The notes: generated by a model from the sequence alone, not told the origin. A stretch of DNA of 64,000 bases from Planctomycetia bacterium (GCA_021414115.1 JAIOPD010000030.1:1-64000); one strand, 5' to 3'. Numbered from the stretch's first letter, positions 1 to 64,000 are shown. Made by a program: numbers and translations.

Positions 1-1236
<1,236 letters not shown>

Positions 1237-1540
1237 GGGAGTTGTTGCGGGGCAGGGCGGGCGGCCGGGCGTGGCGTCGTCCGAACCGGAAAAGCCATCA
1301 TCCTAACCCGCAAGGCACGGGCTCCACAGGCCAACACTGTTCTTCTCGTTGCCGAAGCGCGCTGCCCGACGGGCTGTTGAGGGATCTGGCGTGTCGCCGT
1401 CGCGGCTAGCCACGATGTGACGGTCCGCACGGGTATAATGGCTGCCGGGTGCGGCGAAGAAAATCGCCCGCGCGGCGATCCAATCGATGGCGGGCGGACG
1501 GCCTCGGGAGCCACCGGCCGAAACCCCCTGTGTGGAGGAG

Positions 1541-2152
1541 ATGTTCATGCGATTCTTCGGCATTCCAGTCGTCTCGGCCGCCATCCTCGCTCTGGTTCTC
1601 GGAGCGGTCGTCTCCGCCGCCCCCGACGCCGGAGCGAAGGCCCGCGGGGACTACAACTTCTACAGTCGCAGCGCCCACGGTGGCTTCTCGAGCGCCCGCG
1701 CCCACGTCGACACCTACCAGCGTTACCTCAGCGACACCCACGGTATCGCCATGCCGACCGGGAACGATGCCGCGGCCGTGGCCCCGGCGGCCGACCGCGA
1801 AGCACAGATCGCCGCCTCTGGTGCGGTGGATGCCGGCATCGCCCGCGAGGCAAGTGATGCGATCGCCGACGACATCGAACGGATCCAGCGGCATGTCAAC
1901 AAGATGCGGGCCCACGCGAAGACCCTCGGCGATGCCGACGCCCTCGCCATACTGGCGGACGTCGACAAGAATCTGGGTGTCGCGAGACGCGGCCATGCGG
2001 CTCTCCACGAGGAACACGCCAGCGAGTCGATCGCCCCGGCAACGGCGATGCAGTTGGCGCAGAAGGTCAATGACTCCCTGCGCGTTGCCAATGCCGAACA
2101 CGACCGCCTCATGCAGCGTCTGCACGAGGGTGACGACTCCGCCAAGAAGTGA
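1541..2152 (+). CDS. Secreted hypothetical protein (signal peptide, helical)
   Basis: ORF with GGAGGAG-like SD just before ATG 1541; N-terminal hydrophobic signal MFMRFFGIPVVSAAILALVLGAVVSAAP. Confidence 0.6.
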   Translation: MFMRFFGIPVVSAAILALVLGAVVSAAPDAGAKARGDYNFYSRSAHGGFSSARAHVDTYQRYLSDTHGIAMPTGNDAAAVAPAADREAQIAASGAVDAGIAREASDAIADDIERIQRHVNKMRAHAKTLGDADALAILADVDKNLGVARRGHAALHEEHASESIAPATAMQLAQKVNDSLRVANAEHDRLMQRLHEGDDSAKK

Positions 2153-2280
2153 CCTCTCACGGGTGCGAGGCGAACCCATGCCATGAGGCGGCAGGTGGGC
2201 TACGGAATGAGCTGCGGACACCCCTTCGCGACTGTTGGGGTATGATGGCTGCCACACGATCGCGATAGAGGAGACGGGTG

Positions 2281-3306
2281 ATGCTGCAGTTGTTCGGGAT
2301 GCTGGCCGCCATCGGGCTCACCGCCCTGTGCTGGGGCATGTACGGCCCGGTGCTTCATTTTGGCCGCGAGGACATGCACTCGCCGCTGCGGCCCTTCGTC
2401 TGCGTCGGCATCGCCTACTTCGTGATCGCGGTCGTCGTGCCGCTCCTTCTGCTCCTCAAGGGGGAGAAGGGAGCTTGGACGATGAAGGGGTTGATCTGGA
2501 GTCTGCTCGCCGGTGCGGCCGGCGCCTTGGGCGCCCTCGGCGTGATCCTCGCGCTCCACTTCGGCGGCCGGCCGATCTACGTCATGCCGCTGGTCTTTGG
2601 CGGAGCGCCCGTGATCAACACGCTCCTGACGGCCGTGATGAACCGGGGCTTCGGCCAGCTCAAGCCGCCGTTCCTCGCAGGTCTCCTCCTCGTGATTACC
2701 GGTGCGGTGACGGTGCTCGTGTTCAAGCCGCAGACAGCACCGGCGCCGGTGGCGGCGACCGCGTTGTCGGAGGTGGCGACTCCGGCCGACCCGCCGCAGC
2801 GGAGCGTGGAGCAGAAGGCTGAGCGGCTCGTCGCGGTCCTGTTGTCGATCGCCCTGGCAATGGTGTCGTGGGGTTCGTATGGCCCGGTGCTCCACCGTGG
2901 CCAGGCGGGCATGCAAGGGAGCCGGCTGCGGCCGCTGATCTGCATCGGGGTGTCGTATTTCCTGATCGCCGTACTCGTCCCGCTCGCCCTGCTCGTGCCG
3001 CTCGGTGACACCGGCCAGTGGAACTCCACCGGAATCTTCTGGAGCCTCGGCGCAGGAGCGCTCGGCGCGCTCGGGGCCCTCGGCACGATCCTTGCGTTCA
3101 CGCTCGGCGGCAAGCCATTCACGGTCATGCCGGTGGTGTTTGGTTGCGCACCGGTCATCAATACGCTCACGACGCTGGCTCTCCACGAGACACCGGCGTC
3201 GAGCCTGAGCCCGTTCTTTCTCGCGGGTATGCTGATTGTGGCGGTCGGCGCAGCCACGGTGCTGGCGTTCGGGCCCCGCGGGCACGCTCCGGCAGCGCCG
3301 ACCTGA
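2281..3306 (+). CDS. Multi-pass membrane protein, DMT/EamA-like, internally duplicated
   Basis: Two ~150-aa halves with matching motifs (YGPVLH...LRPxxCxGxxYFxIAVxVPL...GALGALGxILA...GGxPxxVMPxVFGxAPVINTL). Confidence 0.7.
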   Translation: MLQLFGMLAAIGLTALCWGMYGPVLHFGREDMHSPLRPFVCVGIAYFVIAVVVPLLLLLKGEKGAWTMKGLIWSLLAGAAGALGALGVILALHFGGRPIYVMPLVFGGAPVINTLLTAVMNRGFGQLKPPFLAGLLLVITGAVTVLVFKPQTAPAPVAATALSEVATPADPPQRSVEQKAERLVAVLLSIALAMVSWGSYGPVLHRGQAGMQGSRLRPLICIGVSYFLIAVLVPLALLVPLGDTGQWNSTGIFWSLGAGALGALGALGTILAFTLGGKPFTVMPVVFGCAPVINTLTTLALHETPASSLSPFFLAGMLIVAVGAATVLAFGPRGHAPAAPT

Positions 3307-3327
3307 CCGGCGACGATCCGATCGAAG

Positions 3328-3765
3328 TCAGGGCGACTGGGGCGCCGGGACCGACCACCCCCCGGCCTCGACGAGGTCGTTCCAGCGAGGGAGTCCTGCG
3401 GCGTCGGCCGCCAGCGACGACGTTTCGGCGAGTAGCGACTCGCCGATCTCACTGAGCGTCGGGATCCGCTCGATCATCAGCTCCTGCTCATCGGGCTGCA
3501 CACTGTTTGTCGCCACATCCGCCGGCCACTGCACGGTGGAAGAGACCCCGAAGCCGACCAGCACCGCGGCCGCGGCGATGGCTGCGGGCATCCACGCCGT
3601 GAACCGCCGCCGCGGTTGAATGGGGACCATCGGGGCGGTGCCATCCGTGACGGACGCCAGGATCCTGGCGTGCAGCGCCGGCGAGAACTCAGGCCGCTCC
3701 CGGTAGGCCTCTTGCTTCAACGCCAGGGCCCATTCGTGGTCGTTCATGCGGTCCCCGTGATTCAC
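3328..3765 (-). CDS. Putative anti-sigma-like single-TM membrane protein
   Basis: ORF overlaps the sigma factor stop by 4 nt (ATGA); one TM helix AAIAAAAVLVGFGVSS after a cytosolic N-terminus. Confidence 0.55.
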   Translation of the reverse strand: MNHGDRMNDHEWALALKQEAYRERPEFSPALHARILASVTDGTAPMVPIQPRRRFTAWMPAAIAAAAVLVGFGVSSTVQWPADVATNSVQPDEQELMIERIPTLSEIGESLLAETSSLAADAAGLPRWNDLVEAGGWSVPAPQSP

Positions 3766-4370
3766 ATGGCACCCTTCACGATGATTTGAACGTTGCCGGC
3801 TGGAACGTACGGCACGAAGTCGGCAAGCAGCGGCTCCAGCCGGCGCCGGCCGCGGACGAGCAGTAGTTTCACGGCCCCTGGCGACCGCTGGAGCACAGCG
3901 GCGATGTCTGCCAGCGGCATCTCCTCCACATATCGGAGCCAGAGAGCGGTGAACTGATGTTCCGGCAAGGCCGCCCGAGCCACTTCCCAGAGCCGCTGCC
4001 GTCGCTCCGTTTCGATCACGCCGTCGTCAGGGCGATCGCTGGCGCGCGTCCGACCTGCCACCTGCGCCGCCCGACGGGCCAGGCGACGCTCCGTGCGCAG
4101 ATGGTTCAGGCACGTCCGGCGGGCGATGGCGAACAACCAGGCACCGAAGGGGCCCGACGACTCGTAACCACCGAGACCTCGGCAGGCGCGAATGAAGGTC
4201 TCCTGGGCCACGTCCTCGGCGTCGGTGCGGCGGCCGCCGCGGGCCAGAAGCTGGGCGGCGTAGTGAACGATCGACGACTGATGCCGGGCGATCAGGGCTG
4301 CGAGGCTCGCCTCACAGCCCGCGATCGCCCGCGCGACAAGTTCGGTGTCGTCTGCCGTGCGGTCAGCCAT
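3762..4370 (-). CDS. RNA polymerase ECF-type sigma factor
   Basis: Sigma-70 region 2 (DAEDVAQETFIRACRGLGGYESSGPFGAWLFAIARRTCLNHLR) and region 4 (FTALWLRYVEEMPLADIAAVLQRSPGAVKLLLVRGRRRL). Confidence 0.9.
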   Translation of the reverse strand: MADRTADDTELVARAIAGCEASLAALIARHQSSIVHYAAQLLARGGRRTDAEDVAQETFIRACRGLGGYESSGPFGAWLFAIARRTCLNHLRTERRLARRAAQVAGRTRASDRPDDGVIETERRQRLWEVARAALPEHQFTALWLRYVEEMPLADIAAVLQRSPGAVKLLLVRGRRRLEPLLADFVPYVPAGNVQIIVKGAM

Positions 4371-4403
4371 CGTTCGCTCACTCCTCCGAGCGGCCTGCGG
4401 GGG

Positions 4404-5477
4404 TCAAAACTCGTCGTCGCCGAGTGGCTTGTCGGCCGAGTCGCCGCTGTTCTTCTTCATGGGGCAGCCCTTGTCGCACGTGCCGTCGCCGCAGCCCTTG
4501 CAGCCGGTTTTGCCGCAAGACTTGCAGGAGTTGTTCCAGCGATTCTGCCGCGATTCCCAGTGCGTCATCGCCTTCTCCACCACGGTCCACGTGTCGTCCG
4601 CCGGAACCTCCCAGGAAATGCTGCAGGTTTCGCCCTCGACGTCCATCCGTACGGCCTTCACGAGACTCATGATCGAGTCGTCGGAACCCCAGCGGAGAGA
4701 CGCCAGTGATGCCAAGCCCTTGACGACGTCGCGGACCTCCGCGGCGGCCTCGGCCGAGTTCATCTCCAGACGTGCCCGGTAGAACGACTTGCGGTCGTGT
4801 TCGCCGAGAGCCACACGGAAGGCCTCGCCCTTCCGCAGCACGGGGCACTTCGTGTCGGGATCCACCGCGGATGCCCGCGCCACGACGATCGAGCCCGGCC
4901 GCACGCGGCCGGCGAGCGGGCTGTCAGCCGGCACCGAGGCTTTCCGCCCATCGAGGACGTCGAGCGCGGCCTTCGTGGCCTCTTCGGTCCGCGAGAAGAC
5001 CAGCACGTCGTCCTTGAAGAAGGCGGCCACGACGGTGCCGCCATGCCGGCCCCGCTTGTGGGTCCAGCCATGCAGCGTGTGGCCTTCATGGGTCATGGTC
5101 CTGTGGTCGGGGGCTTTCTCCACCATGCGGGTGAGAAACTCCCGGTTGGCGTTGCCGCGAACCACGAGCACGCCGTTTTTCTTGTCCGTGTCGGACCCGT
5201 AGGCCGTGGCATCCCGCAGGTCCTTTCGTGGATCCATGCCCGACATCTTGGCGGCCATGTCGATCATGCCACCGGCGCCCGGATGCATCTTCATCGCCTT
5301 GGCCAAGGTTCGTTCCAGCACCGTCGAGTCACGGGCCGCGTCCATGTCGACGTGCATCACCCACTTCGCGTCGGCCGAAACCGCCATCAGGTCGAGCGGA
5401 GCGGCCACGAGCGGGGCGGCCGTCGGGCAGGCGATGGCGAGAACGGCTGTCAGTCGGGCAAGGCCAGTGCGACGCAT
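4404..5477 (-). CDS. Secreted hypothetical protein with Cys-rich C-terminal tail
   Basis: Signal peptide MRRTGLARLTAVLAIACPTAAPLVAAP; C-terminus CKSCGKTGCKGCGDGTCDKGCPMKK; ATG at 5477. Confidence 0.65.
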   Translation of the reverse strand: MRRTGLARLTAVLAIACPTAAPLVAAPLDLMAVSADAKWVMHVDMDAARDSTVLERTLAKAMKMHPGAGGMIDMAAKMSGMDPRKDLRDATAYGSDTDKKNGVLVVRGNANREFLTRMVEKAPDHRTMTHEGHTLHGWTHKRGRHGGTVVAAFFKDDVLVFSRTEEATKAALDVLDGRKASVPADSPLAGRVRPGSIVVARASAVDPDTKCPVLRKGEAFRVALGEHDRKSFYRARLEMNSAEAAAEVRDVVKGLASLASLRWGSDDSIMSLVKAVRMDVEGETCSISWEVPADDTWTVVEKAMTHWESRQNRWNNSCKSCGKTGCKGCGDGTCDKGCPMKKNSGDSADKPLGDDEF

Positions 5478-5723
5478 GGGCGAGTCTCCGGAAAGGGCAG
5501 GGGGCCACGGTGGGCCCAGATTGGGAGTTCGGCAGTATGACACCGCCTTGGCCGGCAAGGTTACGCGACAGCCGCCTGGTGGGCGCAGAGGGCGTCGGCC
5601 ACCCGAAACCCGTGAAGATCCCGAACGGCTCAAGAACGGAAGACCTCTTTGCTCGTGGGGACTCCTCCCTATACTGGTCCAAAATGTTTCCTGCTGGTTT
5701 CGCGGCCCTGGGACGGTTCCCCG

Positions 5724-6401
5724 ATGGCGCTCACGGATGTCCGCGGTGGCGAACGGAGCGAGCCCCGCCCGGCAGATCGTCGGCGGGCCGCCTTTTCCAT
5801 TGTGGAACTGCTGACCGCGGTCGCCGTGGTCGGTGTTCTCGTCGCGATCCTGGTCCCGGCCATCCAGTTCCTTCGCGAACGAGCCCGCTTGCTGCAGTGC
5901 TCCGCAAGCCTCCGCGAAATCGGGCTGGTGACCCACCTCTATCGCGACAGCCGCAACGGCTGGTTTCCGAATGCCTCCAAGACGGGCAACTTCTCCTACC
6001 GCATGGCGCCCGGCATGCGAACGGTCAATGATCCGCGGGCGTATCCCGAGGAGTATGGGCTCGAGGCGCTCTACGTCAGTCTTGGGCTGCTGTCGCCCGC
6101 CAGCAGGATCTGGGTCTGCCCCAGCCACGACGATGCCAAGCGAGCCTATCGCAACACCTACGCCTTCAGCATCGCGACGGCGCTCGACAAGAAGAACCCC
6201 GCCAACCAGTCGACGACGCTCTTCGTGTGGGACAACTACAGCTTCAATCCGGGGTTGACGGGTTTCCGCGGTCCCTTCCCGGGATACACGATTCCGAGCG
6301 GCCAACGTACGCAGCCCCATCGCGGTTTCGGCACGGGTGCGACGGGCTACAACGCGCTCTACCTCGACGGCCACACCGAGTATTTCAACACCGGTAACTG
6401 A
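5724..6401 (+). CDS. Prepilin-type (pseudopilin) N-terminal domain protein
   Basis: RRAAFSIVELLTAVAVVGVLVAILVPAIQFLRERARLLQCSASLREIG and H-X9-DG domain-like end (YNALYLDGHTEYF). Confidence 0.8.
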   Translation: MALTDVRGGERSEPRPADRRRAAFSIVELLTAVAVVGVLVAILVPAIQFLRERARLLQCSASLREIGLVTHLYRDSRNGWFPNASKTGNFSYRMAPGMRTVNDPRAYPEEYGLEALYVSLGLLSPASRIWVCPSHDDAKRAYRNTYAFSIATALDKKNPANQSTTLFVWDNYSFNPGLTGFRGPFPGYTIPSGQRTQPHRGFGTGATGYNALYLDGHTEYFNTGN

Positions 6402-6412
6402 CCCTCCACGCG

Positions 6413-8233
6413 ATGGACCGCCGACACCGCGTTCTGACCATGCTGCAACATCACCGTCGAGGGACGGCCTCGCGAGCGTTCGCGCTCGCTGTCACGGTCG
6501 CGCTCGCCTCCGCCTCGGCGTCCGCTCAGGACGTGATCACCACGCTCGTCACCAAGGCGAACGCGTCTGGCACGGCAACGCTGAGCACGTTCGCCTACGA
6601 CCCAACGGGGCCCAATGGCGGCACGATCTACGCCGCAGGGTTTGGCTCCGGAGCAGAACTCCGACGCATCGAGAACCTCAGCGGCACGCAGACCGTCACC
6701 CAGCTCGTGGCGCAAAGCGAATGGACGTTGTTTCTTCGGAACAACGATCGCAATGCGACCGGTGGAAATCCGACCCCACACGGACTCCTCCTCAATCCCG
6801 TCGCCGTCGGCGGCCATGCCCCCTTCACGCTTGCGGTCATCTCCGACGGAGGCGGAGTTGTGAAGGTTTCAGGCAGCACGCGCAACGACCTGACGCAACG
6901 CCTCTACAGCTACAACGTGGCCAGCGGCACGGGACCGTTTACGTCGCTGGTCACCCAGGCCCAGCTCGCCTTTGCCAGCGGCCTGGCAAACCCCGTGACG
7001 ACCGGCAGCAATGCCAACTTCGGTCGGCAGTTCGCCTATGCGGGCGACGGGCAGTCCGTCTACATCATCGACACGAGTGTCGGCTACGGCGGTCTCTATC
7101 GGGCCAACATCGCGACGGGCACGGTGAGCCGCCTGTTCGCCGACTCCCAGATCAATACGGAGGTCGCCGTCCTCTCGTCTGGGGGAACCGACACGATCTT
7201 CTTTCAGGGCAGCCCGGCCACGGGCAACACGGGGGGCATCGACAAGTTCACCTCCAGCGGCACGGCCTCGGGCCGGAGCATCCATGTCGCCGCAGCAGCG
7301 ATCGCCGATTTCATGGAAACCGTGCCGTCCGGGATCGACATCACCTCGATGGCCGCCGGCCCAGGGGGCGAACTCTATTTCAACAACACCTCGAGCACTT
7401 CTCCGGATCGTCGCGGCATCTTCAAGGTGGATTCAGAGGGACGGCTCGCCAAGGTCGTGAGCCGCACGGAGCGGGGCACGACCCTCGGCCTCGGGAGCCC
7501 CAACTCGAACACCACCCGGATGCAGCCACGGACCGTGGAGCATCCCAATGGGTTTGATGTGACGCAGATTATGTATGTCGAGTCTGGAACTGCGAGCCTG
7601 ATCGCCGGAGCCTACGATTTCAAAGTCGGCGACTTCGATCGCGACGACGATGTCGACATGAACGATCTGACGCTGCTGAGGGCCGCCGTCGGTGTTCGCG
7701 GCGGACCTGCCGTGGGCCCCGGCAGCTACAAGTACGACCTCAACGGCAACAACGTCGTCGACTGGAAGGACGTCAAGATCCTGCAGACGTTCCTGCCCGG
7801 CCTTCGCAACGGCGATGCGAACATGGACCTCGCGGTCGACCTCCTCGACCTCAACATTATCCGCGACAACTACTCCACCACGGCATCAGGCACCGGGGGC
7901 AAGACATGGGCCACCGGCGACTTCGCGAGCATGGATCCCCTGGCGACGACCTACGCCGCCAATGCCAGCGACGCGAACATGGTCAACCTCGTCGACCTGC
8001 AGGTGTTCGCTACCACCTGGCTCAGCGTGCTGCGTAGACCGACGCTGACGTTCGCCGATCTCGACGCGAACGGCTACACCGGCCTGTTTCGACAGGACGT
8101 GATCACGGTCTTCTCGGTGCCCGAGCCCTCGGCCGTCGCCCTCTCGGTCGCCGGCCTCACGGCAGCACTGGCGTGGAGACATCGGCGGCAGCGAGAGAGC
8201 CGCTTTCCGCTTACCAAGCAGGAACGCACCTGA
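6413..8233 (+). CDS. PEP-CTERM protein with dockerin-type repeats
   Basis: Signal peptide; dockerin-like GDFDRDDDVDMNDLTLLRAAV / GDANMDLAVDLLDLNIIRDNY; C-terminal VPEPSAVALSVAGLTAALAWRHRRQR. Confidence 0.85.
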   Translation: MDRRHRVLTMLQHHRRGTASRAFALAVTVALASASASAQDVITTLVTKANASGTATLSTFAYDPTGPNGGTIYAAGFGSGAELRRIENLSGTQTVTQLVAQSEWTLFLRNNDRNATGGNPTPHGLLLNPVAVGGHAPFTLAVISDGGGVVKVSGSTRNDLTQRLYSYNVASGTGPFTSLVTQAQLAFASGLANPVTTGSNANFGRQFAYAGDGQSVYIIDTSVGYGGLYRANIATGTVSRLFADSQINTEVAVLSSGGTDTIFFQGSPATGNTGGIDKFTSSGTASGRSIHVAAAAIADFMETVPSGIDITSMAAGPGGELYFNNTSSTSPDRRGIFKVDSEGRLAKVVSRTERGTTLGLGSPNSNTTRMQPRTVEHPNGFDVTQIMYVESGTASLIAGAYDFKVGDFDRDDDVDMNDLTLLRAAVGVRGGPAVGPGSYKYDLNGNNVVDWKDVKILQTFLPGLRNGDANMDLAVDLLDLNIIRDNYSTTASGTGGKTWATGDFASMDPLATTYAANASDANMVNLVDLQVFATTWLSVLRRPTLTFADLDANGYTGLFRQDVITVFSVPEPSAVALSVAGLTAALAWRHRRQRESRFPLTKQERT

Positions 8234-8258
8234 GATCGCAGCCGTCCTGAGCCGTCGG

Positions 8259-8345
8259 CTACTTCTTGACCGGTGCCTTGGTCTTGTCCTGCTTGGGCTT
8301 CTTGTTCTTTTTGTCGTTCTTCTGTGCGTTGTTGCCCTTGCCCAT
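8259..8345 (-). CDS. Lys-rich 28-aa microprotein MGKGNNAQKNDKKNKKPKQDKTKAPVKK
   Basis: ATG to stop on minus strand, absent from the ORF track because of length; strongly biased composition, in an intergenic gap. Confidence 0.5.
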   Translation of the reverse strand: MGKGNNAQKNDKKNKKPKQDKTKAPVKK

Positions 8346-8635
8346 GGTCGGCTGGCCTTTCGATCAAATAGGGGTATGGAAGCGTTCGATCGAGATCGTA
8401 CCGAGAGCATTCGAATTTCAGCAACCGCAGTGCGAGCCCGATTCCGCATCTCGGGCTTTGCGGCAGGTCCGCCTTCGTGGCACGGCGTGACCTCTGAAAA
8501 ATCGGTCTATCGCCCGGTAGCAGTCCGGGCTATCGTCCCCCCACTTGGCCTGGGAAGGCCAGAGCGAGCACGGAGAGCCGTCCGTGGAAATCGGCGTGAT
8601 TCCGAGGTCGTGTGGCCGATCAATGAGGTGGGACG

Positions 8636-9199
8636 ATGCCGTTGTATCTCCAGATTGCCGCGTGGTTCGTGGGGCTCGCCGTGGTGATGTCGCTCATCGA
8701 ACATCAGGTACACGCCCGGCTGATGCACCGGCGGCCGAAGTTATTTTTTCTTCGAAGTGTGACTGCCCGGAAGAAAATCTTCGACAGCCACGCCGTCGAG
8801 CATCATCGGCAGTATCGTAAGTCGTTCCATGATGATCCGGTGCCACATGGCGAGGACCGCGGAATCCGGCTCAACATTTGGGAAGGCCTCGTGGAGTCGC
8901 TGCCGGTGAGTCTGGTGCTGGCGCTGTTCTCGACGACGGGTGCACTCATGTTTCCAGTCGTTGTCTGCCTCCATCATCTGATGTGGAACCTGATCCACAT
9001 GGAGATGCACAAACCCGAGGGCCGATTCTTCGCCAAGTGGCCGATTTACAAGTCTCTGGCCCGCCACCACTACCTTCATCACCGCTATCCCGACAAAAAC
9101 TTCAACGTCGCCCTGCTCGCCGGCGACTTTCTGTTTGGCACCATGGCCAAGGCGTCCGACGCCGATTGGCAGGCCATGAAGGCGGAAGGCATCGCCTGA
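8636..9199 (+). CDS. Fatty acid hydroxylase/sterol desaturase superfamily-like membrane protein
   Basis: Histidine boxes HAVEHHRQYH-like and HHYLHHRYPDKNFN with TM segments. Confidence 0.65.
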   Translation: MPLYLQIAAWFVGLAVVMSLIEHQVHARLMHRRPKLFFLRSVTARKKIFDSHAVEHHRQYRKSFHDDPVPHGEDRGIRLNIWEGLVESLPVSLVLALFSTTGALMFPVVVCLHHLMWNLIHMEMHKPEGRFFAKWPIYKSLARHHYLHHRYPDKNFNVALLAGDFLFGTMAKASDADWQAMKAEGIA

Positions 9200-9324
9200 C
9201 CGCTCCTCTCTGCTACGCTGGGATCTGGAAACCTCCCGCCCCCCCTCGCTTGGGGCCGGTGCACGGAGGATCGGCGTGGTTTTGGACCGCCGCCATTTCC
9301 CCTACTCGAACTGGAGCGGATCGG

Positions 9325-9711
9325 ATGAGCAGCAACGAGCGCAGCGAGGCCCGGAGTGTGATCCTGCGATTACGTCGCTATCGGGACCGCATCGAGGAGA
9401 TCACGACAGGCGACGACGGCCGCGCTGCGACCGGTGCTCCTGCCGCGGTCGCCGCCCAACGCCGGCTGGCGTCGCTCAAAAGCGATCTCGACCACGACGC
9501 CCATGAGTGTGGCATCGGCAGAAAGCGGGCGGTCCAGACCGATTGCGAGCAGCGATTTCTGTGGCCGGCGCTGCGGGAGGCTGCTGGAGCGGTGCGGGAG
9601 CAGCCTGGGCTGCGTCCGCTGGATGCCCACGCAAAAGAGGAGTTACGGGCGGCCCGGGACCACATTCTCACCTACCTGAAGCAGCTGGAGGGCCTGTACC
9701 CCACCCTGTAG
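9325..9711 (+). CDS. Hypothetical protein
   Basis: ATG 9325, 128-aa helical ORF between annotated genes. Confidence 0.45.
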   Translation: MSSNERSEARSVILRLRRYRDRIEEITTGDDGRAATGAPAAVAAQRRLASLKSDLDHDAHECGIGRKRAVQTDCEQRFLWPALREAAGAVREQPGLRPLDAHAKEELRAARDHILTYLKQLEGLYPTL

Positions 9712-9871
9712 CGACGGGAACGGCGTTGCTTTTCCCGGGATTCCGATCTACAGTGCAGGGGTTGGTGCTGGACGACGCTAGAGGTTCCGCGGTGGCCGAA
9801 TGGCCGCGTCTGCTGCTTCTTTATCCTCGCCTTTACCCTCTGGCGGGCTGCCAATCTCTGGCCCTTTCGAT

Positions 9872-9898
9872 ATGACCCCGAAAGCACATTTGGGTCAT
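9872..9898 (+). promoter_or_regulatory. 5' UTR hairpin upstream of RRM gene
   Basis: ATGACCC ... GGGTCAT 7-bp perfect stem about 20 nt upstream of the ATG of the RNA-binding protein. Confidence 0.35.
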
Positions 9899-9917
9899 CG
9901 GTAGGAGTGTTTTGTTC

Positions 9918-10229
9918 ATGGGTAAGAAACTGTACGTCGGTAACCTCGCTTATAGCGTGACGAGCGAGGCGCTCGAGCAAATGTTCCTCGAGTTCGGCAC
10001 CGTTGTCAGCGCTCAGGTCATCCAGGATCGTGAGACGGGCCGCAGCAAGGGCTTCGGATTCGTCGAGATGCAGGCCGATGACGCCGCGCAGCGCGCGATC
10101 AGCGGCATGCACGAGAAGGAGTTCGACGGTCGTCCCCTCACCGTCAACGAGGCCAAGCCCCGTGAGAGCGGTGGCGGCGGCGGTGGCGGTCGCGGTGGTT
10201 ACGGCGGCGGCGGCGGACGCCGCTACTAA
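9918..10229 (+). CDS. RRM-domain glycine-rich RNA-binding protein
   Basis: RNP2 KLYVGNL and RNP1 KGFGFVEM motifs, Gly-rich tail GGGGGGGRGGYGGGGGRRY. Confidence 0.95.
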   Translation: MGKKLYVGNLAYSVTSEALEQMFLEFGTVVSAQVIQDRETGRSKGFGFVEMQADDAAQRAISGMHEKEFDGRPLTVNEAKPRESGGGGGGGRGGYGGGGGRRY

Positions 10230-10260
10230 GCCGGATCGCCCGGAAACGGAACACGTTGTC

Positions 10261-10304
10261 AGGGCCGGAGCGCGTCGTGAAGGCGCCCTCCGGCCCTCTT
10301 TTTT
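10261..10304 (+). terminator. Rho-independent terminator after RRM gene
   Basis: AGGGCCGGAG...CTCCGGCCCT 10-bp perfect stem followed by CTTTTTTG. Confidence 0.9.
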
Positions 10305-10387
10305 GCCGCGGCACTGCAGTCGATCCGGTGGACCGGATGCGGATGCCCTGCGGTTCGATCGATCCCCTCCCGAGAGCAGTTTGACGC

Positions 10388-11863
10388 ATGCCCAGTTCCG
10401 CCCCCTCGCCAGCCCGCCCCGGTCACGTGCCCTTTGCTTCCCTGGGACTCTCTCCCGAGGTCATCGAAGCCGTCGCTCGTCTCGGTTTCGAGGAGACGTC
10501 GCCGATCCAGTCGGCGGCGATCCCGCTGATCATGAAGGGGCATGACGTGATCGGGCAGTCGGAGACGGGGTCTGGCAAGACCGCCGCCTTCTGCATTCCG
10601 GCGATCGAGCGGATCGACCCGACGAAGGCCGTCACGCAAGTGCTGATCCTCGCGCCCACTCGCGAGCTGGCCACCCAGGTCGCCGACGAGGTGCACAAAC
10701 TCGCGGTCTGCAAGAAAGGGGTGCGGTCGGTGCCGATCTACGGCGGAGCACCGTACGAACGGCAGTTCGTCGAGTTGAAGCGGGGCGCCCACATCGTGGT
10801 GGGCACGCCGGGACGACTGGCGGACCACCTCGCCCGCAACACGCTCGACCTGTCAGGCGTGAAGATGGTGGTGCTCGACGAGGCCGACCGGATGCTCGAC
10901 ATGGGATTCCGGGAGGATATCGAAAAGATCCTCGCCGCGGCCCCGGCAGAGCGGCAGACGGTGTTCTTCTCGGCGACCATTTCCCCGCCCATCCAGTCGC
11001 TTGTCCGCGGGCATTCCCGCGACGCCAAGGTGGTGAAGATCGAGCAGCGGGTCGTCTCCGGCGCGCCCTTGGTCGACCAGATCTATTACGAGGTGCGGCA
11101 TCACGCCAAGTTCGACGCCCTGGCCCGGCTGATCGATTTCTACGACGTGAAGAGCGGCGTGATTTTCTGCAACACGCAGCAGATGGTCGAGGAGCTCGCC
11201 GACTCGCTCGTGGCCCGGGGCTGCGCCGCCGAACGCCTCCACGGCGGCATGGCGCAGGCCCAGCGGACACGGGTGATGAACAGCTTCAAGAAGGCGGCGT
11301 TTGCATTTCTCGTGGCGACCGACGTCGCCGCCCGGGGCATCGACGTCAACGACCTCGAACTCGTGGTCAACTACGATCTGCCCTACGATGCCGAGGACTA
11401 CGTCCACCGGATCGGCCGCACGGGCCGGGCAGGCCGGAAGGGCCGGGCGGTGACACTCGTGTCGGGAGCGGGAATCTACAAGCTGCAGTCGATCGAGCGG
11501 TTCACGAAGGCCAAGATCCGTCGGGAGCAGGTGCCCTCCGCGGAGGCGGTCGAGAGCAGGCGGTCCGACGCCCTGTTCGACAAGCTCCGCACCACGCTCG
11601 AGACGGGAGAGTTTCCGCGACAGGTGTCGCTCGTGGAGCGGCTCTTGGAGCAGGGCTACACGCCCACCGAGGTCGCTGCCGCGATCCTGCACCACTTCTC
11701 GCCTCCCGCGGCCGTGAGGTCCGCTGCGGACGACGCGCCGCAGCCTTCACGCGACGAGCCGCGGAAGCACCGCCATCCTCCGGCCCGGTTTCAGAACCGT
11801 GGCGGTGGGGGAGAGCATGGGAAGCCGAGAAAGTTCGGGCCTCGAAACCGGAAGCGTTCCTGA
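10388..11863 (+). CDS. DEAD-box ATP-dependent RNA helicase
   Basis: SETGSGKTAAF, PTRELATQV, DEAD (VLDEADRMLDMGF), SAT, HRIGRTGRAGRKG. Confidence 0.95.
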   Translation: MPSSAPSPARPGHVPFASLGLSPEVIEAVARLGFEETSPIQSAAIPLIMKGHDVIGQSETGSGKTAAFCIPAIERIDPTKAVTQVLILAPTRELATQVADEVHKLAVCKKGVRSVPIYGGAPYERQFVELKRGAHIVVGTPGRLADHLARNTLDLSGVKMVVLDEADRMLDMGFREDIEKILAAAPAERQTVFFSATISPPIQSLVRGHSRDAKVVKIEQRVVSGAPLVDQIYYEVRHHAKFDALARLIDFYDVKSGVIFCNTQQMVEELADSLVARGCAAERLHGGMAQAQRTRVMNSFKKAAFAFLVATDVAARGIDVNDLELVVNYDLPYDAEDYVHRIGRTGRAGRKGRAVTLVSGAGIYKLQSIERFTKAKIRREQVPSAEAVESRRSDALFDKLRTTLETGEFPRQVSLVERLLEQGYTPTEVAAAILHHFSPPAAVRSAADDAPQPSRDEPRKHRHPPARFQNRGGGGEHGKPRKFGPRNRKRS

Positions 11864-11921
11864 CGGGCCCCGGGGCTCAGCTCCGTGGGCCACGTGCCGG
11901 GGATGAGGAAGAGGAGCGGCC

Positions 11922-12599
11922 ATGGCACGCAGCGTCGTCCTTGCCGGTACGCCCCGCTGCGACGGCTGCCGTCTGCCGCCCCGCTGGTGCGTCTGCGGCG
12001 CGCTTCCGCCCGTCGAGACCGCCGTGCGAATCGACGTCCTGATCCATCGCAGCGAGCAGTGGAGGCCCTCCAGCACCGGCGGACTCCTGACCCGCGCGGT
12101 GGCGGGCGCGAGATGCCACGTGTATCAGCGCGAAGACCGGTTTCACGCCGGCGTCTTTCAGCCGGAAGCCATTCCGCTCCCCGGCCATGACGTCTGGATT
12201 CTTCATCCCCGCGGCGAGGAACTGCCGGCGTGCGGGGCGACCCTGCCGCCGCAGGTGCTGTTGCTGGACGGCAACTGGCGGCAGGCGAACGGCATGCTTC
12301 GGGTGGTCGAACGGATCGGCAGGTGTGTGCGACTGCCGGCGGGGGTGGCCAGCCGGTTTTGGCTGCGGGATCAGCACACCGCGGGGCACCTCTCGACGGC
12401 CGAGGCGCTGCTGCGCATCTTTCATGCCCTTGGAGACACGCGAGCCGAGGAGGCGCTCCGGCTGCACTTCGAGTTGCACGTCTACGCCACGCTGCGGGCC
12501 CGCGGTCAGCGGCAACTGGCGGACGACTACCTTCGGGACTCGCCCATTGGAGCGGCCATCCCCGAAGTGCTCGACCGGCTGACGGCGGCCGCCCGTTGA
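11922..12599 (+). CDS. DTW domain protein (tRNA-uridine aminocarboxypropyltransferase-like)
   Basis: N-terminal CDGCRLPPRWCVCGALPPVET Cys cluster and LLLDGNWRQANGM (variant of DxTW motif). Confidence 0.8.
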   Translation: MARSVVLAGTPRCDGCRLPPRWCVCGALPPVETAVRIDVLIHRSEQWRPSSTGGLLTRAVAGARCHVYQREDRFHAGVFQPEAIPLPGHDVWILHPRGEELPACGATLPPQVLLLDGNWRQANGMLRVVERIGRCVRLPAGVASRFWLRDQHTAGHLSTAEALLRIFHALGDTRAEEALRLHFELHVYATLRARGQRQLADDYLRDSPIGAAIPEVLDRLTAAAR

Positions 12600-12609
12600 T
12601 CGCCGCCGG

Positions 12610-14289
12610 TCAGGTGCGGATTGTCAGCTGCCACTCCGGCTCAGGCCGCGTGAGCGTGGCGAACCAGGCCACCGTTTCGTGCACGACTTCGAACCGGATC
12701 GCATAGTCGCCGGGCTCCGTCGGCGCGGTAAACGCGAGCTCGCAGGAGATCGTCGCCCCCGGTGCGAGGAAGGTCACGTTCTTCTCGCGGCGCAAAGGGA
12801 ACGCGAAATACGTCCGCGTCATGTCCCACTCCACGACGGATCCGTCGGGCAGGTGCACATGCCACGAGAGTCCGAGCAGGGCGGGACGAATCCAGAGGCA
12901 GGGCCAGGGATGCGACGAGGTGTTGGTCACCCGCGTGGAAATGGAGAGCCGCTCACCGGCGCGGAGCCTGCCCGGCAGCACGGACTCGATGTCGATCGTC
13001 GCCCGATAGGCCTCCGCCGGGAGCCAGCCTTCGACGTGTTCGATCAGCCCGGGCTGCATGTCGAGAATCCCCTCGCCCTGCGTGGGGCGCTCGAGGCAGG
13101 TCTCCGCCCAACGGGCCGCATCGACGACGTGAAACAGGCTCGGCACGAGTGGCAGGTGTCGCCAGCGGAGGTGGATGGCCTTGATGCCGCGGCGCTCCGT
13201 CTCGAGCACGCGAAAGGTGCCGAGCGACCCCGGGGCGTCGGCTGCCTCGGACCACCAGTCCCGGCGGGCGGCCATGTCTCCGGCCGTCTGGTGTGCGGGG
13301 GCGATGAGCCGGTTGACCGTCTCGCGCATCGCCTCGGGAATCCCGAATGTGCGGCCCTCGTCGACCGCCTCCCGCAGCGTGTCCCGCTCAAACGCGGGCG
13401 AACCGGCGATCAATGCGGCGAGCTGGTCGTGCACCGGCTCCAGACCGCGGACGTCGCCGGCGATCTGGAGCGCATGAAATACCTGTGTGGCGACGCCGCA
13501 GACCAGAGCCCGATCCCAGAGCTGTCCCCAGTCGAACGTCGGTGTCGCCACGAGCACGCGGGCGAGGTCGCAGACCCATTCCAGCCGCACGGCGCCCAGT
13601 TCCCGGACCGCGTTGACGCATCCGATCAGCACCTCGTCCTCAACGCAGGGGGTCAGGACCGTCATGCCCTGCCAGTCGATCGGGCGGGCCCGGGCGAAGA
13701 GACCCTCGTCGAATGCCCCCTGCGGAACCTCGATCAGCGGCCGCGAGTGCAGGTCGATCGCCTGGCCGGTCGCGTTGACGTAGTCGAAGGAGTGGTCGTT
13801 GAGCGCCCGCTGTGCCTCCGGATACCGATGACGCCAGCCCTGGTCCTGCAGGATCGCGTTGGCTCGCGGAAAATCCCCGGGCGAAACGAGGATGTCGACG
13901 TCCATCATCGGCCGCAGGGCCGAGCGGCCGTAATAGCGAAGGGCGAGCGACAGCCCCTTGAAGACGAGCACCTCGATGCCGGCTGCCTGGAGACCAGCCA
14001 CGGCCGTCCGCGCCGCGGCGATGACGAGGCTGTTGCGGACGTGGATGAACCGATAGACGCCCTTCATGCAGGCATAATGCGGCAGCAGCGGATCGCCCTG
14101 GGCGTGCCGGGCGAAGAGCGCGGGCACCAGCCGACTCGAGGCGGAGGCGATGCCGTCGATGTCGACGCATTCCAGCCACTGCCGGAAGGCCAGCGCCGCC
14201 GGCTTGTCGGCGAGGAGCAGCGCTTCGAGGGCGAGCCGTTCCGGGGTGGTGAACTGATAGAGCCGGTCGAGGTGCAGAAGGACGCTCAT
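12610..14289 (-). CDS. Uncharacterised nucleotidyltransferase (NTP_transf_5-like) with C-terminal beta-sandwich-like extension
   Basis: VLVFKGLSLALRYYGRSALRPMMDVDILV NTase motif; C-terminal ~120 aa LRAGERLSISTRVTNTSSHPW...PGATISCELAFTAPTEPGDYAIRFEVVHETVAWFA. Confidence 0.75.
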   Translation of the reverse strand: MSVLLHLDRLYQFTTPERLALEALLLADKPAALAFRQWLECVDIDGIASASSRLVPALFARHAQGDPLLPHYACMKGVYRFIHVRNSLVIAAARTAVAGLQAAGIEVLVFKGLSLALRYYGRSALRPMMDVDILVSPGDFPRANAILQDQGWRHRYPEAQRALNDHSFDYVNATGQAIDLHSRPLIEVPQGAFDEGLFARARPIDWQGMTVLTPCVEDEVLIGCVNAVRELGAVRLEWVCDLARVLVATPTFDWGQLWDRALVCGVATQVFHALQIAGDVRGLEPVHDQLAALIAGSPAFERDTLREAVDEGRTFGIPEAMRETVNRLIAPAHQTAGDMAARRDWWSEAADAPGSLGTFRVLETERRGIKAIHLRWRHLPLVPSLFHVVDAARWAETCLERPTQGEGILDMQPGLIEHVEGWLPAEAYRATIDIESVLPGRLRAGERLSISTRVTNTSSHPWPCLWIRPALLGLSWHVHLPDGSVVEWDMTRTYFAFPLRREKNVTFLAPGATISCELAFTAPTEPGDYAIRFEVVHETVAWFATLTRPEPEWQLTIRT

Positions 14290-15692
14290 GGGATCGGCTC
14301 TCCAGTGATTCGCCATGCGGGCAGCCCCGCCGCGACCGCGACGTCGAAGTCGGCCCGCGCCGTTTCGTCATCGCCCGCATGGCGGGCGATGAGTCCTGAC
14401 CAGAACCTCAGCAGCGGATCGTCGGGAAATGCGTTGCGGTGGTGGATCACGCCCCCTTCGCCCCGGGCGAGCACTGCACTCGCCGAGGCGATCGTGGCGT
14501 CGGCATCGCGGACCGATGCCGGTGAATGGAAGGGTGTACCTGCCATGCTCGCCTCGAAGCATTCCGCCTGGTCGCCGAGAGTGGTGACGAATCGGCCCGC
14601 GGCCGAAAGCCCCCGGCCCGGGAGCGGCTCGCGGCATCGTCGAGGCTGCCCGGCCAAGGCTTCGAAAAGAGCCCTCGAGCGGAGGGCATTCTGCGCGGGA
14701 TCGAAGTGGGCCCGGGCATGCGCCCGCGCGGCCGTGGCGAGTCGCTGACGCAGCGCCGCGTCGGTGGCGAGTCTTTCGATCGCCCGCGGGTAGTCGGTCT
14801 CGGAATCGCAGACGAGCCCCGTCCGCTCGTGCGCGACAAGTTCCGAAGCCCCGTTGCCCGCGAGCACCACGGGCGGGATGCCGGCCCACATCGCCTCCTG
14901 CAGCGTCTTCTCGCTGGAAGCATAGGTTTCGGCCGCGAGGGGGTAGCCGAAGATGTCGAGCTCGGCGAACGCCTCCCGGAGGTCTTCGGTGTGACCATGG
15001 AAGCGGACGCGGCTTCCCGCGCCGAGTGCCTCGAACCGACGCATCAGCTCGGCCGCCCAGGTCCCGTCGCCGAAGATATCGAAACGCAGTTGCGGCACGG
15101 CGACGGCGGCGGAGAGTTCGGCGAACCGCGGATGCATCTTCGTCGGCTCGACGAGGCCGAGGTAGCCGACGCGAATCCCTCGGTGTGGTCGCGGCACCAG
15201 TCCGTCGAGCCGTGTCATGTCGGCCAGCATCGGGATCGTCGCCACGGTCCTGCCGGCGGCCCGCGCCGCCCGAACGGCGGGAGTCTGCTCGCTGGCGGCG
15301 ACGAGGATCGTCATCGCGTCGGCGAACAGCCCGAGCGGGGCCGTCAGAACCTGGGGTGGTTTCAGGCCCGAGACTGCCGCATTCACGATCAGCCGCATCG
15401 CAGGCAGATCCTCGCGGAGCAGGTCGCTCAGCAGGGGATGATTCCAGAAGCAGATCTCGACGACATCGGCGGCCTCGATCGCGGCGGCGATGTCGGCCCG
15501 GGAGCGGCGCGGCAGCACCTGGATGCCGAGTTTCCGGGCCCGCACGACGAGCGCCGCCGAGAGCGGAGGCTCCAGCACGAGGAGCCGGTGCTCGGTGACG
15601 TGCCCCGACTGCCGCCATGCCGCAGCGAGCGCGAGCAGGTGCCGCTCGGGTCCGCCCCCGATGAAGCGGGGCATGATGTGGAGGATTCTCAT
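14286..15692 (-). CDS. Glycosyltransferase, GT4/GT-B-like
   Basis: MRILHIMPRFIGGGPERHLLALAAAWRQSGH...; later VRFHGHTEDLREAFAELDIFGYPLAAETYASSEKTLQEAMWAGIPPVVLAGNGASELV. Confidence 0.85.
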   Translation of the reverse strand: MRILHIMPRFIGGGPERHLLALAAAWRQSGHVTEHRLLVLEPPLSAALVVRARKLGIQVLPRRSRADIAAAIEAADVVEICFWNHPLLSDLLREDLPAMRLIVNAAVSGLKPPQVLTAPLGLFADAMTILVAASEQTPAVRAARAAGRTVATIPMLADMTRLDGLVPRPHRGIRVGYLGLVEPTKMHPRFAELSAAVAVPQLRFDIFGDGTWAAELMRRFEALGAGSRVRFHGHTEDLREAFAELDIFGYPLAAETYASSEKTLQEAMWAGIPPVVLAGNGASELVAHERTGLVCDSETDYPRAIERLATDAALRQRLATAARAHARAHFDPAQNALRSRALFEALAGQPRRCREPLPGRGLSAAGRFVTTLGDQAECFEASMAGTPFHSPASVRDADATIASASAVLARGEGGVIHHRNAFPDDPLLRFWSGLIARHAGDDETARADFDVAVAAGLPAWRITGEPIP

Positions 15693-16384
15693 TCCGGCGT
15701 GCCTCCCCGACGACCAGTGAGGAACCGCCGCGCGACGGTGAGCAGCTCCCGCCGGTAGGCGGCCACGTCGGTCGACAGGCTCGTATCACGCGCTCCCTTG
15801 CGAAGCACGACGGCATCGATGACGAGCAGAGGGGCCGCTGACGCATGCAGCCGGACGAACCATTCGCTGTCGCTCCCGATCCGGAGCGTCTCGTCGAACG
15901 GCCCCACCGCGGTGAACACGCCCCGTCTCGCGAGCAGGGCCCCGGGAGTGAACCCCGGCCGAGGGCGGCCGATCAGGTCTTGCTGTGCGGGAGTCGGGGC
16001 CACTCCGTCGAGCGACTCGAGAACCAGCTGACCGATCACGGCCTGTACGGCCGGATGGGCCGCGAGCGCTTCGAGTCGGGTGGCGAGCGAGCCGACGGTC
16101 CAGCGATCGTCGGCATCGCAGAAGGCGATCAGCGGCGCGGTCGTGGAGCGGATCGCCTCGTTGCGGGCGGCGGCCAGGCCGCGGCCTGTCTGGTGAACGA
16201 CCCTCACGCCCGGCCGTCGGGCCAGGTCAACGCTGCCGTCGGTTGAGCCGCCGTCGATGACGAGCACGTCCAGCGGACCGCGTCCCGGTGGGAGTTCCTG
16301 CGCGAGCACGCTCTCGAGCGCGGCGGCGAGCGTGGTGGCGGCGTTTCTGACGGCGACGATCACGCAGAGTTCCGGCGCGGTCAT
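15689..16384 (-). CDS. Glycosyltransferase family 2
   Basis: CVIVAVRNAATTLAAALESVLAQELPPGRGPLDVLVIDGGSTDGSVDLARR...GLAAARNEAIRSTTAPLIAFCDADDRW. Confidence 0.92.
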   Translation of the reverse strand: MTAPELCVIVAVRNAATTLAAALESVLAQELPPGRGPLDVLVIDGGSTDGSVDLARRPGVRVVHQTGRGLAAARNEAIRSTTAPLIAFCDADDRWTVGSLATRLEALAAHPAVQAVIGQLVLESLDGVAPTPAQQDLIGRPRPGFTPGALLARRGVFTAVGPFDETLRIGSDSEWFVRLHASAAPLLVIDAVVLRKGARDTSLSTDVAAYRRELLTVARRFLTGRRGGTPE

Positions 16385-17481
16385 GAGGCCACCGCTGCAG
16401 GCAGGGCGTCGCGAAGCGCGGCGACGAAGCCGTCGAGACGGGCGGCTGGCAGACCGGCCGCCGCGAGGTGTTCGAGGAGCGCGAGTGACTCCGCGGGCAG
16501 CTGAAAGGGGAGGAGATGATGCCGCAGGCGGCCATCGAGCGGCAACGGGGTGCCGCGGGCATGCCGTCGGGCCAGCCGCACGGCCATCTGTGGGTTGGCG
16601 CACCGGGCCAAGAGTTCGACGAGCACCCAGGCCCGGTCGAAGGCGGGATCTGCATTCTCTCGTTCGGTCGTCGCCAGACCAGCCGGCTCCGCACGGGCAT
16701 TGCCAACTGGCACCGCTGCCGTGAAGTCATCCTCGAACGCCGTGCGGGTCGAGTCGGCCCCCATGCCGCGGTTCTGGACGAGGTTCACCGGCGACACGAT
16801 GGCGGACTCGCCACGGAGGCCCATCTGCACCGACCAGATGAGATCCCAGGCGGAGAGCCGATCCTGACGCCAGGCTTCGAGGTAGCACGAGAGGTGGTTG
16901 GCGAGCAGGGCTTCGGAAACCGTGCGACCGATCTCGTCGCGGGCGGTCGAAGGGTCACCGTCGAGGTCGGTCGCGGCCGTTCGCCGCCACGCGTTCGCCC
17001 AGGTGGCCCACCCCCAGACACTCGCTCGTTGCACGCGGAGCATGTCCTGCGTGGGATCGCCCCAGACACCGAGCGGGTTGTGACCCGAGACCATGGCGAT
17101 CGTCTCGTCATGTTCGTGACGATCGAGCATTCGCTCGGCCCACGGAAAGAAACCGGGCGCCGGCAGCACGTCGTCTTCCAGGATGATCGCCCGATCGACC
17201 CGGCTGAACACCCAGTCGAGACCGGACGTCATCCGGCGGTCGCAGCCGAGATTGATCGCCGCTTCGTCCCGCTCGACGCGACAGGGCCAGTCGATGGCGT
17301 CAAGCACGCCCCGAGCGAGCCGGCAGGCCTCCTCGTCGCCAGGATGGCCGCTGCGCGGGCCGTCGGCCACGACCAACACGTGCGGCGGCCTGACCTGCCG
17401 CAGGACTGTCAGCAGTTCGCGGATCCTGTCGGGGCGGTTGAAGAGGACCACGGCGACGGGCGTGCGGAGTGGCAGCGTCAT
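16381..17481 (-). CDS. Glycosyltransferase (GNT-I/GT-A-like)
   Basis: TPVAVVLFNRPDRIRELLTVLRQVRPPHVLVVADGPR...AIILEDDVLPAPGFFPWAERML...GWATWANAW. Confidence 0.85.
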   Translation of the reverse strand: MTLPLRTPVAVVLFNRPDRIRELLTVLRQVRPPHVLVVADGPRSGHPGDEEACRLARGVLDAIDWPCRVERDEAAINLGCDRRMTSGLDWVFSRVDRAIILEDDVLPAPGFFPWAERMLDRHEHDETIAMVSGHNPLGVWGDPTQDMLRVQRASVWGWATWANAWRRTAATDLDGDPSTARDEIGRTVSEALLANHLSCYLEAWRQDRLSAWDLIWSVQMGLRGESAIVSPVNLVQNRGMGADSTRTAFEDDFTAAVPVGNARAEPAGLATTERENADPAFDRAWVLVELLARCANPQMAVRLARRHARGTPLPLDGRLRHHLLPFQLPAESLALLEHLAAAGLPAARLDGFVAALRDALPAAVAS

Positions 17482-19583
17482 GGAGCATCGTCTCCGGCCG
17501 GGCTCGGAGCGACCGGCTCCAACGCCTCGATGAAGGCGTCGAGCCGCCGTGAACGAGAGCCGATGTCGCGGAGCTGATGCAGCGCAGCCGCAGCGTCGCT
17601 CGATGGGAAGAAGGGGGCGAGGTGGTGCCGCACCCTGCCGTCGGTGACCAAGGCCGGACTGCGGGCGAGTTTGCGCATCATCCGTGGATTGCGGCAGGTG
17701 TCCATCAGGGCGATGAACAGCGACCAGCGGTCGAGCCGGTGATCGATCGTGGTCTCCATCCGGTACGTGGGTCTCGGCGGCGCCGCCACGGGCTGCACCC
17801 CCCGCAGGCTGTCGGCAAACCAGGGATGGGTGGCCTCCGCATCAAAGCCGCCGTGGGCCACCAGATTGACCGACGACACGACCGACAATCCTCCGAGCAG
17901 CGCACGCTGCAACTCCCAGCGGGTGTCCCAGCCGTGCTCGATACCACGCGACGACAGCCCCCGCAGCCACTCGAAATGATCGGCTACGTACGGATCGACG
18001 AGGCCGGCGGCGCGGAGTCTGGGAATGGCGTCATCAGGGCCCGGCAACGGAAGAGCCCGTGCCGCCTGCCACGCCCGTCGCCAGGTGCCGCAGCCCAGGT
18101 TGCTCCCGCGGTGGACGAGCAGATGGTCAGTGTCGGGGTCGCGCCAGCGGCCCAGGTCGTTGCGGCCGGAGACGCAATGGATCGACGGCTCGTGGCGGTA
18201 GCGATCGAGCATCTCCCCGCACCAGCCGAGGAATCCCGGATGGACGACGAGGTCGTCCTCCAGCACGATCGCCTGCTCGACGTGCTCGAATGCCCAGTCG
18301 ATGCCCGACGTGACCCGATCGGTGCAGCCGAGGTTGGTTTCGGACTCGTTCCGCAGGATCTCGCACCGCCACGGCACCCGCTCGAGCAAACGCCGCACTT
18401 CCCGGCAGCGTTCGGCATCGTCTGGGTGATCCCGCCGTGGCCCGTCGGCCACCACGAGCAGCGTGGCCGGTCGGGACTGCTCGAGAATGGCGAGCAACCG
18501 ACGCAGTTTCTCGGGCCGGTTGAACACCGCGAGCATGACGGGCGTCTGCACGCCCGTCGGCCGGCTGCCGGCTGCACCGGTACCGACCCCGGCAGGACGC
18601 GGTCGTGCCGGCGGCGCGCGCCGTGGAGCGACGTTGCCCTGGCAGATTCCGCGCATCGCATCGACGACCCGTTCGAAATCCCAGCCGACCTCCAGGCTGA
18701 GCATCGGCACATCACGAGCCAGTCGGGAAAGCCCCGTCAGCCATGACTGCGACGTGCCGGCACAGCCCAACACGGGTGTGGACGCGTGCGCGAGGAGTTT
18801 CCATGCGGCGGTCGGAGAGACAGGCTGCGGAACGTAGGGGGCGGACTCCTCGGGACGCACGGCGACGATCGCCACCAGCCGAGCCGACCGCTCGAAGGAG
18901 ACGGCCGACGCTGCGGCCACCACGGTCTTGCCCTTGGGAGTCGTGCCCAGCACGGGCCAGTCTCCGACGTCCAGCCGAGCGCGGCTGTCAGCGTTGAGCT
19001 TGGCTGTGGCATAGAGGCCGTGAATCGTGTGCCGACCGGCGGCCGAGGCGTCGGGAGCGACGACGCAGAGGTCGTCGCCGAGAAACGAGAATCCCGCGAG
19101 GCTGCAGGCCAACGAGGTGGTCGTCTTGCCGCGGCCACCTGCACCGACGAGCAGCACGCCGCGGTCGCCGAGCGCCACGCCGGCGGCGTGCATGAGAAAC
19201 TGCCCGCCTGCCGCGATCCAGCTTCCGATAGCGACATGCGCGGGCTGCGCGAGCAGGTCTCCGGCGGCGAGCGCCGCCGGAGACGCCAGGAGTTCGAGCC
19301 GCGGCCGGTCGCCCGGATACCAGCCCTCGACGAGCGAGGGGCTTCGGCTCACCAGCGCGAACGAACCGTCAGGTCCGCGGTTCGCTCCCGTCGCAAACGC
19401 GTTGAACGGAGGATCTGCCGCTGGATCCGCCGAGCTCCGGACGACGAGCGTCGCGTCGGCAGGTCCAGGTGCGGGTGTCTCGACGCGAGCCAGGGCCGGA
19501 CGGATCGCCGCGGCACCGGCGTCACCGCTGATCGCCAGCCGTCTGCCCGCCACCGCGACAGTGAAATCGGTCTTGGGCTGCAC
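17478..19583 (-). CDS. HPr-kinase-like P-loop ATPase fused to GNT-I-like glycosyltransferase
   Basis: N-half: HAAGVALGDRGVLLVGAGGRGKTTTSLACSLAGFSFLGDDLCVV (Walker A, HPrK-like DD); C-half paralogous to the downstream gene: TPVMLAVFNRPEKLRRLLAILEQSRPATLLVVADGPRRDHPDDAERC...AIVLEDDLVVHPGFLGW. Confidence 0.85.
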   Translation of the reverse strand: MQPKTDFTVAVAGRRLAISGDAGAAAIRPALARVETPAPGPADATLVVRSSADPAADPPFNAFATGANRGPDGSFALVSRSPSLVEGWYPGDRPRLELLASPAALAAGDLLAQPAHVAIGSWIAAGGQFLMHAAGVALGDRGVLLVGAGGRGKTTTSLACSLAGFSFLGDDLCVVAPDASAAGRHTIHGLYATAKLNADSRARLDVGDWPVLGTTPKGKTVVAAASAVSFERSARLVAIVAVRPEESAPYVPQPVSPTAAWKLLAHASTPVLGCAGTSQSWLTGLSRLARDVPMLSLEVGWDFERVVDAMRGICQGNVAPRRAPPARPRPAGVGTGAAGSRPTGVQTPVMLAVFNRPEKLRRLLAILEQSRPATLLVVADGPRRDHPDDAERCREVRRLLERVPWRCEILRNESETNLGCTDRVTSGIDWAFEHVEQAIVLEDDLVVHPGFLGWCGEMLDRYRHEPSIHCVSGRNDLGRWRDPDTDHLLVHRGSNLGCGTWRRAWQAARALPLPGPDDAIPRLRAAGLVDPYVADHFEWLRGLSSRGIEHGWDTRWELQRALLGGLSVVSSVNLVAHGGFDAEATHPWFADSLRGVQPVAAPPRPTYRMETTIDHRLDRWSLFIALMDTCRNPRMMRKLARSPALVTDGRVRHHLAPFFPSSDAAAALHQLRDIGSRSRRLDAFIEALEPVAPSPAGDDAP

Positions 19584-19594
19584 GTCGTGATCGT

Positions 19595-20038
19595 TCAGCC
19601 GTCGGCTGCGGGAACATTCCCCTGCCGATGCGGCCAGCCTTTCGTCGGATCGACGTCGTGGATCGGATCCATGGCGATGATGTCGGCGATCTCGTCATAC
19701 CTCTCCACGGCGGGCGGGACGAACGCGTCAGGCAGGGCCGCAGGTTCCCCGGCCGCTGGTTCGGCTGACGATTGCGGCTGCAGCATGCCATTGGCGACGA
19801 GCTCGCCGAGAAATCGACGGGTCGCGTCCTCCGCCTCGGCGCCGAACCGAGCCGCCACCTCGGCCGACAGGCCGTCGATCGAGTGGCCGGCGATCATGCG
19901 GTGCCAGAGCCACGGGCCCAGGCCCGTCAACAGGAAGAGATGCCCGCAGGTGGCATCGATGATGACGGTCTCACCGTCGATGGTGTCGTGTGGAAAGCGC
20001 GTTGTGTCGGCAACAAGCAGGTCATTCACGCTCGTCAC
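19595..20038 (-). CDS. PqqD-like (RRE) protein with C-terminal extension
   Basis: HDTIDGETVIIDATCGHLFLLTGLGPWLWHRMIAGHSIDGLSAEVAARFGAEAEDATRRFLGELVANGML matches the PqqD/RRE pattern; GTG start 20038 or 20029 uncertain (track extends to 20125). Confidence 0.8.
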   Translation of the reverse strand: MTSVNDLLVADTTRFPHDTIDGETVIIDATCGHLFLLTGLGPWLWHRMIAGHSIDGLSAEVAARFGAEAEDATRRFLGELVANGMLQPQSSAEPAAGEPAALPDAFVPPAVERYDEIADIIAMDPIHDVDPTKGWPHRQGNVPAADG

Positions 20039-20138
20039 ACCTCTTCGGGAGTCGGCCTGCAGCTCGCAGCTCGAATGCGGGGAGTGTGGGAAAGGTGTCG
20101 CGGTCGCGTCAAGGGCGAAACACACCGGGTGACGATCG

Positions 20139-20876
20139 TTACAGTCCCACCATCACCAGAATGCCGCAGGTGAGCACCGCCAGTCCGGCGAGGGCATGGG
20201 CATACCGTTGGACGTGTCGCGCGGGAACGAGCGCGACTCCGGAGCGGAGGGCCATGACGGCGAGCATCATCGTGGCCACCGTGGCGACGGTGAAAGCGAC
20301 CACGACGGCCGCCACCGCCCAAGGGCTCGCCTTCGCCGCCGGATACATCAGCAGCGGGATCAACGGCTCGCACGGTCCGAAGGCGAAGAGGAGGAACAGG
20401 ATCCATGGTGTCGAGGATGCTTTGCTGGTGACGGTCGCTGTGCGGCCGTGAACGTGCAGGTGGCCCACATCGTGGGTGTGCTCGTGCGTGTGTACCGTGC
20501 CGTCGGCATGCAGGTGGACGTGGGCGTGCGGCACGTTCCGCGACGCCTGCACGAGCCCCCACACGAGATACGCGAGGCCGAATCCGATCAGCAGCCAGGC
20601 CGCGAGATCGCCGCGGAAGCCCTCCAGGCCCTCCAGCTCCATGACGGCGACCCCCAGGGCCAATCCGGCCAGGCCGATGATGACGGAGCCCGCGACGTGC
20701 CCCAGTCCGCAGGCCAGCGTGATGCCGAGCGTCTTCGGCAGTGACCAGTTGCCAGCCCGCGACATGGCCGCGAAGGGAACGTAGTGATCGGGGCCGAGAA
20801 GCGTGTGGATCGCGCCGATCGACAGCGCTGCTCCGCAGAGCGTGACGGTTTCCGGCAGGCCGGCGGTGGACAGCAT
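20139..20876 (-). CDS. NicO/RcnA-like or UreH-like metal transporter with His-rich loop
   Basis: Six-TM protein with HTLLGPDHYVPF, HAHVHLHADGTVHTHEHTHDVGHLHVHGR loop, FAFGPCEPLIPL. Confidence 0.8.
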   Translation of the reverse strand: MLSTAGLPETVTLCGAALSIGAIHTLLGPDHYVPFAAMSRAGNWSLPKTLGITLACGLGHVAGSVIIGLAGLALGVAVMELEGLEGFRGDLAAWLLIGFGLAYLVWGLVQASRNVPHAHVHLHADGTVHTHEHTHDVGHLHVHGRTATVTSKASSTPWILFLLFAFGPCEPLIPLLMYPAAKASPWAVAAVVVAFTVATVATMMLAVMALRSGVALVPARHVQRYAHALAGLAVLTCGILVMVGL

Positions 20877-20990
20877 GGCGACGTGCTCGGGACCTGCCGA
20901 CGGGGCGTGGCAAACCCGTCCGGTGTTTGATTCTACGGCATCGTTCTCCCGCGGTACCACGACTTGCGGAGCGCCACGGATCGACCTTCG

Positions 20991-21098
20991 GGAAGCCCCA
21001 AGCGCGAGCGCGGGGGAATACGCCGTCCACCCCAACACGCTCCACGCGAGCGCCACGGGCGTCCACCCGTCTTCCCGTCGCTTGCGCTCCGGGCTTCC
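20991..21098. repeat. Dispersed palindromic intergenic repeat, copy A
   Basis: GGAAGCCCCAAGCGCGAGCGCGGGGGAATACG ... CTTCCCGTCGCTTGCGCTCCGGGCTTCC, imperfect ~27-bp terminal inverted repeats. Confidence 0.9.
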
Positions 21099-21150
21099 CC
21101 CGACCCACCATACGGCCCCCGTCAGCCGATCCGCCAAAGTCGGATGCGCT

Positions 21151-21981
21151 CTAACCCTGGCCGGCGGCACGCACCGCGGCCACGATGATCGCCCGCAGTT
21201 TCGGTTCTGCGGAGCGGGCAGTGGCCAGGATATGTTCGACCGTCGCCACCTCCAGCGCGTCGGGCAGGCACATGTCGGTGATCACCGAGATCCCGAGCAC
21301 CGCGAGGCCCGAGTGCACGGCCACGATCACTTCCGGCACGGTCGACATTCCCACCACGTCGGCGCCGATCGTCCGCAGAAACCGGTATTCCGCCCGCGTC
21401 TCCAGGTTGGGGCCGGTGACGGCCACATAGACGCCGCGGTGGGCCACGAAGTTTTCCTTGCGGGCGACGGCGAGCGCGTCGTCGATGAGGCGGGCCGTGT
21501 AGGGGGCCGACATGTCGGGAAACCGCGGGCCCAGCCGCTCGTCGTTGATGCCGATGAGCGGGTTGTCGCCGATGAGGTTGATGTGATCTTCGATGACCAT
21601 CAGGTCACCGGTGCGGTATTGCGGATTGAGGCCGCCGCAGGCGTTGGTGACGATCAGCAGTTCGGCGCCGAGCCGCTTGAGCACCCGGATCGGGAAGGTG
21701 ATCTGCGCGAGCGGGTAGCCCTCGTAGGCGTGCTGCCGACCCTCCATGACCATGACCGGCACCCCTTCCAGCAGGCCGCACACGAGCTGCCCGGAATGCC
21801 CGTGGGCGGTCGAGCGGGCGAAGTGCGGGAGCTCGTCGTAGGGAATGACGACCCTGTCGCTCATCGCGGCAGTGGCGTTGCCCAGACCGCTGCCGAGAAT
21901 CACGCCGACTTTCGGCGTGAGGTTCCATCTGCTCTGAATGAAAGAGGCGGCTGCGGTGATCTTCTCGTATTGGTCGAGCAT
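21151..21981 (-). CDS. Purine-nucleoside phosphorylase
   Basis: PKVGVILGSGLG, LPHFARSTAHGHSGQL, GRQHAYEGYP, VTNACGGLNP, DMSAPY; start 21981 or 22002. Confidence 0.95.
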   Translation of the reverse strand: MLDQYEKITAAASFIQSRWNLTPKVGVILGSGLGNATAAMSDRVVIPYDELPHFARSTAHGHSGQLVCGLLEGVPVMVMEGRQHAYEGYPLAQITFPIRVLKRLGAELLIVTNACGGLNPQYRTGDLMVIEDHINLIGDNPLIGINDERLGPRFPDMSAPYTARLIDDALAVARKENFVAHRGVYVAVTGPNLETRAEYRFLRTIGADVVGMSTVPEVIVAVHSGLAVLGISVITDMCLPDALEVATVEHILATARSAEPKLRAIIVAAVRAAGQG

Positions 21982-22072
21982 GCGTGCTCCGCGTGAAGGC
22001 ATGATCCGCGGACGTCTGCCGCGGTGGCCGCGGATTCTAGCAGGGCCCGCGAAAGCAGTGCGCCCGCCGGGG

Positions 22073-22540
22073 TCAGTCGCCCAGCAGGGCGAGAAAATCC
22101 GGGTGCTTGCGGATCGACTCCAGATCCGGGTCCGATTCCATGTGATCGAGGTCGTCGTACCCGAGCAGAATCGCCCGCGAGAGTGCGTCGATCGCATCGT
22201 CCGACCGCCCGGCCCGCGCGAACGAGCAGGCGAGGTTGTAGCGGGCGAGAAAGTCTTCGGGGAGCAGTTCCACGAGTTTCCGGTCGAGTTCCACCGCACG
22301 CCCCATGAGCCCCTTCTTGCTCACCAACTCGGCGAGGATCCGCAAGACTTCGATCGAGTCAGGCTTCCGGGCGAGCACCCGTTCGAAAAAATCGATGTCA
22401 AAATCGAGCTGGCCGAGCGTGCCGAACCACGCGGGAGATGATGCGGGCGACGACTGGCCGCGGGCCTTGCGGCCGCGGGGCTTGCCCGCTCCGGCATTGG
22501 GGTCATCGGGGGTTGATTGCGGCTTGTCGATGCCAGCCAT
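22073..22540 (-). CDS. TPR-like protein
   Basis: FFERVLARKPDSIEVLRILAELVSKKGLMGRAVELDRKLVELLPEDFLARYNLACSFARAGRSDDAIDALSRAILLGYDD. Confidence 0.75.
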   Translation of the reverse strand: MAGIDKPQSTPDDPNAGAGKPRGRKARGQSSPASSPAWFGTLGQLDFDIDFFERVLARKPDSIEVLRILAELVSKKGLMGRAVELDRKLVELLPEDFLARYNLACSFARAGRSDDAIDALSRAILLGYDDLDHMESDPDLESIRKHPDFLALLGD

Positions 22541-22571
22541 CGGTATGTCTCTCGATGCCCGCCGCGATCAG

Positions 22572-22955
22572 TTACTTCTTCCTGCCAGGGGCCTTGCCGG
22601 GAGGAGGCGTGTCGGTATCGCCCTCGCCCGGATGGTCCCAGTCGGGATCGTCCTCGTCTTCTTCAAAGTCGTCATCAAACTCGTCGTCGAAGTCGTCGAA
22701 GGTCGATTCCTCGTCGGTCGCCGGCTGAGCGACCGCCAGATCCTCCTCGTCGCCGATCTCCTCTTCCTCGCCATCCTCCGGATCGGCCGCTGCCAGGACA
22801 ACCGCGGTCTCTGGGGCGGGCCATGCGGCCGCGGGCCAACTGTGCCAGCCGGGCATGGAGGGTAGGGCGGGCATGCCGAACATGCGTGGCATGGATCCGG
22901 CAGCGGGCGGGATGGCGTCGAACAGAGGCATGAACGGGGCTGAGGGCAGGGGCAT
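22572..22955 (-). CDS. Acidic low-complexity hypothetical protein
   Basis: D/E-rich C-terminal half (FDDFDDEFDDDFEEDEDDPDWD) ending in a basic tail GRKK. Confidence 0.5.
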   Translation of the reverse strand: MPLPSAPFMPLFDAIPPAAGSMPRMFGMPALPSMPGWHSWPAAAWPAPETAVVLAAADPEDGEEEEIGDEEDLAVAQPATDEESTFDDFDDEFDDDFEEDEDDPDWDHPGEGDTDTPPPGKAPGRKK

Positions 22956-23128
22956 CGGCTAGGCTCGGAGGGCTTCGGGAACGACCAGAGCAAACCTTTT
23001 TGGACGGTCCGCGTCAAGGCACGAGATTCTACGCAACGCTGGCGGGAAAACCCGGAAAAATCATCCTGCCGCAGGCGGCCGGTCTTTTTCGGGGCCGAAT
23101 CACCGGCGGCAACCGTCCGGGCAGCGTA

Positions 23129-24352
23129 TCAGGTGTGGTAGTCGGCGTTGAGGTGGACGTACTCGGCCGTGAGGTCGCTGGAGTGAAACCGGATCCTGCC
23201 GGGACCGTCCCCGATTGAAAACTCGATCAGCGTTTCCCGGTTGTCCTTGATCGACGCCGAGACGACCTCCGCGTCGAAGGGCAATGGGCCGCCCTGCTCG
23301 AAGAGGAGCGTGCCATTGAGCCGCAGCGTGGCCCGGGACGGGTCGAACACCACTCCCGAATAGCCAGCCGCCGAGACGATCCGGCCCCAGTTGGGGTCGG
23401 CTCCATGGACTGCCGTCTTGACCAGGGGGCTGTCGGCGATCGTCCGGGCGATCTGCCGGGCGTCATCCCGGCTCGCCGCGCCCGTCACCTCGATCCGCAT
23501 CACGTGCGTGGCCCCTTCGCCGTCGTCGGCCATCTCCCGGGCGAGTGATTCGCACACGTCGCGGAGCACGCGGCCGCAGGCCTCGAGGCCCGGTCCGTGG
23601 AGCGTCCCGCCGCCGGCGGCGCCGTTGGCGAGAAACAGCACCGTGTCGTTGGTGCTCATGTGACCGTCGACGCTCACGCAGTTGAACGTCTCCTCGACGG
23701 CCTCCGAGAGAAGCCGCTGGGCGTCTTCGGGGTTGATCGAGGCGTCGGTGATCACGACACCGAGCATCGTCGCGAGCTTCGGGCCGATCATGGCGGCTCC
23801 CTTGGCCATACCGAACACGGTCGAGGTCGTGCCGTCGGCCGTGAACGTGCCGCCGGCCATCTTGGGCCGCGTGTCGGTGGTCATCATGCCGCGGGCGGCC
23901 GTCAGCGCCGCCGTGTCGTCGGCGCCGAGCAGGGCCGCCGCTGCGTTGATGCCGGCCGCCAGTTTCGCCATCGGCATGAACTCGCCGATGATCCCGGTCG
24001 AGAGCACGAGGATCTCCTCGCCGGCCACGCCGAGCGCCCGGCCCGCCAGGGCCGCCATCTCGCGGGCGTCGTCGAGTCCGCGGCTGCCCGTGCAGGCGTT
24101 GGCGTTGCCCGAGTTGATCGCGACGCCGCGAAACCCGCGACCGGGCGTCCGCCCGCGGTCGAGGGCGACCGGGGCGGCGAACACGAGATTCGTGGTGTAC
24201 ACACCGGCCGCCGTGGCGGGATGGTCGCTGGCGACGAGTGTCACGTCTTCCCGGGTGGCGTTGCGCTTGATGCCCGCATGCACGGCCCCCATGCGAAAGC
24301 CGCGGGGCAGCGGGGGGATCGGGAGCCGGACGGGCGTGTCGGTGACGGACAT
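23129..24352 (-). CDS. argJ: Bifunctional glutamate N-acetyltransferase/amino-acid acetyltransferase
   Basis: INSGNANACTG, STGIIGEFMPM, KGAAMIGPKLATMLG, DPNWGRIVSAAGYSG. Confidence 0.96.
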   Translation of the reverse strand: MSVTDTPVRLPIPPLPRGFRMGAVHAGIKRNATREDVTLVASDHPATAAGVYTTNLVFAAPVALDRGRTPGRGFRGVAINSGNANACTGSRGLDDAREMAALAGRALGVAGEEILVLSTGIIGEFMPMAKLAAGINAAAALLGADDTAALTAARGMMTTDTRPKMAGGTFTADGTTSTVFGMAKGAAMIGPKLATMLGVVITDASINPEDAQRLLSEAVEETFNCVSVDGHMSTNDTVLFLANGAAGGGTLHGPGLEACGRVLRDVCESLAREMADDGEGATHVMRIEVTGAASRDDARQIARTIADSPLVKTAVHGADPNWGRIVSAAGYSGVVFDPSRATLRLNGTLLFEQGGPLPFDAEVVSASIKDNRETLIEFSIGDGPGRIRFHSSDLTAEYVHLNADYHT

Positions 24353-24354
24353 GA

Positions 24355-25365
24355 TTAGAGGAGACCCATCGATTCGGGGAGATCGAACATCACGTTGAAG
24401 TTTTGGACGGCCGCGCCGGCGGCTCCCTTCACGAGGTTGTCGAGGCAACTGATGAGGAGCACGCGGCCGCGAACGACGCGGGCGGTGATGTCGCAGAAGT
24501 TGGTGTCGACGGTGTCCTTCGTGCCGGGGAGGTGATCGACGACGCGGACGAACCGCTCGCCGGCGTAGGCCTCACGGAGCAGCCCCATCACGTCTCCTTC
24601 GGCGATCGCCTGCTTCGGCCGGATGTAGATCGTGGAGAGGATGCCGCGGTCCATCGGCGCGAGCTGCGGCGTGAAGATCACGGCGGGCCGCACCGAGGCG
24701 TGGCGACCGATGATCTGCTCGATCTCCGGCGTGTGCCGGTGGCGGCCGACGTTGTAGGCCGACATGCTCTCGTTGCACTCCGGGAAGTGCGTCATCATTT
24801 TGGGCTGGCGGCCCGCTCCGCTGACGCCGCTCTTGGAATCGATGATGATGTCGTCGGTCTCGAAGAGGCCGCTCTTGATCAGCGGTGCCAGGGGCAGGAT
24901 GGCGGAGGTCGAATAGCAACCGGGGTTGGCCACGAGTTCCTGCTTCACGAGCGCGGCTCGGAAGAGTTCGGGGAGGCCGTAGACCGTTCGCCCGAGGCGG
25001 CCGGCGTCGGGATGCTCGTGGCCATACCACTCGAGATACGTGGCCGCGTCGTCGAGCCGGTAGTCGGCGCTGAAGTCGACCACCCGCGCGCCGGCGGCGA
25101 GCACCTTGGGCAGGATCTCGGCGCTCGCGCAGTGCGGCAGACAGCCAAAGACACAGTCGGCCCGCCTGCCGACCTCCTCCGGGGAGAGATCCTCGAGCGG
25201 AAGGTCGAGACGGCCCACGAGGCTCGGGTGAACGCTCGACACCGGCGTCTTGCCCTCCTGGCGGCTCGTCACCGCCACGATCTCCGCCTGCGGATGCCGC
25301 AGCAGGATCTTGATGGCCTCGAGCGCGGTGTAGCCGGTGGCGCCGAGAATCGCGACTTTGAGCAT
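24355..25365 (-). CDS. argC: N-acetyl-gamma-glutamyl-phosphate reductase
   Basis: VAILGATGYTALEAIKILLRHP, NPGCYSTSAILPLAPL, SKSGVSGAGR. Confidence 0.96.
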   Translation of the reverse strand: MLKVAILGATGYTALEAIKILLRHPQAEIVAVTSRQEGKTPVSSVHPSLVGRLDLPLEDLSPEEVGRRADCVFGCLPHCASAEILPKVLAAGARVVDFSADYRLDDAATYLEWYGHEHPDAGRLGRTVYGLPELFRAALVKQELVANPGCYSTSAILPLAPLIKSGLFETDDIIIDSKSGVSGAGRQPKMMTHFPECNESMSAYNVGRHRHTPEIEQIIGRHASVRPAVIFTPQLAPMDRGILSTIYIRPKQAIAEGDVMGLLREAYAGERFVRVVDHLPGTKDTVDTNFCDITARVVRGRVLLISCLDNLVKGAAGAAVQNFNVMFDLPESMGLL

Positions 25366-25425
25366 GAGTGGGCTCCGCGGGCGGGAATGAGCAGGGATTG
25401 TATAGGGCGGCCGGCGGCCCGGCCG

Positions 25426-26055
25426 CTAGCCCATGAGACGTGTGGTGAACAGACGCACGAGCCAGGTTGCAACCGCCCGCTTTGTGCCGGCTTTGGAGCC
25501 GACCGACGCGTGGGTGCGGTCGTAGACGGTGACGGCCGTCTTCGTGGCCTCGATCGCCGTCACGTCGTTGACCACGATCAGGTCGCAGCGTTTGGCCTCG
25601 ATCTTTTCGAAGGCCCGCCGCGGGTCGGCTCCCGGTTCCAGGGCGAAGGCGACGAACCACTGCCGCGGCCGAGCGCGGCGGGCGAGCGTGGCGATCACGT
25701 CCTGCGTGGGCTCGAGCTCCAGCATCAGAGCGGAGCCCTGTCGCGGAATTTTGCCCGGAGTCCGCCGCTTCGGCTCGAAGTCGCAGGGGGCCGCGGCGGC
25801 GATCACGCCGTCGCACCGCGGCAGCTCCCTGAGCGATGCGTCGAGCATCTCCTGCGTGGTGACCACCGGAATCAGCCGAGCCCCGCGCGGATAGGTGATC
25901 TGAACAGGGCCGCTGACGATCACCACTTCATTGCCGGCGGCGAGCGCCGCGGCGGCGATGGCCGCCGCCATCCGGCCGCTGGATGCATTGCTCAGAAACC
26001 GGACGTCGTCGATGTAGGCCCGGGTAGGACCGGCGGTGAGCAGGATCCGTGCCAT
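25426..26055 (-). CDS. coaB: Phosphopantothenate-cysteine ligase (CoaB domain only)
   Basis: ILLTAGPTRAYIDDVRFLSNASSGRMAAAIAAAALAAGNEVVIVSGPV, AAPCDFEP. Confidence 0.9.
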   Translation of the reverse strand: MARILLTAGPTRAYIDDVRFLSNASSGRMAAAIAAAALAAGNEVVIVSGPVQITYPRGARLIPVVTTQEMLDASLRELPRCDGVIAAAAPCDFEPKRRTPGKIPRQGSALMLELEPTQDVIATLARRARPRQWFVAFALEPGADPRRAFEKIEAKRCDLIVVNDVTAIEATKTAVTVYDRTHASVGSKAGTKRAVATWLVRLFTTRLMG

Positions 26056-26080
26056 GAGTGTCCTCTGCGGGTCGCGCTCG

Positions 26081-26650
26081 TCAGACGCCGGCCCGAGGGG
26101 GCCTGGCGGCGACCGCGGCCTCGATGGCTGCCGCGATCTCGTCGGGCTCCGCCATGCGGCCCGTGCCCTGCTGCCGGCACGAGAGCCAGCCGGTGCCAGG
26201 GGGCACGATCTGCATGCCGTCTGCGGCAAGTTGGGCGACGTTCCGCTGCACGGCCCGCTTTTCCCACATCGCGGCATTCATCGCCGGGGCGGCGAGAACG
26301 GGGCACTCGACACAGAGAACGAGCGTGGTGAGGAGATCGTCTGCGGCGCCATGGGCCGCCTTGGCGAGGAAGTCGGCCGACGCCGGAGCGACGATCAGGA
26401 GGTCGGCCCGCTGCGCGAGTTCGATGTGGGCCCCGAGGGGATGGGCGGCGGCATCGAAACTTCGCGTCGCGACCGGCCGGCCCGTCAGCGCCGCGAACGT
26501 GGCGGCTCCCACGAACCTGCGGGCGTTGTGCGTCATCACGGCCGTGACTCCAGCACCCCGCTGCACGAGCAGGCTCGCCAGAGCCGCGGCCTTGTAGGCC
26601 GCGATCCCACCCGACACACCCAGCACGATCTCTCGGCCTGCAAGGCTCAC
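26081..26650 (-). CDS. coaC: Phosphopantothenoylcysteine decarboxylase (CoaC domain only)
   Basis: [55 protein letters not shown] start overlapping the rpoZ stop. Confidence 0.92.
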
Positions 26651-26910
26651 AGGACGGTGGGATCGAAGTCGAGCGGACCGCCGGCTTCGGGCGACTCGCC
26701 GGTGATGCGGAGGTTGAGCGACGTGTCGAGGAAGATCTTGTCCTGCTTGATCTCCTCGATGACGATCTGCATCTTGTCGTTGGATTCGATGTCGACGAGC
26801 GGCCGTCCGCCCGCATTGAGGGCGACGAGCCGCTTCTGGATCAGCGTCGAGAGCTTGAACCGCCCTCCGACCTTGTTGACGATTTCTTCTTCGCGCAGGT
26901 CGTCGATCAT
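26647..26910 (-). CDS. rpoZ: RNA polymerase omega subunit-like
   Basis: [40 protein letters not shown]; position between gmk and coaC. Confidence 0.85.
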
Positions 26911-27569
26911 GTGCGGGACTCCTCTGGTGTGGTCTGGTCTGGTGTGATCTGGGAATGGAATGCGGGGCGGGATGCGGATGAGCGGTCGGTGGCCGGGGCA
27001 AAACCCTCGTCCGCGAGGATTCGCTTCACGGCCACGAGCGCCTCGTCGACGTTCTCGTTGACGACGCGATGCTTGTACCGATGGGCCTCGTGCAGTTCGC
27101 GGCGGGCCACTTCCAGACGCCGGGCCATCGCCTCCGGAGACTCGGTGCCGCGGTTTTGGAGCCGCTGGAGCAACTGGTCCGGATGGGATGGTTCGACGAA
27201 GATCGTGATCGCCTGCGGATACCGCGCGAGGATCGAGAGTGTACCCTCCACGTCGATCTCGAGCACGACCCACTTTCCGGCGGCGATGCGCGGGTCGACC
27301 TCGGCCACCAGGGTGCCGTACCAGTGCTGCCGCCCGTAGACCTGGCAGCATTCGAGAAACTCGCCCGCCGCCCGCCGCCGCTCAAACTCCTCGAGCGGGA
27401 TGAAGTGGTAGTCGATCGCGTCCCGTTCGCCGGCCCGGGGGGGCCGCGTGGTGGCGGAGATGCTCGGCACCAGCTCCGGCAGATCGGCGAGCAGCCGCCG
27501 CAGGAGCGTTGTCTTGCCCACGCCAGACGGGCCGGAAATGACGACGAGTTTGCCCGGACGGACTTCCAT
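26907..27569 (-). CDS. gmk: Guanylate kinase
   Basis: [49 protein letters not shown]; start 27569. Confidence 0.96.
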
Positions 27570-27692
27570 CCATCTGTTGTACCGCAGCCTGCGGTCGCTT
27601 GAAAAGCGGCGGCCGGCTTCCCGCAGTCTGCGGCAGGTCCAGGATCGCCGAGCGGGTGAGGCTCGGGTGGCCGGTCGCAGCGTTTCTCTGCG

Positions 27693-27799
27693 GGAAGCCC
27701 CAAGCGCGAGCGCGGGGAAGACGTTCTCCGCGCCGACCGGCTCCGCGGCACTGCTGCGGGCGGCCACCCCGATACCCGTCGCTCGCGCTCCGGGCTTCC
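27693..27799. repeat. Dispersed palindromic intergenic repeat, copy B
   Basis: GGAAGCCCCAAGCGCGAGCGCGGGGAAGACG ... ACCCGTCGCTCGCGCTCCGGGCTTCC. Confidence 0.9.
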
Positions 27800-27858
27800 C
27801 GAGCACGGAAGTCACGGGTCATGAATTGTCGCGTTGACCGACTTTTGCCGACCCGCGG

Positions 27859-28740
27859 TCACTCGATGTTTTGGGCCTGTTCGCGGAGCCGCTCGATCCG
27901 GGTCTTGACCTCCACGACGGCGTGGGCGATCTGCACGTCGAGCGATTTCGAGGCGATGGTGTTGGCCTCGCGGCCGAGTTCCTGGGCGAGAAAGTCGAGC
28001 GACCGTCCGGGAGAGTCTTCGGCGAGGAGTCGGTCGAACTGGTCGACATGGCTCGCGAGGCGGACGAGTTCCTCGGCGATGTCGGTGCGATCTGCGACCA
28101 GCACCACTTCACGGGCGATATCGGCCTCGCCCACGGTCGTGCCCCGGTCGGCGAGGAGTTTTGTCACCCGCTCGAAGAGCCGGTCGCGGTAGGCGGCGAC
28201 CACCTCGGGCACCCGCGCGCGGATGCCGTCGGCCAGCGACGCGATCTCGCGGCACACGGCCCGCATGTCGGCCGCGAGATTGGCCCCCTCCGCCCGCCGC
28301 ATCTGGTCGTGCCGATCGAGGGCGGCGTCGAGTGCCTGCGACACCAGCGGCCAGGCGTTCTCGGTCAGACCCGGATCGGGCACGGCATCGACGACGGTTC
28401 CCGGCAGGCCGAGCAGGCCTTCAGCGGACTGCGGCAGCGGCATGTTGCGGGCCGAGCAGAAGGCCTCGAGGTCGTCGAGGTAGGCGGCGAGTTGGCTGAG
28501 ATCGAGTCGTCGGCCGGTCGCGGCCGCTGGACCGGACATGTCGAGCGTGAGTTGCACGCTGCCTCGGCGAATCCGCTGGCGAACGGCCGCCTCGATCCGG
28601 CTTTCGAGCCCCGACAACCCCTCGCGGGCGCGGACAGTGAGCTTAAACTGCTTTCCATTCACACCGCGGAGTTCGACGCGGCAGGTGTTGCCGCCCGCGC
28701 TGGCGATGCCCTCACCGCAGCCCGTCATGCTCAGGGCCAT
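27859..28740 (-). CDS. YicC family protein (putative endoribonuclease)
   Basis: MALSMTGCGEGIA...VELRGVNGKQFKLTVRAREGLSGLESRIEAAVRQRIRRGSVQL; C-term DFLAQELGREANTIASKSLDVQIAHAVVEVKTRIERLREQAQNIE. Confidence 0.93.
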   Translation of the reverse strand: MALSMTGCGEGIASAGGNTCRVELRGVNGKQFKLTVRAREGLSGLESRIEAAVRQRIRRGSVQLTLDMSGPAAATGRRLDLSQLAAYLDDLEAFCSARNMPLPQSAEGLLGLPGTVVDAVPDPGLTENAWPLVSQALDAALDRHDQMRRAEGANLAADMRAVCREIASLADGIRARVPEVVAAYRDRLFERVTKLLADRGTTVGEADIAREVVLVADRTDIAEELVRLASHVDQFDRLLAEDSPGRSLDFLAQELGREANTIASKSLDVQIAHAVVEVKTRIERLREQAQNIE

Positions 28741-28743
28741 GGG

Positions 28744-29265
28744 TCACTTGGCCGCGGGCGCGGCAGGTGGGGCCACGGCATCGGCAGAAGCCGGGGCCGC
28801 CGGCGCCGCGGCCTCGGGCTTCGCCGGCTCACTCGTGGCCGGCGGCTCGGCCTTGGGCTCGACGCCGGCGTCGGTCTTGGGCTCCGCCTTCACGTCGGTA
28901 GCAGAAGCGGCCGAGCCGCCCTCGGTGGGGCTGTCACCGGCGGGCTGAGCCGCGGGCGGGACGGTGGTCTGAGCGGGCACAGCCTGCCCGGCGGTGCCGC
29001 CGAGGGTCGGGCTGAAGAGCGATTCACTGCGTCCGAGCAGATTGATCGCGAGGATGCAGAGCAGGATCCAGCAAGCCGCGACGACCACCGTGATCCGGGT
29101 AAAGACGTCGCCGGCCTTCGTGCCAAACGCGCTCTGGCCACCCATGCCGCCAAATGCCCCCGCCAGTCCGCCTCCACGCCCGCGCTGAATGAGCACCAGC
29201 GCGATCAGAAAGAGCGCGGAGAAAACGAGCATGAAGCCGAGGGAGAAGCGGATCAGCGAGGTCAT
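28744..29265 (-). CDS. secG: SecG-like preprotein translocase subunit with long Ala/Pro/Glu-rich tail
   Basis: Two TMs with [42 protein letters not shown]; ~90-aa low-complexity C-terminus. Confidence 0.88.
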
Positions 29266-29364
29266 GGACGGGCGAGGCTCCGGGTCGGAAACAGTCGAGT
29301 CGGAAGTCGCAAAGCGTATCCCAACCCGGTCGGACAGGCTACCCCGACGTGCGCTGCGGGAGCG

Positions 29365-30132
29365 TCAGCCCCCGAACGCCTTGGCGATGCCCAGGAAGTC
29401 GTCGGCCTTCAGGCTCGCCCCGCCGACCAGGGCTCCGTCGATGTCGGGCTGGGCGGCGAGATCGGCCGCATTGTCAGGCTTCACGCTGCCGCCGTACTGA
29501 ATCCGCACCTTGGCGGCCACGGCCGGCGATGCGAGCGACCCGAGCAGCGAGCGGATCAGGGCATGCACCTCTTGGGCCTGCTGCGGCGTAGCCACCTTGC
29601 CGGTGCCGATCGCCCACACCGGCTCGTAGGCGACCACCACCTTCTCGAGTTCGGCGGGGAGGAGCCCGGCAAGCGAGCCCCTCACCTGCGTCGTCACGAC
29701 CTCCTCGGTGCGGCCGCCTTCGCGTTCCTCCAGCGTCTCGCCGACGCAGACGATCGGGGTCAGGCCGGCGGCCAGGGCTGCCTTGGCCTTCGCGTTGACG
29801 CGCGGATCGGTCTCGCCAAAGAGGGTCCGGCGCTCGGAATGGCCGAGGATCACGTAGCGGCAGCCGAGATCGAGAAGCATCGGCGGGGCCACTTCGCCCG
29901 TGAAGGCGCCGCTCGGCTTGTCGTGCATGTTTTGACCGCCGAGGGCTACGGCCGACGCAGCCGCATGGAGCGCGGCGCCGACCGTCTCGAGATAGGCCGC
30001 CGGCGGACAGAGGACGAGTTCGGTCGAGCCGGCCTCGGCGATCCGGGCGGCCACGGCGGCGGTCAACTCCTTCGCCTTCGCCCGATCGAGGTTCATCTTC
30101 CAGTTGCCGGCGACGATCTTCCTGCGGGACAT
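29365..30132 (-). CDS. tpiA: Triosephosphate isomerase
   Basis: [52 protein letters not shown]. Confidence 0.97.
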
Positions 30133-30199
30133 GACACGCTCCATGGTGATGGCCCAATGCCGTCGTCAATCGATCGACTCGAGGGCTTGAGGCGTCATC

Positions 30200-31555
30200 C
30201 TAGCGATTCCCGAGCTCTTTGTGTGGCTCGAGGGGGATTCCCAGGGCCCGGCGGGCGAGCTCCTCGAGCGGCACGCCCTTGGTTTCGGGCACCATGGTGA
30301 GCACCCACACGAGCTGCAACACCATCATCCCGCAGAAGAAGGCAAACACCGTGCTGGGGGCGAAGGAGGAGACGACGGTCGGGAACACGGTCGTGAGCGC
30401 CGCCGCCATCAGCCAGTGGGTCGCGCAGCCGATCGCCTGGCCGGTGGCCCGGAACCGATCGGGAAAAATCTCGGCGATGAACACCCAGATCACCGCTCCC
30501 TGCCCGATGGCATGCGCCGCGACGAACGCGAAGATGCAGGCCGGCACGATCCGTTCATGGCCGGAGGCAAACGCCCACGAACACAGTCCGAGCGAGAAGA
30601 CGTAGCCAAGCGATCCGATCACCAGGAGCGTCCGCCGGCCGAGACGGTCGATGAGCCACAGGCCGATAAAGGTGAACACGAGGTTGGTGAAGCCGATGCC
30701 TATCGACTGGAGCAGCGCCGCCTTCTCCCCGAGCCCCGCCATCTCGAAGATCCGCGGTGCGAAGTAGAGCACGGCGTTGATCCCGGAGAGTTGGTTGAAG
30801 AGGGCGATCAGGAAGGCGAGGAGGATCGGTCGGCGCAGGCCGGCAAGCGAGCCGGCCGCGGGGCCGGCAGCGGCCGTGGCCAACTCGATGCGGTCGGCCT
30901 CGCGCTCGAGATCGTCCGGCGTCGCGTCTGGCTCCATCGTGGCGAGCACGCCGAGGGCGCGGCGGCGGTTGTCGTCACCGCCGCGGAGCAGCAGCCACCG
31001 CGGGCTCTCCGGAATCGCGAGCGTGGCGAGCGTGTAAGCCAGGGCCGGAAACGCCTCGGCGCCGAGCATCCACCGCCAGTCGTTCGCGACACCCTCGAGC
31101 AGGTAGTTTGAAAAGAACGCGGCGAGGATGCCGAGCACGATGTTGAGCTGAAAGAGGCCGGTGAGCCGGCCGCGAGTCGCCGGCGGAGCGATCTCGGAGA
31201 TGTAGAGCGGCGACGCGACGGTCGAGATGCCCACCCCGAGGCCGCCGATAAACCGCGCGATGGTCAGGGCCCAGACATCGTGGGCGAGCCCGCTCCAGAC
31301 GGCCGACACGAAATACAAGACGCCGACCCAGACGAGAGTCGGCTTTCTTCCGAGCCTGTCGGATGGTAGGCCGCCGAACATCGCCCCGATGACGGTCCCA
31401 TAAAGAGCCGAGGCCATCGCCACGCCGTGGACCCACGAACTCAGGCCCCAGAGACTCTGGATGGTCCGCTCCGCACCCGAGATGACGACGGTGTCGAACC
31501 CGAAGAGAAATCCGGCGAGCGCCGACACCAGCGACCAGACGACGACGCTGTTCAT
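30200..31555 (-). CDS. Sugar porter family MFS transporter
   Basis: GFLFGFDTVVISGAE, SDRLGRKP, PLYISEIAPPATRGRLTGLFQL, PESPRWLLLRG, QLSGINAVLYFAP, VPETKGVPLEEL. Confidence 0.93.
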   Translation of the reverse strand: MNSVVVWSLVSALAGFLFGFDTVVISGAERTIQSLWGLSSWVHGVAMASALYGTVIGAMFGGLPSDRLGRKPTLVWVGVLYFVSAVWSGLAHDVWALTIARFIGGLGVGISTVASPLYISEIAPPATRGRLTGLFQLNIVLGILAAFFSNYLLEGVANDWRWMLGAEAFPALAYTLATLAIPESPRWLLLRGGDDNRRRALGVLATMEPDATPDDLEREADRIELATAAAGPAAGSLAGLRRPILLAFLIALFNQLSGINAVLYFAPRIFEMAGLGEKAALLQSIGIGFTNLVFTFIGLWLIDRLGRRTLLVIGSLGYVFSLGLCSWAFASGHERIVPACIFAFVAAHAIGQGAVIWVFIAEIFPDRFRATGQAIGCATHWLMAAALTTVFPTVVSSFAPSTVFAFFCGMMVLQLVWVLTMVPETKGVPLEELARRALGIPLEPHKELGNR

Positions 31556-31690
31556 GGGATACCGCTTCCTTCCAGCGTGGCGTGTCTCGGGCAGGGATCC
31601 CGAACCATCCCGGCACGCAAAGTTTTGGACTTCAGTACGATGGGCTCCTGCGAGCAGGGCCGGATTCATTCTTGTCGAGGAAGGGCATTC

Positions 31691-32188
31691 GTGTCGCCTG
31701 GATCCCATTTTCTGGAACTGACCCTTGCCACCGTGGTGGCGCTCCTTCCGGTCACCAATCCGCCCGCGTCGGCGCCCGCCTTTCTGGCGCTCACCGAGGG
31801 CTCGTCGCAGCGGCACCGCCACCGGCAACTGCTGGCGGCGTGCCTTTATATGGTCGCGATTCTGATGACGTTTCTCGTCACCGGTTCGCTGATCATGCGG
31901 TTCTTCGGAATCTCGATCCCCGGTCTTCGGATCGCCGGTGGTCTGATGGTGGCGGGCGTCGGCTCGGGAATGCTGACCTCTGACGGGGAGCGCCGGCCGG
32001 ACGACATCGATCCCGAGGCTGCCGCGGTGACCGACCGCGACATCGCGTTCTCGCCGCTGCAGGCCGTCACGAAGATCATGGGTTTTCTTCTCTTGTGCAT
32101 CGGCATCCAGTTCATCGTCAACGGTGTCCTGGGGATCGCAACCGATGCTTCCCTCGTGCGGAGCATTCGCGATGCCATTCACGACTGA
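31691..32188 (+). CDS. MarC-family membrane protein, internally shortened
   Basis: LTLATVVALLPVTNPPASAPAFLALTEG, FFGISIPGLRIAGGLMVA, then DIAFSPL joined directly to QAVTKIMGFLLLCIGIQFIVNGV. Confidence 0.75.
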   Translation: MSPGSHFLELTLATVVALLPVTNPPASAPAFLALTEGSSQRHRHRQLLAACLYMVAILMTFLVTGSLIMRFFGISIPGLRIAGGLMVAGVGSGMLTSDGERRPDDIDPEAAAVTDRDIAFSPLQAVTKIMGFLLLCIGIQFIVNGVLGIATDASLVRSIRDAIHD

Positions 32189-33128
32189 CGGTGATCGCCA
32201 CGCCATCCTCGGGCTGATCGGCAACACGCCGCTCGTGCCGCTCTTCTTCCCCGAGGAAGGGCTTACGATTCATGGCAAGGCCGAGTTTCTCAATCCCACT
32301 GGCTCCATCAAGGACCGGATGGCCGCCTGCATTCTCTGCGACGCCCGCGACCGCGGTCTGCTGCACGACGATTCGATCATCGTCGAATGCACGAGCGGCA
32401 ACTCGGGAATCGCGTTGGCGATGGTCGGCGCCGTGCTCGGACACCGTGTGAGGATCCTGATGTCGGACACGGCCAGCGTGGAACGCCGGCACCTGATCGG
32501 CCACTTCGGGGCCGAACTCGTGCTGTTCAGGGCCGACCGGGGCTACGCGACGGGCATCGAGATGACCGAGCGGATGGCCGCGGACGATCCTCGCGTCTTC
32601 CTGCCGCGGCAGTTCGCCAACCCGCTCAACGCCGAGGACCACCGGCTCCACACGGCCCGGGAGATCCTCGAGCAGACCGCCGGTACCGTCGACGCCTTCG
32701 TGAGCGGCTACGGCACCGGAGGCACGCTCAACGGCGTGGCCCGGGGCCTGCGGGAGGCACGCCCTGGTGTTCGCATCGTTGCGATGGAACCAGCCGAGGC
32801 CGCCATGCTCCAGGGGGAAGCCCCCTGTTGTCACAGCATCGAGGGCGTGGCCGGCGGCTACATGCCGCCCCTGCTCGAGGGCGTCTCGATCGATGCTGCC
32901 GAGAAAGTGTCATCCGTGGATGCGCTGGCCATGACGAGACGCTTGGCCCGTGAGCACGGCCTGCTGGTAGGCACCTCCTCCGGGGCCAACGTGGTGGCCG
33001 CGCTGCGGGTCGCCCGCAGCCTGCCCGCCGGTTCGCGGGTGGTGACGATCCTCTGTGATGGCGCCGAACGCTACTTCTCGACACGGCTGTTTGCAAACGA
33101 GCCCGGCGCGCATCGCGTAACACGCTGA
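32172..33128 (+). CDS. Cysteine synthase-family PLP enzyme
   Basis: IGNTPLVPL, KAEFLNPTGSIKDRMA, TSGNSGIALAMV, GYGTGGTLNGVARGLRE, GLLVGTSSGANV. Confidence 0.93.
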   Translation: MPFTTDGDRHAILGLIGNTPLVPLFFPEEGLTIHGKAEFLNPTGSIKDRMAACILCDARDRGLLHDDSIIVECTSGNSGIALAMVGAVLGHRVRILMSDTASVERRHLIGHFGAELVLFRADRGYATGIEMTERMAADDPRVFLPRQFANPLNAEDHRLHTAREILEQTAGTVDAFVSGYGTGGTLNGVARGLREARPGVRIVAMEPAEAAMLQGEAPCCHSIEGVAGGYMPPLLEGVSIDAAEKVSSVDALAMTRRLAREHGLLVGTSSGANVVAALRVARSLPAGSRVVTILCDGAERYFSTRLFANEPGAHRVTR

Positions 33129-33144
33129 GACGAGCCTCCCACCA

Positions 33145-33251
33145 GGAAGCCCCAAGCGCGAGCGCGGGGAAGACGCGATCCACCTCGACCCGCGGCGCGG
33201 TGGTCTCACGGAGAGCCACCCGGATACCCGTCGCTTGCGCTCCGGGCTTCC
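33145..33251. repeat. Dispersed palindromic intergenic repeat, copy C
   Basis: GGAAGCCCCAAGCGCGAGCGCGGGGAAGACG ... CCGGATACCCGTCGCTTGCGCTCCGGGCTTCC. Confidence 0.9.
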
Positions 33252-33281
33252 CGAGGCACGTGATGCAAGGGTACTCCGTCA

Positions 33282-33345
33282 GGAAGCCCCAAGCGCGAGC
33301 GCGGGGCAGACGCGATCCACTTCGACCCGCTCCGCGATGCGATGG
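33282..33345. repeat. Partial copy D (left arm only) of the dispersed repeat
   Basis: GGAAGCCCCAAGCGCGAGCGCGGGGCAGACGCGATCCACTTCGACCCG; interior closely matches copy C; right arm absent. Confidence 0.8.
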
Positions 33346-33358
33346 TACTCGCGGCACC

Positions 33359-34447
33359 TCACCGAGGGCGAGGCGACCGGGCGGTACGGCCGGCCACGCG
33401 TTCCGGACAGGCCTCGGCCACGAGCTTCGTCATGGTGTTGGGGCAGACGCCCAGCAGCCGTGCGGCTTTTGCGAAATGCCCCTCGGTGGCCTCGAGCGCC
33501 TCGCGCACGGTCCGTCTGCGGAGCTCTCGCAAATTGAACGTCTTCACCGCAGCCTCGGGGCCTGCCGGCATGCCGCCGCGGTCGGCCGTGCCGCCAGGGG
33601 GCCGCTCGCGTGCGGCGGGCTTGCCGAGCACCTCGTCGAGAACGGCTTCCCGCGTATCGGCGAACACATAGAGCTTCTGAATTGTCTGCGCGAGCTGCCG
33701 GACGTTGCCGGGCCAGTCGTGCTCCACGAAGCGGGCGAGCGTGGCCGGTCCAGGCACCCAGGGGGGTTGGCCGTACCGTGCCGCGTAATGCGCCGAGAAG
33801 TGCGCGACGAAACGCGGAATGTCGTCGGAGCGGTCGCGAAGCGGTGGAACGACGAGGTGGACCGTGTTGAGCCGATAGAGCAGGTCTTCGCGAAAGGCTC
33901 CCTCCGCGACGGCTGACTCGAGGTGACGGTTGGTGGCGGCGATGACCATCACGTCAACCGGCTCACTCTGCGAGGAGCCCACCGGCGTGACCTCGCGGCG
34001 TTCTAGAAACCCGAGCAGCTTCGGCTGCAGGTCGGGCGGCATGTCACCGATTTCGTCGAGAAAGACGACGCCGCCGTCGGCCGAGCGGATTGCACCGCGG
34101 GCGGGCCCGCTGGCGCCGGTGAAGGAGCCCTTCTCGTGACCGAAGAGCTGGCTTTCGGCGATCGCCGCCGGGATGCCGGCGCAGTTGACCGAGATGAACG
34201 GCTTGTCGCGCCGAGGGCCGGCTGCGTGGATCGCCCGCGCCACTTCTTCCTTGCCGCAGCCCGTCTCTCCGGTGATGAGCGTCGTGCACTCGAACTCCGC
34301 CACCCGGCGGATCGCCGCCTCGAGTCGGTGAATCGAATTCGCCCCGCCGGTCATCCGCGTCCAGCGGGGCAGGGTGGCGATCGGCGAAAGGCGGCCCGCC
34401 TGCCCAACTGCCGGCCTGGGCATCGTGTCGAGTTCGGGGTTGTGCAT
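33359..34447 (-). CDS. Sigma54-dependent AAA+ activator with Fis-type HTH, no N-terminal receiver domain
   Basis: ITGETGCGKEEVARAIH, GHEKGSFTGAS (GAFTGA-loop variant), GGVVFLDEIGDMPPDLQPKLL, DWPGNVRQL, C-terminal REALEATEGHFAKAARLLGVCPNTMTKLV. Confidence 0.93.
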   Translation of the reverse strand: MHNPELDTMPRPAVGQAGRLSPIATLPRWTRMTGGANSIHRLEAAIRRVAEFECTTLITGETGCGKEEVARAIHAAGPRRDKPFISVNCAGIPAAIAESQLFGHEKGSFTGASGPARGAIRSADGGVVFLDEIGDMPPDLQPKLLGFLERREVTPVGSSQSEPVDVMVIAATNRHLESAVAEGAFREDLLYRLNTVHLVVPPLRDRSDDIPRFVAHFSAHYAARYGQPPWVPGPATLARFVEHDWPGNVRQLAQTIQKLYVFADTREAVLDEVLGKPAARERPPGGTADRGGMPAGPEAAVKTFNLRELRRRTVREALEATEGHFAKAARLLGVCPNTMTKLVAEACPERVAGRTARSPRPR

Positions 34448-34588
34448 CGCACGCCCTTCCTTTGGGCCGGGGGCTCGGTGTCGCCCGCCGATGAACGACC
34501 GAATCAGCCGGACGAATCATTTCCAAGGAAAAGAAATGTACTGAGAGTCGCAGGAATTGCGAACCCGAAAAACGCAGGGAGTGGGAGA

Positions 34589-34609
34589 GAATCGCATTTA
34601 ATGTGATTC
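34589..34609. promoter_or_regulatory. 21-bp palindrome, candidate upstream activator site
   Basis: GAATCGCATTTAATGTGATTC, 9 of 10 base pairs complementary, ~110 bp upstream of the sigma54 motif. Confidence 0.5.
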
Positions 34610-34719
34610 CTTAGCGACTGGCCATGAATCCCCGATACCGAGCGGGAAGTCGGAGGTCATACGGAAATCAAGTTATTGGAGTGGCTATCCGAAGGGGCCA
34701 TCCAAGCTCCCGTGCACAA

Positions 34720-34735
34720 CGGCACGTGACTTGCA
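34720..34735 (+). promoter_or_regulatory. Sigma54 (-24/-12) promoter upstream of PEP-CTERM gene
   Basis: CGGCACGTGACTTGCA: GG-N10-GC spacing, near-consensus TGGCACG-N4-TTGCA. Confidence 0.8.
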
Positions 34736-34810
34736 AAGAGGGCGTCGTCGGCGCGAGGCGGCGTCCGTCAACGATTCTCGTGCGATCTCCCCCCTTATCA
34801 GGTGTTCATC

Positions 34811-35815
34811 ATGAGACCTTGTCTGCTGACGGTGGCGGCCCTCGTGCTTTCGGCATTCGTGGCGTCGCCGGCTTCGGCTGAGACCGTCCTTTCCCAGTGG
34901 AATGCCAACGGCGGTATCACTGGAGGCCCCTCGTATGGAGGCGCGACGGCGGGCATCAACGTGGCGACCGGCACCATCGCCGGGTATGGACAGAGCGTCC
35001 CCTCTACGCCACTGTCGTCCATTCTGGCCAACGGTGCGGCGACTGATGCCGGAACAGTTGTAACAGGCACTACCTACAACCGCTCCTTTACCGTCAATCC
35101 ACCGCTTCTGACTGCGGCTAACAGTTCGGTTGGCATGCAGTTCATCGCGTCCACGGCGGGGATGACCGCGGGGCAGGCGGTACAGCTTTCGTGGAGTCAG
35201 ACGGTCGGCTTCCGCTCCAGTCGCTACTGGCAGATCCTCGTCAGCAAGACCGGTACCGGCGGCACGTATTCGGCTCCCAGCGGTGGCGTCGGGTCGTCGG
35301 TCAGCCAGTTCGTCAACGGGCTCACGTCCGGCACGGCGGCCATTTCGGGCACGGCGACGGCCAACGTGAGTAGCACGGGTGTCATCGACTTCCGCACCCT
35401 TAACGGGAACTGGCTGTCTCAGGGCGTGACGACAACGGGCACCCTCACGGCCCCTTTGGCAGCCGGCTTCGTGGACAACATCACGTACACGCTCCCGACC
35501 GGCCAGGGCTACGAGAACAACGCCAACTTCGCGTTCGCGATCGTGGGGCTCTGGGACCCCAACGGCACGTACGCGAGCGGCACGACGGGGCTTCTCTCCT
35601 CGTACGCCGGGACGGACTCCACCGACCTGACGAATGGCTACAACCGCTCCCTCGGCAGCGGCGGCAGCATGCGGCTCGATCTCGTGACGATCTCCGCGGT
35701 GCCCGAGCCAGGCACGGTGGCACTGGCAGGCGTCGGTCTGGCTTTTGGTGCATGGGCGATTGTGCGACGGCGTGTTCACCGCGCGGGGGCGAACGTGGCG
35801 GGTGGCGGCGAGTAG
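34811..35815 (+). CDS. PEP-CTERM sorting domain protein
   Basis: Signal peptide [24 protein letters not shown]-terminal [27 protein letters not shown]. Confidence 0.9.
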
Positions 35816-35876
35816 CCCCGCATCTTTGACGGTTGCACCCAGAGAACTCGTCTCACCCACCTTTGGAGTCCGCGCA

Positions 35877-37274
35877 ATGGGTCGGTCTGCCTGGAGCCAC
35901 GTTTGCACGCTACAGGCGCGCGGCGAGGTCACCTTTGACTGGGCGACGGTGGGCAACGCCAACAACGCCGCCGACACGCTCACGATGACGAAGGTCAACG
36001 GCAGCCAGCCGGGCGACGGCACCAGCGGCTACGGCTCCGTGGCCTACGACTATTCGATCGCCAAGCGCGACGTCACCAATGCGCAATACGTCGAGTTTCT
36101 CAACAAGGTCGATCCGAGCGGCACGAGCACGACGCTCTACCTTGCGAACATGTCGGACGCGGTGATCGGCGGCGTGAGTTATCCAGCCTACAGCGGCGGT
36201 ATCGACAAGAATCCCGCCGCCGCCGTGGGGAGCCGTTACAGCGTCAAGTCGGGGCAGGGCAACTTTCCCGTCGTGCAGATCAACTGGGCTCGGGCGGCGC
36301 GATTCGTGAACTGGCTGGCCAACGGCCAGGGCTCGGGCGGCACCGAGAGCGGCGTGTATGACATGGCAGTCTTTGCCGGCAACTCCTTCGCCACGCCCCC
36401 GCCGCGGGCCGTCGGCGCCCAGATTTTTCTGCCCAGTGAAAACGAGTGGTACAAGGCGGCCTACTACGATCCGACGCTGGCCGGAGGCGCCGGCGGCTAC
36501 TGGCAATATGGCACTCGGAGCAACACGTCACCCGCATCAGTCGCTCCGCCAGGCACATCCAACAGCGCGAACATCGGCGCCGGTACCACCGGCGGGTCGG
36601 GGGGCACGTCTGCTCTCACGTTTGCCACGACGGGAGCGGCGTTCAACAAGGACCTCATCTATCTCACGAACGTCGGCGATTATACGACGGCCACGAGCTA
36701 CTACGGCCTCTACGACCTCGACGGGTTGATCTACAACTGGACGGAGGCGACGAGAGAAAACAGAAGCATCCCCGGCCAGATGCTCCCCGTCTATCGTGGC
36801 GGCTCGTGGCAGAACAACGAAGGGGCCTCGGGTGCCGCGTTTCGCAATACAGGCAACGGGGCGGGCGTCAACAACGGCCAGTATCAATACTGGGGCATCC
36901 GCGTGGGGACGGTGGCGGCCGTGCCCGAACCGGGCGTGGCTGCCCTGGCATGCACGGGTCTCGTCTGTGCCTGGTGGCTGGTGCGGCGGCGGCGTTCTGC
37001 CGCCCACGGCCACGGCGGGCCACGGCGCGGGTTTACGTTGGTCGAACTTCTGGTGGTGATCGCGATCATCGCCACGCTCATCGGCCTCCTGCTACCGGCG
37101 GTCCAGTCGGCCCGTGAGGCCGCGCGGCGCAGCTCGTGCATGAACAGCCTCAAGCAGGTCGGGCTCACGATCCACAACTACGCCAATGCCCAGCGGGATC
37201 GGCTGCCCGACGCCCTGAGCACCCTTCGAAGGCTCTGGTCAACTCGAGCATCAAGGGCACGAGCAGCTATCTAA
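35877..37274 (+). CDS. FGE/SUMF1-type PEP-CTERM protein fused in frame to N-terminal half of a DUF1559 pseudopilin; likely degenerate chimera
   Basis: [18 protein letters not shown]...[17 protein letters not shown]...[15 protein letters not shown]...[34 protein letters not shown] then [36 protein letters not shown]; start uncertain. Confidence 0.8.
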
Positions 37275-37750
37275 GCAATGGTGTCTTGTTCTACGAGAAG
37301 CCCAAGTTCTCGAAGGTCACTGATGGAACCTCGAAGACGATCGCAATCGCCGAGAGCTATACGCAGACGATGTCGGGCTCGGCCGGTACGGCGGTCGTGA
37401 CCATGTTCAACAGGAGGACCAGCGACAAGGCGCCGACGTTCGCTCATCCCCTGAACGACACCTCGACCGTGGGGCGTTCCAATCGGCCCGGGGCCGCGAC
37501 AGCCGGGAAATGGAAGAGCAGTTACAACTGCCAGGCGACAAACGCCCTTGTCGATGCGGTGTCGCCACCGATCCAGTCCACTCCGGCCGTCAACGCAGCC
37601 GATCTCAAGCTGCTGCAGGCATGCCATGGCGACACGATCAACTTCTGCATGCTCGACGCAAGCGTGCGGTCGGCGTCCGCATCGGGTGACAATGTCGTCT
37701 TCTGGTCGGCGGTGACGCCGGCAGGGGGAGAACAGGCCGACCTCCCGTAA
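37210..37750 (+). pseudogene. DUF1559 C-terminal fragment, frameshifted relative to upstream ORF
   Basis: Reading frame switch near 37210-37235; downstream frame gives VTDGTSKTIAIAESY and INFCMLDASVRSASASGDNVVFWSAVTPAGGE, typical DUF1559 end. Confidence 0.75.
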
Positions 37751-37805
37751 CGTCCATACCCCGGTCCCGCGAATGCTCGTGGACTTTTCAGTCGAAGGAA
37801 TCTCG

Positions 37806-39200
37806 ATGTTCCGCTGCCCCATGCTTTCTCGTGCGCTGTGTCTCGTTCTAGCTGCCGCGCCGGTCGCCCGGGCCCACGGTGCTCCGGTCGAGCCCGCAGC
37901 GAGCGCTGTCGATCCGGTCACCGTGCGGCTCACGCTCAACCCGACGGCCCTCGACATGGATCGGTTGAGGGCCAGCAGGATGGGCTATATGCCCGCGGTG
38001 CTGAAGGCCATCGATGCCAAACCGCCGGGCGTGGTCAAGGAGCCCGCGTATGCGGGCAAGCCGCGATACGGCGTTATCCGCGTGGGCAATGGCCCGAAAT
38101 GCGACACACTCGTCGTGATCGACGTGCTCGAGTCTGGGAGCCGGCTCTATGTCGACAGCAACCATAACGGCGATCTCTCGGACGACGGCACGGGGGAATG
38201 GGATCTCACCAAGGAGATCAGCGGGGCGAACGTCGAGTTTGCCACCCGCTCCGTTCGGGCATCGTGGGGCACGCCGTCGGAGGAAACCGAGACCGGGGAA
38301 TACCGGATTTTCATCTTCCGCCGGCCGGAGGCGACTGGATTCTCGTTCGCCAAGCTCTCGGGCCGCGAAGGGAAGGTGAAGCTCGGGGCAGGCGACGAGC
38401 GGGAGGGGAAGGAATACGCCATCGTGCTCGCCGAGAACACCAATGACGCCGTGTTCACTGTGCCGGTGAAGGGCGACCTGACCCGGCGGTTCGTCGAGCT
38501 CTGCATCGACCTCGACGGCGACGGGACGTTCAAAGGCCTCATGAGCAAGGACGGCGACAAGGAGTTTCGTTCACCGGAACGGTTCAATCTCGCCGACCCC
38601 TTCGAGGTCGATGGCCAGTGGTACATCGCCCGGCCGTCGATCAGCGGCGCCGAGCTGACGATCACGCCGACGGCTGCGCCCGGCAGCGATGTGACGTCGC
38701 TCCAGAAGCCCGTGGAGGTGCGGCCGCTTCTCGATGTGGGCACCGTCGCTCCGGCCTTTACGGTCGAGACGCCGGAGGGCAAACCCCTGAGCCTCGCCGA
38801 CTTCAAGGGCAAGGTGGTGATCCTCGACTTCTGGGCGACTTGGTGCGGCCCCTGTGTGGCCTCGATGCCCGGTCTCGAAAGGGTGTATCAGCAAGTCAAG
38901 CATCAAAATGTGGAGGTGTTGAGCCTCAATGTGTTTGATGACCGTGACACGTTCGGCGAATGGATCGCCGCCAACCGGGGCAAGAACTACAACTTCACCT
39001 TCGCCTTCGATCCGGCGTCCAAGGATTCGCCCGAGAGCGTCGCCCGGCAGAAATACAACGTGCCCGGTCTGCCGACGCTCTACCTCATCGACCGTGAGGG
39101 CAAGGTGGCGGCCGCGTTCGTCGGAGCCAGTGAGCCCCGGCTGATCGAGGCCCTGGCGAAAATGGGCGTGGACGTCGAGGAAGAAAAAGACGCTGAGTGA
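37806..39200 (+). CDS. Secreted TlpA/thioredoxin-like protein with long N-terminal domain
   Basis: APAFTVETPEGKPLSLADFKGKVVILDFWATWCGPCVASMPGLERVY...VPGLPTLYLIDREGKV. Confidence 0.92.
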   Translation: MFRCPMLSRALCLVLAAAPVARAHGAPVEPAASAVDPVTVRLTLNPTALDMDRLRASRMGYMPAVLKAIDAKPPGVVKEPAYAGKPRYGVIRVGNGPKCDTLVVIDVLESGSRLYVDSNHNGDLSDDGTGEWDLTKEISGANVEFATRSVRASWGTPSEETETGEYRIFIFRRPEATGFSFAKLSGREGKVKLGAGDEREGKEYAIVLAENTNDAVFTVPVKGDLTRRFVELCIDLDGDGTFKGLMSKDGDKEFRSPERFNLADPFEVDGQWYIARPSISGAELTITPTAAPGSDVTSLQKPVEVRPLLDVGTVAPAFTVETPEGKPLSLADFKGKVVILDFWATWCGPCVASMPGLERVYQQVKHQNVEVLSLNVFDDRDTFGEWIAANRGKNYNFTFAFDPASKDSPESVARQKYNVPGLPTLYLIDREGKVAAAFVGASEPRLIEALAKMGVDVEEEKDAE

Positions 39201-39214
39201 ACGCCTGGTGTCCT

Positions 39215-39994
39215 TCATCGGCCCGCGGTGACGACGACACCGGCGCTGGCAAGCGCTGCCCGCACGGCACTCGCCGTCGCCACGGGATCGCGGCCGTCGC
39301 CGTGGATGCAGAGCGTGTCAGCGGTGACCAGGATGTCGCTGCCGTCGATCGCCCGCACGCAGCCGCGGGTGGCCAGAGCGACCGCCCGCGCGGCCGCCTC
39401 GCCCGGATCGTCGATCGTGCTGCCTGATCTGGACCGGGGCACGAGCGAACCATCCGCCGCATAGGCCCGGTCGATAAAGGCCTCTTGGGCCACGGCCAGC
39501 CCGGCCGCCCGCGCCCGGTCCGCCAGAGCGCTTCCGGAGAAGGCATACACCACGAGGTGCGGCCAGCGGGCGGCGATGGCCAAGGAGACGGCATCGGCAA
39601 GCAGGGCGTCTCGCGAGACCTGATGATAGAGACCGCCGTGGAGTTTGACGTGATGGAGCATCGAGCCCGCGATCTCCGCGAGGCGGGCGATCTGGGCCGT
39701 GACGAGTGCTGCCGCCTCGGCGCTTCCCATCGCGATCTCGCGGCGGCCGAAGTGACCGCGATCGGCATGACCGGGATGCGCCCCGATCGCCACTCCATGC
39801 TGGCGGGCGAGCGCCACGGTGGCTGCCATGGATGCGGCATCGCCGGCATGGGCTCCGCAGGCGATGGTGGCGCTCGTGACGAGCGGCATGATCTCGGCGT
39901 CGTGACCAGCCCCTTCACCCAGATCACAGTTGAGATCGATGCGCATCGATCGGCCGCTGGGCTCGTACGTCGGCTGCTCTCCGTTTCGTGTCAT
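39215..39994 (-). CDS. pxpA: LamB/YcsF family, 5-oxoprolinase subunit A
   Basis: MRIDLNCDLGEGAGHDAEIMPLVTSATIACGAHAGD, GAHPGHADRGHFGRR, HHVKLHGGLYH; start 39994 or 39946. Confidence 0.93.
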   Translation of the reverse strand: MTRNGEQPTYEPSGRSMRIDLNCDLGEGAGHDAEIMPLVTSATIACGAHAGDAASMAATVALARQHGVAIGAHPGHADRGHFGRREIAMGSAEAAALVTAQIARLAEIAGSMLHHVKLHGGLYHQVSRDALLADAVSLAIAARWPHLVVYAFSGSALADRARAAGLAVAQEAFIDRAYAADGSLVPRSRSGSTIDDPGEAAARAVALATRGCVRAIDGSDILVTADTLCIHGDGRDPVATASAVRAALASAGVVVTAGR

Positions 39995-40013
39995 GTGCGG
40001 CTTTCCGTGTTGT

Positions 40014-41681
40014 TCATGATCCGTTCCCCGCCGCACCGCCGCGACGGGCCGTGAGCGACTCCCGCAGCGCCGCGATTCTGCCCTCCCGCTCCCGCAGCGC
40101 CGCATGTGCCTCGTCGAGCGAGCTCTTGCGCCACCGCACCGTGTCGCCGGGCCGAAGCTGGGCCGCGCGTGGCAGGTCGGCGGTGATCACGTGGCCGATC
40201 ACGGGATAGCCGCCGATCGTCTGGGCATCGGCGAGGAGCACGATCGGATTGCCGTCGGGGGGCACCTGGACCGTACCCGGAAAGACCGCGATCGATGCCA
40301 TGGCAGTCGAGGCGCGGGCGGTGCAGTGAAGTGCCGCACCCTCGAGCCTCATACCCATGCGATCGCTGCGGCTGCTGACACGGTGCGTGGCCGACCAGAT
40401 CGCGTCGCCGAAGGCCTCGGCATGCTCGCCGGGGATCAGCCGCAGCACGCCCGGCTCGCCTGGCGTGGCCAGTTCGATGGCCATCCGGATATCGCGTCCT
40501 GCCGCCGGCTCGACGGCACGACACTCAGACCCGACCGGGATGCGGTCGCCCGCAACGAGCGGCAGTCCGACGAGGCCGCCCCATCGCGCCGGCGGAAACG
40601 TGCTCCGGCTATCCAGCGTCGGTTCCACACGCACTCCGCCGGCCACGGCGAGCACACCTCGACAGCCACGGACGGCATGACCGAGCGTCACCAGCGTGCC
40701 AGCGGCGATCCGCACCGGCCGCCACGACGGCAGCCCCGGAAAGTCGCCGCCGCCCACCGCCACGATCGCGTCGCGATCGAACCGTAGTTCCGGTCCGAGG
40801 AGCGTGAACTCGATCCCGGCGGCATGCTCGGGATTGCCGACCAGGAGATTCGCGATCCGCAGCGCATCGCCGTCGGCTGCGCCCGAGAGCGGCACGCCGG
40901 CGGAACGGTGGCCGGGCCGGCCGAGGTCCTGGATGGTCGCGTACAGGCCGGGCTTGATGACGCTGATCACCTGCTCGCCCCCGGCAACAGGCCGGGGCAC
41001 GATCGGCTCCTGGTCGCTCCATCCTGCGGCCGCATCGGGCCCCGCGTCCACGAATCGCACGCGGTCGCCGACCGCCAGCAGCGCGGCATCACGCCGCCGC
41101 GGATCGAAGAGCCGCACTGGCGACCTGCCGATGATGTTCCACCCGCCCGGGCCCGTGAAGGGATAGACGCCCGTCTGGCTGCCGCCGATGCCGACGGAGC
41201 CGACGGGCACCGTCGTCCGTGGCGTGGACCGTCGCGGCGTCGCCAGCCGCGGATCGAGTCCGCCGAGATAGGCGAAGCCGGGCATGAAGCCGACTGCCTG
41301 CACGAGATACTCGGGCTGGGTATGGATGGTAATCAGCCCCTTGCGGTCGAGCCCATGGAGGCGACAGACCTCATCGAAGTCGGGCCCCCACTGGCCGCCA
41401 TACCAGACGGGAACCTCATGGTGCCGCGCGGCCGTGGCCGCCTCTCGAGCAGCCGCCACGGCAGTTGTGATCGCTTGCCGTAAGGCGTCGATCCCGGCAA
41501 TCCGCAGGGGGGCATAGGCCACGGTGACCCGTTCGGGCGAGGCCACGATGTCTACCACTCCAGGAATCGCGGCGGCGGCGATCGCGGCAGCGACTGCCCG
41601 CACACGGGCCGTGGTCGCCTCGGCCGAGCCAGGCGTGACCGTGATTGCCATCGCGATATCCCCGACCGACACCACGCTCAT
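40014..41681 (-). CDS. Fused 5-oxoprolinase subunits B and C (KipI-KipA type)
   Basis: PxpB: VPVWYGGQWGPDFDEVCRLHGL, GFMPGFAYLGGLDPRLATPRRSTPRTTVPVGSVGIGGSQTGVYP; PxpC: VIKPGLYATIQDLGRPGHRSAGVPLSGAADGDALRIANLLVGN. Confidence 0.95.
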   Translation of the reverse strand: MSVVSVGDIAMAITVTPGSAEATTARVRAVAAAIAAAAIPGVVDIVASPERVTVAYAPLRIAGIDALRQAITTAVAAAREAATAARHHEVPVWYGGQWGPDFDEVCRLHGLDRKGLITIHTQPEYLVQAVGFMPGFAYLGGLDPRLATPRRSTPRTTVPVGSVGIGGSQTGVYPFTGPGGWNIIGRSPVRLFDPRRRDAALLAVGDRVRFVDAGPDAAAGWSDQEPIVPRPVAGGEQVISVIKPGLYATIQDLGRPGHRSAGVPLSGAADGDALRIANLLVGNPEHAAGIEFTLLGPELRFDRDAIVAVGGGDFPGLPSWRPVRIAAGTLVTLGHAVRGCRGVLAVAGGVRVEPTLDSRSTFPPARWGGLVGLPLVAGDRIPVGSECRAVEPAAGRDIRMAIELATPGEPGVLRLIPGEHAEAFGDAIWSATHRVSSRSDRMGMRLEGAALHCTARASTAMASIAVFPGTVQVPPDGNPIVLLADAQTIGGYPVIGHVITADLPRAAQLRPGDTVRWRKSSLDEAHAALREREGRIAALRESLTARRGGAAGNGS

Positions 41682-41725
41682 CGCATGCCCTTTCCGCCGG
41701 CCAGGTGCGGCTCGACGCCGGGAGT

Positions 41726-42745
41726 TTACGGCACGTCACCGAGTGCGAGCGCCGCGAACGAGGCGAGCCAGTGTTCCCCCACGTAATCTCCGCCGACGGT
41801 CCGCGGCAGGCCGCCCTCCAGATGCACGTCGGCAGCCGCCAGTAGTTCCGCGGTCCGCGGATACCCAGCCGGCAGCCCGCTGGCGATCCGGCGCAGCATC
41901 CAGGCACGCGACAGACACAAGCCGTCGAGATGGGCGATCTGCGGATCGTGCCGATCCACGACTCGCGGTGGCTCCGCGAGACACCCCAGACCACGAGGCA
42001 GAAACTGGTCGAACCAGGTCGTGAATGACGTCTCCGGCAACACGAGGCCCATGAGCGTCGCCGTGGCGAGAATCGGCGAGAGGAAGTCGGTGAGCGACGG
42101 CTCATAGGCCACCGCCGCGTCGCGGTCCGCCGCATGCCACCGTATGGCCGCATCCTGGATCGTCGCCTCGAGCGCCGCATGGCCGCAGGTCCGCGCGAAG
42201 TCGAGGGCGAGGATCGCGGCGAAGGCGGTGTTGCCGTGGGTACCGGCGCGAATCGGATACGGTGCGGATCCCACGAAAGCCGCGCAGCGCTCGGCGAGAT
42301 CTCCGGCCAGCGGATCAAGGGCGGCAGCCCAAGCATAAGCCCGCTTGTCGTGCGGACAGAGCCGCTCAAGCTCCGCGCGGAGTTCGAGGAGCCAGGCCCA
42401 CCCATACGGCCGCTCGAAGGTTTTTCCTGCAGGTGAGCCGAGATACGCCCGCTCGACTGCCAGCGGCCCGACTGCGAGCCGATCATCGAACAGGGCGGCG
42501 ATCGCCGCCGCCTCGGGCACGTCCTCATGCAGCCGCAGCAGGCGGGCGAGCAGCCAGTGCATGTGGACGGCCGAGTGCCAGTCATAACTGCCGAAAAACA
42601 CCGGATGAAGCGCGACGTGATCGCCCACTTCCGGCTCAGGTCCAGCCACGGTCAGATGATCGAACTTGTGCGGATAGGGCCGCGTCACGTTGGCGAGCGC
42701 GACACGGGCGAATGAGGCGGCGGCAGTCGTGATGCCGAATGGCAC
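41726..42745 (-). CDS. DUF2891 family protein
   Basis: RPYPHKFDHLT, HPVFFGSYDWHSAVHMHWLL, YGWAWLLELRAEL, SLTDFLSPILATATLM, GLCLSRAWMLRRIA. Confidence 0.85.
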   Translation of the reverse strand: MPFGITTAAASFARVALANVTRPYPHKFDHLTVAGPEPEVGDHVALHPVFFGSYDWHSAVHMHWLLARLLRLHEDVPEAAAIAALFDDRLAVGPLAVERAYLGSPAGKTFERPYGWAWLLELRAELERLCPHDKRAYAWAAALDPLAGDLAERCAAFVGSAPYPIRAGTHGNTAFAAILALDFARTCGHAALEATIQDAAIRWHAADRDAAVAYEPSLTDFLSPILATATLMGLVLPETSFTTWFDQFLPRGLGCLAEPPRVVDRHDPQIAHLDGLCLSRAWMLRRIASGLPAGYPRTAELLAAADVHLEGGLPRTVGGDYVGEHWLASFAALALGDVP

Positions 42746-42750
42746 GCAGG

Positions 42751-43872
42751 TCAGCCCACCGCGGCGGCTGAGGCATACGAGCCGAGAATCACGACCCGCT
42801 TGCACCGCTTCTCGAGCGCTGCGATCGCGCGGCGAACGCGGAGATCGCTGCGATGTCCTTCGAGCTCCACGAAGAAGATGTAGCCGCCCATCTCGCCCGG
42901 CATCGGAAACGACTCGATCCAGGTAAGGTTGAGCTTTTGTCGTTTCGGGATCGCGAGGGCGTCGGCCAGTCCGCCGGGCCTGTGCTCGATCTCGAACATC
43001 AGCGACGTCTTGTCTTTTCCGGTGCGGCTGGCGTCGGCATGCCCGATGACGGCGAAGCGGGTGGTGTTGCCCGGCACATCCTCGATGTTTTCAGCGAGAA
43101 CGGTCAGGCCATAGTGGACCCCCGCCTGGTGGCTGGCGATGGCAGCAGCGTCGGGGCGGCCGGCGGCCATTTCAGCGGCGGCGCTGGTGCTCGTCACTTC
43201 GACGAGCCGGGCCGACGGAAGGTGGCGGGCCAGCCAGTTGCGACACTGCGAGAGTGCCTGAGGCCGGCTGTAGACCTCCTTGATCGAGGAGCGGTCGCAC
43301 GACGCGAGCAGGGTGTGGTGGATCCGCAGCGGCACCTCCGCGCAGATCTTGACGGGCAATCGGGAAAAGTTGTCGAGCGTGTCGGCAATCCGGCCGTCGG
43401 TCGAGTTTTCCAGCGGCACCACGCCGTAGTTTGAATGACCGGCCTGCACTTCTTCGAAGGCGGCGGAGATGCTCGCGACCGGCACGAAGTCCACCGCGCT
43501 GCCGAAGCGGTGCAGCGCCGCCAGATGGCTGTAGGTCCAGGCGGGACCAAGATGGGCCACGCGGAGATGCTGCTCGATGGCACGCGAGCCGGAGATGAGC
43601 TCGCGGAATACGGCCTTCACGCTCTCGTCGGAGAGCGGGCCTTCGTTGGCCGAGGCCGCCCGCTCGAGGACCGTCTCTTCGCGGGAGGGATCGTAGGTCT
43701 GCTGGCCACTCGATTGCTTGACGTGGCCGATCTGGCGGGCGATCTCGGCGCGGTCGTTCATCAATCCGACGAGTTGTCGGTCGATCTTGTCGATCTGCGA
43801 CCGCAGCTGCGGGAGCCCCGACTTTTTGGCACCGTCGCCAGTTGCTTCCCGCGGTGAACCTGAATGAGCCAT
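42751..43872 (-). CDS. pheA: Chorismate mutase/prephenate dehydratase (P-protein)
   Basis: QLRSQIDKIDRQLVGLMNDRAEIARQIG; AHLGPAWTYSHLAAL; GVVPLENSTDGRIADTLD; ENIEDVPGNTTRFAVIG; LTWIESFPMPGEMGGYIFFVELEGH. Confidence 0.96.
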   Translation of the reverse strand: MAHSGSPREATGDGAKKSGLPQLRSQIDKIDRQLVGLMNDRAEIARQIGHVKQSSGQQTYDPSREETVLERAASANEGPLSDESVKAVFRELISGSRAIEQHLRVAHLGPAWTYSHLAALHRFGSAVDFVPVASISAAFEEVQAGHSNYGVVPLENSTDGRIADTLDNFSRLPVKICAEVPLRIHHTLLASCDRSSIKEVYSRPQALSQCRNWLARHLPSARLVEVTSTSAAAEMAAGRPDAAAIASHQAGVHYGLTVLAENIEDVPGNTTRFAVIGHADASRTGKDKTSLMFEIEHRPGGLADALAIPKRQKLNLTWIESFPMPGEMGGYIFFVELEGHRSDLRVRRAIAALEKRCKRVVILGSYASAAAVG

Positions 43873-44049
43873 CGCAGTCTGACGCCAGAGCAACGGCCAA
43901 AATGGCAGACCCGCCGGAAGGGGCCGAGCTTCCCGGCGTCAACTTCCACAACTGTACCGTCAGCCGGACGGGCGTAAATACGGCCGATATCCGGATTGTG
44001 GTGGGGGTTCCGAGACGGTCCCGGAGCAACACCCCGGCGCCGCGAGTCG

Positions 44050-44065
44050 TGGCACGGCCTTTGCA
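44050..44065 (+). promoter_or_regulatory. Sigma54 (-24/-12) promoter motif upstream of dnaK
   Basis: TGGCACGGCCTTTGCA: match to TGGCACG-N4-TTGCA with GG-N10-GC spacing, ~103 nt before the dnaK ATG. Confidence 0.75.
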
Positions 44066-44167
44066 TTTCTGAGCCTCCCGAGGACGAACGGCCAAAAATG
44101 GCTCAGGGCCCGCCCCCGCCACACGACCAGCGGCCACCAACCGACCACCAGAAAGGGAACCAGCATC

Positions 44168-46075
44168 ATGGCAACCAAGCAGGGCGAAAAGATCATCGGC
44201 ATCGATCTCGGCACCACCAACTCCGTGGTCTCGGTCATGGAGGGCAAGGAGCCCAAGGTGATCGCCAACAAGGAAGGCAACCGGCTCACGCCGAGCGTCG
44301 TCGCCTTCAATGACAAGGGCGAGACGCTCGTGGGCGACATCGCCCGTCGGCAGGCCGTCACCAACCCGAAGCGCACGATCTACTCGATCAAGCGGTTCAT
44401 GGGACGACGGCACAACGAGGTGGCCGGCGAGGAAAAGATGGTGCCCTACGAGGTGGTCGGCGGCCCCGAGGATTACGTCAAGGTGCGGGCCGGCGACAAG
44501 GAGTTCACCCCGCCGGAGGTGTCGGCGAAGGTGCTGCGGTCGCTCAAGGAGTCGGCCGAGGCCTATCTCGGGCACAAGGTCAACAAGGCGGTGATCACCG
44601 TTCCCGCCTACTTCAACGACGCCCAGCGGCAGGCGACGAAGGACGCCGGCCAGATCGCGGGACTCGAGGTGATGCGGATCATCAACGAGCCCACGGCGGC
44701 GGCGCTTGCCTACGGCCTCGAGAAGAAGGCGCAGGAAAAAATCGTGGTGTTCGACCTCGGTGGCGGCACGTTCGACGTCTCGGTGCTCGAGGTGGCCGAC
44801 GGTGTGTTTCGCGTGATCAGCACCAACGGCGACACGCACCTCGGTGGCGACGACTTCGACCAGACGCTGATCAACCACGTGGCCGACCAGTTCCAGAAGG
44901 AGCAGGGGATCGACCTGCGGAAAGACACGATGGCCCTCCAGCGGCTCCAGGAGGCCTGCGAGAAGGCGAAGAAGGAGCTGAGTTCGGCGCAGAGCACCGA
45001 TATCAACCTTCCCTTCATCACCGCCGACGCCTCGGGCCCGAAGCATCTGCAGATGACGATCACACGGGCCCAGTTCGAGCAGATGTGCGACCCGCTCGTG
45101 GAACGGTGCCGCGGGCCGGTGGTCCAGGCGCTCAAAGATGCCAAGCTCGATCCGAAGGACATCGACGAGGTGGTGCTCGTCGGCGGGTCGACCCGCATCC
45201 CCAAGGTGCAGGAGCTCGTCAAGAAACTGTTCGGCAAAGACCCCCACAAGGGCGTCAATCCCGACGAGGTCGTCGCGCTCGGTGCGGCGATCCAGGGGGG
45301 GGTGCTCGGCGGCGACGTCCAAGACGTGCTGCTGCTCGACGTCACGCCGCTCTCGCTGGGCATCGAGACGGAAGGGGGCATCTTCACGAAGCTCGTGGAG
45401 CGCAACACCACCGTGCCGACCGAGCGGAAGCAGGTCTTCAGCACGGCGGCCGACAGCCAGACGGCCGTCACGGTCAGCGTGTATCAGGGTGAGCGACCGA
45501 TGGCCCGCGACAACCGGCTGCTCGGCCAGTTCAATCTCGAGGGCATCCCGCCTGCGCCGCGAGGCACCCCGCAGATCGAGGTCAAGTTCGACATCGACGC
45601 CAACGGCATCCTCAACGTGAGCGCGAAGGATCTCGGTTCCAACAAGGAGCAGACGGTCAAGATCGAGCAGTCGAGCGGACTCAACGAGTCGGAGATCGAA
45701 CGGATGCGGAAGGACGCCGAGAGCCACGCCGAGGAAGACAAGCGAAAGTATCGGCTCGCCGAGGCCCGCAATCGGGCCGAGGCCCTCTGCTTTCAGACCG
45801 AGAAGCTCGTGAAGGAGAACGACGCCAAGCTGTCGGCCTCCGACAAGGCTCCGCTGGAGGCGGCGATTGCCAAGGCCCGCGAGATGGCCAAGGGCGAAGA
45901 CGTCGACGGCATCACCTCGGCACACGACGCCCTCGAGCAGGCGGCCCACGCCCTCTCGAAGGTGCTGTACGAGGCCAGCGCCCAGCCGGGCGGAGCGGCC
46001 CCCGAGGCGACGGCCGGCGCCGCCGGCAAGGGACCCGACGACACGATCGACGCGGAGTTCGAGGTCAAAGGATAG
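44168..46075 (+). CDS. dnaK: Molecular chaperone DnaK
   Basis: [74 protein letters not shown]. Confidence 0.99.
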
Positions 46076-46076
46076 C

Positions 46077-46163
46077 GCGAAATCGGCCATCCTGGCCCGA
46101 TTTCGCTTGGTCAGCCGGAGGGGACGCCAAGGTTCCCCTCGGCTGACGGCGCCGCATCCGGCG
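46077..46163 (+). promoter_or_regulatory. Three consecutive hairpins between dnaK and clpB
   Basis: GCGAAATCGG/CCGATTTCGC (10 bp perfect, 46077-46106); TCAGCCGGAGGGGAC/GTTCCCCTCGGCTGA (46111-46146); CGCCG/CGGCG (46150-46163); no U-tract. Confidence 0.6.
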
Positions 46164-46229
46164 ACGCCCTGGTGAATGAGGCAACACATCGGGAGGCGCG
46201 GGCGGCTGCTCGCACAGGGGGATAGGTCC

Positions 46230-48878
46230 ATGGCGTTCCGATTCGACAAGTTCACGATCAAGGCCCAGGAAGCGGTGCAGGCCGCCGTGGAACTGGCCGG
46301 CAACCGCGGCAACCCGCAGGTCACGCCGGTCCACCTGCTCCACACGCTCCTCGCCGAGCGGGAAGGGATCGTCCGCCCGCTGCTCGAGAAGATCGGCACC
46401 GACCGCGGACACCTCGAGCGGATTGTCGAGGCGGAACTCTCGCACCTGCCCAAGGTGTCGGGCGGTTCGCAGCCGCAGCCCGACCAGGAGCTCGTCAAGG
46501 TCTTCGAAGCGGCGACCACCGAGTCGCACCAGATGAAGGACGAGTTCGTCTCGACCGACCATCTGCTGCTGGCGCTCGCCAAGGTGCCGTCGAAGGCGAA
46601 AAACGTCCTGCAACTCGCGGCCGTCGGCGAGAAGGAGCTGCTGGCCGGGCTCCAGGCCGTCCGCGGTCAGTCGCGGGTGACCGACCAGAATCCGGAGGAG
46701 AAGTTTCAAGCCCTCGAGAAGTATGGGATCGATCTCACCGCGCGGGCCAGCCAGGGCAAGCTCGACCCCGTGATCGGCCGCGATGCCGAGATCCGTCGGG
46801 TGATCCAGGTGCTCTCGCGGCGGACGAAAAACAACCCCGTGCTCATCGGCGAGCCGGGCGTGGGCAAGACGGCCATCGCCGAGGGGCTGGCCCTGCGGAT
46901 CGTGCAGGCCGACGTGCCGGAGACGCTCAAGGGCCGCCGCGTGATCTCCCTCGACCTGGGCGCCCTGATCGCCGGCACCAAATATCGTGGCGAGTTCGAA
47001 GACCGTCTCAAGGCGATTCTCCGCGAGGTCGAGGCCGCCGCCGGCAACGTGATCCTGTTCATCGACGAGCTCCACACCGTGATCGGTGCGGGAGCGGCCG
47101 AGGGGGGCTCCGACGCGGCCAACCTTCTGAAGCCGGCGCTCGCCCGCGGCGAGTTGCGATGCATCGGTGCGACCACGCTCGACGAGTACCGCAAGCACAT
47201 CGAGAAAGACGCGGCGCTCGAGCGGCGGTTCCAGCCGGTGATGGTCGGCGAGCCGAGCGTGGAAGACACGATCGCGATCCTCCGCGGCCTCAAGCCGCGG
47301 TACGAGGCGCATCACAAGGGGGTGAAGATCAAGGATTCCGCGCTCGTGGCGGCCGCCGAGCTCTCGCATCGCTACATCGCCGATCGCTTTCTGCCCGACA
47401 AGGCGATCGATCTGATGGACGAGGCGACGAGCCGGATCGCGATGGAACTCCAGAGCGTGCCGAGTGAGATCGACGAGGTGCAGCGGCGGCTGGTGCAGCT
47501 CGAACTCGCCGCCCGGCAGCTCGCGGAAGAGACGGAGGAGCACGCCCAGGAACGGCTCAAGGAGATCGAGGCGGAATCGACCGAGTTGCGGCGGAAGCTC
47601 GCCGACCTACGGCAGCAGTGGGAGGCGGAGAAGAGCGGTGTGGGCAGCGCCCAGGAACTGCGAAAACAGCTCGACGAGGTGCAGCTCGCCTTTGATCAGG
47701 CCGGCGTGCAGATCAAGGAGCGGCAGGCAGCGGGCCAGCCCGTCGTCGAAGAGATGTATCAGCGGCTCTACGAGCTCGACGTGAAACGCAAGGCACTCCA
47801 GCAGCGGCTGGAGCAGGAGGGGAGCGAGAAGGAGCAGGGCAGGGAGGCGGGCAAGGCCCCGGCGAAGCGGCTCCTGCGGCGCGACGTCGGCCCCGAGGAG
47901 ATCGCAGAAGTCGTTAGCGCCTGGACGGGCATCCCGGTGACCCGGCTCGTAGAGAGCGAACGGGCCAAGCTCCTCGTGCTCGAGGAGCGGCTCCACCAGC
48001 GGGTGGTCGGCCAGGAGGAGGCGGTCGAGGCGGTGAGTGACGCGGTTCGCCGCAGCCGTGCCGGCCTGCAAGACCCCAATCGGCCGATCGGGTCATTCAT
48101 CTTCCTCGGACCCACGGGCGTGGGAAAGACGGAGCTCTGCAAGGCGCTGGCCGAGGTGCTCTTCGACGATGACGACGCCATGATCCGAATCGACATGAGC
48201 GAGTTCATGGAAAAACACACCGTGGCCCGGCTCATCGGTGCGCCGCCGGGCTACGTCGGCTACGAGGAGGGGGGGCGGCTCACGGAGGCCGTGCGCCGGC
48301 GTCCCTACTCCGTCGTGCTGCTCGACGAGATGGAGAAGGCCCATCGCGACGTCTTCAACGTGCTGCTCCAGGTGCTCGACGACGGGCGGCTCACCGACAG
48401 CCTCGGCCACACGGTCGACTTCACCAACACGATCGTCGTGATGACCAGCAACGTCGGCAGCCAGGCGATCCAGGAGATCACCAAGGAGGGAGGCGGTGAG
48501 CAGGAGGTCCGCGACGCCGTGAAGGAGGCGCTGCAGGCACGGTTCCTGCCGGAGTTCCTCAACCGGATCGACGAGACGATCGTCTTCCACCCGCTCGACC
48601 AGAAGCACATCCGCAAGATCGTGATGATCCAGGTGCAACGGCTGGTCGACCAAGCCGCGAAGGCCGGGATCACGCTCGACTGCACCGAAGCGGCGGTCGA
48701 CGAGATCGCCCGTCTCGGCTACGACCCGGTCTACGGGGCGCGGCCGCTGAAGCGGGTGATCCAACAGCAGTTGCAAAACGAACTCGCCCGCGAGCTCCTG
48801 GCCGGGAAGTTTCCCGAGGGGAGCACCGTCAGGGTGGACTTCGTTCAAGACGGCTTTGTCTTCGAACTCGTCGCCTGA
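46230..48878 (+). CDS. clpB: ATP-dependent chaperone ClpB
   Basis: [89 protein letters not shown]. Confidence 0.98.
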
Positions 48879-48885
48879 CGGCGAA

Positions 48886-49083
48886 TCAGCTGCGCTTGCG
48901 GTCTTCGAGGCCCATGCGGGCGATGAGGCCGTCGCAGCCGGCGGTCATCTTGCGGAGCTTGTCGGCAATGACGAGCTTCTCGCTGGTGGTGGCCTTCTTG
49001 AGCTTGGCCTGGAACTTGACGAGCTTCTGGCGACGGTGCCGACGTCGCTTGACTTCCTTCATCCGATTGCTGATGCCGCCCAT
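48886..49083 (-). CDS. Small basic protein, DUF6800-like
   Basis: MGGISNRMKEVKRRRHRRQKLVKFQAKLKKATTSEKLVIADKLRKMTAGCDGLIARMGLEDRKRS; recalled planctomycete small-protein family. Confidence 0.75.
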   Translation of the reverse strand: MGGISNRMKEVKRRRHRRQKLVKFQAKLKKATTSEKLVIADKLRKMTAGCDGLIARMGLEDRKRS

Positions 49084-49176
49084 GAACAGGATTCCTACGG
49101 GGTGTGCGGGAAAACGGAAACTGTAGGAAACCGGGCGAATTGAGTCAAAGCGCGTGCGTGAGGGGGCGGCGACACG

Positions 49177-49956
49177 CTACCAGCAGGTCCGCCCGCCGTT
49201 GACCGCGATTGTCTGGCCGGTGACGAATCCGGCCTCCTGGCTGGCGAGATAGACGGCCGCCCAGCCGACTTCATCGGGTCTGCCCCAGCGACCCATGGGG
49301 ATGGTGGCCAGGTAGGCGTCCTTGTCGGCCTGAGGATCGTGTTCATGCCGCTCCACCGGAATCCAGCCGGGGGCGATCATGTTGACGGTGATCCCGTGCG
49401 GTGCGAGTTCGTGACACATGCTGCGCGACCAGCCGGTCTGGCCCCCCTTGGCGGCCACGTAGGCGGAGAACGGGGCTACGCCGAGAAGAAAGACCTCGCT
49501 GGTGATGTTGATGATGCGGCCGTAGCGACGTGCCTTCATGCCGGGCAGCAGCCGGCGCGCCAGGAGGTAGGGACTCTTCACGAAGAAGTCGAGCATCTGC
49601 TGGTGGAAATCCCAGTCGTATTCCTCGATGGGTTTCAGCGGCTGTGCCGGGGTGGCATTGACCACGACGATATCGACGGGGCCGAGCGACCGCTCCACGG
49701 CCGTGATCATGGTGTCGATCCCGGCCGCACTCGTGACGTCGGCGGGAAATGCGTCGGCCTCGATGCCGGCAGCCCGTAGCTCCGCGAGCGTCTCGTCAGC
49801 CCGGGTCTTCGAATGGGCGTAGTTGATCGCCACCTTCGCACCGCTCAGGCCGAGGCAGGTGGCCGTGGCCTTCCCCAGACCGGTGGACGATCCGGTGACG
49901 ACGGCCACGCGGCCAGCGAGCGAGAAGGGTAATCGTGGAGACGGCGCGGTCATCAT
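49177..49956 (-). CDS. SDR family oxidoreductase
   Basis: VAVVTGSSTGLGKATATCLGLSGAKVAINY, NATPAQ, YVAAKGGQTGWSRSMCHELAPHGITVNMIAPGW. Confidence 0.95.
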   Translation of the reverse strand: MMTAPSPRLPFSLAGRVAVVTGSSTGLGKATATCLGLSGAKVAINYAHSKTRADETLAELRAAGIEADAFPADVTSAAGIDTMITAVERSLGPVDIVVVNATPAQPLKPIEEYDWDFHQQMLDFFVKSPYLLARRLLPGMKARRYGRIINITSEVFLLGVAPFSAYVAAKGGQTGWSRSMCHELAPHGITVNMIAPGWIPVERHEHDPQADKDAYLATIPMGRWGRPDEVGWAAVYLASQEAGFVTGQTIAVNGGRTCW

Positions 49957-49999
49957 CGAGTTCCAGAAGGCCGAGGGACGAAGGAAAACGGCAGCGCCA

Positions 50000-51169
50000 T
50001 CAGCGGATCGACGGCGCCCAGGTGTTCGTGACGTGGTGCATGATGCTTGCGATCGCCCCCTGACGCTTGCTCGACCGTGCGGCCACGATCGTGCAATCGG
50101 AGAGCGAGGCGGTGAGGGTCCGCTGTTTTACCCGTTCCAGCACCCGGGCAAATCGCTCCTCCGAACCAGCCAGAAGCGTGCCGTGCACGAACAGCGACGT
50201 GGGATTGAAGATGTTGATCACCGCCGCGATCGCGATGGCGAGGTGTTCGGTAACCGTGCGGATCTCGTGCTGGAAATCGGCGGCCCGGTCGTCGAGGAGC
50301 GTGGCGGCCTTGGCCATATCGAGCGGGTGGCCGAGCCTCTCTGCGAGGAGCCGCAGCAGCGCTGCGTCGGTCGCAAGGGTTTCCAGGCAGCCCCGGTTGC
50401 CACAGCCGCACCGCAGGCCGTCGGGGGCGACGGTGATGTGCCCTACCTCGCCCGCCATCCCGCTGTGGCCCGCGAGCAACTGCCCGCCGCTCATCACGCC
50501 CAGGCCCAGCCCCGTCGTCGCATCGAGCACCGCGAAGTCCTCGAGTCCGCGGGCGTCGCCATACATCCGCTCCGAGAGGCACAGGGCGTCGGTCTCCTGC
50601 GCAAGCAGGCAGGGCACGCCCAGGCGATCTTCCAGGTCGCGAGCCGGATTTCGCTTGTCGAGAATGCGGAGATTCGGCGAGAAGACGATCTCCCGGAGCC
50701 GTTCGTTGACGAGGCCGGGCACGCTGACGCCGATCCCGTGCACGGTGCCCCTGATTCCGGCCAGCAGTTCACGGCACTCATGCTCGATGCCGTCGATCAC
50801 CGCCGCGTAGGTCTCGGGAGTCGGCAGCCGGCGGGTCTGCTCTTCCGTCACCTTTCCGTCGAGCCCTGCCGCCACGATGCAGCAGGTCGAGGCATCGACG
50901 ACCACACCGAGCACGGCTGCCGACTCGGCGGCCATGCGAACGAGCCGGCCGGGGCGACCGAGGGCCGGCTCGACGGGGTCGAGCTCTTCGAGCAGGCCGC
51001 GGGAGAGCAGAAGGTCAACCGCCTTCGACACCGTGGGGGCCGTGAGTCCCGACGTGCGGGCCAGCATCGCGCGCGAAGACGGCCCCTGCTGCTGGATCAC
51101 CTCCAGAAGCCGCCGTTCGTTGATCCGCCTCAGGAGCGTCGATTCGACGCGATTGGTGCGCTTGGTCAT
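50000..51169 (-). CDS. ROK family transcriptional regulator (NagC-like)
   Basis: N-terminal wHTH RRINERRLLEVIQQQGPSSRAMLARTSGLTAPTVSKAVDLLLSRGLLEE; ROK: VLDATTGLGLGVMSGGQLLAGHSGMAGEVGHITVAPDGLRCGCGNRGCLETLA. Confidence 0.95.
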   Translation of the reverse strand: MTKRTNRVESTLLRRINERRLLEVIQQQGPSSRAMLARTSGLTAPTVSKAVDLLLSRGLLEELDPVEPALGRPGRLVRMAAESAAVLGVVVDASTCCIVAAGLDGKVTEEQTRRLPTPETYAAVIDGIEHECRELLAGIRGTVHGIGVSVPGLVNERLREIVFSPNLRILDKRNPARDLEDRLGVPCLLAQETDALCLSERMYGDARGLEDFAVLDATTGLGLGVMSGGQLLAGHSGMAGEVGHITVAPDGLRCGCGNRGCLETLATDAALLRLLAERLGHPLDMAKAATLLDDRAADFQHEIRTVTEHLAIAIAAVINIFNPTSLFVHGTLLAGSEERFARVLERVKQRTLTASLSDCTIVAARSSKRQGAIASIMHHVTNTWAPSIR

Positions 51170-51196
51170 GAGATCGCGGCCCGGCCGCGGACCGAC

Positions 51197-51238
51197 AGAA
51201 TATCGCGAAGTTGACACTTTGTAAAGCACGCTTAGAAT
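51197..51238. promoter_or_regulatory. Overlapping divergent sigma70 promoters
   Basis: + strand TTGACA(51211)-N16-TAGAAT(51233); - strand TTTACA(51225-51220)-N17-TATTCT(51202-51197). Confidence 0.7.
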
Positions 51239-51276
51239 GTGTTCCGTTGGAGTCCACGCTGGATCGCGAGGAGCCG

Positions 51277-54177
51277 ATGCAAGCCGTAAGAATGTTTCGC
51301 AGGGCCTTGTTTTCCAGCGGATTGACGGTCGCGGTCGGGCTCGGCGGCGGCGTTGTCTGGGCAGCAGATCGGGTCGATTTCTCCCGAGACATTCAGCCGC
51401 TCATCGCGCGGCGATGTGTTGCCTGCCACGGGCCCGACACACAAGAAGGCGGACTGCGGCTCGACGACCCCGTTGGGGCCTCCAAGGAGCTCGACAGCGG
51501 TGCTCGAGCGATCGTGCCGGGGAAGCCCGCCGAGAGCGTGATCCTCGAACGCATCACGTCCACTGACCCGGATCTCCAAATGCCCCCCGAGGGGCCCCGA
51601 CTCACGGCACAGCAGGTCGACGCCCTCGAGCGGTGGATCAGCGAGGGGGCCGAGTGGAAGGAACACTGGGCGTTTCGGCCGCTTGAGCGGCCGGCTGTGC
51701 CCGCAGAGAGCGCCGCCGCCAATCCGATCGACGCCTTCATCCGTCGAGATCTCGCCCGCCGCGGCCTGCCGGTACCGAAGCCGGCCGAGAAGGTCGCGCT
51801 TTTGCGTCGCGTGACCTACGACGTGACGGGTCTGCCCCCGTCAGAGCAGGAACTCCACGACTTTCTGGCAGACGATTCGCAGCAAGCGTGGGAGCGGGTG
51901 GTGGACCGGCTGCTTGCCTCGCCGCACTATGGCGAGCAGTGGGCGCGGCACTGGCTCGATCTCGTCCGTTACGCTGAAACCAACTCCTTCGAGCGCGATG
52001 GAAAAAAGCCGCATGCCTGGCGCTACCGCGACTACTGCATCCGCTCGTTCAACGACGACAAGCCGTACGACCGCTTCGTGCTCGAGCAACTCGCTGGCGA
52101 CGAGTTGCCGAATCCCGGGCCCGATGAGATCGTCGCGACGGGATATTACCGGCTGGGTGTCTGGGACGACGAGCCGGCCGACCAGGAGCAGGCACGCTAC
52201 GACTGGCTCGATGACATCGTTTCGACGACCGGCCAGACGTTCCTCGGCCTCACCGTCAACTGCGCCCGTTGCCACGACCACAAGATCGATCCGATTCCGC
52301 AAAAGGATTACTACGCTCTCCTGGCGTTCTTCCAGAACATCACGCGGATGCAGACGGTCGGCACGAACATCGAACGGCCGATCTTCAGGAGCGACGCCGA
52401 CCGGCAGGCCCATGACGAGCAGGTGGCTGCGCTCAATCGTCGCCGTGACGAGGCCCAGCAGACGGTCAGCGCGATCGAGCGCGGCTTCCGCTCCAAATGG
52501 GAGAAGCTGCACTCGCAGGCGGCGACGGGTGGTGGCGACATCGACGACCTCCAGTTCCGGTTCTACCGGGACACGTGGCAAGCTCTCCCCGTGTTCGACG
52601 AACTCCGGCCCGAGGACCAGGGCATCGTCGCCTCGAACCTGTTTGACATCACGGTCGCCCCGTCACTGCGGCCCGACTCCTTCGGCTACGTGTTCACCGG
52701 ATTCCTGAAGGTCCCCTCTGACGGCGACTACAGGTTCGTGCTCGATTCGGATGACGGCGCCCGGCTCACAGTCGATGGCCGGGTTATCGTTGACTATGAC
52801 GGCATCCACGGAGAGGGGAGTCCGCGGGCGGCAAGCGTCGCTCTCAAGGCCGGACGGCTACCGATCCGGCTGGACTACTTCCAAGGGCTGCACGGCAAGG
52901 GGCTTTCGCTGTCGTGGTCTGGCCCCGGAGTCGAGCAACGCTGGCTCTCTGCGAGTGGAAAACGGCACGAGTACCAGCTCGCCGATGCCATCAAGGCCGA
53001 CGGCGAGAAGATCCTCGGGGTCGAGGGGAAAAAGGACTTCGCGGCCAAGCTCGTGACGCTCGACCAGTTGAAGAAGGAGACGGTTCCCGTCGACATGGCG
53101 TTGGCCGTGTCGGAGTTTGGCCCCAAGCCGAAGCCGACCTACGTCTTGTACCGGGGGAATCCGCATGCGGAGCTGAAGCCCGAGAACCGCGTCGAGCCCG
53201 CGTTTCCCTCGGTCCTCCGGGCCCCGACTCCCGAGATCGTGCCGCTGGTGACGGCCAACACGACCGGCCGGCGCACGGCGCTGGCGAAGTGGCTCGTCGC
53301 GGCCGCCAACCCGCTGACCGCGCGGGTGATGGCCAATCGAATCTGGCAGTATCACTTCGGCCGCGGAATCGTGCGCAGCCCCAACAACTTCGGCTTTGCC
53401 GGCGACCCGCCAACGCATCCCGAGCTGCTCGACTGGCTGGCGAGCGAGCTCATCGCCCGTAACTGGCGGCTCAAGCCTGTCCACAAGTTGATCCTCATGT
53501 CAGACGCGTATCGGGCGGCATCGACCGCACAGCCCGATGCCATCGCACGGGATCCGCTCAACGACGCCTTCTGGCGGTTCGACATGCGGCGGCTTTCCGC
53601 CGAGGAGATCCGCGACTCGATCCACGTGGCCAGCGGTGCGTTCAACCCAAAGATGTTCGGCCCCGGTGTCTTTCCCGAGATTCCTCCGGATGTGATGGCC
53701 GGCCAGTCGCGACCGGGCGCCGGCTGGGGGAAGTCGGCCCCGGAGGAGCAGGCCCGCCGCACCATCTACGCCCATGTGAAGCGGTCGCTCATCACTCCGA
53801 TCGTCGCCGACTTCGACGTGGCCGACACCGACACAAGCTGCCCGGTGCGGTTCGTGACCACCCAGTCCACGCAGGCGCTCGGCATGATGAACGGTGGTTT
53901 CCTGCATCAGCAGGCCCGCGCGTTCGCCGAGCGTGTGCGGCGTGAGGCGCTCTCGGCGAACACGCAGCCGGGCGTCTTGGCTGACGACGATACCGCCGCG
54001 ATCGTCCGTCGCGCGCTCGAGATCGCGCTTACTCGGCCCGTTCAGGACGACGAGGTGGCCCGGGGGGTCGCACTCGTCAACGCCCTGGAGGATCAGGACG
54101 GTGTCGGCCCCAGCCGCGCGATCGAACTTTACTGCCTCAAAGTCCTCAACCTCAACGAGTTCATCTACCTGGATTGA
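51277..54177 (+). CDS. PSCyt1 (planctomycete cytochrome c) + DUF1549 + PA14-like + DUF1553 protein
   Basis: DFSRDIQPLIARRCVACHGPDTQEGGLRLD; VTYDVTGLPPSEQELHDFLAD; PA14-like FGYVFTGFLKVPSDGDYRFVLDSDDGARLTVDGRVIVDYDGIHG; ANPLTARVMANRIWQYHFGRGIVRSPNNFG. Confidence 0.93.
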   Translation: MQAVRMFRRALFSSGLTVAVGLGGGVVWAADRVDFSRDIQPLIARRCVACHGPDTQEGGLRLDDPVGASKELDSGARAIVPGKPAESVILERITSTDPDLQMPPEGPRLTAQQVDALERWISEGAEWKEHWAFRPLERPAVPAESAAANPIDAFIRRDLARRGLPVPKPAEKVALLRRVTYDVTGLPPSEQELHDFLADDSQQAWERVVDRLLASPHYGEQWARHWLDLVRYAETNSFERDGKKPHAWRYRDYCIRSFNDDKPYDRFVLEQLAGDELPNPGPDEIVATGYYRLGVWDDEPADQEQARYDWLDDIVSTTGQTFLGLTVNCARCHDHKIDPIPQKDYYALLAFFQNITRMQTVGTNIERPIFRSDADRQAHDEQVAALNRRRDEAQQTVSAIERGFRSKWEKLHSQAATGGGDIDDLQFRFYRDTWQALPVFDELRPEDQGIVASNLFDITVAPSLRPDSFGYVFTGFLKVPSDGDYRFVLDSDDGARLTVDGRVIVDYDGIHGEGSPRAASVALKAGRLPIRLDYFQGLHGKGLSLSWSGPGVEQRWLSASGKRHEYQLADAIKADGEKILGVEGKKDFAAKLVTLDQLKKETVPVDMALAVSEFGPKPKPTYVLYRGNPHAELKPENRVEPAFPSVLRAPTPEIVPLVTANTTGRRTALAKWLVAAANPLTARVMANRIWQYHFGRGIVRSPNNFGFAGDPPTHPELLDWLASELIARNWRLKPVHKLILMSDAYRAASTAQPDAIARDPLNDAFWRFDMRRLSAEEIRDSIHVASGAFNPKMFGPGVFPEIPPDVMAGQSRPGAGWGKSAPEEQARRTIYAHVKRSLITPIVADFDVADTDTSCPVRFVTTQSTQALGMMNGGFLHQQARAFAERVRREALSANTQPGVLADDDTAAIVRRALEIALTRPVQDDEVARGVALVNALEDQDGVGPSRAIELYCLKVLNLNEFIYLD

Positions 54178-54212
54178 GCCGTCGGGGATCCCGACCGCAC
54201 CGGAGAACAGCC

Positions 54213-55712
54213 ATGCCTTCGCCGTCACGGCCACACGGGGACTTCTGCCATCGCACTCGCCGCGAGTTCTTCTGGGAGGCTGGCGGCTCGTTCACGGGGC
54301 TCGCGCTCTCGGGGTTGCTCGACTCGGGATTCTTCGCCCGGCAGACTCAGGCCGCCACGGGCACGCCGTTCATCAATCCGCTGGCGGCGAAGCCGCCGAT
54401 GTTCGCGCCCCGGGCGAAGAGCGTGATCTTCCTCTTCATGTACGGCGGCCCGAGCCACGTCGACACCTTCGACTACAAGCCGGCGCTGTATCCGCTCGAC
54501 GGCAAGACGATCGACGTGAAGACGAAGGGACGTGGTGGCGAGAAGAGCCAGGGCCGCGTCGTTGGCCCCAAGTGGAAGTTCAAGCAATACGGCCAGTCCG
54601 GCAAGTGGGTCAGCGAGCTGTTTCCACATATTGCGACGCATGTCGACGACATCGCGTTCCTCCATTCGATGACGGCCGACTCGCCGATCCATGGCTCGGC
54701 CATGCTGCAGATGAACTCCGGCAAGATCCAATCGGGCGCTCCCTGCCTGGGCTCCTGGGTGAACTACGGGCTCGGCAGTGTCAACGAAAACCTGCCGGGG
54801 TTTGTCGTCATGCTCGATCCCACGGGCGGGCCGATCTCGGGTGCCAAGAACTGGTCGAGCGGCTACATGCCGGCGACGTTCCAAGGCACGCTCCTGCGGA
54901 GCAAGGGGGCACCGATTCTCGACCTCGCCCCGCCCGACGACATGCCGCTCGAGGCCCAGCGGGCGATGCTCGACGCCCTTCGTGAGACGAACACCGCCCA
55001 CATGCTCACGCGCGGCGACAACACGGAACTTGCAGCCCGAATCGCCTCCTACGAACTCGCCTGGAAGATGCAGGAGCATGCCCCGGAGGCGGTTGATCTG
55101 GCGAGCGAGACGGAGGAAACAAAGAAGCTCTACGGCCTCGACAACCCTCGTACGGCCGACTTCGGCCGCCGCTGCCTCCTCGCGCGGCGGCTCGTGGAGC
55201 GGGGCGTGCGGTTCATCCAACTCTACTCCGGCGGCGCCCACAACGACGACAACTGGGACGCCCACGGCGATCTCGTGAAGAACCACGAGTTCCACGCCGG
55301 CAATACGGACCAGCCGGTTGCGGCGTTGCTCACGGACCTCAAGCGGTCCGGTCTGCTCGACTCCACGCTCGTGATCTGGGGGGGCGAGTTTGGCCGGCAG
55401 CCGACGGCGGAGTACGCCGAGGGCACGGGCCGCGATCACAACGCGTTCGGGTTTACGATGTGGATGGCCGGCGGCGGGATCAAGGGGGGCGTGAGCGTGG
55501 GTGAAACCGACGAGCTCGGTTCCGCTGCGATCGCGCCAGGCTCGGGGCACGGCAACGGCGACAAGCCCGGCTTTCACGTCAAGAGCCTGCACGCGACCGT
55601 GCTCCATCAACTCGGCCTCGACCCCAACCGGCTTTCGTACTTTTTCGGCGGCCTCGATCAGAAACTCGTCGGCGTCGAGCACGTGCGTCCCATCAAGGAG
55701 ATCATCACATGA
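54213..55712 (+). CDS. DUF1501 family protein (Tat-like N-terminus)
   Basis: RREFFWEAGGSFTGLALSGLL; FLFMYGGPSHVDTFDYKP; LARRLVERGVRFIQLYSGGAHNDDNWDAHGDL; VIWGGEFGRQPTAEYAEGTGRDHN. Confidence 0.93.
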   Translation: MPSPSRPHGDFCHRTRREFFWEAGGSFTGLALSGLLDSGFFARQTQAATGTPFINPLAAKPPMFAPRAKSVIFLFMYGGPSHVDTFDYKPALYPLDGKTIDVKTKGRGGEKSQGRVVGPKWKFKQYGQSGKWVSELFPHIATHVDDIAFLHSMTADSPIHGSAMLQMNSGKIQSGAPCLGSWVNYGLGSVNENLPGFVVMLDPTGGPISGAKNWSSGYMPATFQGTLLRSKGAPILDLAPPDDMPLEAQRAMLDALRETNTAHMLTRGDNTELAARIASYELAWKMQEHAPEAVDLASETEETKKLYGLDNPRTADFGRRCLLARRLVERGVRFIQLYSGGAHNDDNWDAHGDLVKNHEFHAGNTDQPVAALLTDLKRSGLLDSTLVIWGGEFGRQPTAEYAEGTGRDHNAFGFTMWMAGGGIKGGVSVGETDELGSAAIAPGSGHGNGDKPGFHVKSLHATVLHQLGLDPNRLSYFFGGLDQKLVGVEHVRPIKEIIT

Positions 55713-56371
55713 TTCATGCCCGTTCTGTCGCCGCACTCCTGCTCGTGGCGGTCGCATCGACCGGGACCCTTGCGGAGGCAGCTCCCAAGGCCGAGCAGAC
55801 CGGAACGCCACGGCGCGTGCTGGCAGCCGACAGCTCAAAAAAGACGCTGGCTTCGATCGCAGCGACCGGTGAGGTCGAATGGCGACTCCCCGTGGGTGCG
55901 ATCCACGACCTCCAGCTCCTGCCTGACGGGCATCTGCTCTACCAGGACGGGTGGACGCGGATCATCGAGGTCGATCACGACGGGGTAGTGCGTCGGGAGA
56001 TCAAGCTCACGGTCGACTCTTCCTCCGCGCACTCCGACACCCGCAACGCGCGGAAGACCGATGCCGGCACCTATCTCGTGGCTCACGAGAAAGACGGCGT
56101 GGTCCGCGAATACGCCCCCGATGGAGCGGTCATCTGGGAGTTTGACGTACCGCTGTTCGACAAACCGCGACAAGGGGGCCACGGTCCCGAGGCGTTTGGC
56201 GACCAGACCTACTCGGCGGAGCGGCTGCCGAACGGCAACACGCTCATCGTCAACTGCCATGCCGGCCCCGACCAGCCACAGATCCTCGAAGTGACGCCCG
56301 ACAAACGCGTTGTCTGGACGTTCAAGGACTTCACGACCTTCGGCAACTCGATGCCCGTCGCCGTGGTTTAG
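55709..56371 (+). CDS. Secreted beta-propeller-like protein
   Basis: Repeated VEWRLPV..IHDLQLLPDGHLLYQD / IWEFDV...AERLPNGNTLIVNC / VVWTFKD blade-like motifs; 4-nt overlap with DUF1501 gene. Confidence 0.75.
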   Translation: MIHARSVAALLLVAVASTGTLAEAAPKAEQTGTPRRVLAADSSKKTLASIAATGEVEWRLPVGAIHDLQLLPDGHLLYQDGWTRIIEVDHDGVVRREIKLTVDSSSAHSDTRNARKTDAGTYLVAHEKDGVVREYAPDGAVIWEFDVPLFDKPRQGGHGPEAFGDQTYSAERLPNGNTLIVNCHAGPDQPQILEVTPDKRVVWTFKDFTTFGNSMPVAVV

Positions 56372-56459
56372 GCCCCCTGATCCTGCCGCCGGCCGGCATT
56401 TGTTATTGTGGAGGCCCCGAGGCGATGCCCCGGGACGAGTCCGTCCGGCGGACTCGTTT

Positions 56460-56546
56460 GGATGGGTGGCAGAGCGGTTGAATGCACCGGTCTTGAAAAC
56501 CGGCAGTCGCGAAAGCGGCTCGTGGGTTCAAATCCCACCCCATCCG
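56460..56546 (+). tRNA. tRNA-Ser (anticodon UGA)
   Basis: GGATGGG acceptor pairs with CCCATCC+G; anticodon loop CTTGAAA; long variable arm; T-arm GGTTCAAATCC. Confidence 0.95.
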
Positions 56547-56618
56547 TTTGTGGCGATCCCCGCTTTTCACCGGGGGCGGCATGCGGCAGCACGGTGTGCG
56601 TCAGACGGCTCCCACATG

Positions 56619-56645
56619 AGCCTCGCGCGAGCGCGGGGAATACGG
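56619..56645. repeat. Partial copy of the dispersed repeat (left arm fragment)
   Basis: AGCCTCGCGCGAGCGCGGGGAATACGG vs AGCCCCAAGCGCGAGCGCGGGGAATACGG. Confidence 0.65.
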
Positions 56646-56693
56646 ACTGCCTCGAGACGGTGACGGAATGCCCCTCTGCGCTGCCTCCGGGCG

Positions 56694-56800
56694 GGAAGCC
56701 CCAAGCGCGAGCGCGGGGAATACGGGTTGCCGTATCGTTCGGCTCCGCGCCGCCAACGAGGCCGCCGCCCGTCTACCCGTCGCTCGCGCTCCGGGCTTCC
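56694..56800. repeat. Dispersed palindromic intergenic repeat, copy E
   Basis: GGAAGCCCCAAGCGCGAGCGCGGGGAATACGG ... TACCCGTCGCTCGCGCTCCGGGCTTCC. Confidence 0.9.
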
Positions 56801-56985
56801 TGAGCGCGATGGGGCACGCGCGAGGCCCGCTCAAGTGACCCGTCCCCGGAAGGCCGAGAGGGCCGATCCTTCCGCTCAGGAGCCGCCCGAGCCCGAGAAA
56901 CCGTTGCGGAGGGGCCGTTGACCGGGCTATCCTTTATTCCTCAGAGCGGCCGGTTTCTCCGACACGACGAGCTGCGGCGTGAATC

Positions 56986-57477
56986 ATGAACCGTGATCCG
57001 GACGTCCGCTGGCAGCAGCGGCTCCAAAACTTTGAGCGGGCGCTGTCGCTGCTCGAGGATGCTCTCAGCCGGGGGCCTGGCGTGCTCAACCAGCTCGAGA
57101 AGGAAGGGACAGTTCAGCGATTCGAGTACACGCTGGAACTGGCGTGGAAGACGCTGAAGGACTATCTCGAGGAGAGCGGTATCGTGCTCTCGGCGGCTAC
57201 TCCACGGCAGGTGATCAAGGATGCCTTCGCCGCCAAGATCCTCGTTGACGGCCAGGCATGGATCGACATGATCGATCACCGCAACCTTCTGCCGCACACG
57301 TATGACCCGGCCAATTTCGAAGAGGCCGTGGGGGCCATTCACGGCCGGTACTTGCCCGCCTTGCGGCAGGTGCAGCCTTTGGATCGTATTACGCACCGCC
57401 CGCTCCGCGAGCATATCGATCGCGTGGGTATCCGCATCTACCAGACGGCGTCTCCGATACTTCACGCTTCGGCGTAG
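56986..57477 (+). CDS. HI0074-like nucleotidyltransferase substrate-binding (HEPN) protein, orphan
   Basis: RWQQRLQNFERALSLLEDALSRG...LEKEGTVQRFEYTLELAWKTLKDYLEESGI...ATPRQVIKDAFAAKIL-DGQAWIDMIDHRNLLPHTYD. Confidence 0.88.
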   Translation: MNRDPDVRWQQRLQNFERALSLLEDALSRGPGVLNQLEKEGTVQRFEYTLELAWKTLKDYLEESGIVLSAATPRQVIKDAFAAKILVDGQAWIDMIDHRNLLPHTYDPANFEEAVGAIHGRYLPALRQVQPLDRITHRPLREHIDRVGIRIYQTASPILHASA

Positions 57478-57622
57478 CGTGCAAGCAGTTCGCTCGGGGT
57501 GACGAGCACCTCGGCGAGCTTGCCGTCGCGCTTGGCGTAGACCGTCGTCTCAATCGTCATCGCCTCGAGCGAGAGGAGTTTCTGCCCCTTCGTGACGACG
57601 TCGCCGGGACGCACGGCGTGCG
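57478..57622 (-). pseudogene. 3' remnant of a pyruvate carboxylase-like gene (biotinyl domain), truncated
   Basis: [58 protein letters not shown] lysine replaced by Thr; homology stops at the DUF1552 stop codon. Confidence 0.75.
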
Positions 57623-58972
57623 TTAGACGAGGCCGGTGAGGGGGCCGTCGCCGCAGTAGTCGGGATTGCCGAAGCGGGCGAGTTCGGTGTGGCCCATGGC
57701 GTGGGCAAGCGCAAGCAGGAAGCGGTTGTGGGGTACGCCGGCATACTCGGCTGCGCGACCCATCGAGAAGCCGAGGCCGTTTCCCACGAGCACCCACGGG
57801 ATGTCGGCATGCGAGTGGGAGTTGCCCTCGCCCAGTTCGTTGGTCCAGAGAATCGTCGTGTGATCGAGCAGGGAGCCGCTGCCGCCCGGTTCCGGCGTCT
57901 CGGCGAGCCGTTTCGCCAAATGGGCCACCTCGCCTGCATACCAGGCGTTGATTTTCGTGAGCTTCTCCTGAGCGGCCTCGTTGGAGTTGGGCTCGTGGGA
58001 GAGCTCGTGCTGCCCCTCGTCGACCCCGAGCCATTTGAACCGTGGCGAGCCGACCGACTGCGTGTATTGCAGCGAGGCCACGCGGGTGAAGTCGGCCGCC
58101 AGTGAGGAGACGACCAGTTCGATCTGCATCCGGCTGATCTTCGGCATCTGATCGTTCTGTTCGACGACGCCCTCCTCCAGCACGGGCACGGCATGGGTCG
58201 CCGTATCGCGATGGGCCGCAAGATCCTGTTCGAACGATCTCACGAGCGCCGCGTGCTCCTCGAGGATCCGACGGTCCTCCGCCGGCAGCGCCTTGCTCAC
58301 GGTCGCGAGATCCTCGCGGACGTCGTCGAGCACACTCTGCATGCTCTCGCGGTCCTTCATCTGACCGTAGAGCTTGTGGAACATCTGATAGGGATCGTCA
58401 ATCGGCGCCACGGGGCGATTGGGGCCCGAGTAGACCATGCGGCTCCAGGTGTCGGCCTTGTTGGGCACGAGCACGCCGAACTCGAGCGATCCGAACCGCG
58501 TGGCCGTCTCCGGCCGCGTCTGCAGGTGGTTCCTGATCTCCTGGTCGATCGAGATGCCGCTCGACCAGCCGGCAGGCGTGTCGCCACCACCCTGCACGTT
58601 GCCCGGAAACAGCTCGATGCCGGTGAGCAGGCAGCCCATGCCACGCATGTGGAGGTCACCGTCCCCCAACACCTTGTTGTGGACGCCCTTGAGCGTGAGC
58701 ATGCGATCGCGGAAGGCATCGAGGGGCTGAAGAATCGGCGGCAGGTCGGCCGGCACCTGCACCGGACCGGGCGTGAGGAACGGCCCGGGGATCGTGGGCC
58801 AGAAGTTCTTCCTCACCACGCCGTCGGGGCTGAACACGACGATCAGCCGCTTCTTGGGCGTTGCCGTCGCCGCCCTCAGACTCGGCAGGTTGCCGAGAAA
58901 CGGAAGGACCGCGGAGCCCACGCCAAGCCGGCGGAGCAGGTCACGGCGGGAGAGCAGGAAGGTGGATGTCAT
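57623..58972 (-). CDS. DUF1552 family protein (Tat-like signal)
   Basis: [41 protein letters not shown]...[44 protein letters not shown]. Confidence 0.93.
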
Positions 58973-61311
58973 GGCGTGGTCTCCGGAACGGCGGCCTGGG
59001 CCACCTCGAGCGTCGGCGGCAGTGCCGCCACCGTCATGATATCGACGAGCAGGCGGGGCACGCTGAAGCCGCCGGCCACGAATGACTGGCGGAGCTTTTC
59101 CAGCGTGTCGGGGCCCCAGGCCCGGGCCGGCTGCTTCACGAGGGCATGAAACAGGCTCTGCACGAAGGCCTCCTGGGCATCGCGGCTGGCGGCCACGTAG
59201 GCGGCCAGTTCCCGGGCGCCGCGAAACCGTGCCGCCGGCCCTTCGCGTGGCAGGTAGCCGCCCGACGGGTCGATGGGCTTGGCATCGCCGCCGCGGATCT
59301 CATTTCCGCGATACCGGCCGACCGCGTCGAACTCCTCCAGCGCGAAGCCGAGCGGATTGATCATCGTATGGCACGACTGGCAGGCGACCGCCTTCGTTTG
59401 CAGCGTCACCCGTTCGCGTGTCGTGAGGTCGGGATGCTGTTCAGGGGCGAGCGGGGCGATGGCCTCCTGCGGCGGCTTGAGCGTGTTGCCAAGAATGCTC
59501 CGGGCGAGGAACACACCACGGTGGATCGGCGACGTCGCGCTCGAGTAGGACAGCACGCTCATCATGTAGGGATGGGAGAGCAGTCCGCCACGCTTCCCAT
59601 CGTCGAGCCGCACCCGGCGAAACGGCTCGTCGGGCCGAAGGCTGACGCCGTAGAATGGTGCCAGCCGGCCGTTCACGTAGACCTCGTCATCGGTGAAGAG
59701 GCGGCGGAAGTCGCCTTCGCGCCACACCGCGTCGTCGAGAAACAGTTCCAGGCTCGTGCGCAGGTCGGCCGCGACCTCCGGCGAGAACGCGGAGAACTCC
59801 TTGGCGTCCTTGGTGATCTCCGGGCCGAGATCGACGCGGAGCCAGCCGAAGATGAAGTCGCGGACCTTGGCCCGCGTGCGACGATCCTGGACCATCCGCT
59901 CGGCCTGCCTCCGCACCTGCTCGGGAGTTCCGAGCTGATGCTTCGCAGCGGCGTCCCAGAGCGGCTGGTCGGGGATCGAATCCCAAAGACCGAATGACAG
60001 CCGGGCGGCCGTATCGAAAGGTTCGTTCGTCGCAGCCACCGCGTCGGCCTCGCGGTAGAGAAACCGCGGCGAGCCGAGCGTGAGCAGCAGCGAGCGCTTG
60101 AGGGCGGCGTCGAGGTCGGGGGCGTCGGCGAACGGCCGGTCGATCACCAGGGCCGTCAGTTCGGGCGTGAGCGGCCGGCGGAAGGCCCGCTCGGCGAAGC
60201 GGGCGGCGAACCGACGCAACTTGTCGGCCCGATCGGCCGCGTCACGCTTTGCCCCGGCCAGATGCTCGGCCTGCTCCAGGCAATAGTCGGCCGTCTCGAC
60301 CGCGGCCGCCGTCGTGGCTGCAAACCACTCCTGCGAGATGGTCGTACCCCGCTCGTAGCCGATCGACTTGTCGTCGGGGGGAAAGGGCGTCTGCACCACG
60401 AGCACCGGGTGTGCATCGTGCGGGATCAGGCACCGCTGCGGCACGGGCTCGAGAAGGCCGTAGGGGGCCTTCCAGAGCAGGCTGATCGAGGCCTTGCTCG
60501 GCAGTTCGTGCTTCGTGTTGTCAACGCCCTGATTGGCTTTTGAAAACTCGAGCCGCAGCGGGTAGGCCCGGCCACCGAGCAGGAGGATCGTGGCCCGGTA
60601 TTCGGTCTCGTTGCCCGACTTCACAGAGCCGTCGATCAGCGGCGGCTCGTACCAGGCGGTGTTGACGGCCAGACGCACCGAATGCTCCGTGCGCACGACA
60701 AACTCATAGACGCCCGTTTCGGGGGGCACGATCGATCCGGTCCAGCGGATCGCGAAGCGGTTGGGCTCGAATCGCTCCGGATCGGGCCCTTCAATGCCAA
60801 AGCGGAAATCGATCTGCGGATCGATCTGCTCGTAGACGAGGCTCTTGCCGCGGTCGAAGTCGCGGCCGTGGAAGTATTCCCCCTTGAGTCCACGGCGGTC
60901 ATCGATGCCGGGGCCGTGACCGCGGAAACTTGCCACGAGATCGGCGGCGGTGTTTTGGTACTGCCGCACGGTGAGTCGCGAAAGCTCGACGCGGGCGGGG
61001 CGGTTGCGATCGCGGGCCACGGGCGAATAAAAAGCCTCGTGGATGTATTCGGCCACCTGCCGGGCGGCCTCACCTGTGACCTTCGCCGGATCATCCTCCG
61101 GCATGGTTTCGTCGATGTAGGCCGCGAGTTGATTGACCGACCGGTCGCCGACGAGCGGGTCAGGCAGGTCCGCCGTGCCGCCACCCGTCTCGCCGTGACA
61201 GCGGCCGCAGTGCTCCTTGTAGATCGCCAGACCTGGATGGTCGGCGGCCCTCACGCTCGCGACGACGAGCGTGAGGCAGACCGCGCGGATCATGTCCGTC
61301 AAGCTGGGCAT
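58969..61311 (-). CDS. PSCyt3 + PA14-like + DUF1587/1592/1588/1585 family protein
   Basis: [114 protein letters not shown]. Confidence 0.93.
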
Positions 61312-61569
61312 GGCGATGCTGACAGGAGGGAAGACCGGCGGGACGGCTCGGGCCGATGGTTTCGGTATTTTATCTCTCTTTCGGCTTTCTCGCGAGGCTG
61401 ACGCAAGGCGGATGCGGCCGACCGGAAGGAAATCGTTAGCAAGGGCGCAATAACGCGGCGGTGTTGGTTTGCCGCTGGGAGTATGCGCTTGTAAGGTTCT
61501 GGGCGACGAGCGGAACACCTCCATCCTAGGAGGAGCAGTTCTGCACATTCCCATCATCGTTGGCGGTGT

Positions 61570-62112
61570 TCAGCGGCCCGGCACACGACCCGCGAGGGCG
61601 CCGGTGACGTCTTCTGGAAGCGCTGCCTCGAGGTGAGGATGGGCCTCCACGAGCCGGGCGATGTCGCCGAGATCCTTGATCGCCTTGCTGGGCCTCCGCT
61701 CCGGCGTCCGCCACTCCTTGATTTTGCCGGCAAGCGTATCCCCAAGGGTCGCCACCCGCAGCAGAATCCCATGCACATCCGCGGCAACCGCACGGGAGGC
61801 GAAGTCCTTGTAAAAGTCTTCCGTGCTCAACTGCAGGCTGACTTGTGAGTGCCCCCGGAAGTTCACCGACCAGGAGTGGCGTTCCGCCGTGAAGCCCGCC
61901 CGTTCCAGTGCGGCGACGGCCTGCTCGATCTCGTCGACCGCCACGACGAAATCGACGTCGCGAGTGACCATCGGCTCGGCGGCCCAGTGGTTTACGGCGA
62001 TGCCGCCGATGGCGCACCAGTGGAGTTCGGCACGCTCCAACGCATCGACCATTCGCATGACGTCATCAGCGCCGCCTGCTGTCTGCCAATCGTAGAACTG
62101 CCGTCCCGTCAT
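61570..62112 (-). CDS. AbiEii/DUF6036-like nucleotidyltransferase
   Basis: WCAIGGIAVNHWAAEPMVTRDVDFVVAV (GGxAxxxxG..R.T.D.D-like NTase core). Confidence 0.75.
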   Translation of the reverse strand: MTGRQFYDWQTAGGADDVMRMVDALERAELHWCAIGGIAVNHWAAEPMVTRDVDFVVAVDEIEQAVAALERAGFTAERHSWSVNFRGHSQVSLQLSTEDFYKDFASRAVAADVHGILLRVATLGDTLAGKIKEWRTPERRPSKAIKDLGDIARLVEAHPHLEAALPEDVTGALAGRVPGR

Positions 62113-62494
62113 GCGAATCAGTGTACACCCAAAGGGCCGTCTGCAGGACGGTCGCTTCGGCGCCGCCGGCGGCTGCCGCAAGGGCGGTGGTTTCATCGGG
62201 CTTGGCGGGAGTCACCGGGGCACGCGTCGAAAATGCCACGCACAACTGTGCAGCGGTGCCTGGTGTGCGAGGTGCCCGGTGACGGATCGGAGCTGGTCAT
62301 CAACCTCGGCCCACGTCCGCCGGGTGAAGCCAGATGAACGTCGGCGCCCGCGGTGGCTAGGCTTTCGAGGTCAAGGCCCGTCTTCGTTCGTATCATGGCT
62401 CGGGGCAGACCAATTGCGGCGGGCTCGAAAGGGGACGCTGCCCCCAGGATTCCGGTTTCTGTGGCCGGCGGTCAGCGGCAATGATGTCTTCAGG

Positions 62495-63067
62495 ATGGCT
62501 GCACCGATCACCACCGCCGTGCCTTCCGACCCGATCCCCGCTGCGGACCCGTCGCTGGTGGAGCGGCATCGTGGCTGGCTGGAGCGGCTGGTGGCGGCTC
62601 GTACGTGCAGCCGCGACGCGGTCGATGATGTGTTGCAGGAGGTGGCGTTAGCGGTCGCGCGGACCGGGCAGCCGCCCGTCGGCGAGCACGAGGAACGTCC
62701 GTGGGTGTGCACGATCGCCATCCGGCAGTGCGCGCTCTTTCTGCGGCGGGCTTCCCGGCGGGCCCGACTGCGCACGCGTGCGGTGGAGCAGCGGTCAGGG
62801 GCTGCTACCGACCGGCTGCAGGACGACCCGATCTACTGGCTCATGGCTCGCGAGGACGCAGGGCTCGTGGCGAGAGCCCTCGCCGGCCTGGGCCGCGACG
62901 ACCGGCAACTCCTCGAATGGAAATACGTTGAAGAGCACACGTATCCGCAATTGGCCGCCAGGCTCGAGGTGCCGCGGCACGTGGTGGAATACCGGGTGGT
63001 CACCGCAAAAAAGCGGCTGCGGGGTCTGCTGATCGACATGGGCTTGGGAGAAGATGATTCGCGATGA
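62495..63067 (+). CDS. RNA polymerase ECF-like sigma factor
   Basis: Region 2-like SRDAVDDVLQEVALAV and region 4-like LLEWKYVEEHTYPQLAARLEVPRHVVEYRVVTAKKRLRGLL; ATG 62495. Confidence 0.88.
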   Translation: MAAPITTAVPSDPIPAADPSLVERHRGWLERLVAARTCSRDAVDDVLQEVALAVARTGQPPVGEHEERPWVCTIAIRQCALFLRRASRRARLRTRAVEQRSGAATDRLQDDPIYWLMAREDAGLVARALAGLGRDDRQLLEWKYVEEHTYPQLAARLEVPRHVVEYRVVTAKKRLRGLLIDMGLGEDDSR

Positions 63068-63660
63068 ACCGACATGCAGAAAAAGCGGCAGACGCCGCCG
63101 CGTGGGAACGAGCGATCGAGACGTGTGCGAGCGGCGATCTCGACCGCGTTGAGGAAGATAGGCTGCTCGCCCGCTGCGAGAGCGAGCCGAAGCGGTGGCG
63201 AGCGGTGGCGCTTGCCTGTGTCGAGCACCGGCGGCTGACGGCGGCGATGAAGTCCCTGCCGCGTGCTGCATTCCCGCCTGCAGGAAGCGAACAGGTGCTG
63301 GAGCCTCGAGAAGCCCCCAGGAGGATCCGGCAGGTGACGTTCCGGGCCTTGGCTTCGACACTCGCGCTCGTCGCCTGCGGTATGGCGGCGGGCTACCACC
63401 TGGGCTCCAGTCGCAGCGGCACGACGGCCACCGATGCGAGCCGGCCTGATGGCGGCGATCCCGTCCTGGCCTCTCAGTTCGCCGCCTTGGCCCAGCCGCT
63501 GCTGCCCGACGCTGCACGGCAGGTGCTCCGGGACGCGGGTCTCGAGGTCCGCGAGGAGCCGGTGGTGTACCTCGTTGACGGCCGGAATGGTGAACGGTGG
63601 GCCGTGCCCGAGAAACAACTCCAGATCCGTTTGGTCGGCAGCGACCGCCGACAGCCCTGA
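63064..63660 (+). CDS. Putative anti-sigma-like membrane protein
   Basis: 4-nt overlap with sigma gene; single TM ALASTLALVACGMAAGYHLG. Confidence 0.6.
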   Translation: MNRHAEKAADAAAWERAIETCASGDLDRVEEDRLLARCESEPKRWRAVALACVEHRRLTAAMKSLPRAAFPPAGSEQVLEPREAPRRIRQVTFRALASTLALVACGMAAGYHLGSSRSGTTATDASRPDGGDPVLASQFAALAQPLLPDAARQVLRDAGLEVREEPVVYLVDGRNGERWAVPEKQLQIRLVGSDRRQP

Positions 63661-63747
63661 CCACGATCGCATGGGGCCGACTGCAGACACGCAGAGTGCG
63701 ATTCCTGTTTTCACAACCGTTTTTCAGAGCCACCAGGAGAAAGTGCC

Positions 63748-64000
63748 ATGAAGTTCACGATGCCAACCCTGATCCTGCTCGCCCTTTCGATGCCGACCGT
63801 CTGGGGGGACGACGCCCCGCAGCCGAAGACCGGTGTCGGGGATGTGAGCGTGCAGGTGCAGGTGCTCGAAGGGGCCGGCGGAGCGACGAAGATCGAAGGA
63901 GCCGGAGGCGAGGCCAAGGCGTTCGTGATCCGGATCGGCCCCGACGGCAAGGTGGAATTCAAGAACGCGTTGCCGCCGGACGTGGAGAAGAAGGTTCAGG
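63748..64000 (+). CDS. Secreted hypothetical protein (partial, runs off window end)
   Basis: AGGAGA SD, ATG 63748, signal peptide MKFTMPTLILLALSMPTVWG. Confidence 0.6.
   Translation, partial: MKFTMPTLILLALSMPTVWGDDAPQPKTGVGDVSVQVQVLEGAGGATKIEGAGGEAKAFVIRIGPDGKVEFKNALPPDVEKKVQ

Follow-up and report, generated by a model that had tools for sequence, protein, structure and literature searches.

An operon of six genes in a Planctomycetia bacterium (GCA_021414115.1, JAIOPD010000030.1) combines a PqqD-like protein (RRE) with a kinase, glycosyltransferases (GTs), and a nucleotidyltransferase, and raises the question of which acceptor these enzymes modify and where that acceptor is encoded. The preliminary description of the 64,000-nucleotide stretch analysed here (the window) supposed that the acceptor, a peptide or a surface glycan, was not encoded in the operon. 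In this study, a leader-like segment and a near-invariant peptide were found on the PqqD itself, and no stand-alone precursor was found at the 116 loci listed, so this supposition is revised: a separate precursor indeed seems to be missing, and the results suggest that the pathway's "missing" peptide is encoded on the binding protein itself. The tail that carries this peptide is the most informative feature of the operon and was absent from the preliminary description.

Gene content of the operon

All six minus-strand genes are present at 12610-20038, and the proposed organisation proved exact in the sequence check: ATG starts at 17481, 16384, 15692, and 14289 give the four 4-nt overlaps, and 11 nt separate the end of PqqD (stop codon 19595-19597) from the GTG start of the kinase at 19583 (Table 1). 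For the GT2 gene (16384) and the NTP_transf_5 gene (14289), internal ATGs were accepted over the longest open frames; both give ATGA overlaps. The flanking genes, a convergent DTW-domain gene downstream and genes for a DsbD-like membrane protein and a purine nucleoside phosphorylase upstream, are not members of the cassette.

Table 1. Positions of the operon's genes, domains, and tail segments, counted from the first nucleotide of the window
Feature	Position	Strand	Remarks
PqqD-like protein (RRE) with conserved C-terminal tail	19595..20038	-	GTG start 20038 (open frame from 20125); PqqD 26.5 bits; model pLDDT 86
Leader-like segment of PqqD tail, FVPPAVERYDEI	19688..19723	-	Strand predicted to dock; window copy fits leader pattern: F, P, V, Y, I
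Near-invariant exposed peptide of PqqD tail, DPIHDVDPTKGWP	19631..19669	-	Pattern once in window; 0 in 100 shuffles
HprK/PEPCK-type kinase domain, residues 1-330 of a 701-aa protein	18594..19583	-	Walker A GAGGRGKT and GDD kept
GNT-I-like glycosyltransferase domain GTa, fused to kinase	17478..18593	-	Weak GNT-I match, 11.8 bits
GNT-I-like glycosyltransferase GTb, 366 aa	16381..17481	-	Weak GNT-I match; POMGnT1 E 0.011 (PDB)
GT2 glycosyltransferase	15689..16384	-	Glycos_transf_2 82.6 bits
GT4 glycosyltransferase with C-terminal extension	14286..15692	-	Glycos_transf_1 64.9 bits
NTP_transf_5 nucleotidyltransferase with C-terminal domain of unknown family (~200 aa)	12610..14289	-	PF14907 141 bits

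The earlier calls of PqqD (PF05402; 26.5 bits against a cut-off of 23.4), GT2, GT4, and NTP_transf_5 were upheld, as all four passed their Pfam cut-offs. In the active-site motif KG...R...DxD of the NTP_transf_5 protein, R135 is invariant and G121 and D139 are nearly so among 13 relatives. GTa and GTb are paralogous GT-A-type enzymes (40% identical) that are closest, weakly, to GNT-I and POMGnT1.

The HPr-kinase call held at the level of the family profile and the fold, but not in single-sequence searches, where the domain scored below every HprK cut-off (27.9 and 26.6 of 200 bits; 13 bits in Pfam). Its family profile matched solved HPr kinases in the PDB (E 2.2e-9), and a relative folds as HprK/PEPCK. 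The P-loop GxxGxGK[ST] and the catalytic Asp are present (GAGGRGKT, GDD); G150, G152, K153 (G-x-G-K), and D171 are invariant among 47 relatives. The domain is of the HprK/PEPCK type, a sub-threshold relative of HprK with predicted kinase activity; NCBIfam contains no model naming a PqqD or a kinase of the window type. Simple HPr/PTS regulation was also considered and rejected: an HPr gene lies on another contig of the genome, but the kinase is operonic with the RRE and the GTs and is far from true HprK.

The tail of the PqqD protein

The PqqD runs past its RRE domain into a tail of the form [FY]xxPx[LV]xx[YF]xDMxDLLLLDP[IV]H[DE]VDx(2-3)GWP. Searched for as a DNA pattern encoding DP[IV]H[DE][VI][DG]x(2-3)GWP, the tail was found in 7 of 196 genomes of the order; each match lies where a PqqD domain ends, and beside the kinase where the contig continues; the reversed control pattern had no match in the same 196 genomes. 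A scan of GTDB species genomes, covering about 85,000 species, gave at least 116 loci. The motif is in frame within a PqqD-like protein in all 116 matches listed, normally 2-20 residues before the stop or inside a fusion, and an RRE precedes it in 113 of them, according to a model built from tail-less PqqDs only. The loci represent at least 12 phyla, taken from titles and taxonomy, although single assignments are uncertain because many loci are metagenome bins; they include Pseudomonadota, Cyanobacteriota, Chloroflexota, Acidobacteriota, Actinomycetota, Bacteroidota, and Bacillota, and further Verrucomicrobiota, Planctomycetota, Nitrospirota, Gemmatimonadota, Omnitrophota, Aminicenantes, and others.

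The search pattern itself raises the apparent conservation of the core letters, but the unselected columns (-18 to -1) are still strongly conserved in the matches listed: Y/F/H at -10 in 116 of 116, D/E at -8 in 113 of 116, and L/I/M at -4 in 116 of 116. The tail is absent from all 28 alignable ordinary PqqDs of the phylum, which stop just past the RRE. When 394 genomes of the class were searched with a profile, the matches were of two kinds, full-length with the tail or ending near position 100; the full-length matches, found independently of the pattern, carry DPIHEVETTGWP, DPIHEVAEAGWP, and similar sequences, and a degenerate tail was found in the same search (L218, genome G057). Among eight cassettes located through the kinase and not the motif, seven carry the tail, one of them degenerate. 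On a tree of the RRE alone (tails removed before alignment; rough, with few columns), tail presence needs 3 changes, versus 25 with shuffled labels, and a supported group of six (99/95), drawn from Planctomycetota, Acidobacteriota, Actinomycetota, and Alphaproteobacteria, includes the window PqqD. No mention of the tail motif was found in the papers searched, of which the nearest is PMC13381572.

The first part of the tail is leader-like. Its spacing, F/Y-x2-P-x-L-x2-Y-x2-M, fits both YxxPxVLxHQxI of the leaders of linear polyphosphorylated peptides (LPP) and [Y/W]xxPx[L/V/I/F/A] of lasso leaders (PMC13381572). The five-position leader pattern [FYW]xxPx[LVIFMA]xx[HYF]xx[LIVM] stands at exactly -18 in 71 of the 116 tails listed, against 0 in the remaining 17,021 aa of these frames and 0 in 2,320 shuffles; thus, the leader-like spacing is not due to chance. 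Other frames, as a further control, gave 11 matches in 510,445 aa.

The model of the window PqqD is an RRE with the beta3-alpha3 winged-helix fold. Its best solved fold match is TbiB1-leader (5v1v/5v1u; prob 1.00, TM 0.78 by target), which also supports the PqqD call, followed by TfuB1-leader and NisB-leader; the sequence profile matches TbiB1 as well (E 3e-18). Tail residues 111-115 are modelled as a strand in a confident block (pLDDT 95, 87), and the DPIHDVD..GWP part is not placed in the model and is exposed (pLDDT 59-68). In the model of the natural PqqD-kinase fusion L051, the strand is again present, with a disordered core (pLDDT 44, 36). The leader-like segment is therefore predicted by modelling to form a strand that folds back onto the RRE, with the peptide after it exposed; the strand probably sits in the RRE leader groove.

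The cassette in other genomes

Across phyla, an RRE protein with a leader-like segment and a near-invariant peptide travels with an HprK/PEPCK-type kinase, GT2/GT4 enzymes (here also GNT-I-like ones), and NTP_transf_5. With profiles built here, the kinase was found at 94, GT2 at 88, and NTP5 at 69 of the 116 species-scan loci listed; at the 53 of those with at least 4 kb downstream, the numbers were 47, 49, and 33, with all three at 32. The usual gene order is PqqD-HprK-GT2-(GT2/GT4)-NTP5. When the order was searched with the kinase-GT and NTP_transf_5 proteins, the same gene kinds were found together at L042, L043, L044, L045, L047, L050, and L051. The window itself contains every part of the tail-bearing cassette: an RRE with a DP[IV]H[DE]VDx(2-3)GWP tail, an HprK-like kinase, a GT2, and NTP_transf_5. 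Natural PqqD-HprK fusions occur at L044, L051, L166, and L225, and an HprK-GT2 fusion occurs at L163; ABC exporters are found in a minority of relatives. In Crinalium epipsammum PCC 9333, a mobilizable plasmid carries genes for a PqqD with the tail FEKPMLEKFTDMEDLLLLDPIHEVDVEAGWPNAKTA, a nucleotidyltransferase, an HPr kinase, an FkbM methyltransferase, and a GT. PqqD-HprK-GT2-(GT2/GT4)-NTP5 is apparently an undescribed cassette of its own, present in many phyla.

The subtype seen in the window, a GNT-I-like GT followed by GT2 and then GT4, recurs in three phyla: in L175 (Planctomycetales), L118 (Acidimicrobiia), and L122 (Aestuariivirga). The L175 orthologs share 60% (GT4), 59% (GT2), and 51% (GTb) identity with those of the window; in that genome (G537), the kinase comes from a second, fused PqqD-HprK cassette 6 kb off, and a third cassette there shows the plain gene order. 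An Acidobacteria MAG has the PqqD and kinase closest to those of the window (57% and 51%), while the congener G012 carries a different, fused cassette type. This points to gene transfer. The neighbourhood conservation expected by the preliminary description thus extends far beyond close relatives. Its view of the GTs as a one-off swap for the cyclase of a lasso cluster did not hold, as the cassette is an entity of its own in many phyla.

A separate precursor was looked for in the neighbourhoods, which were read over the nearest 4-8 kb of each locus. Among 874 small ORFs near the motif gene at the 116 loci listed, no family is shared beyond near-identical strains, and a stand-alone precursor was rejected; no conserved small ORF with the leader motif was seen within 4 kb of the cassette at these loci. 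The Transglut_core3 domain (B2 leader protease) is absent from the whole genome, and no Asn_synthase-like macrolactam cyclase was found on the window's contig; the genome has eight Asn_synthase-like matches on other contigs, and those contigs have neither PqqD nor B2. None of the six genes encodes a SipW-like signal peptidase, an LppA precursor, or an MsbA-like exporter.

Possible roles of the tail and relation to known systems

We favor, with confidence somewhat short of even, the explanation that the operon is a phospho-glycosylation cassette around an RRE (PqqD-like) protein that carries a peptide in cis. The exposed tail peptide would be presented to the neighbouring enzymes like a RiPP core peptide; the kinase would transfer a phosphate, NTP_transf_5 may add a hexose to this phosphate, in the manner of PsmN in pseudomycoidin, and the glycan may be lengthened by the GTs; the acceptor would be the tail itself or cargo brought by the tail. 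Since the peptide would be presented in cis, no separate precursor gene would be needed. A bolder version is rather unlikely: an RRE-leader-core fusion, wherein the recognition protein of a RiPP pathway carries the precursor as its C-terminal tail, and the near-universal core DP[IV]H[DE]VDx(2-3)GWP is phosphorylated and/or glycosylated, is retained as a carrier or released, and has spread by gene transfer through at least 12 phyla. The tail has no conserved Ser/Thr, and 20 of the 116 tails listed contain no S/T/Y between -9 and the end; this counts against a substrate in cis and argues against a simple phospho-Ser substrate, which was rejected as the universal acceptor. Ser is the residue phosphorylated by the peptide kinases of the HprK type that have been described to date. 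Also against the cis explanation, the peptide stays undocked on the kinase in the fusion model, the cassette has no protease to release a product, the motif need not be C-terminal, as it occurs inside fusions, and the GTs could serve an unrelated glycan.

A somewhat less probable alternative is that the tail is a docking or autoinhibitory element (a pseudo-leader) and not a substrate. The RRE would then be a scaffold or switch, and an acceptor peptide, protein, or glycan encoded elsewhere would displace the tail or be handled by enzymes gathered on it. Near-invariance over many phyla suits a docking motif better than a natural-product core, and both the lack of a conserved phospho-acceptor and the retention of the motif internally in PqqD-HprK fusions are consistent with docking. 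However, the L051 fusion model (pLDDT 36-44) showed no docking of the tail peptide on the kinase, which argues against a kinase tag, and no second conserved peptide or protein acceptor was seen in the nearest 4-8 kb of each locus. It is improbable that the locus makes a surface glycan (exopolysaccharide or capsule) with PqqD and the kinase as accessories and no peptide modified: the four GT modules of the window, the alginate export, GDP-mannose dehydratase-like, and sulfotransferase genes adjoining its relatives, and the presence of a related HPr-rel-A cassette in the order would agree with it, but the cassette recurs with short GT2s, the neighbours include no recurrent polysaccharide polymerase or flippase family, and, if no peptide is involved, an RRE bearing a leader-like strand has no easy explanation. 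It is very doubtful that the operon is a RiPP cluster of the lasso or LPP type with a stand-alone precursor that was overlooked or lies elsewhere in the genome; although the RRE/K/N toolkit is shared and the nearest folds are lasso RRE-leader complexes, the genome has no lasso leader protease domain and one PqqD only, no precursor was found within 4 kb at the 116 loci listed, and the RRE bears its own leader mimic.

RRE-based genome mining assumes a separate precursor peptide. If the cis explanation is true, a widespread RRE family whose members contain their own leader and a near-invariant peptide would account for many RRE loci at which no precursor is visible, a one-line sequence signature would serve to find such loci, and the function of HprK and NTP_transf_5 outside lasso peptides would become testable in culturable hosts such as Crinalium epipsammum PCC 9333, Loktanella, and Mesorhizobium.

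Fused borosin precursors are a precedent for a maturation protein that carries its own substrate peptide; there, unlike in the window, the fusion partner is a methyltransferase and not an RRE, and the two systems have no homology. HPr-rel-A (TIGR04352/TIGR04353 plus NTP_transf_5) is likewise a PqqD-kinase-nucleotidyltransferase cassette. This curated three-gene cassette is found in the same order at L046, L052, and L054 (TIGR04352 283-333 bits); thus, two related but distinct cassettes coexist. In contrast to HPr-rel-A, the window kinase reaches 26.6 bits of the TIGR04352 cut-off of 200, and the window PqqD has no TIGR04353 match at E 0.1; the HPr-rel-A PqqDs have no tail, and L046 and L052 show no GT2 in the cassette.

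In lasso peptide biosynthesis, the K gene is responsible for phosphorylating a Ser, and the N gene for attaching one or two hexoses to that phosphate (PMC8498205). The paeninodin/pseudomycoidin-type lasso clusters (B1, K, N; PMC8498205) resemble the window in the RRE fold, the HprK-homologue kinase, and the NTP_transf_5 family that transfers hexose to phosphate; the operon differs from them in having no cyclase, B2 protease, or precursor gene, and in having GTs instead. The domain matches and the genome-wide absence of Transglut_core3 agree with the earlier account of a B1/K/N-type set without lasso cyclase or protease, plus GTs. This macrocyclase-free toolkit is not new, as LPP is a published relative (PMC13381572): in LPP of Bacillota, the RRE/K/N set works without a cyclase, with LppN activity not seen (PMC13381572). 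The lpp cluster of Paenibacillus alginolyticus (PMC13381572) is like the window in its discrete RRE, HprK-like kinase, NTP transferase, and lack of a macrocyclase. The LPP leader motif YxxPxVLxHQxI, within the published consensus YxxPxVLxHQxIxFETxxS (PMC13381572), has the same spacing as the tail of the window PqqD, and LPP clusters are often embedded in polysaccharide loci (PMC13381572). However, LPP has a separate LppA precursor, a SipW-like peptidase, and an exporter, whereas the leader-like segment of the window is on the RRE and GT2/GT4 are in the cassette; the phospho-Ser of LppA has no counterpart in the window tail. By defining features, the operon does not belong to the lasso, LPP, or HPr-rel-A systems; the toolkit is common to all of them.

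PqqD-kinase fusions and their neighbours

In the natural PqqD-HprK fusion proteins of loci L044, L051 and L225, a partial second PqqD-like stretch lies between the kinase and the tail, the conserved C-terminal extension of the PqqD-like protein. The NTP_transf_5-like genes adjoining the fusions in L044 and L051 encode proteins whose DxD motif lacks the catalytic Asp residues; these proteins are possibly pseudo-enzymes.

Repeated and plasmid-borne cassettes

The congener genome G012 carries the tail-bearing PqqD in two near-identical copies on separate contigs (L044 and L060), one of which is fused to the kinase; this reflects either a duplication or an assembly artefact. In L229, two differing tail-bearing PqqD cassettes are adjacent, with nucleotidyltransferase genes between them. 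Another cassette (L242) is located on the mobilizable plasmid pCRI9333.04 of the named cyanobacterial strain Crinalium epipsammum PCC 9333, a convenient host for experiments on the cassette.

Other features of the window

A second, small NTP_transf_5-like frame was found in the window, distant from the operon. The window also encodes a secreted-looking protein with sub-threshold dockerin and PEP-CTERM matches. PEP-CTERM/exosortase systems reportedly co-occur with HPr-rel-A cassettes, the related PqqD-kinase-nucleotidyltransferase type.

Coordinates of the features described
Feature	Location	Strand	Match
NTP_transf_5-like frame	window 61573-62211	(-)	E 5e-10, local profile
Secreted-looking protein	window 6413-8233		dockerin and PEP-CTERM, both slightly under cut-off
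NTP_transf_5-like gene	L044:7898-8833		
NTP_transf_5-like gene	L051:7263-8249		
L229, two cassettes	G537:C70:18000-36000
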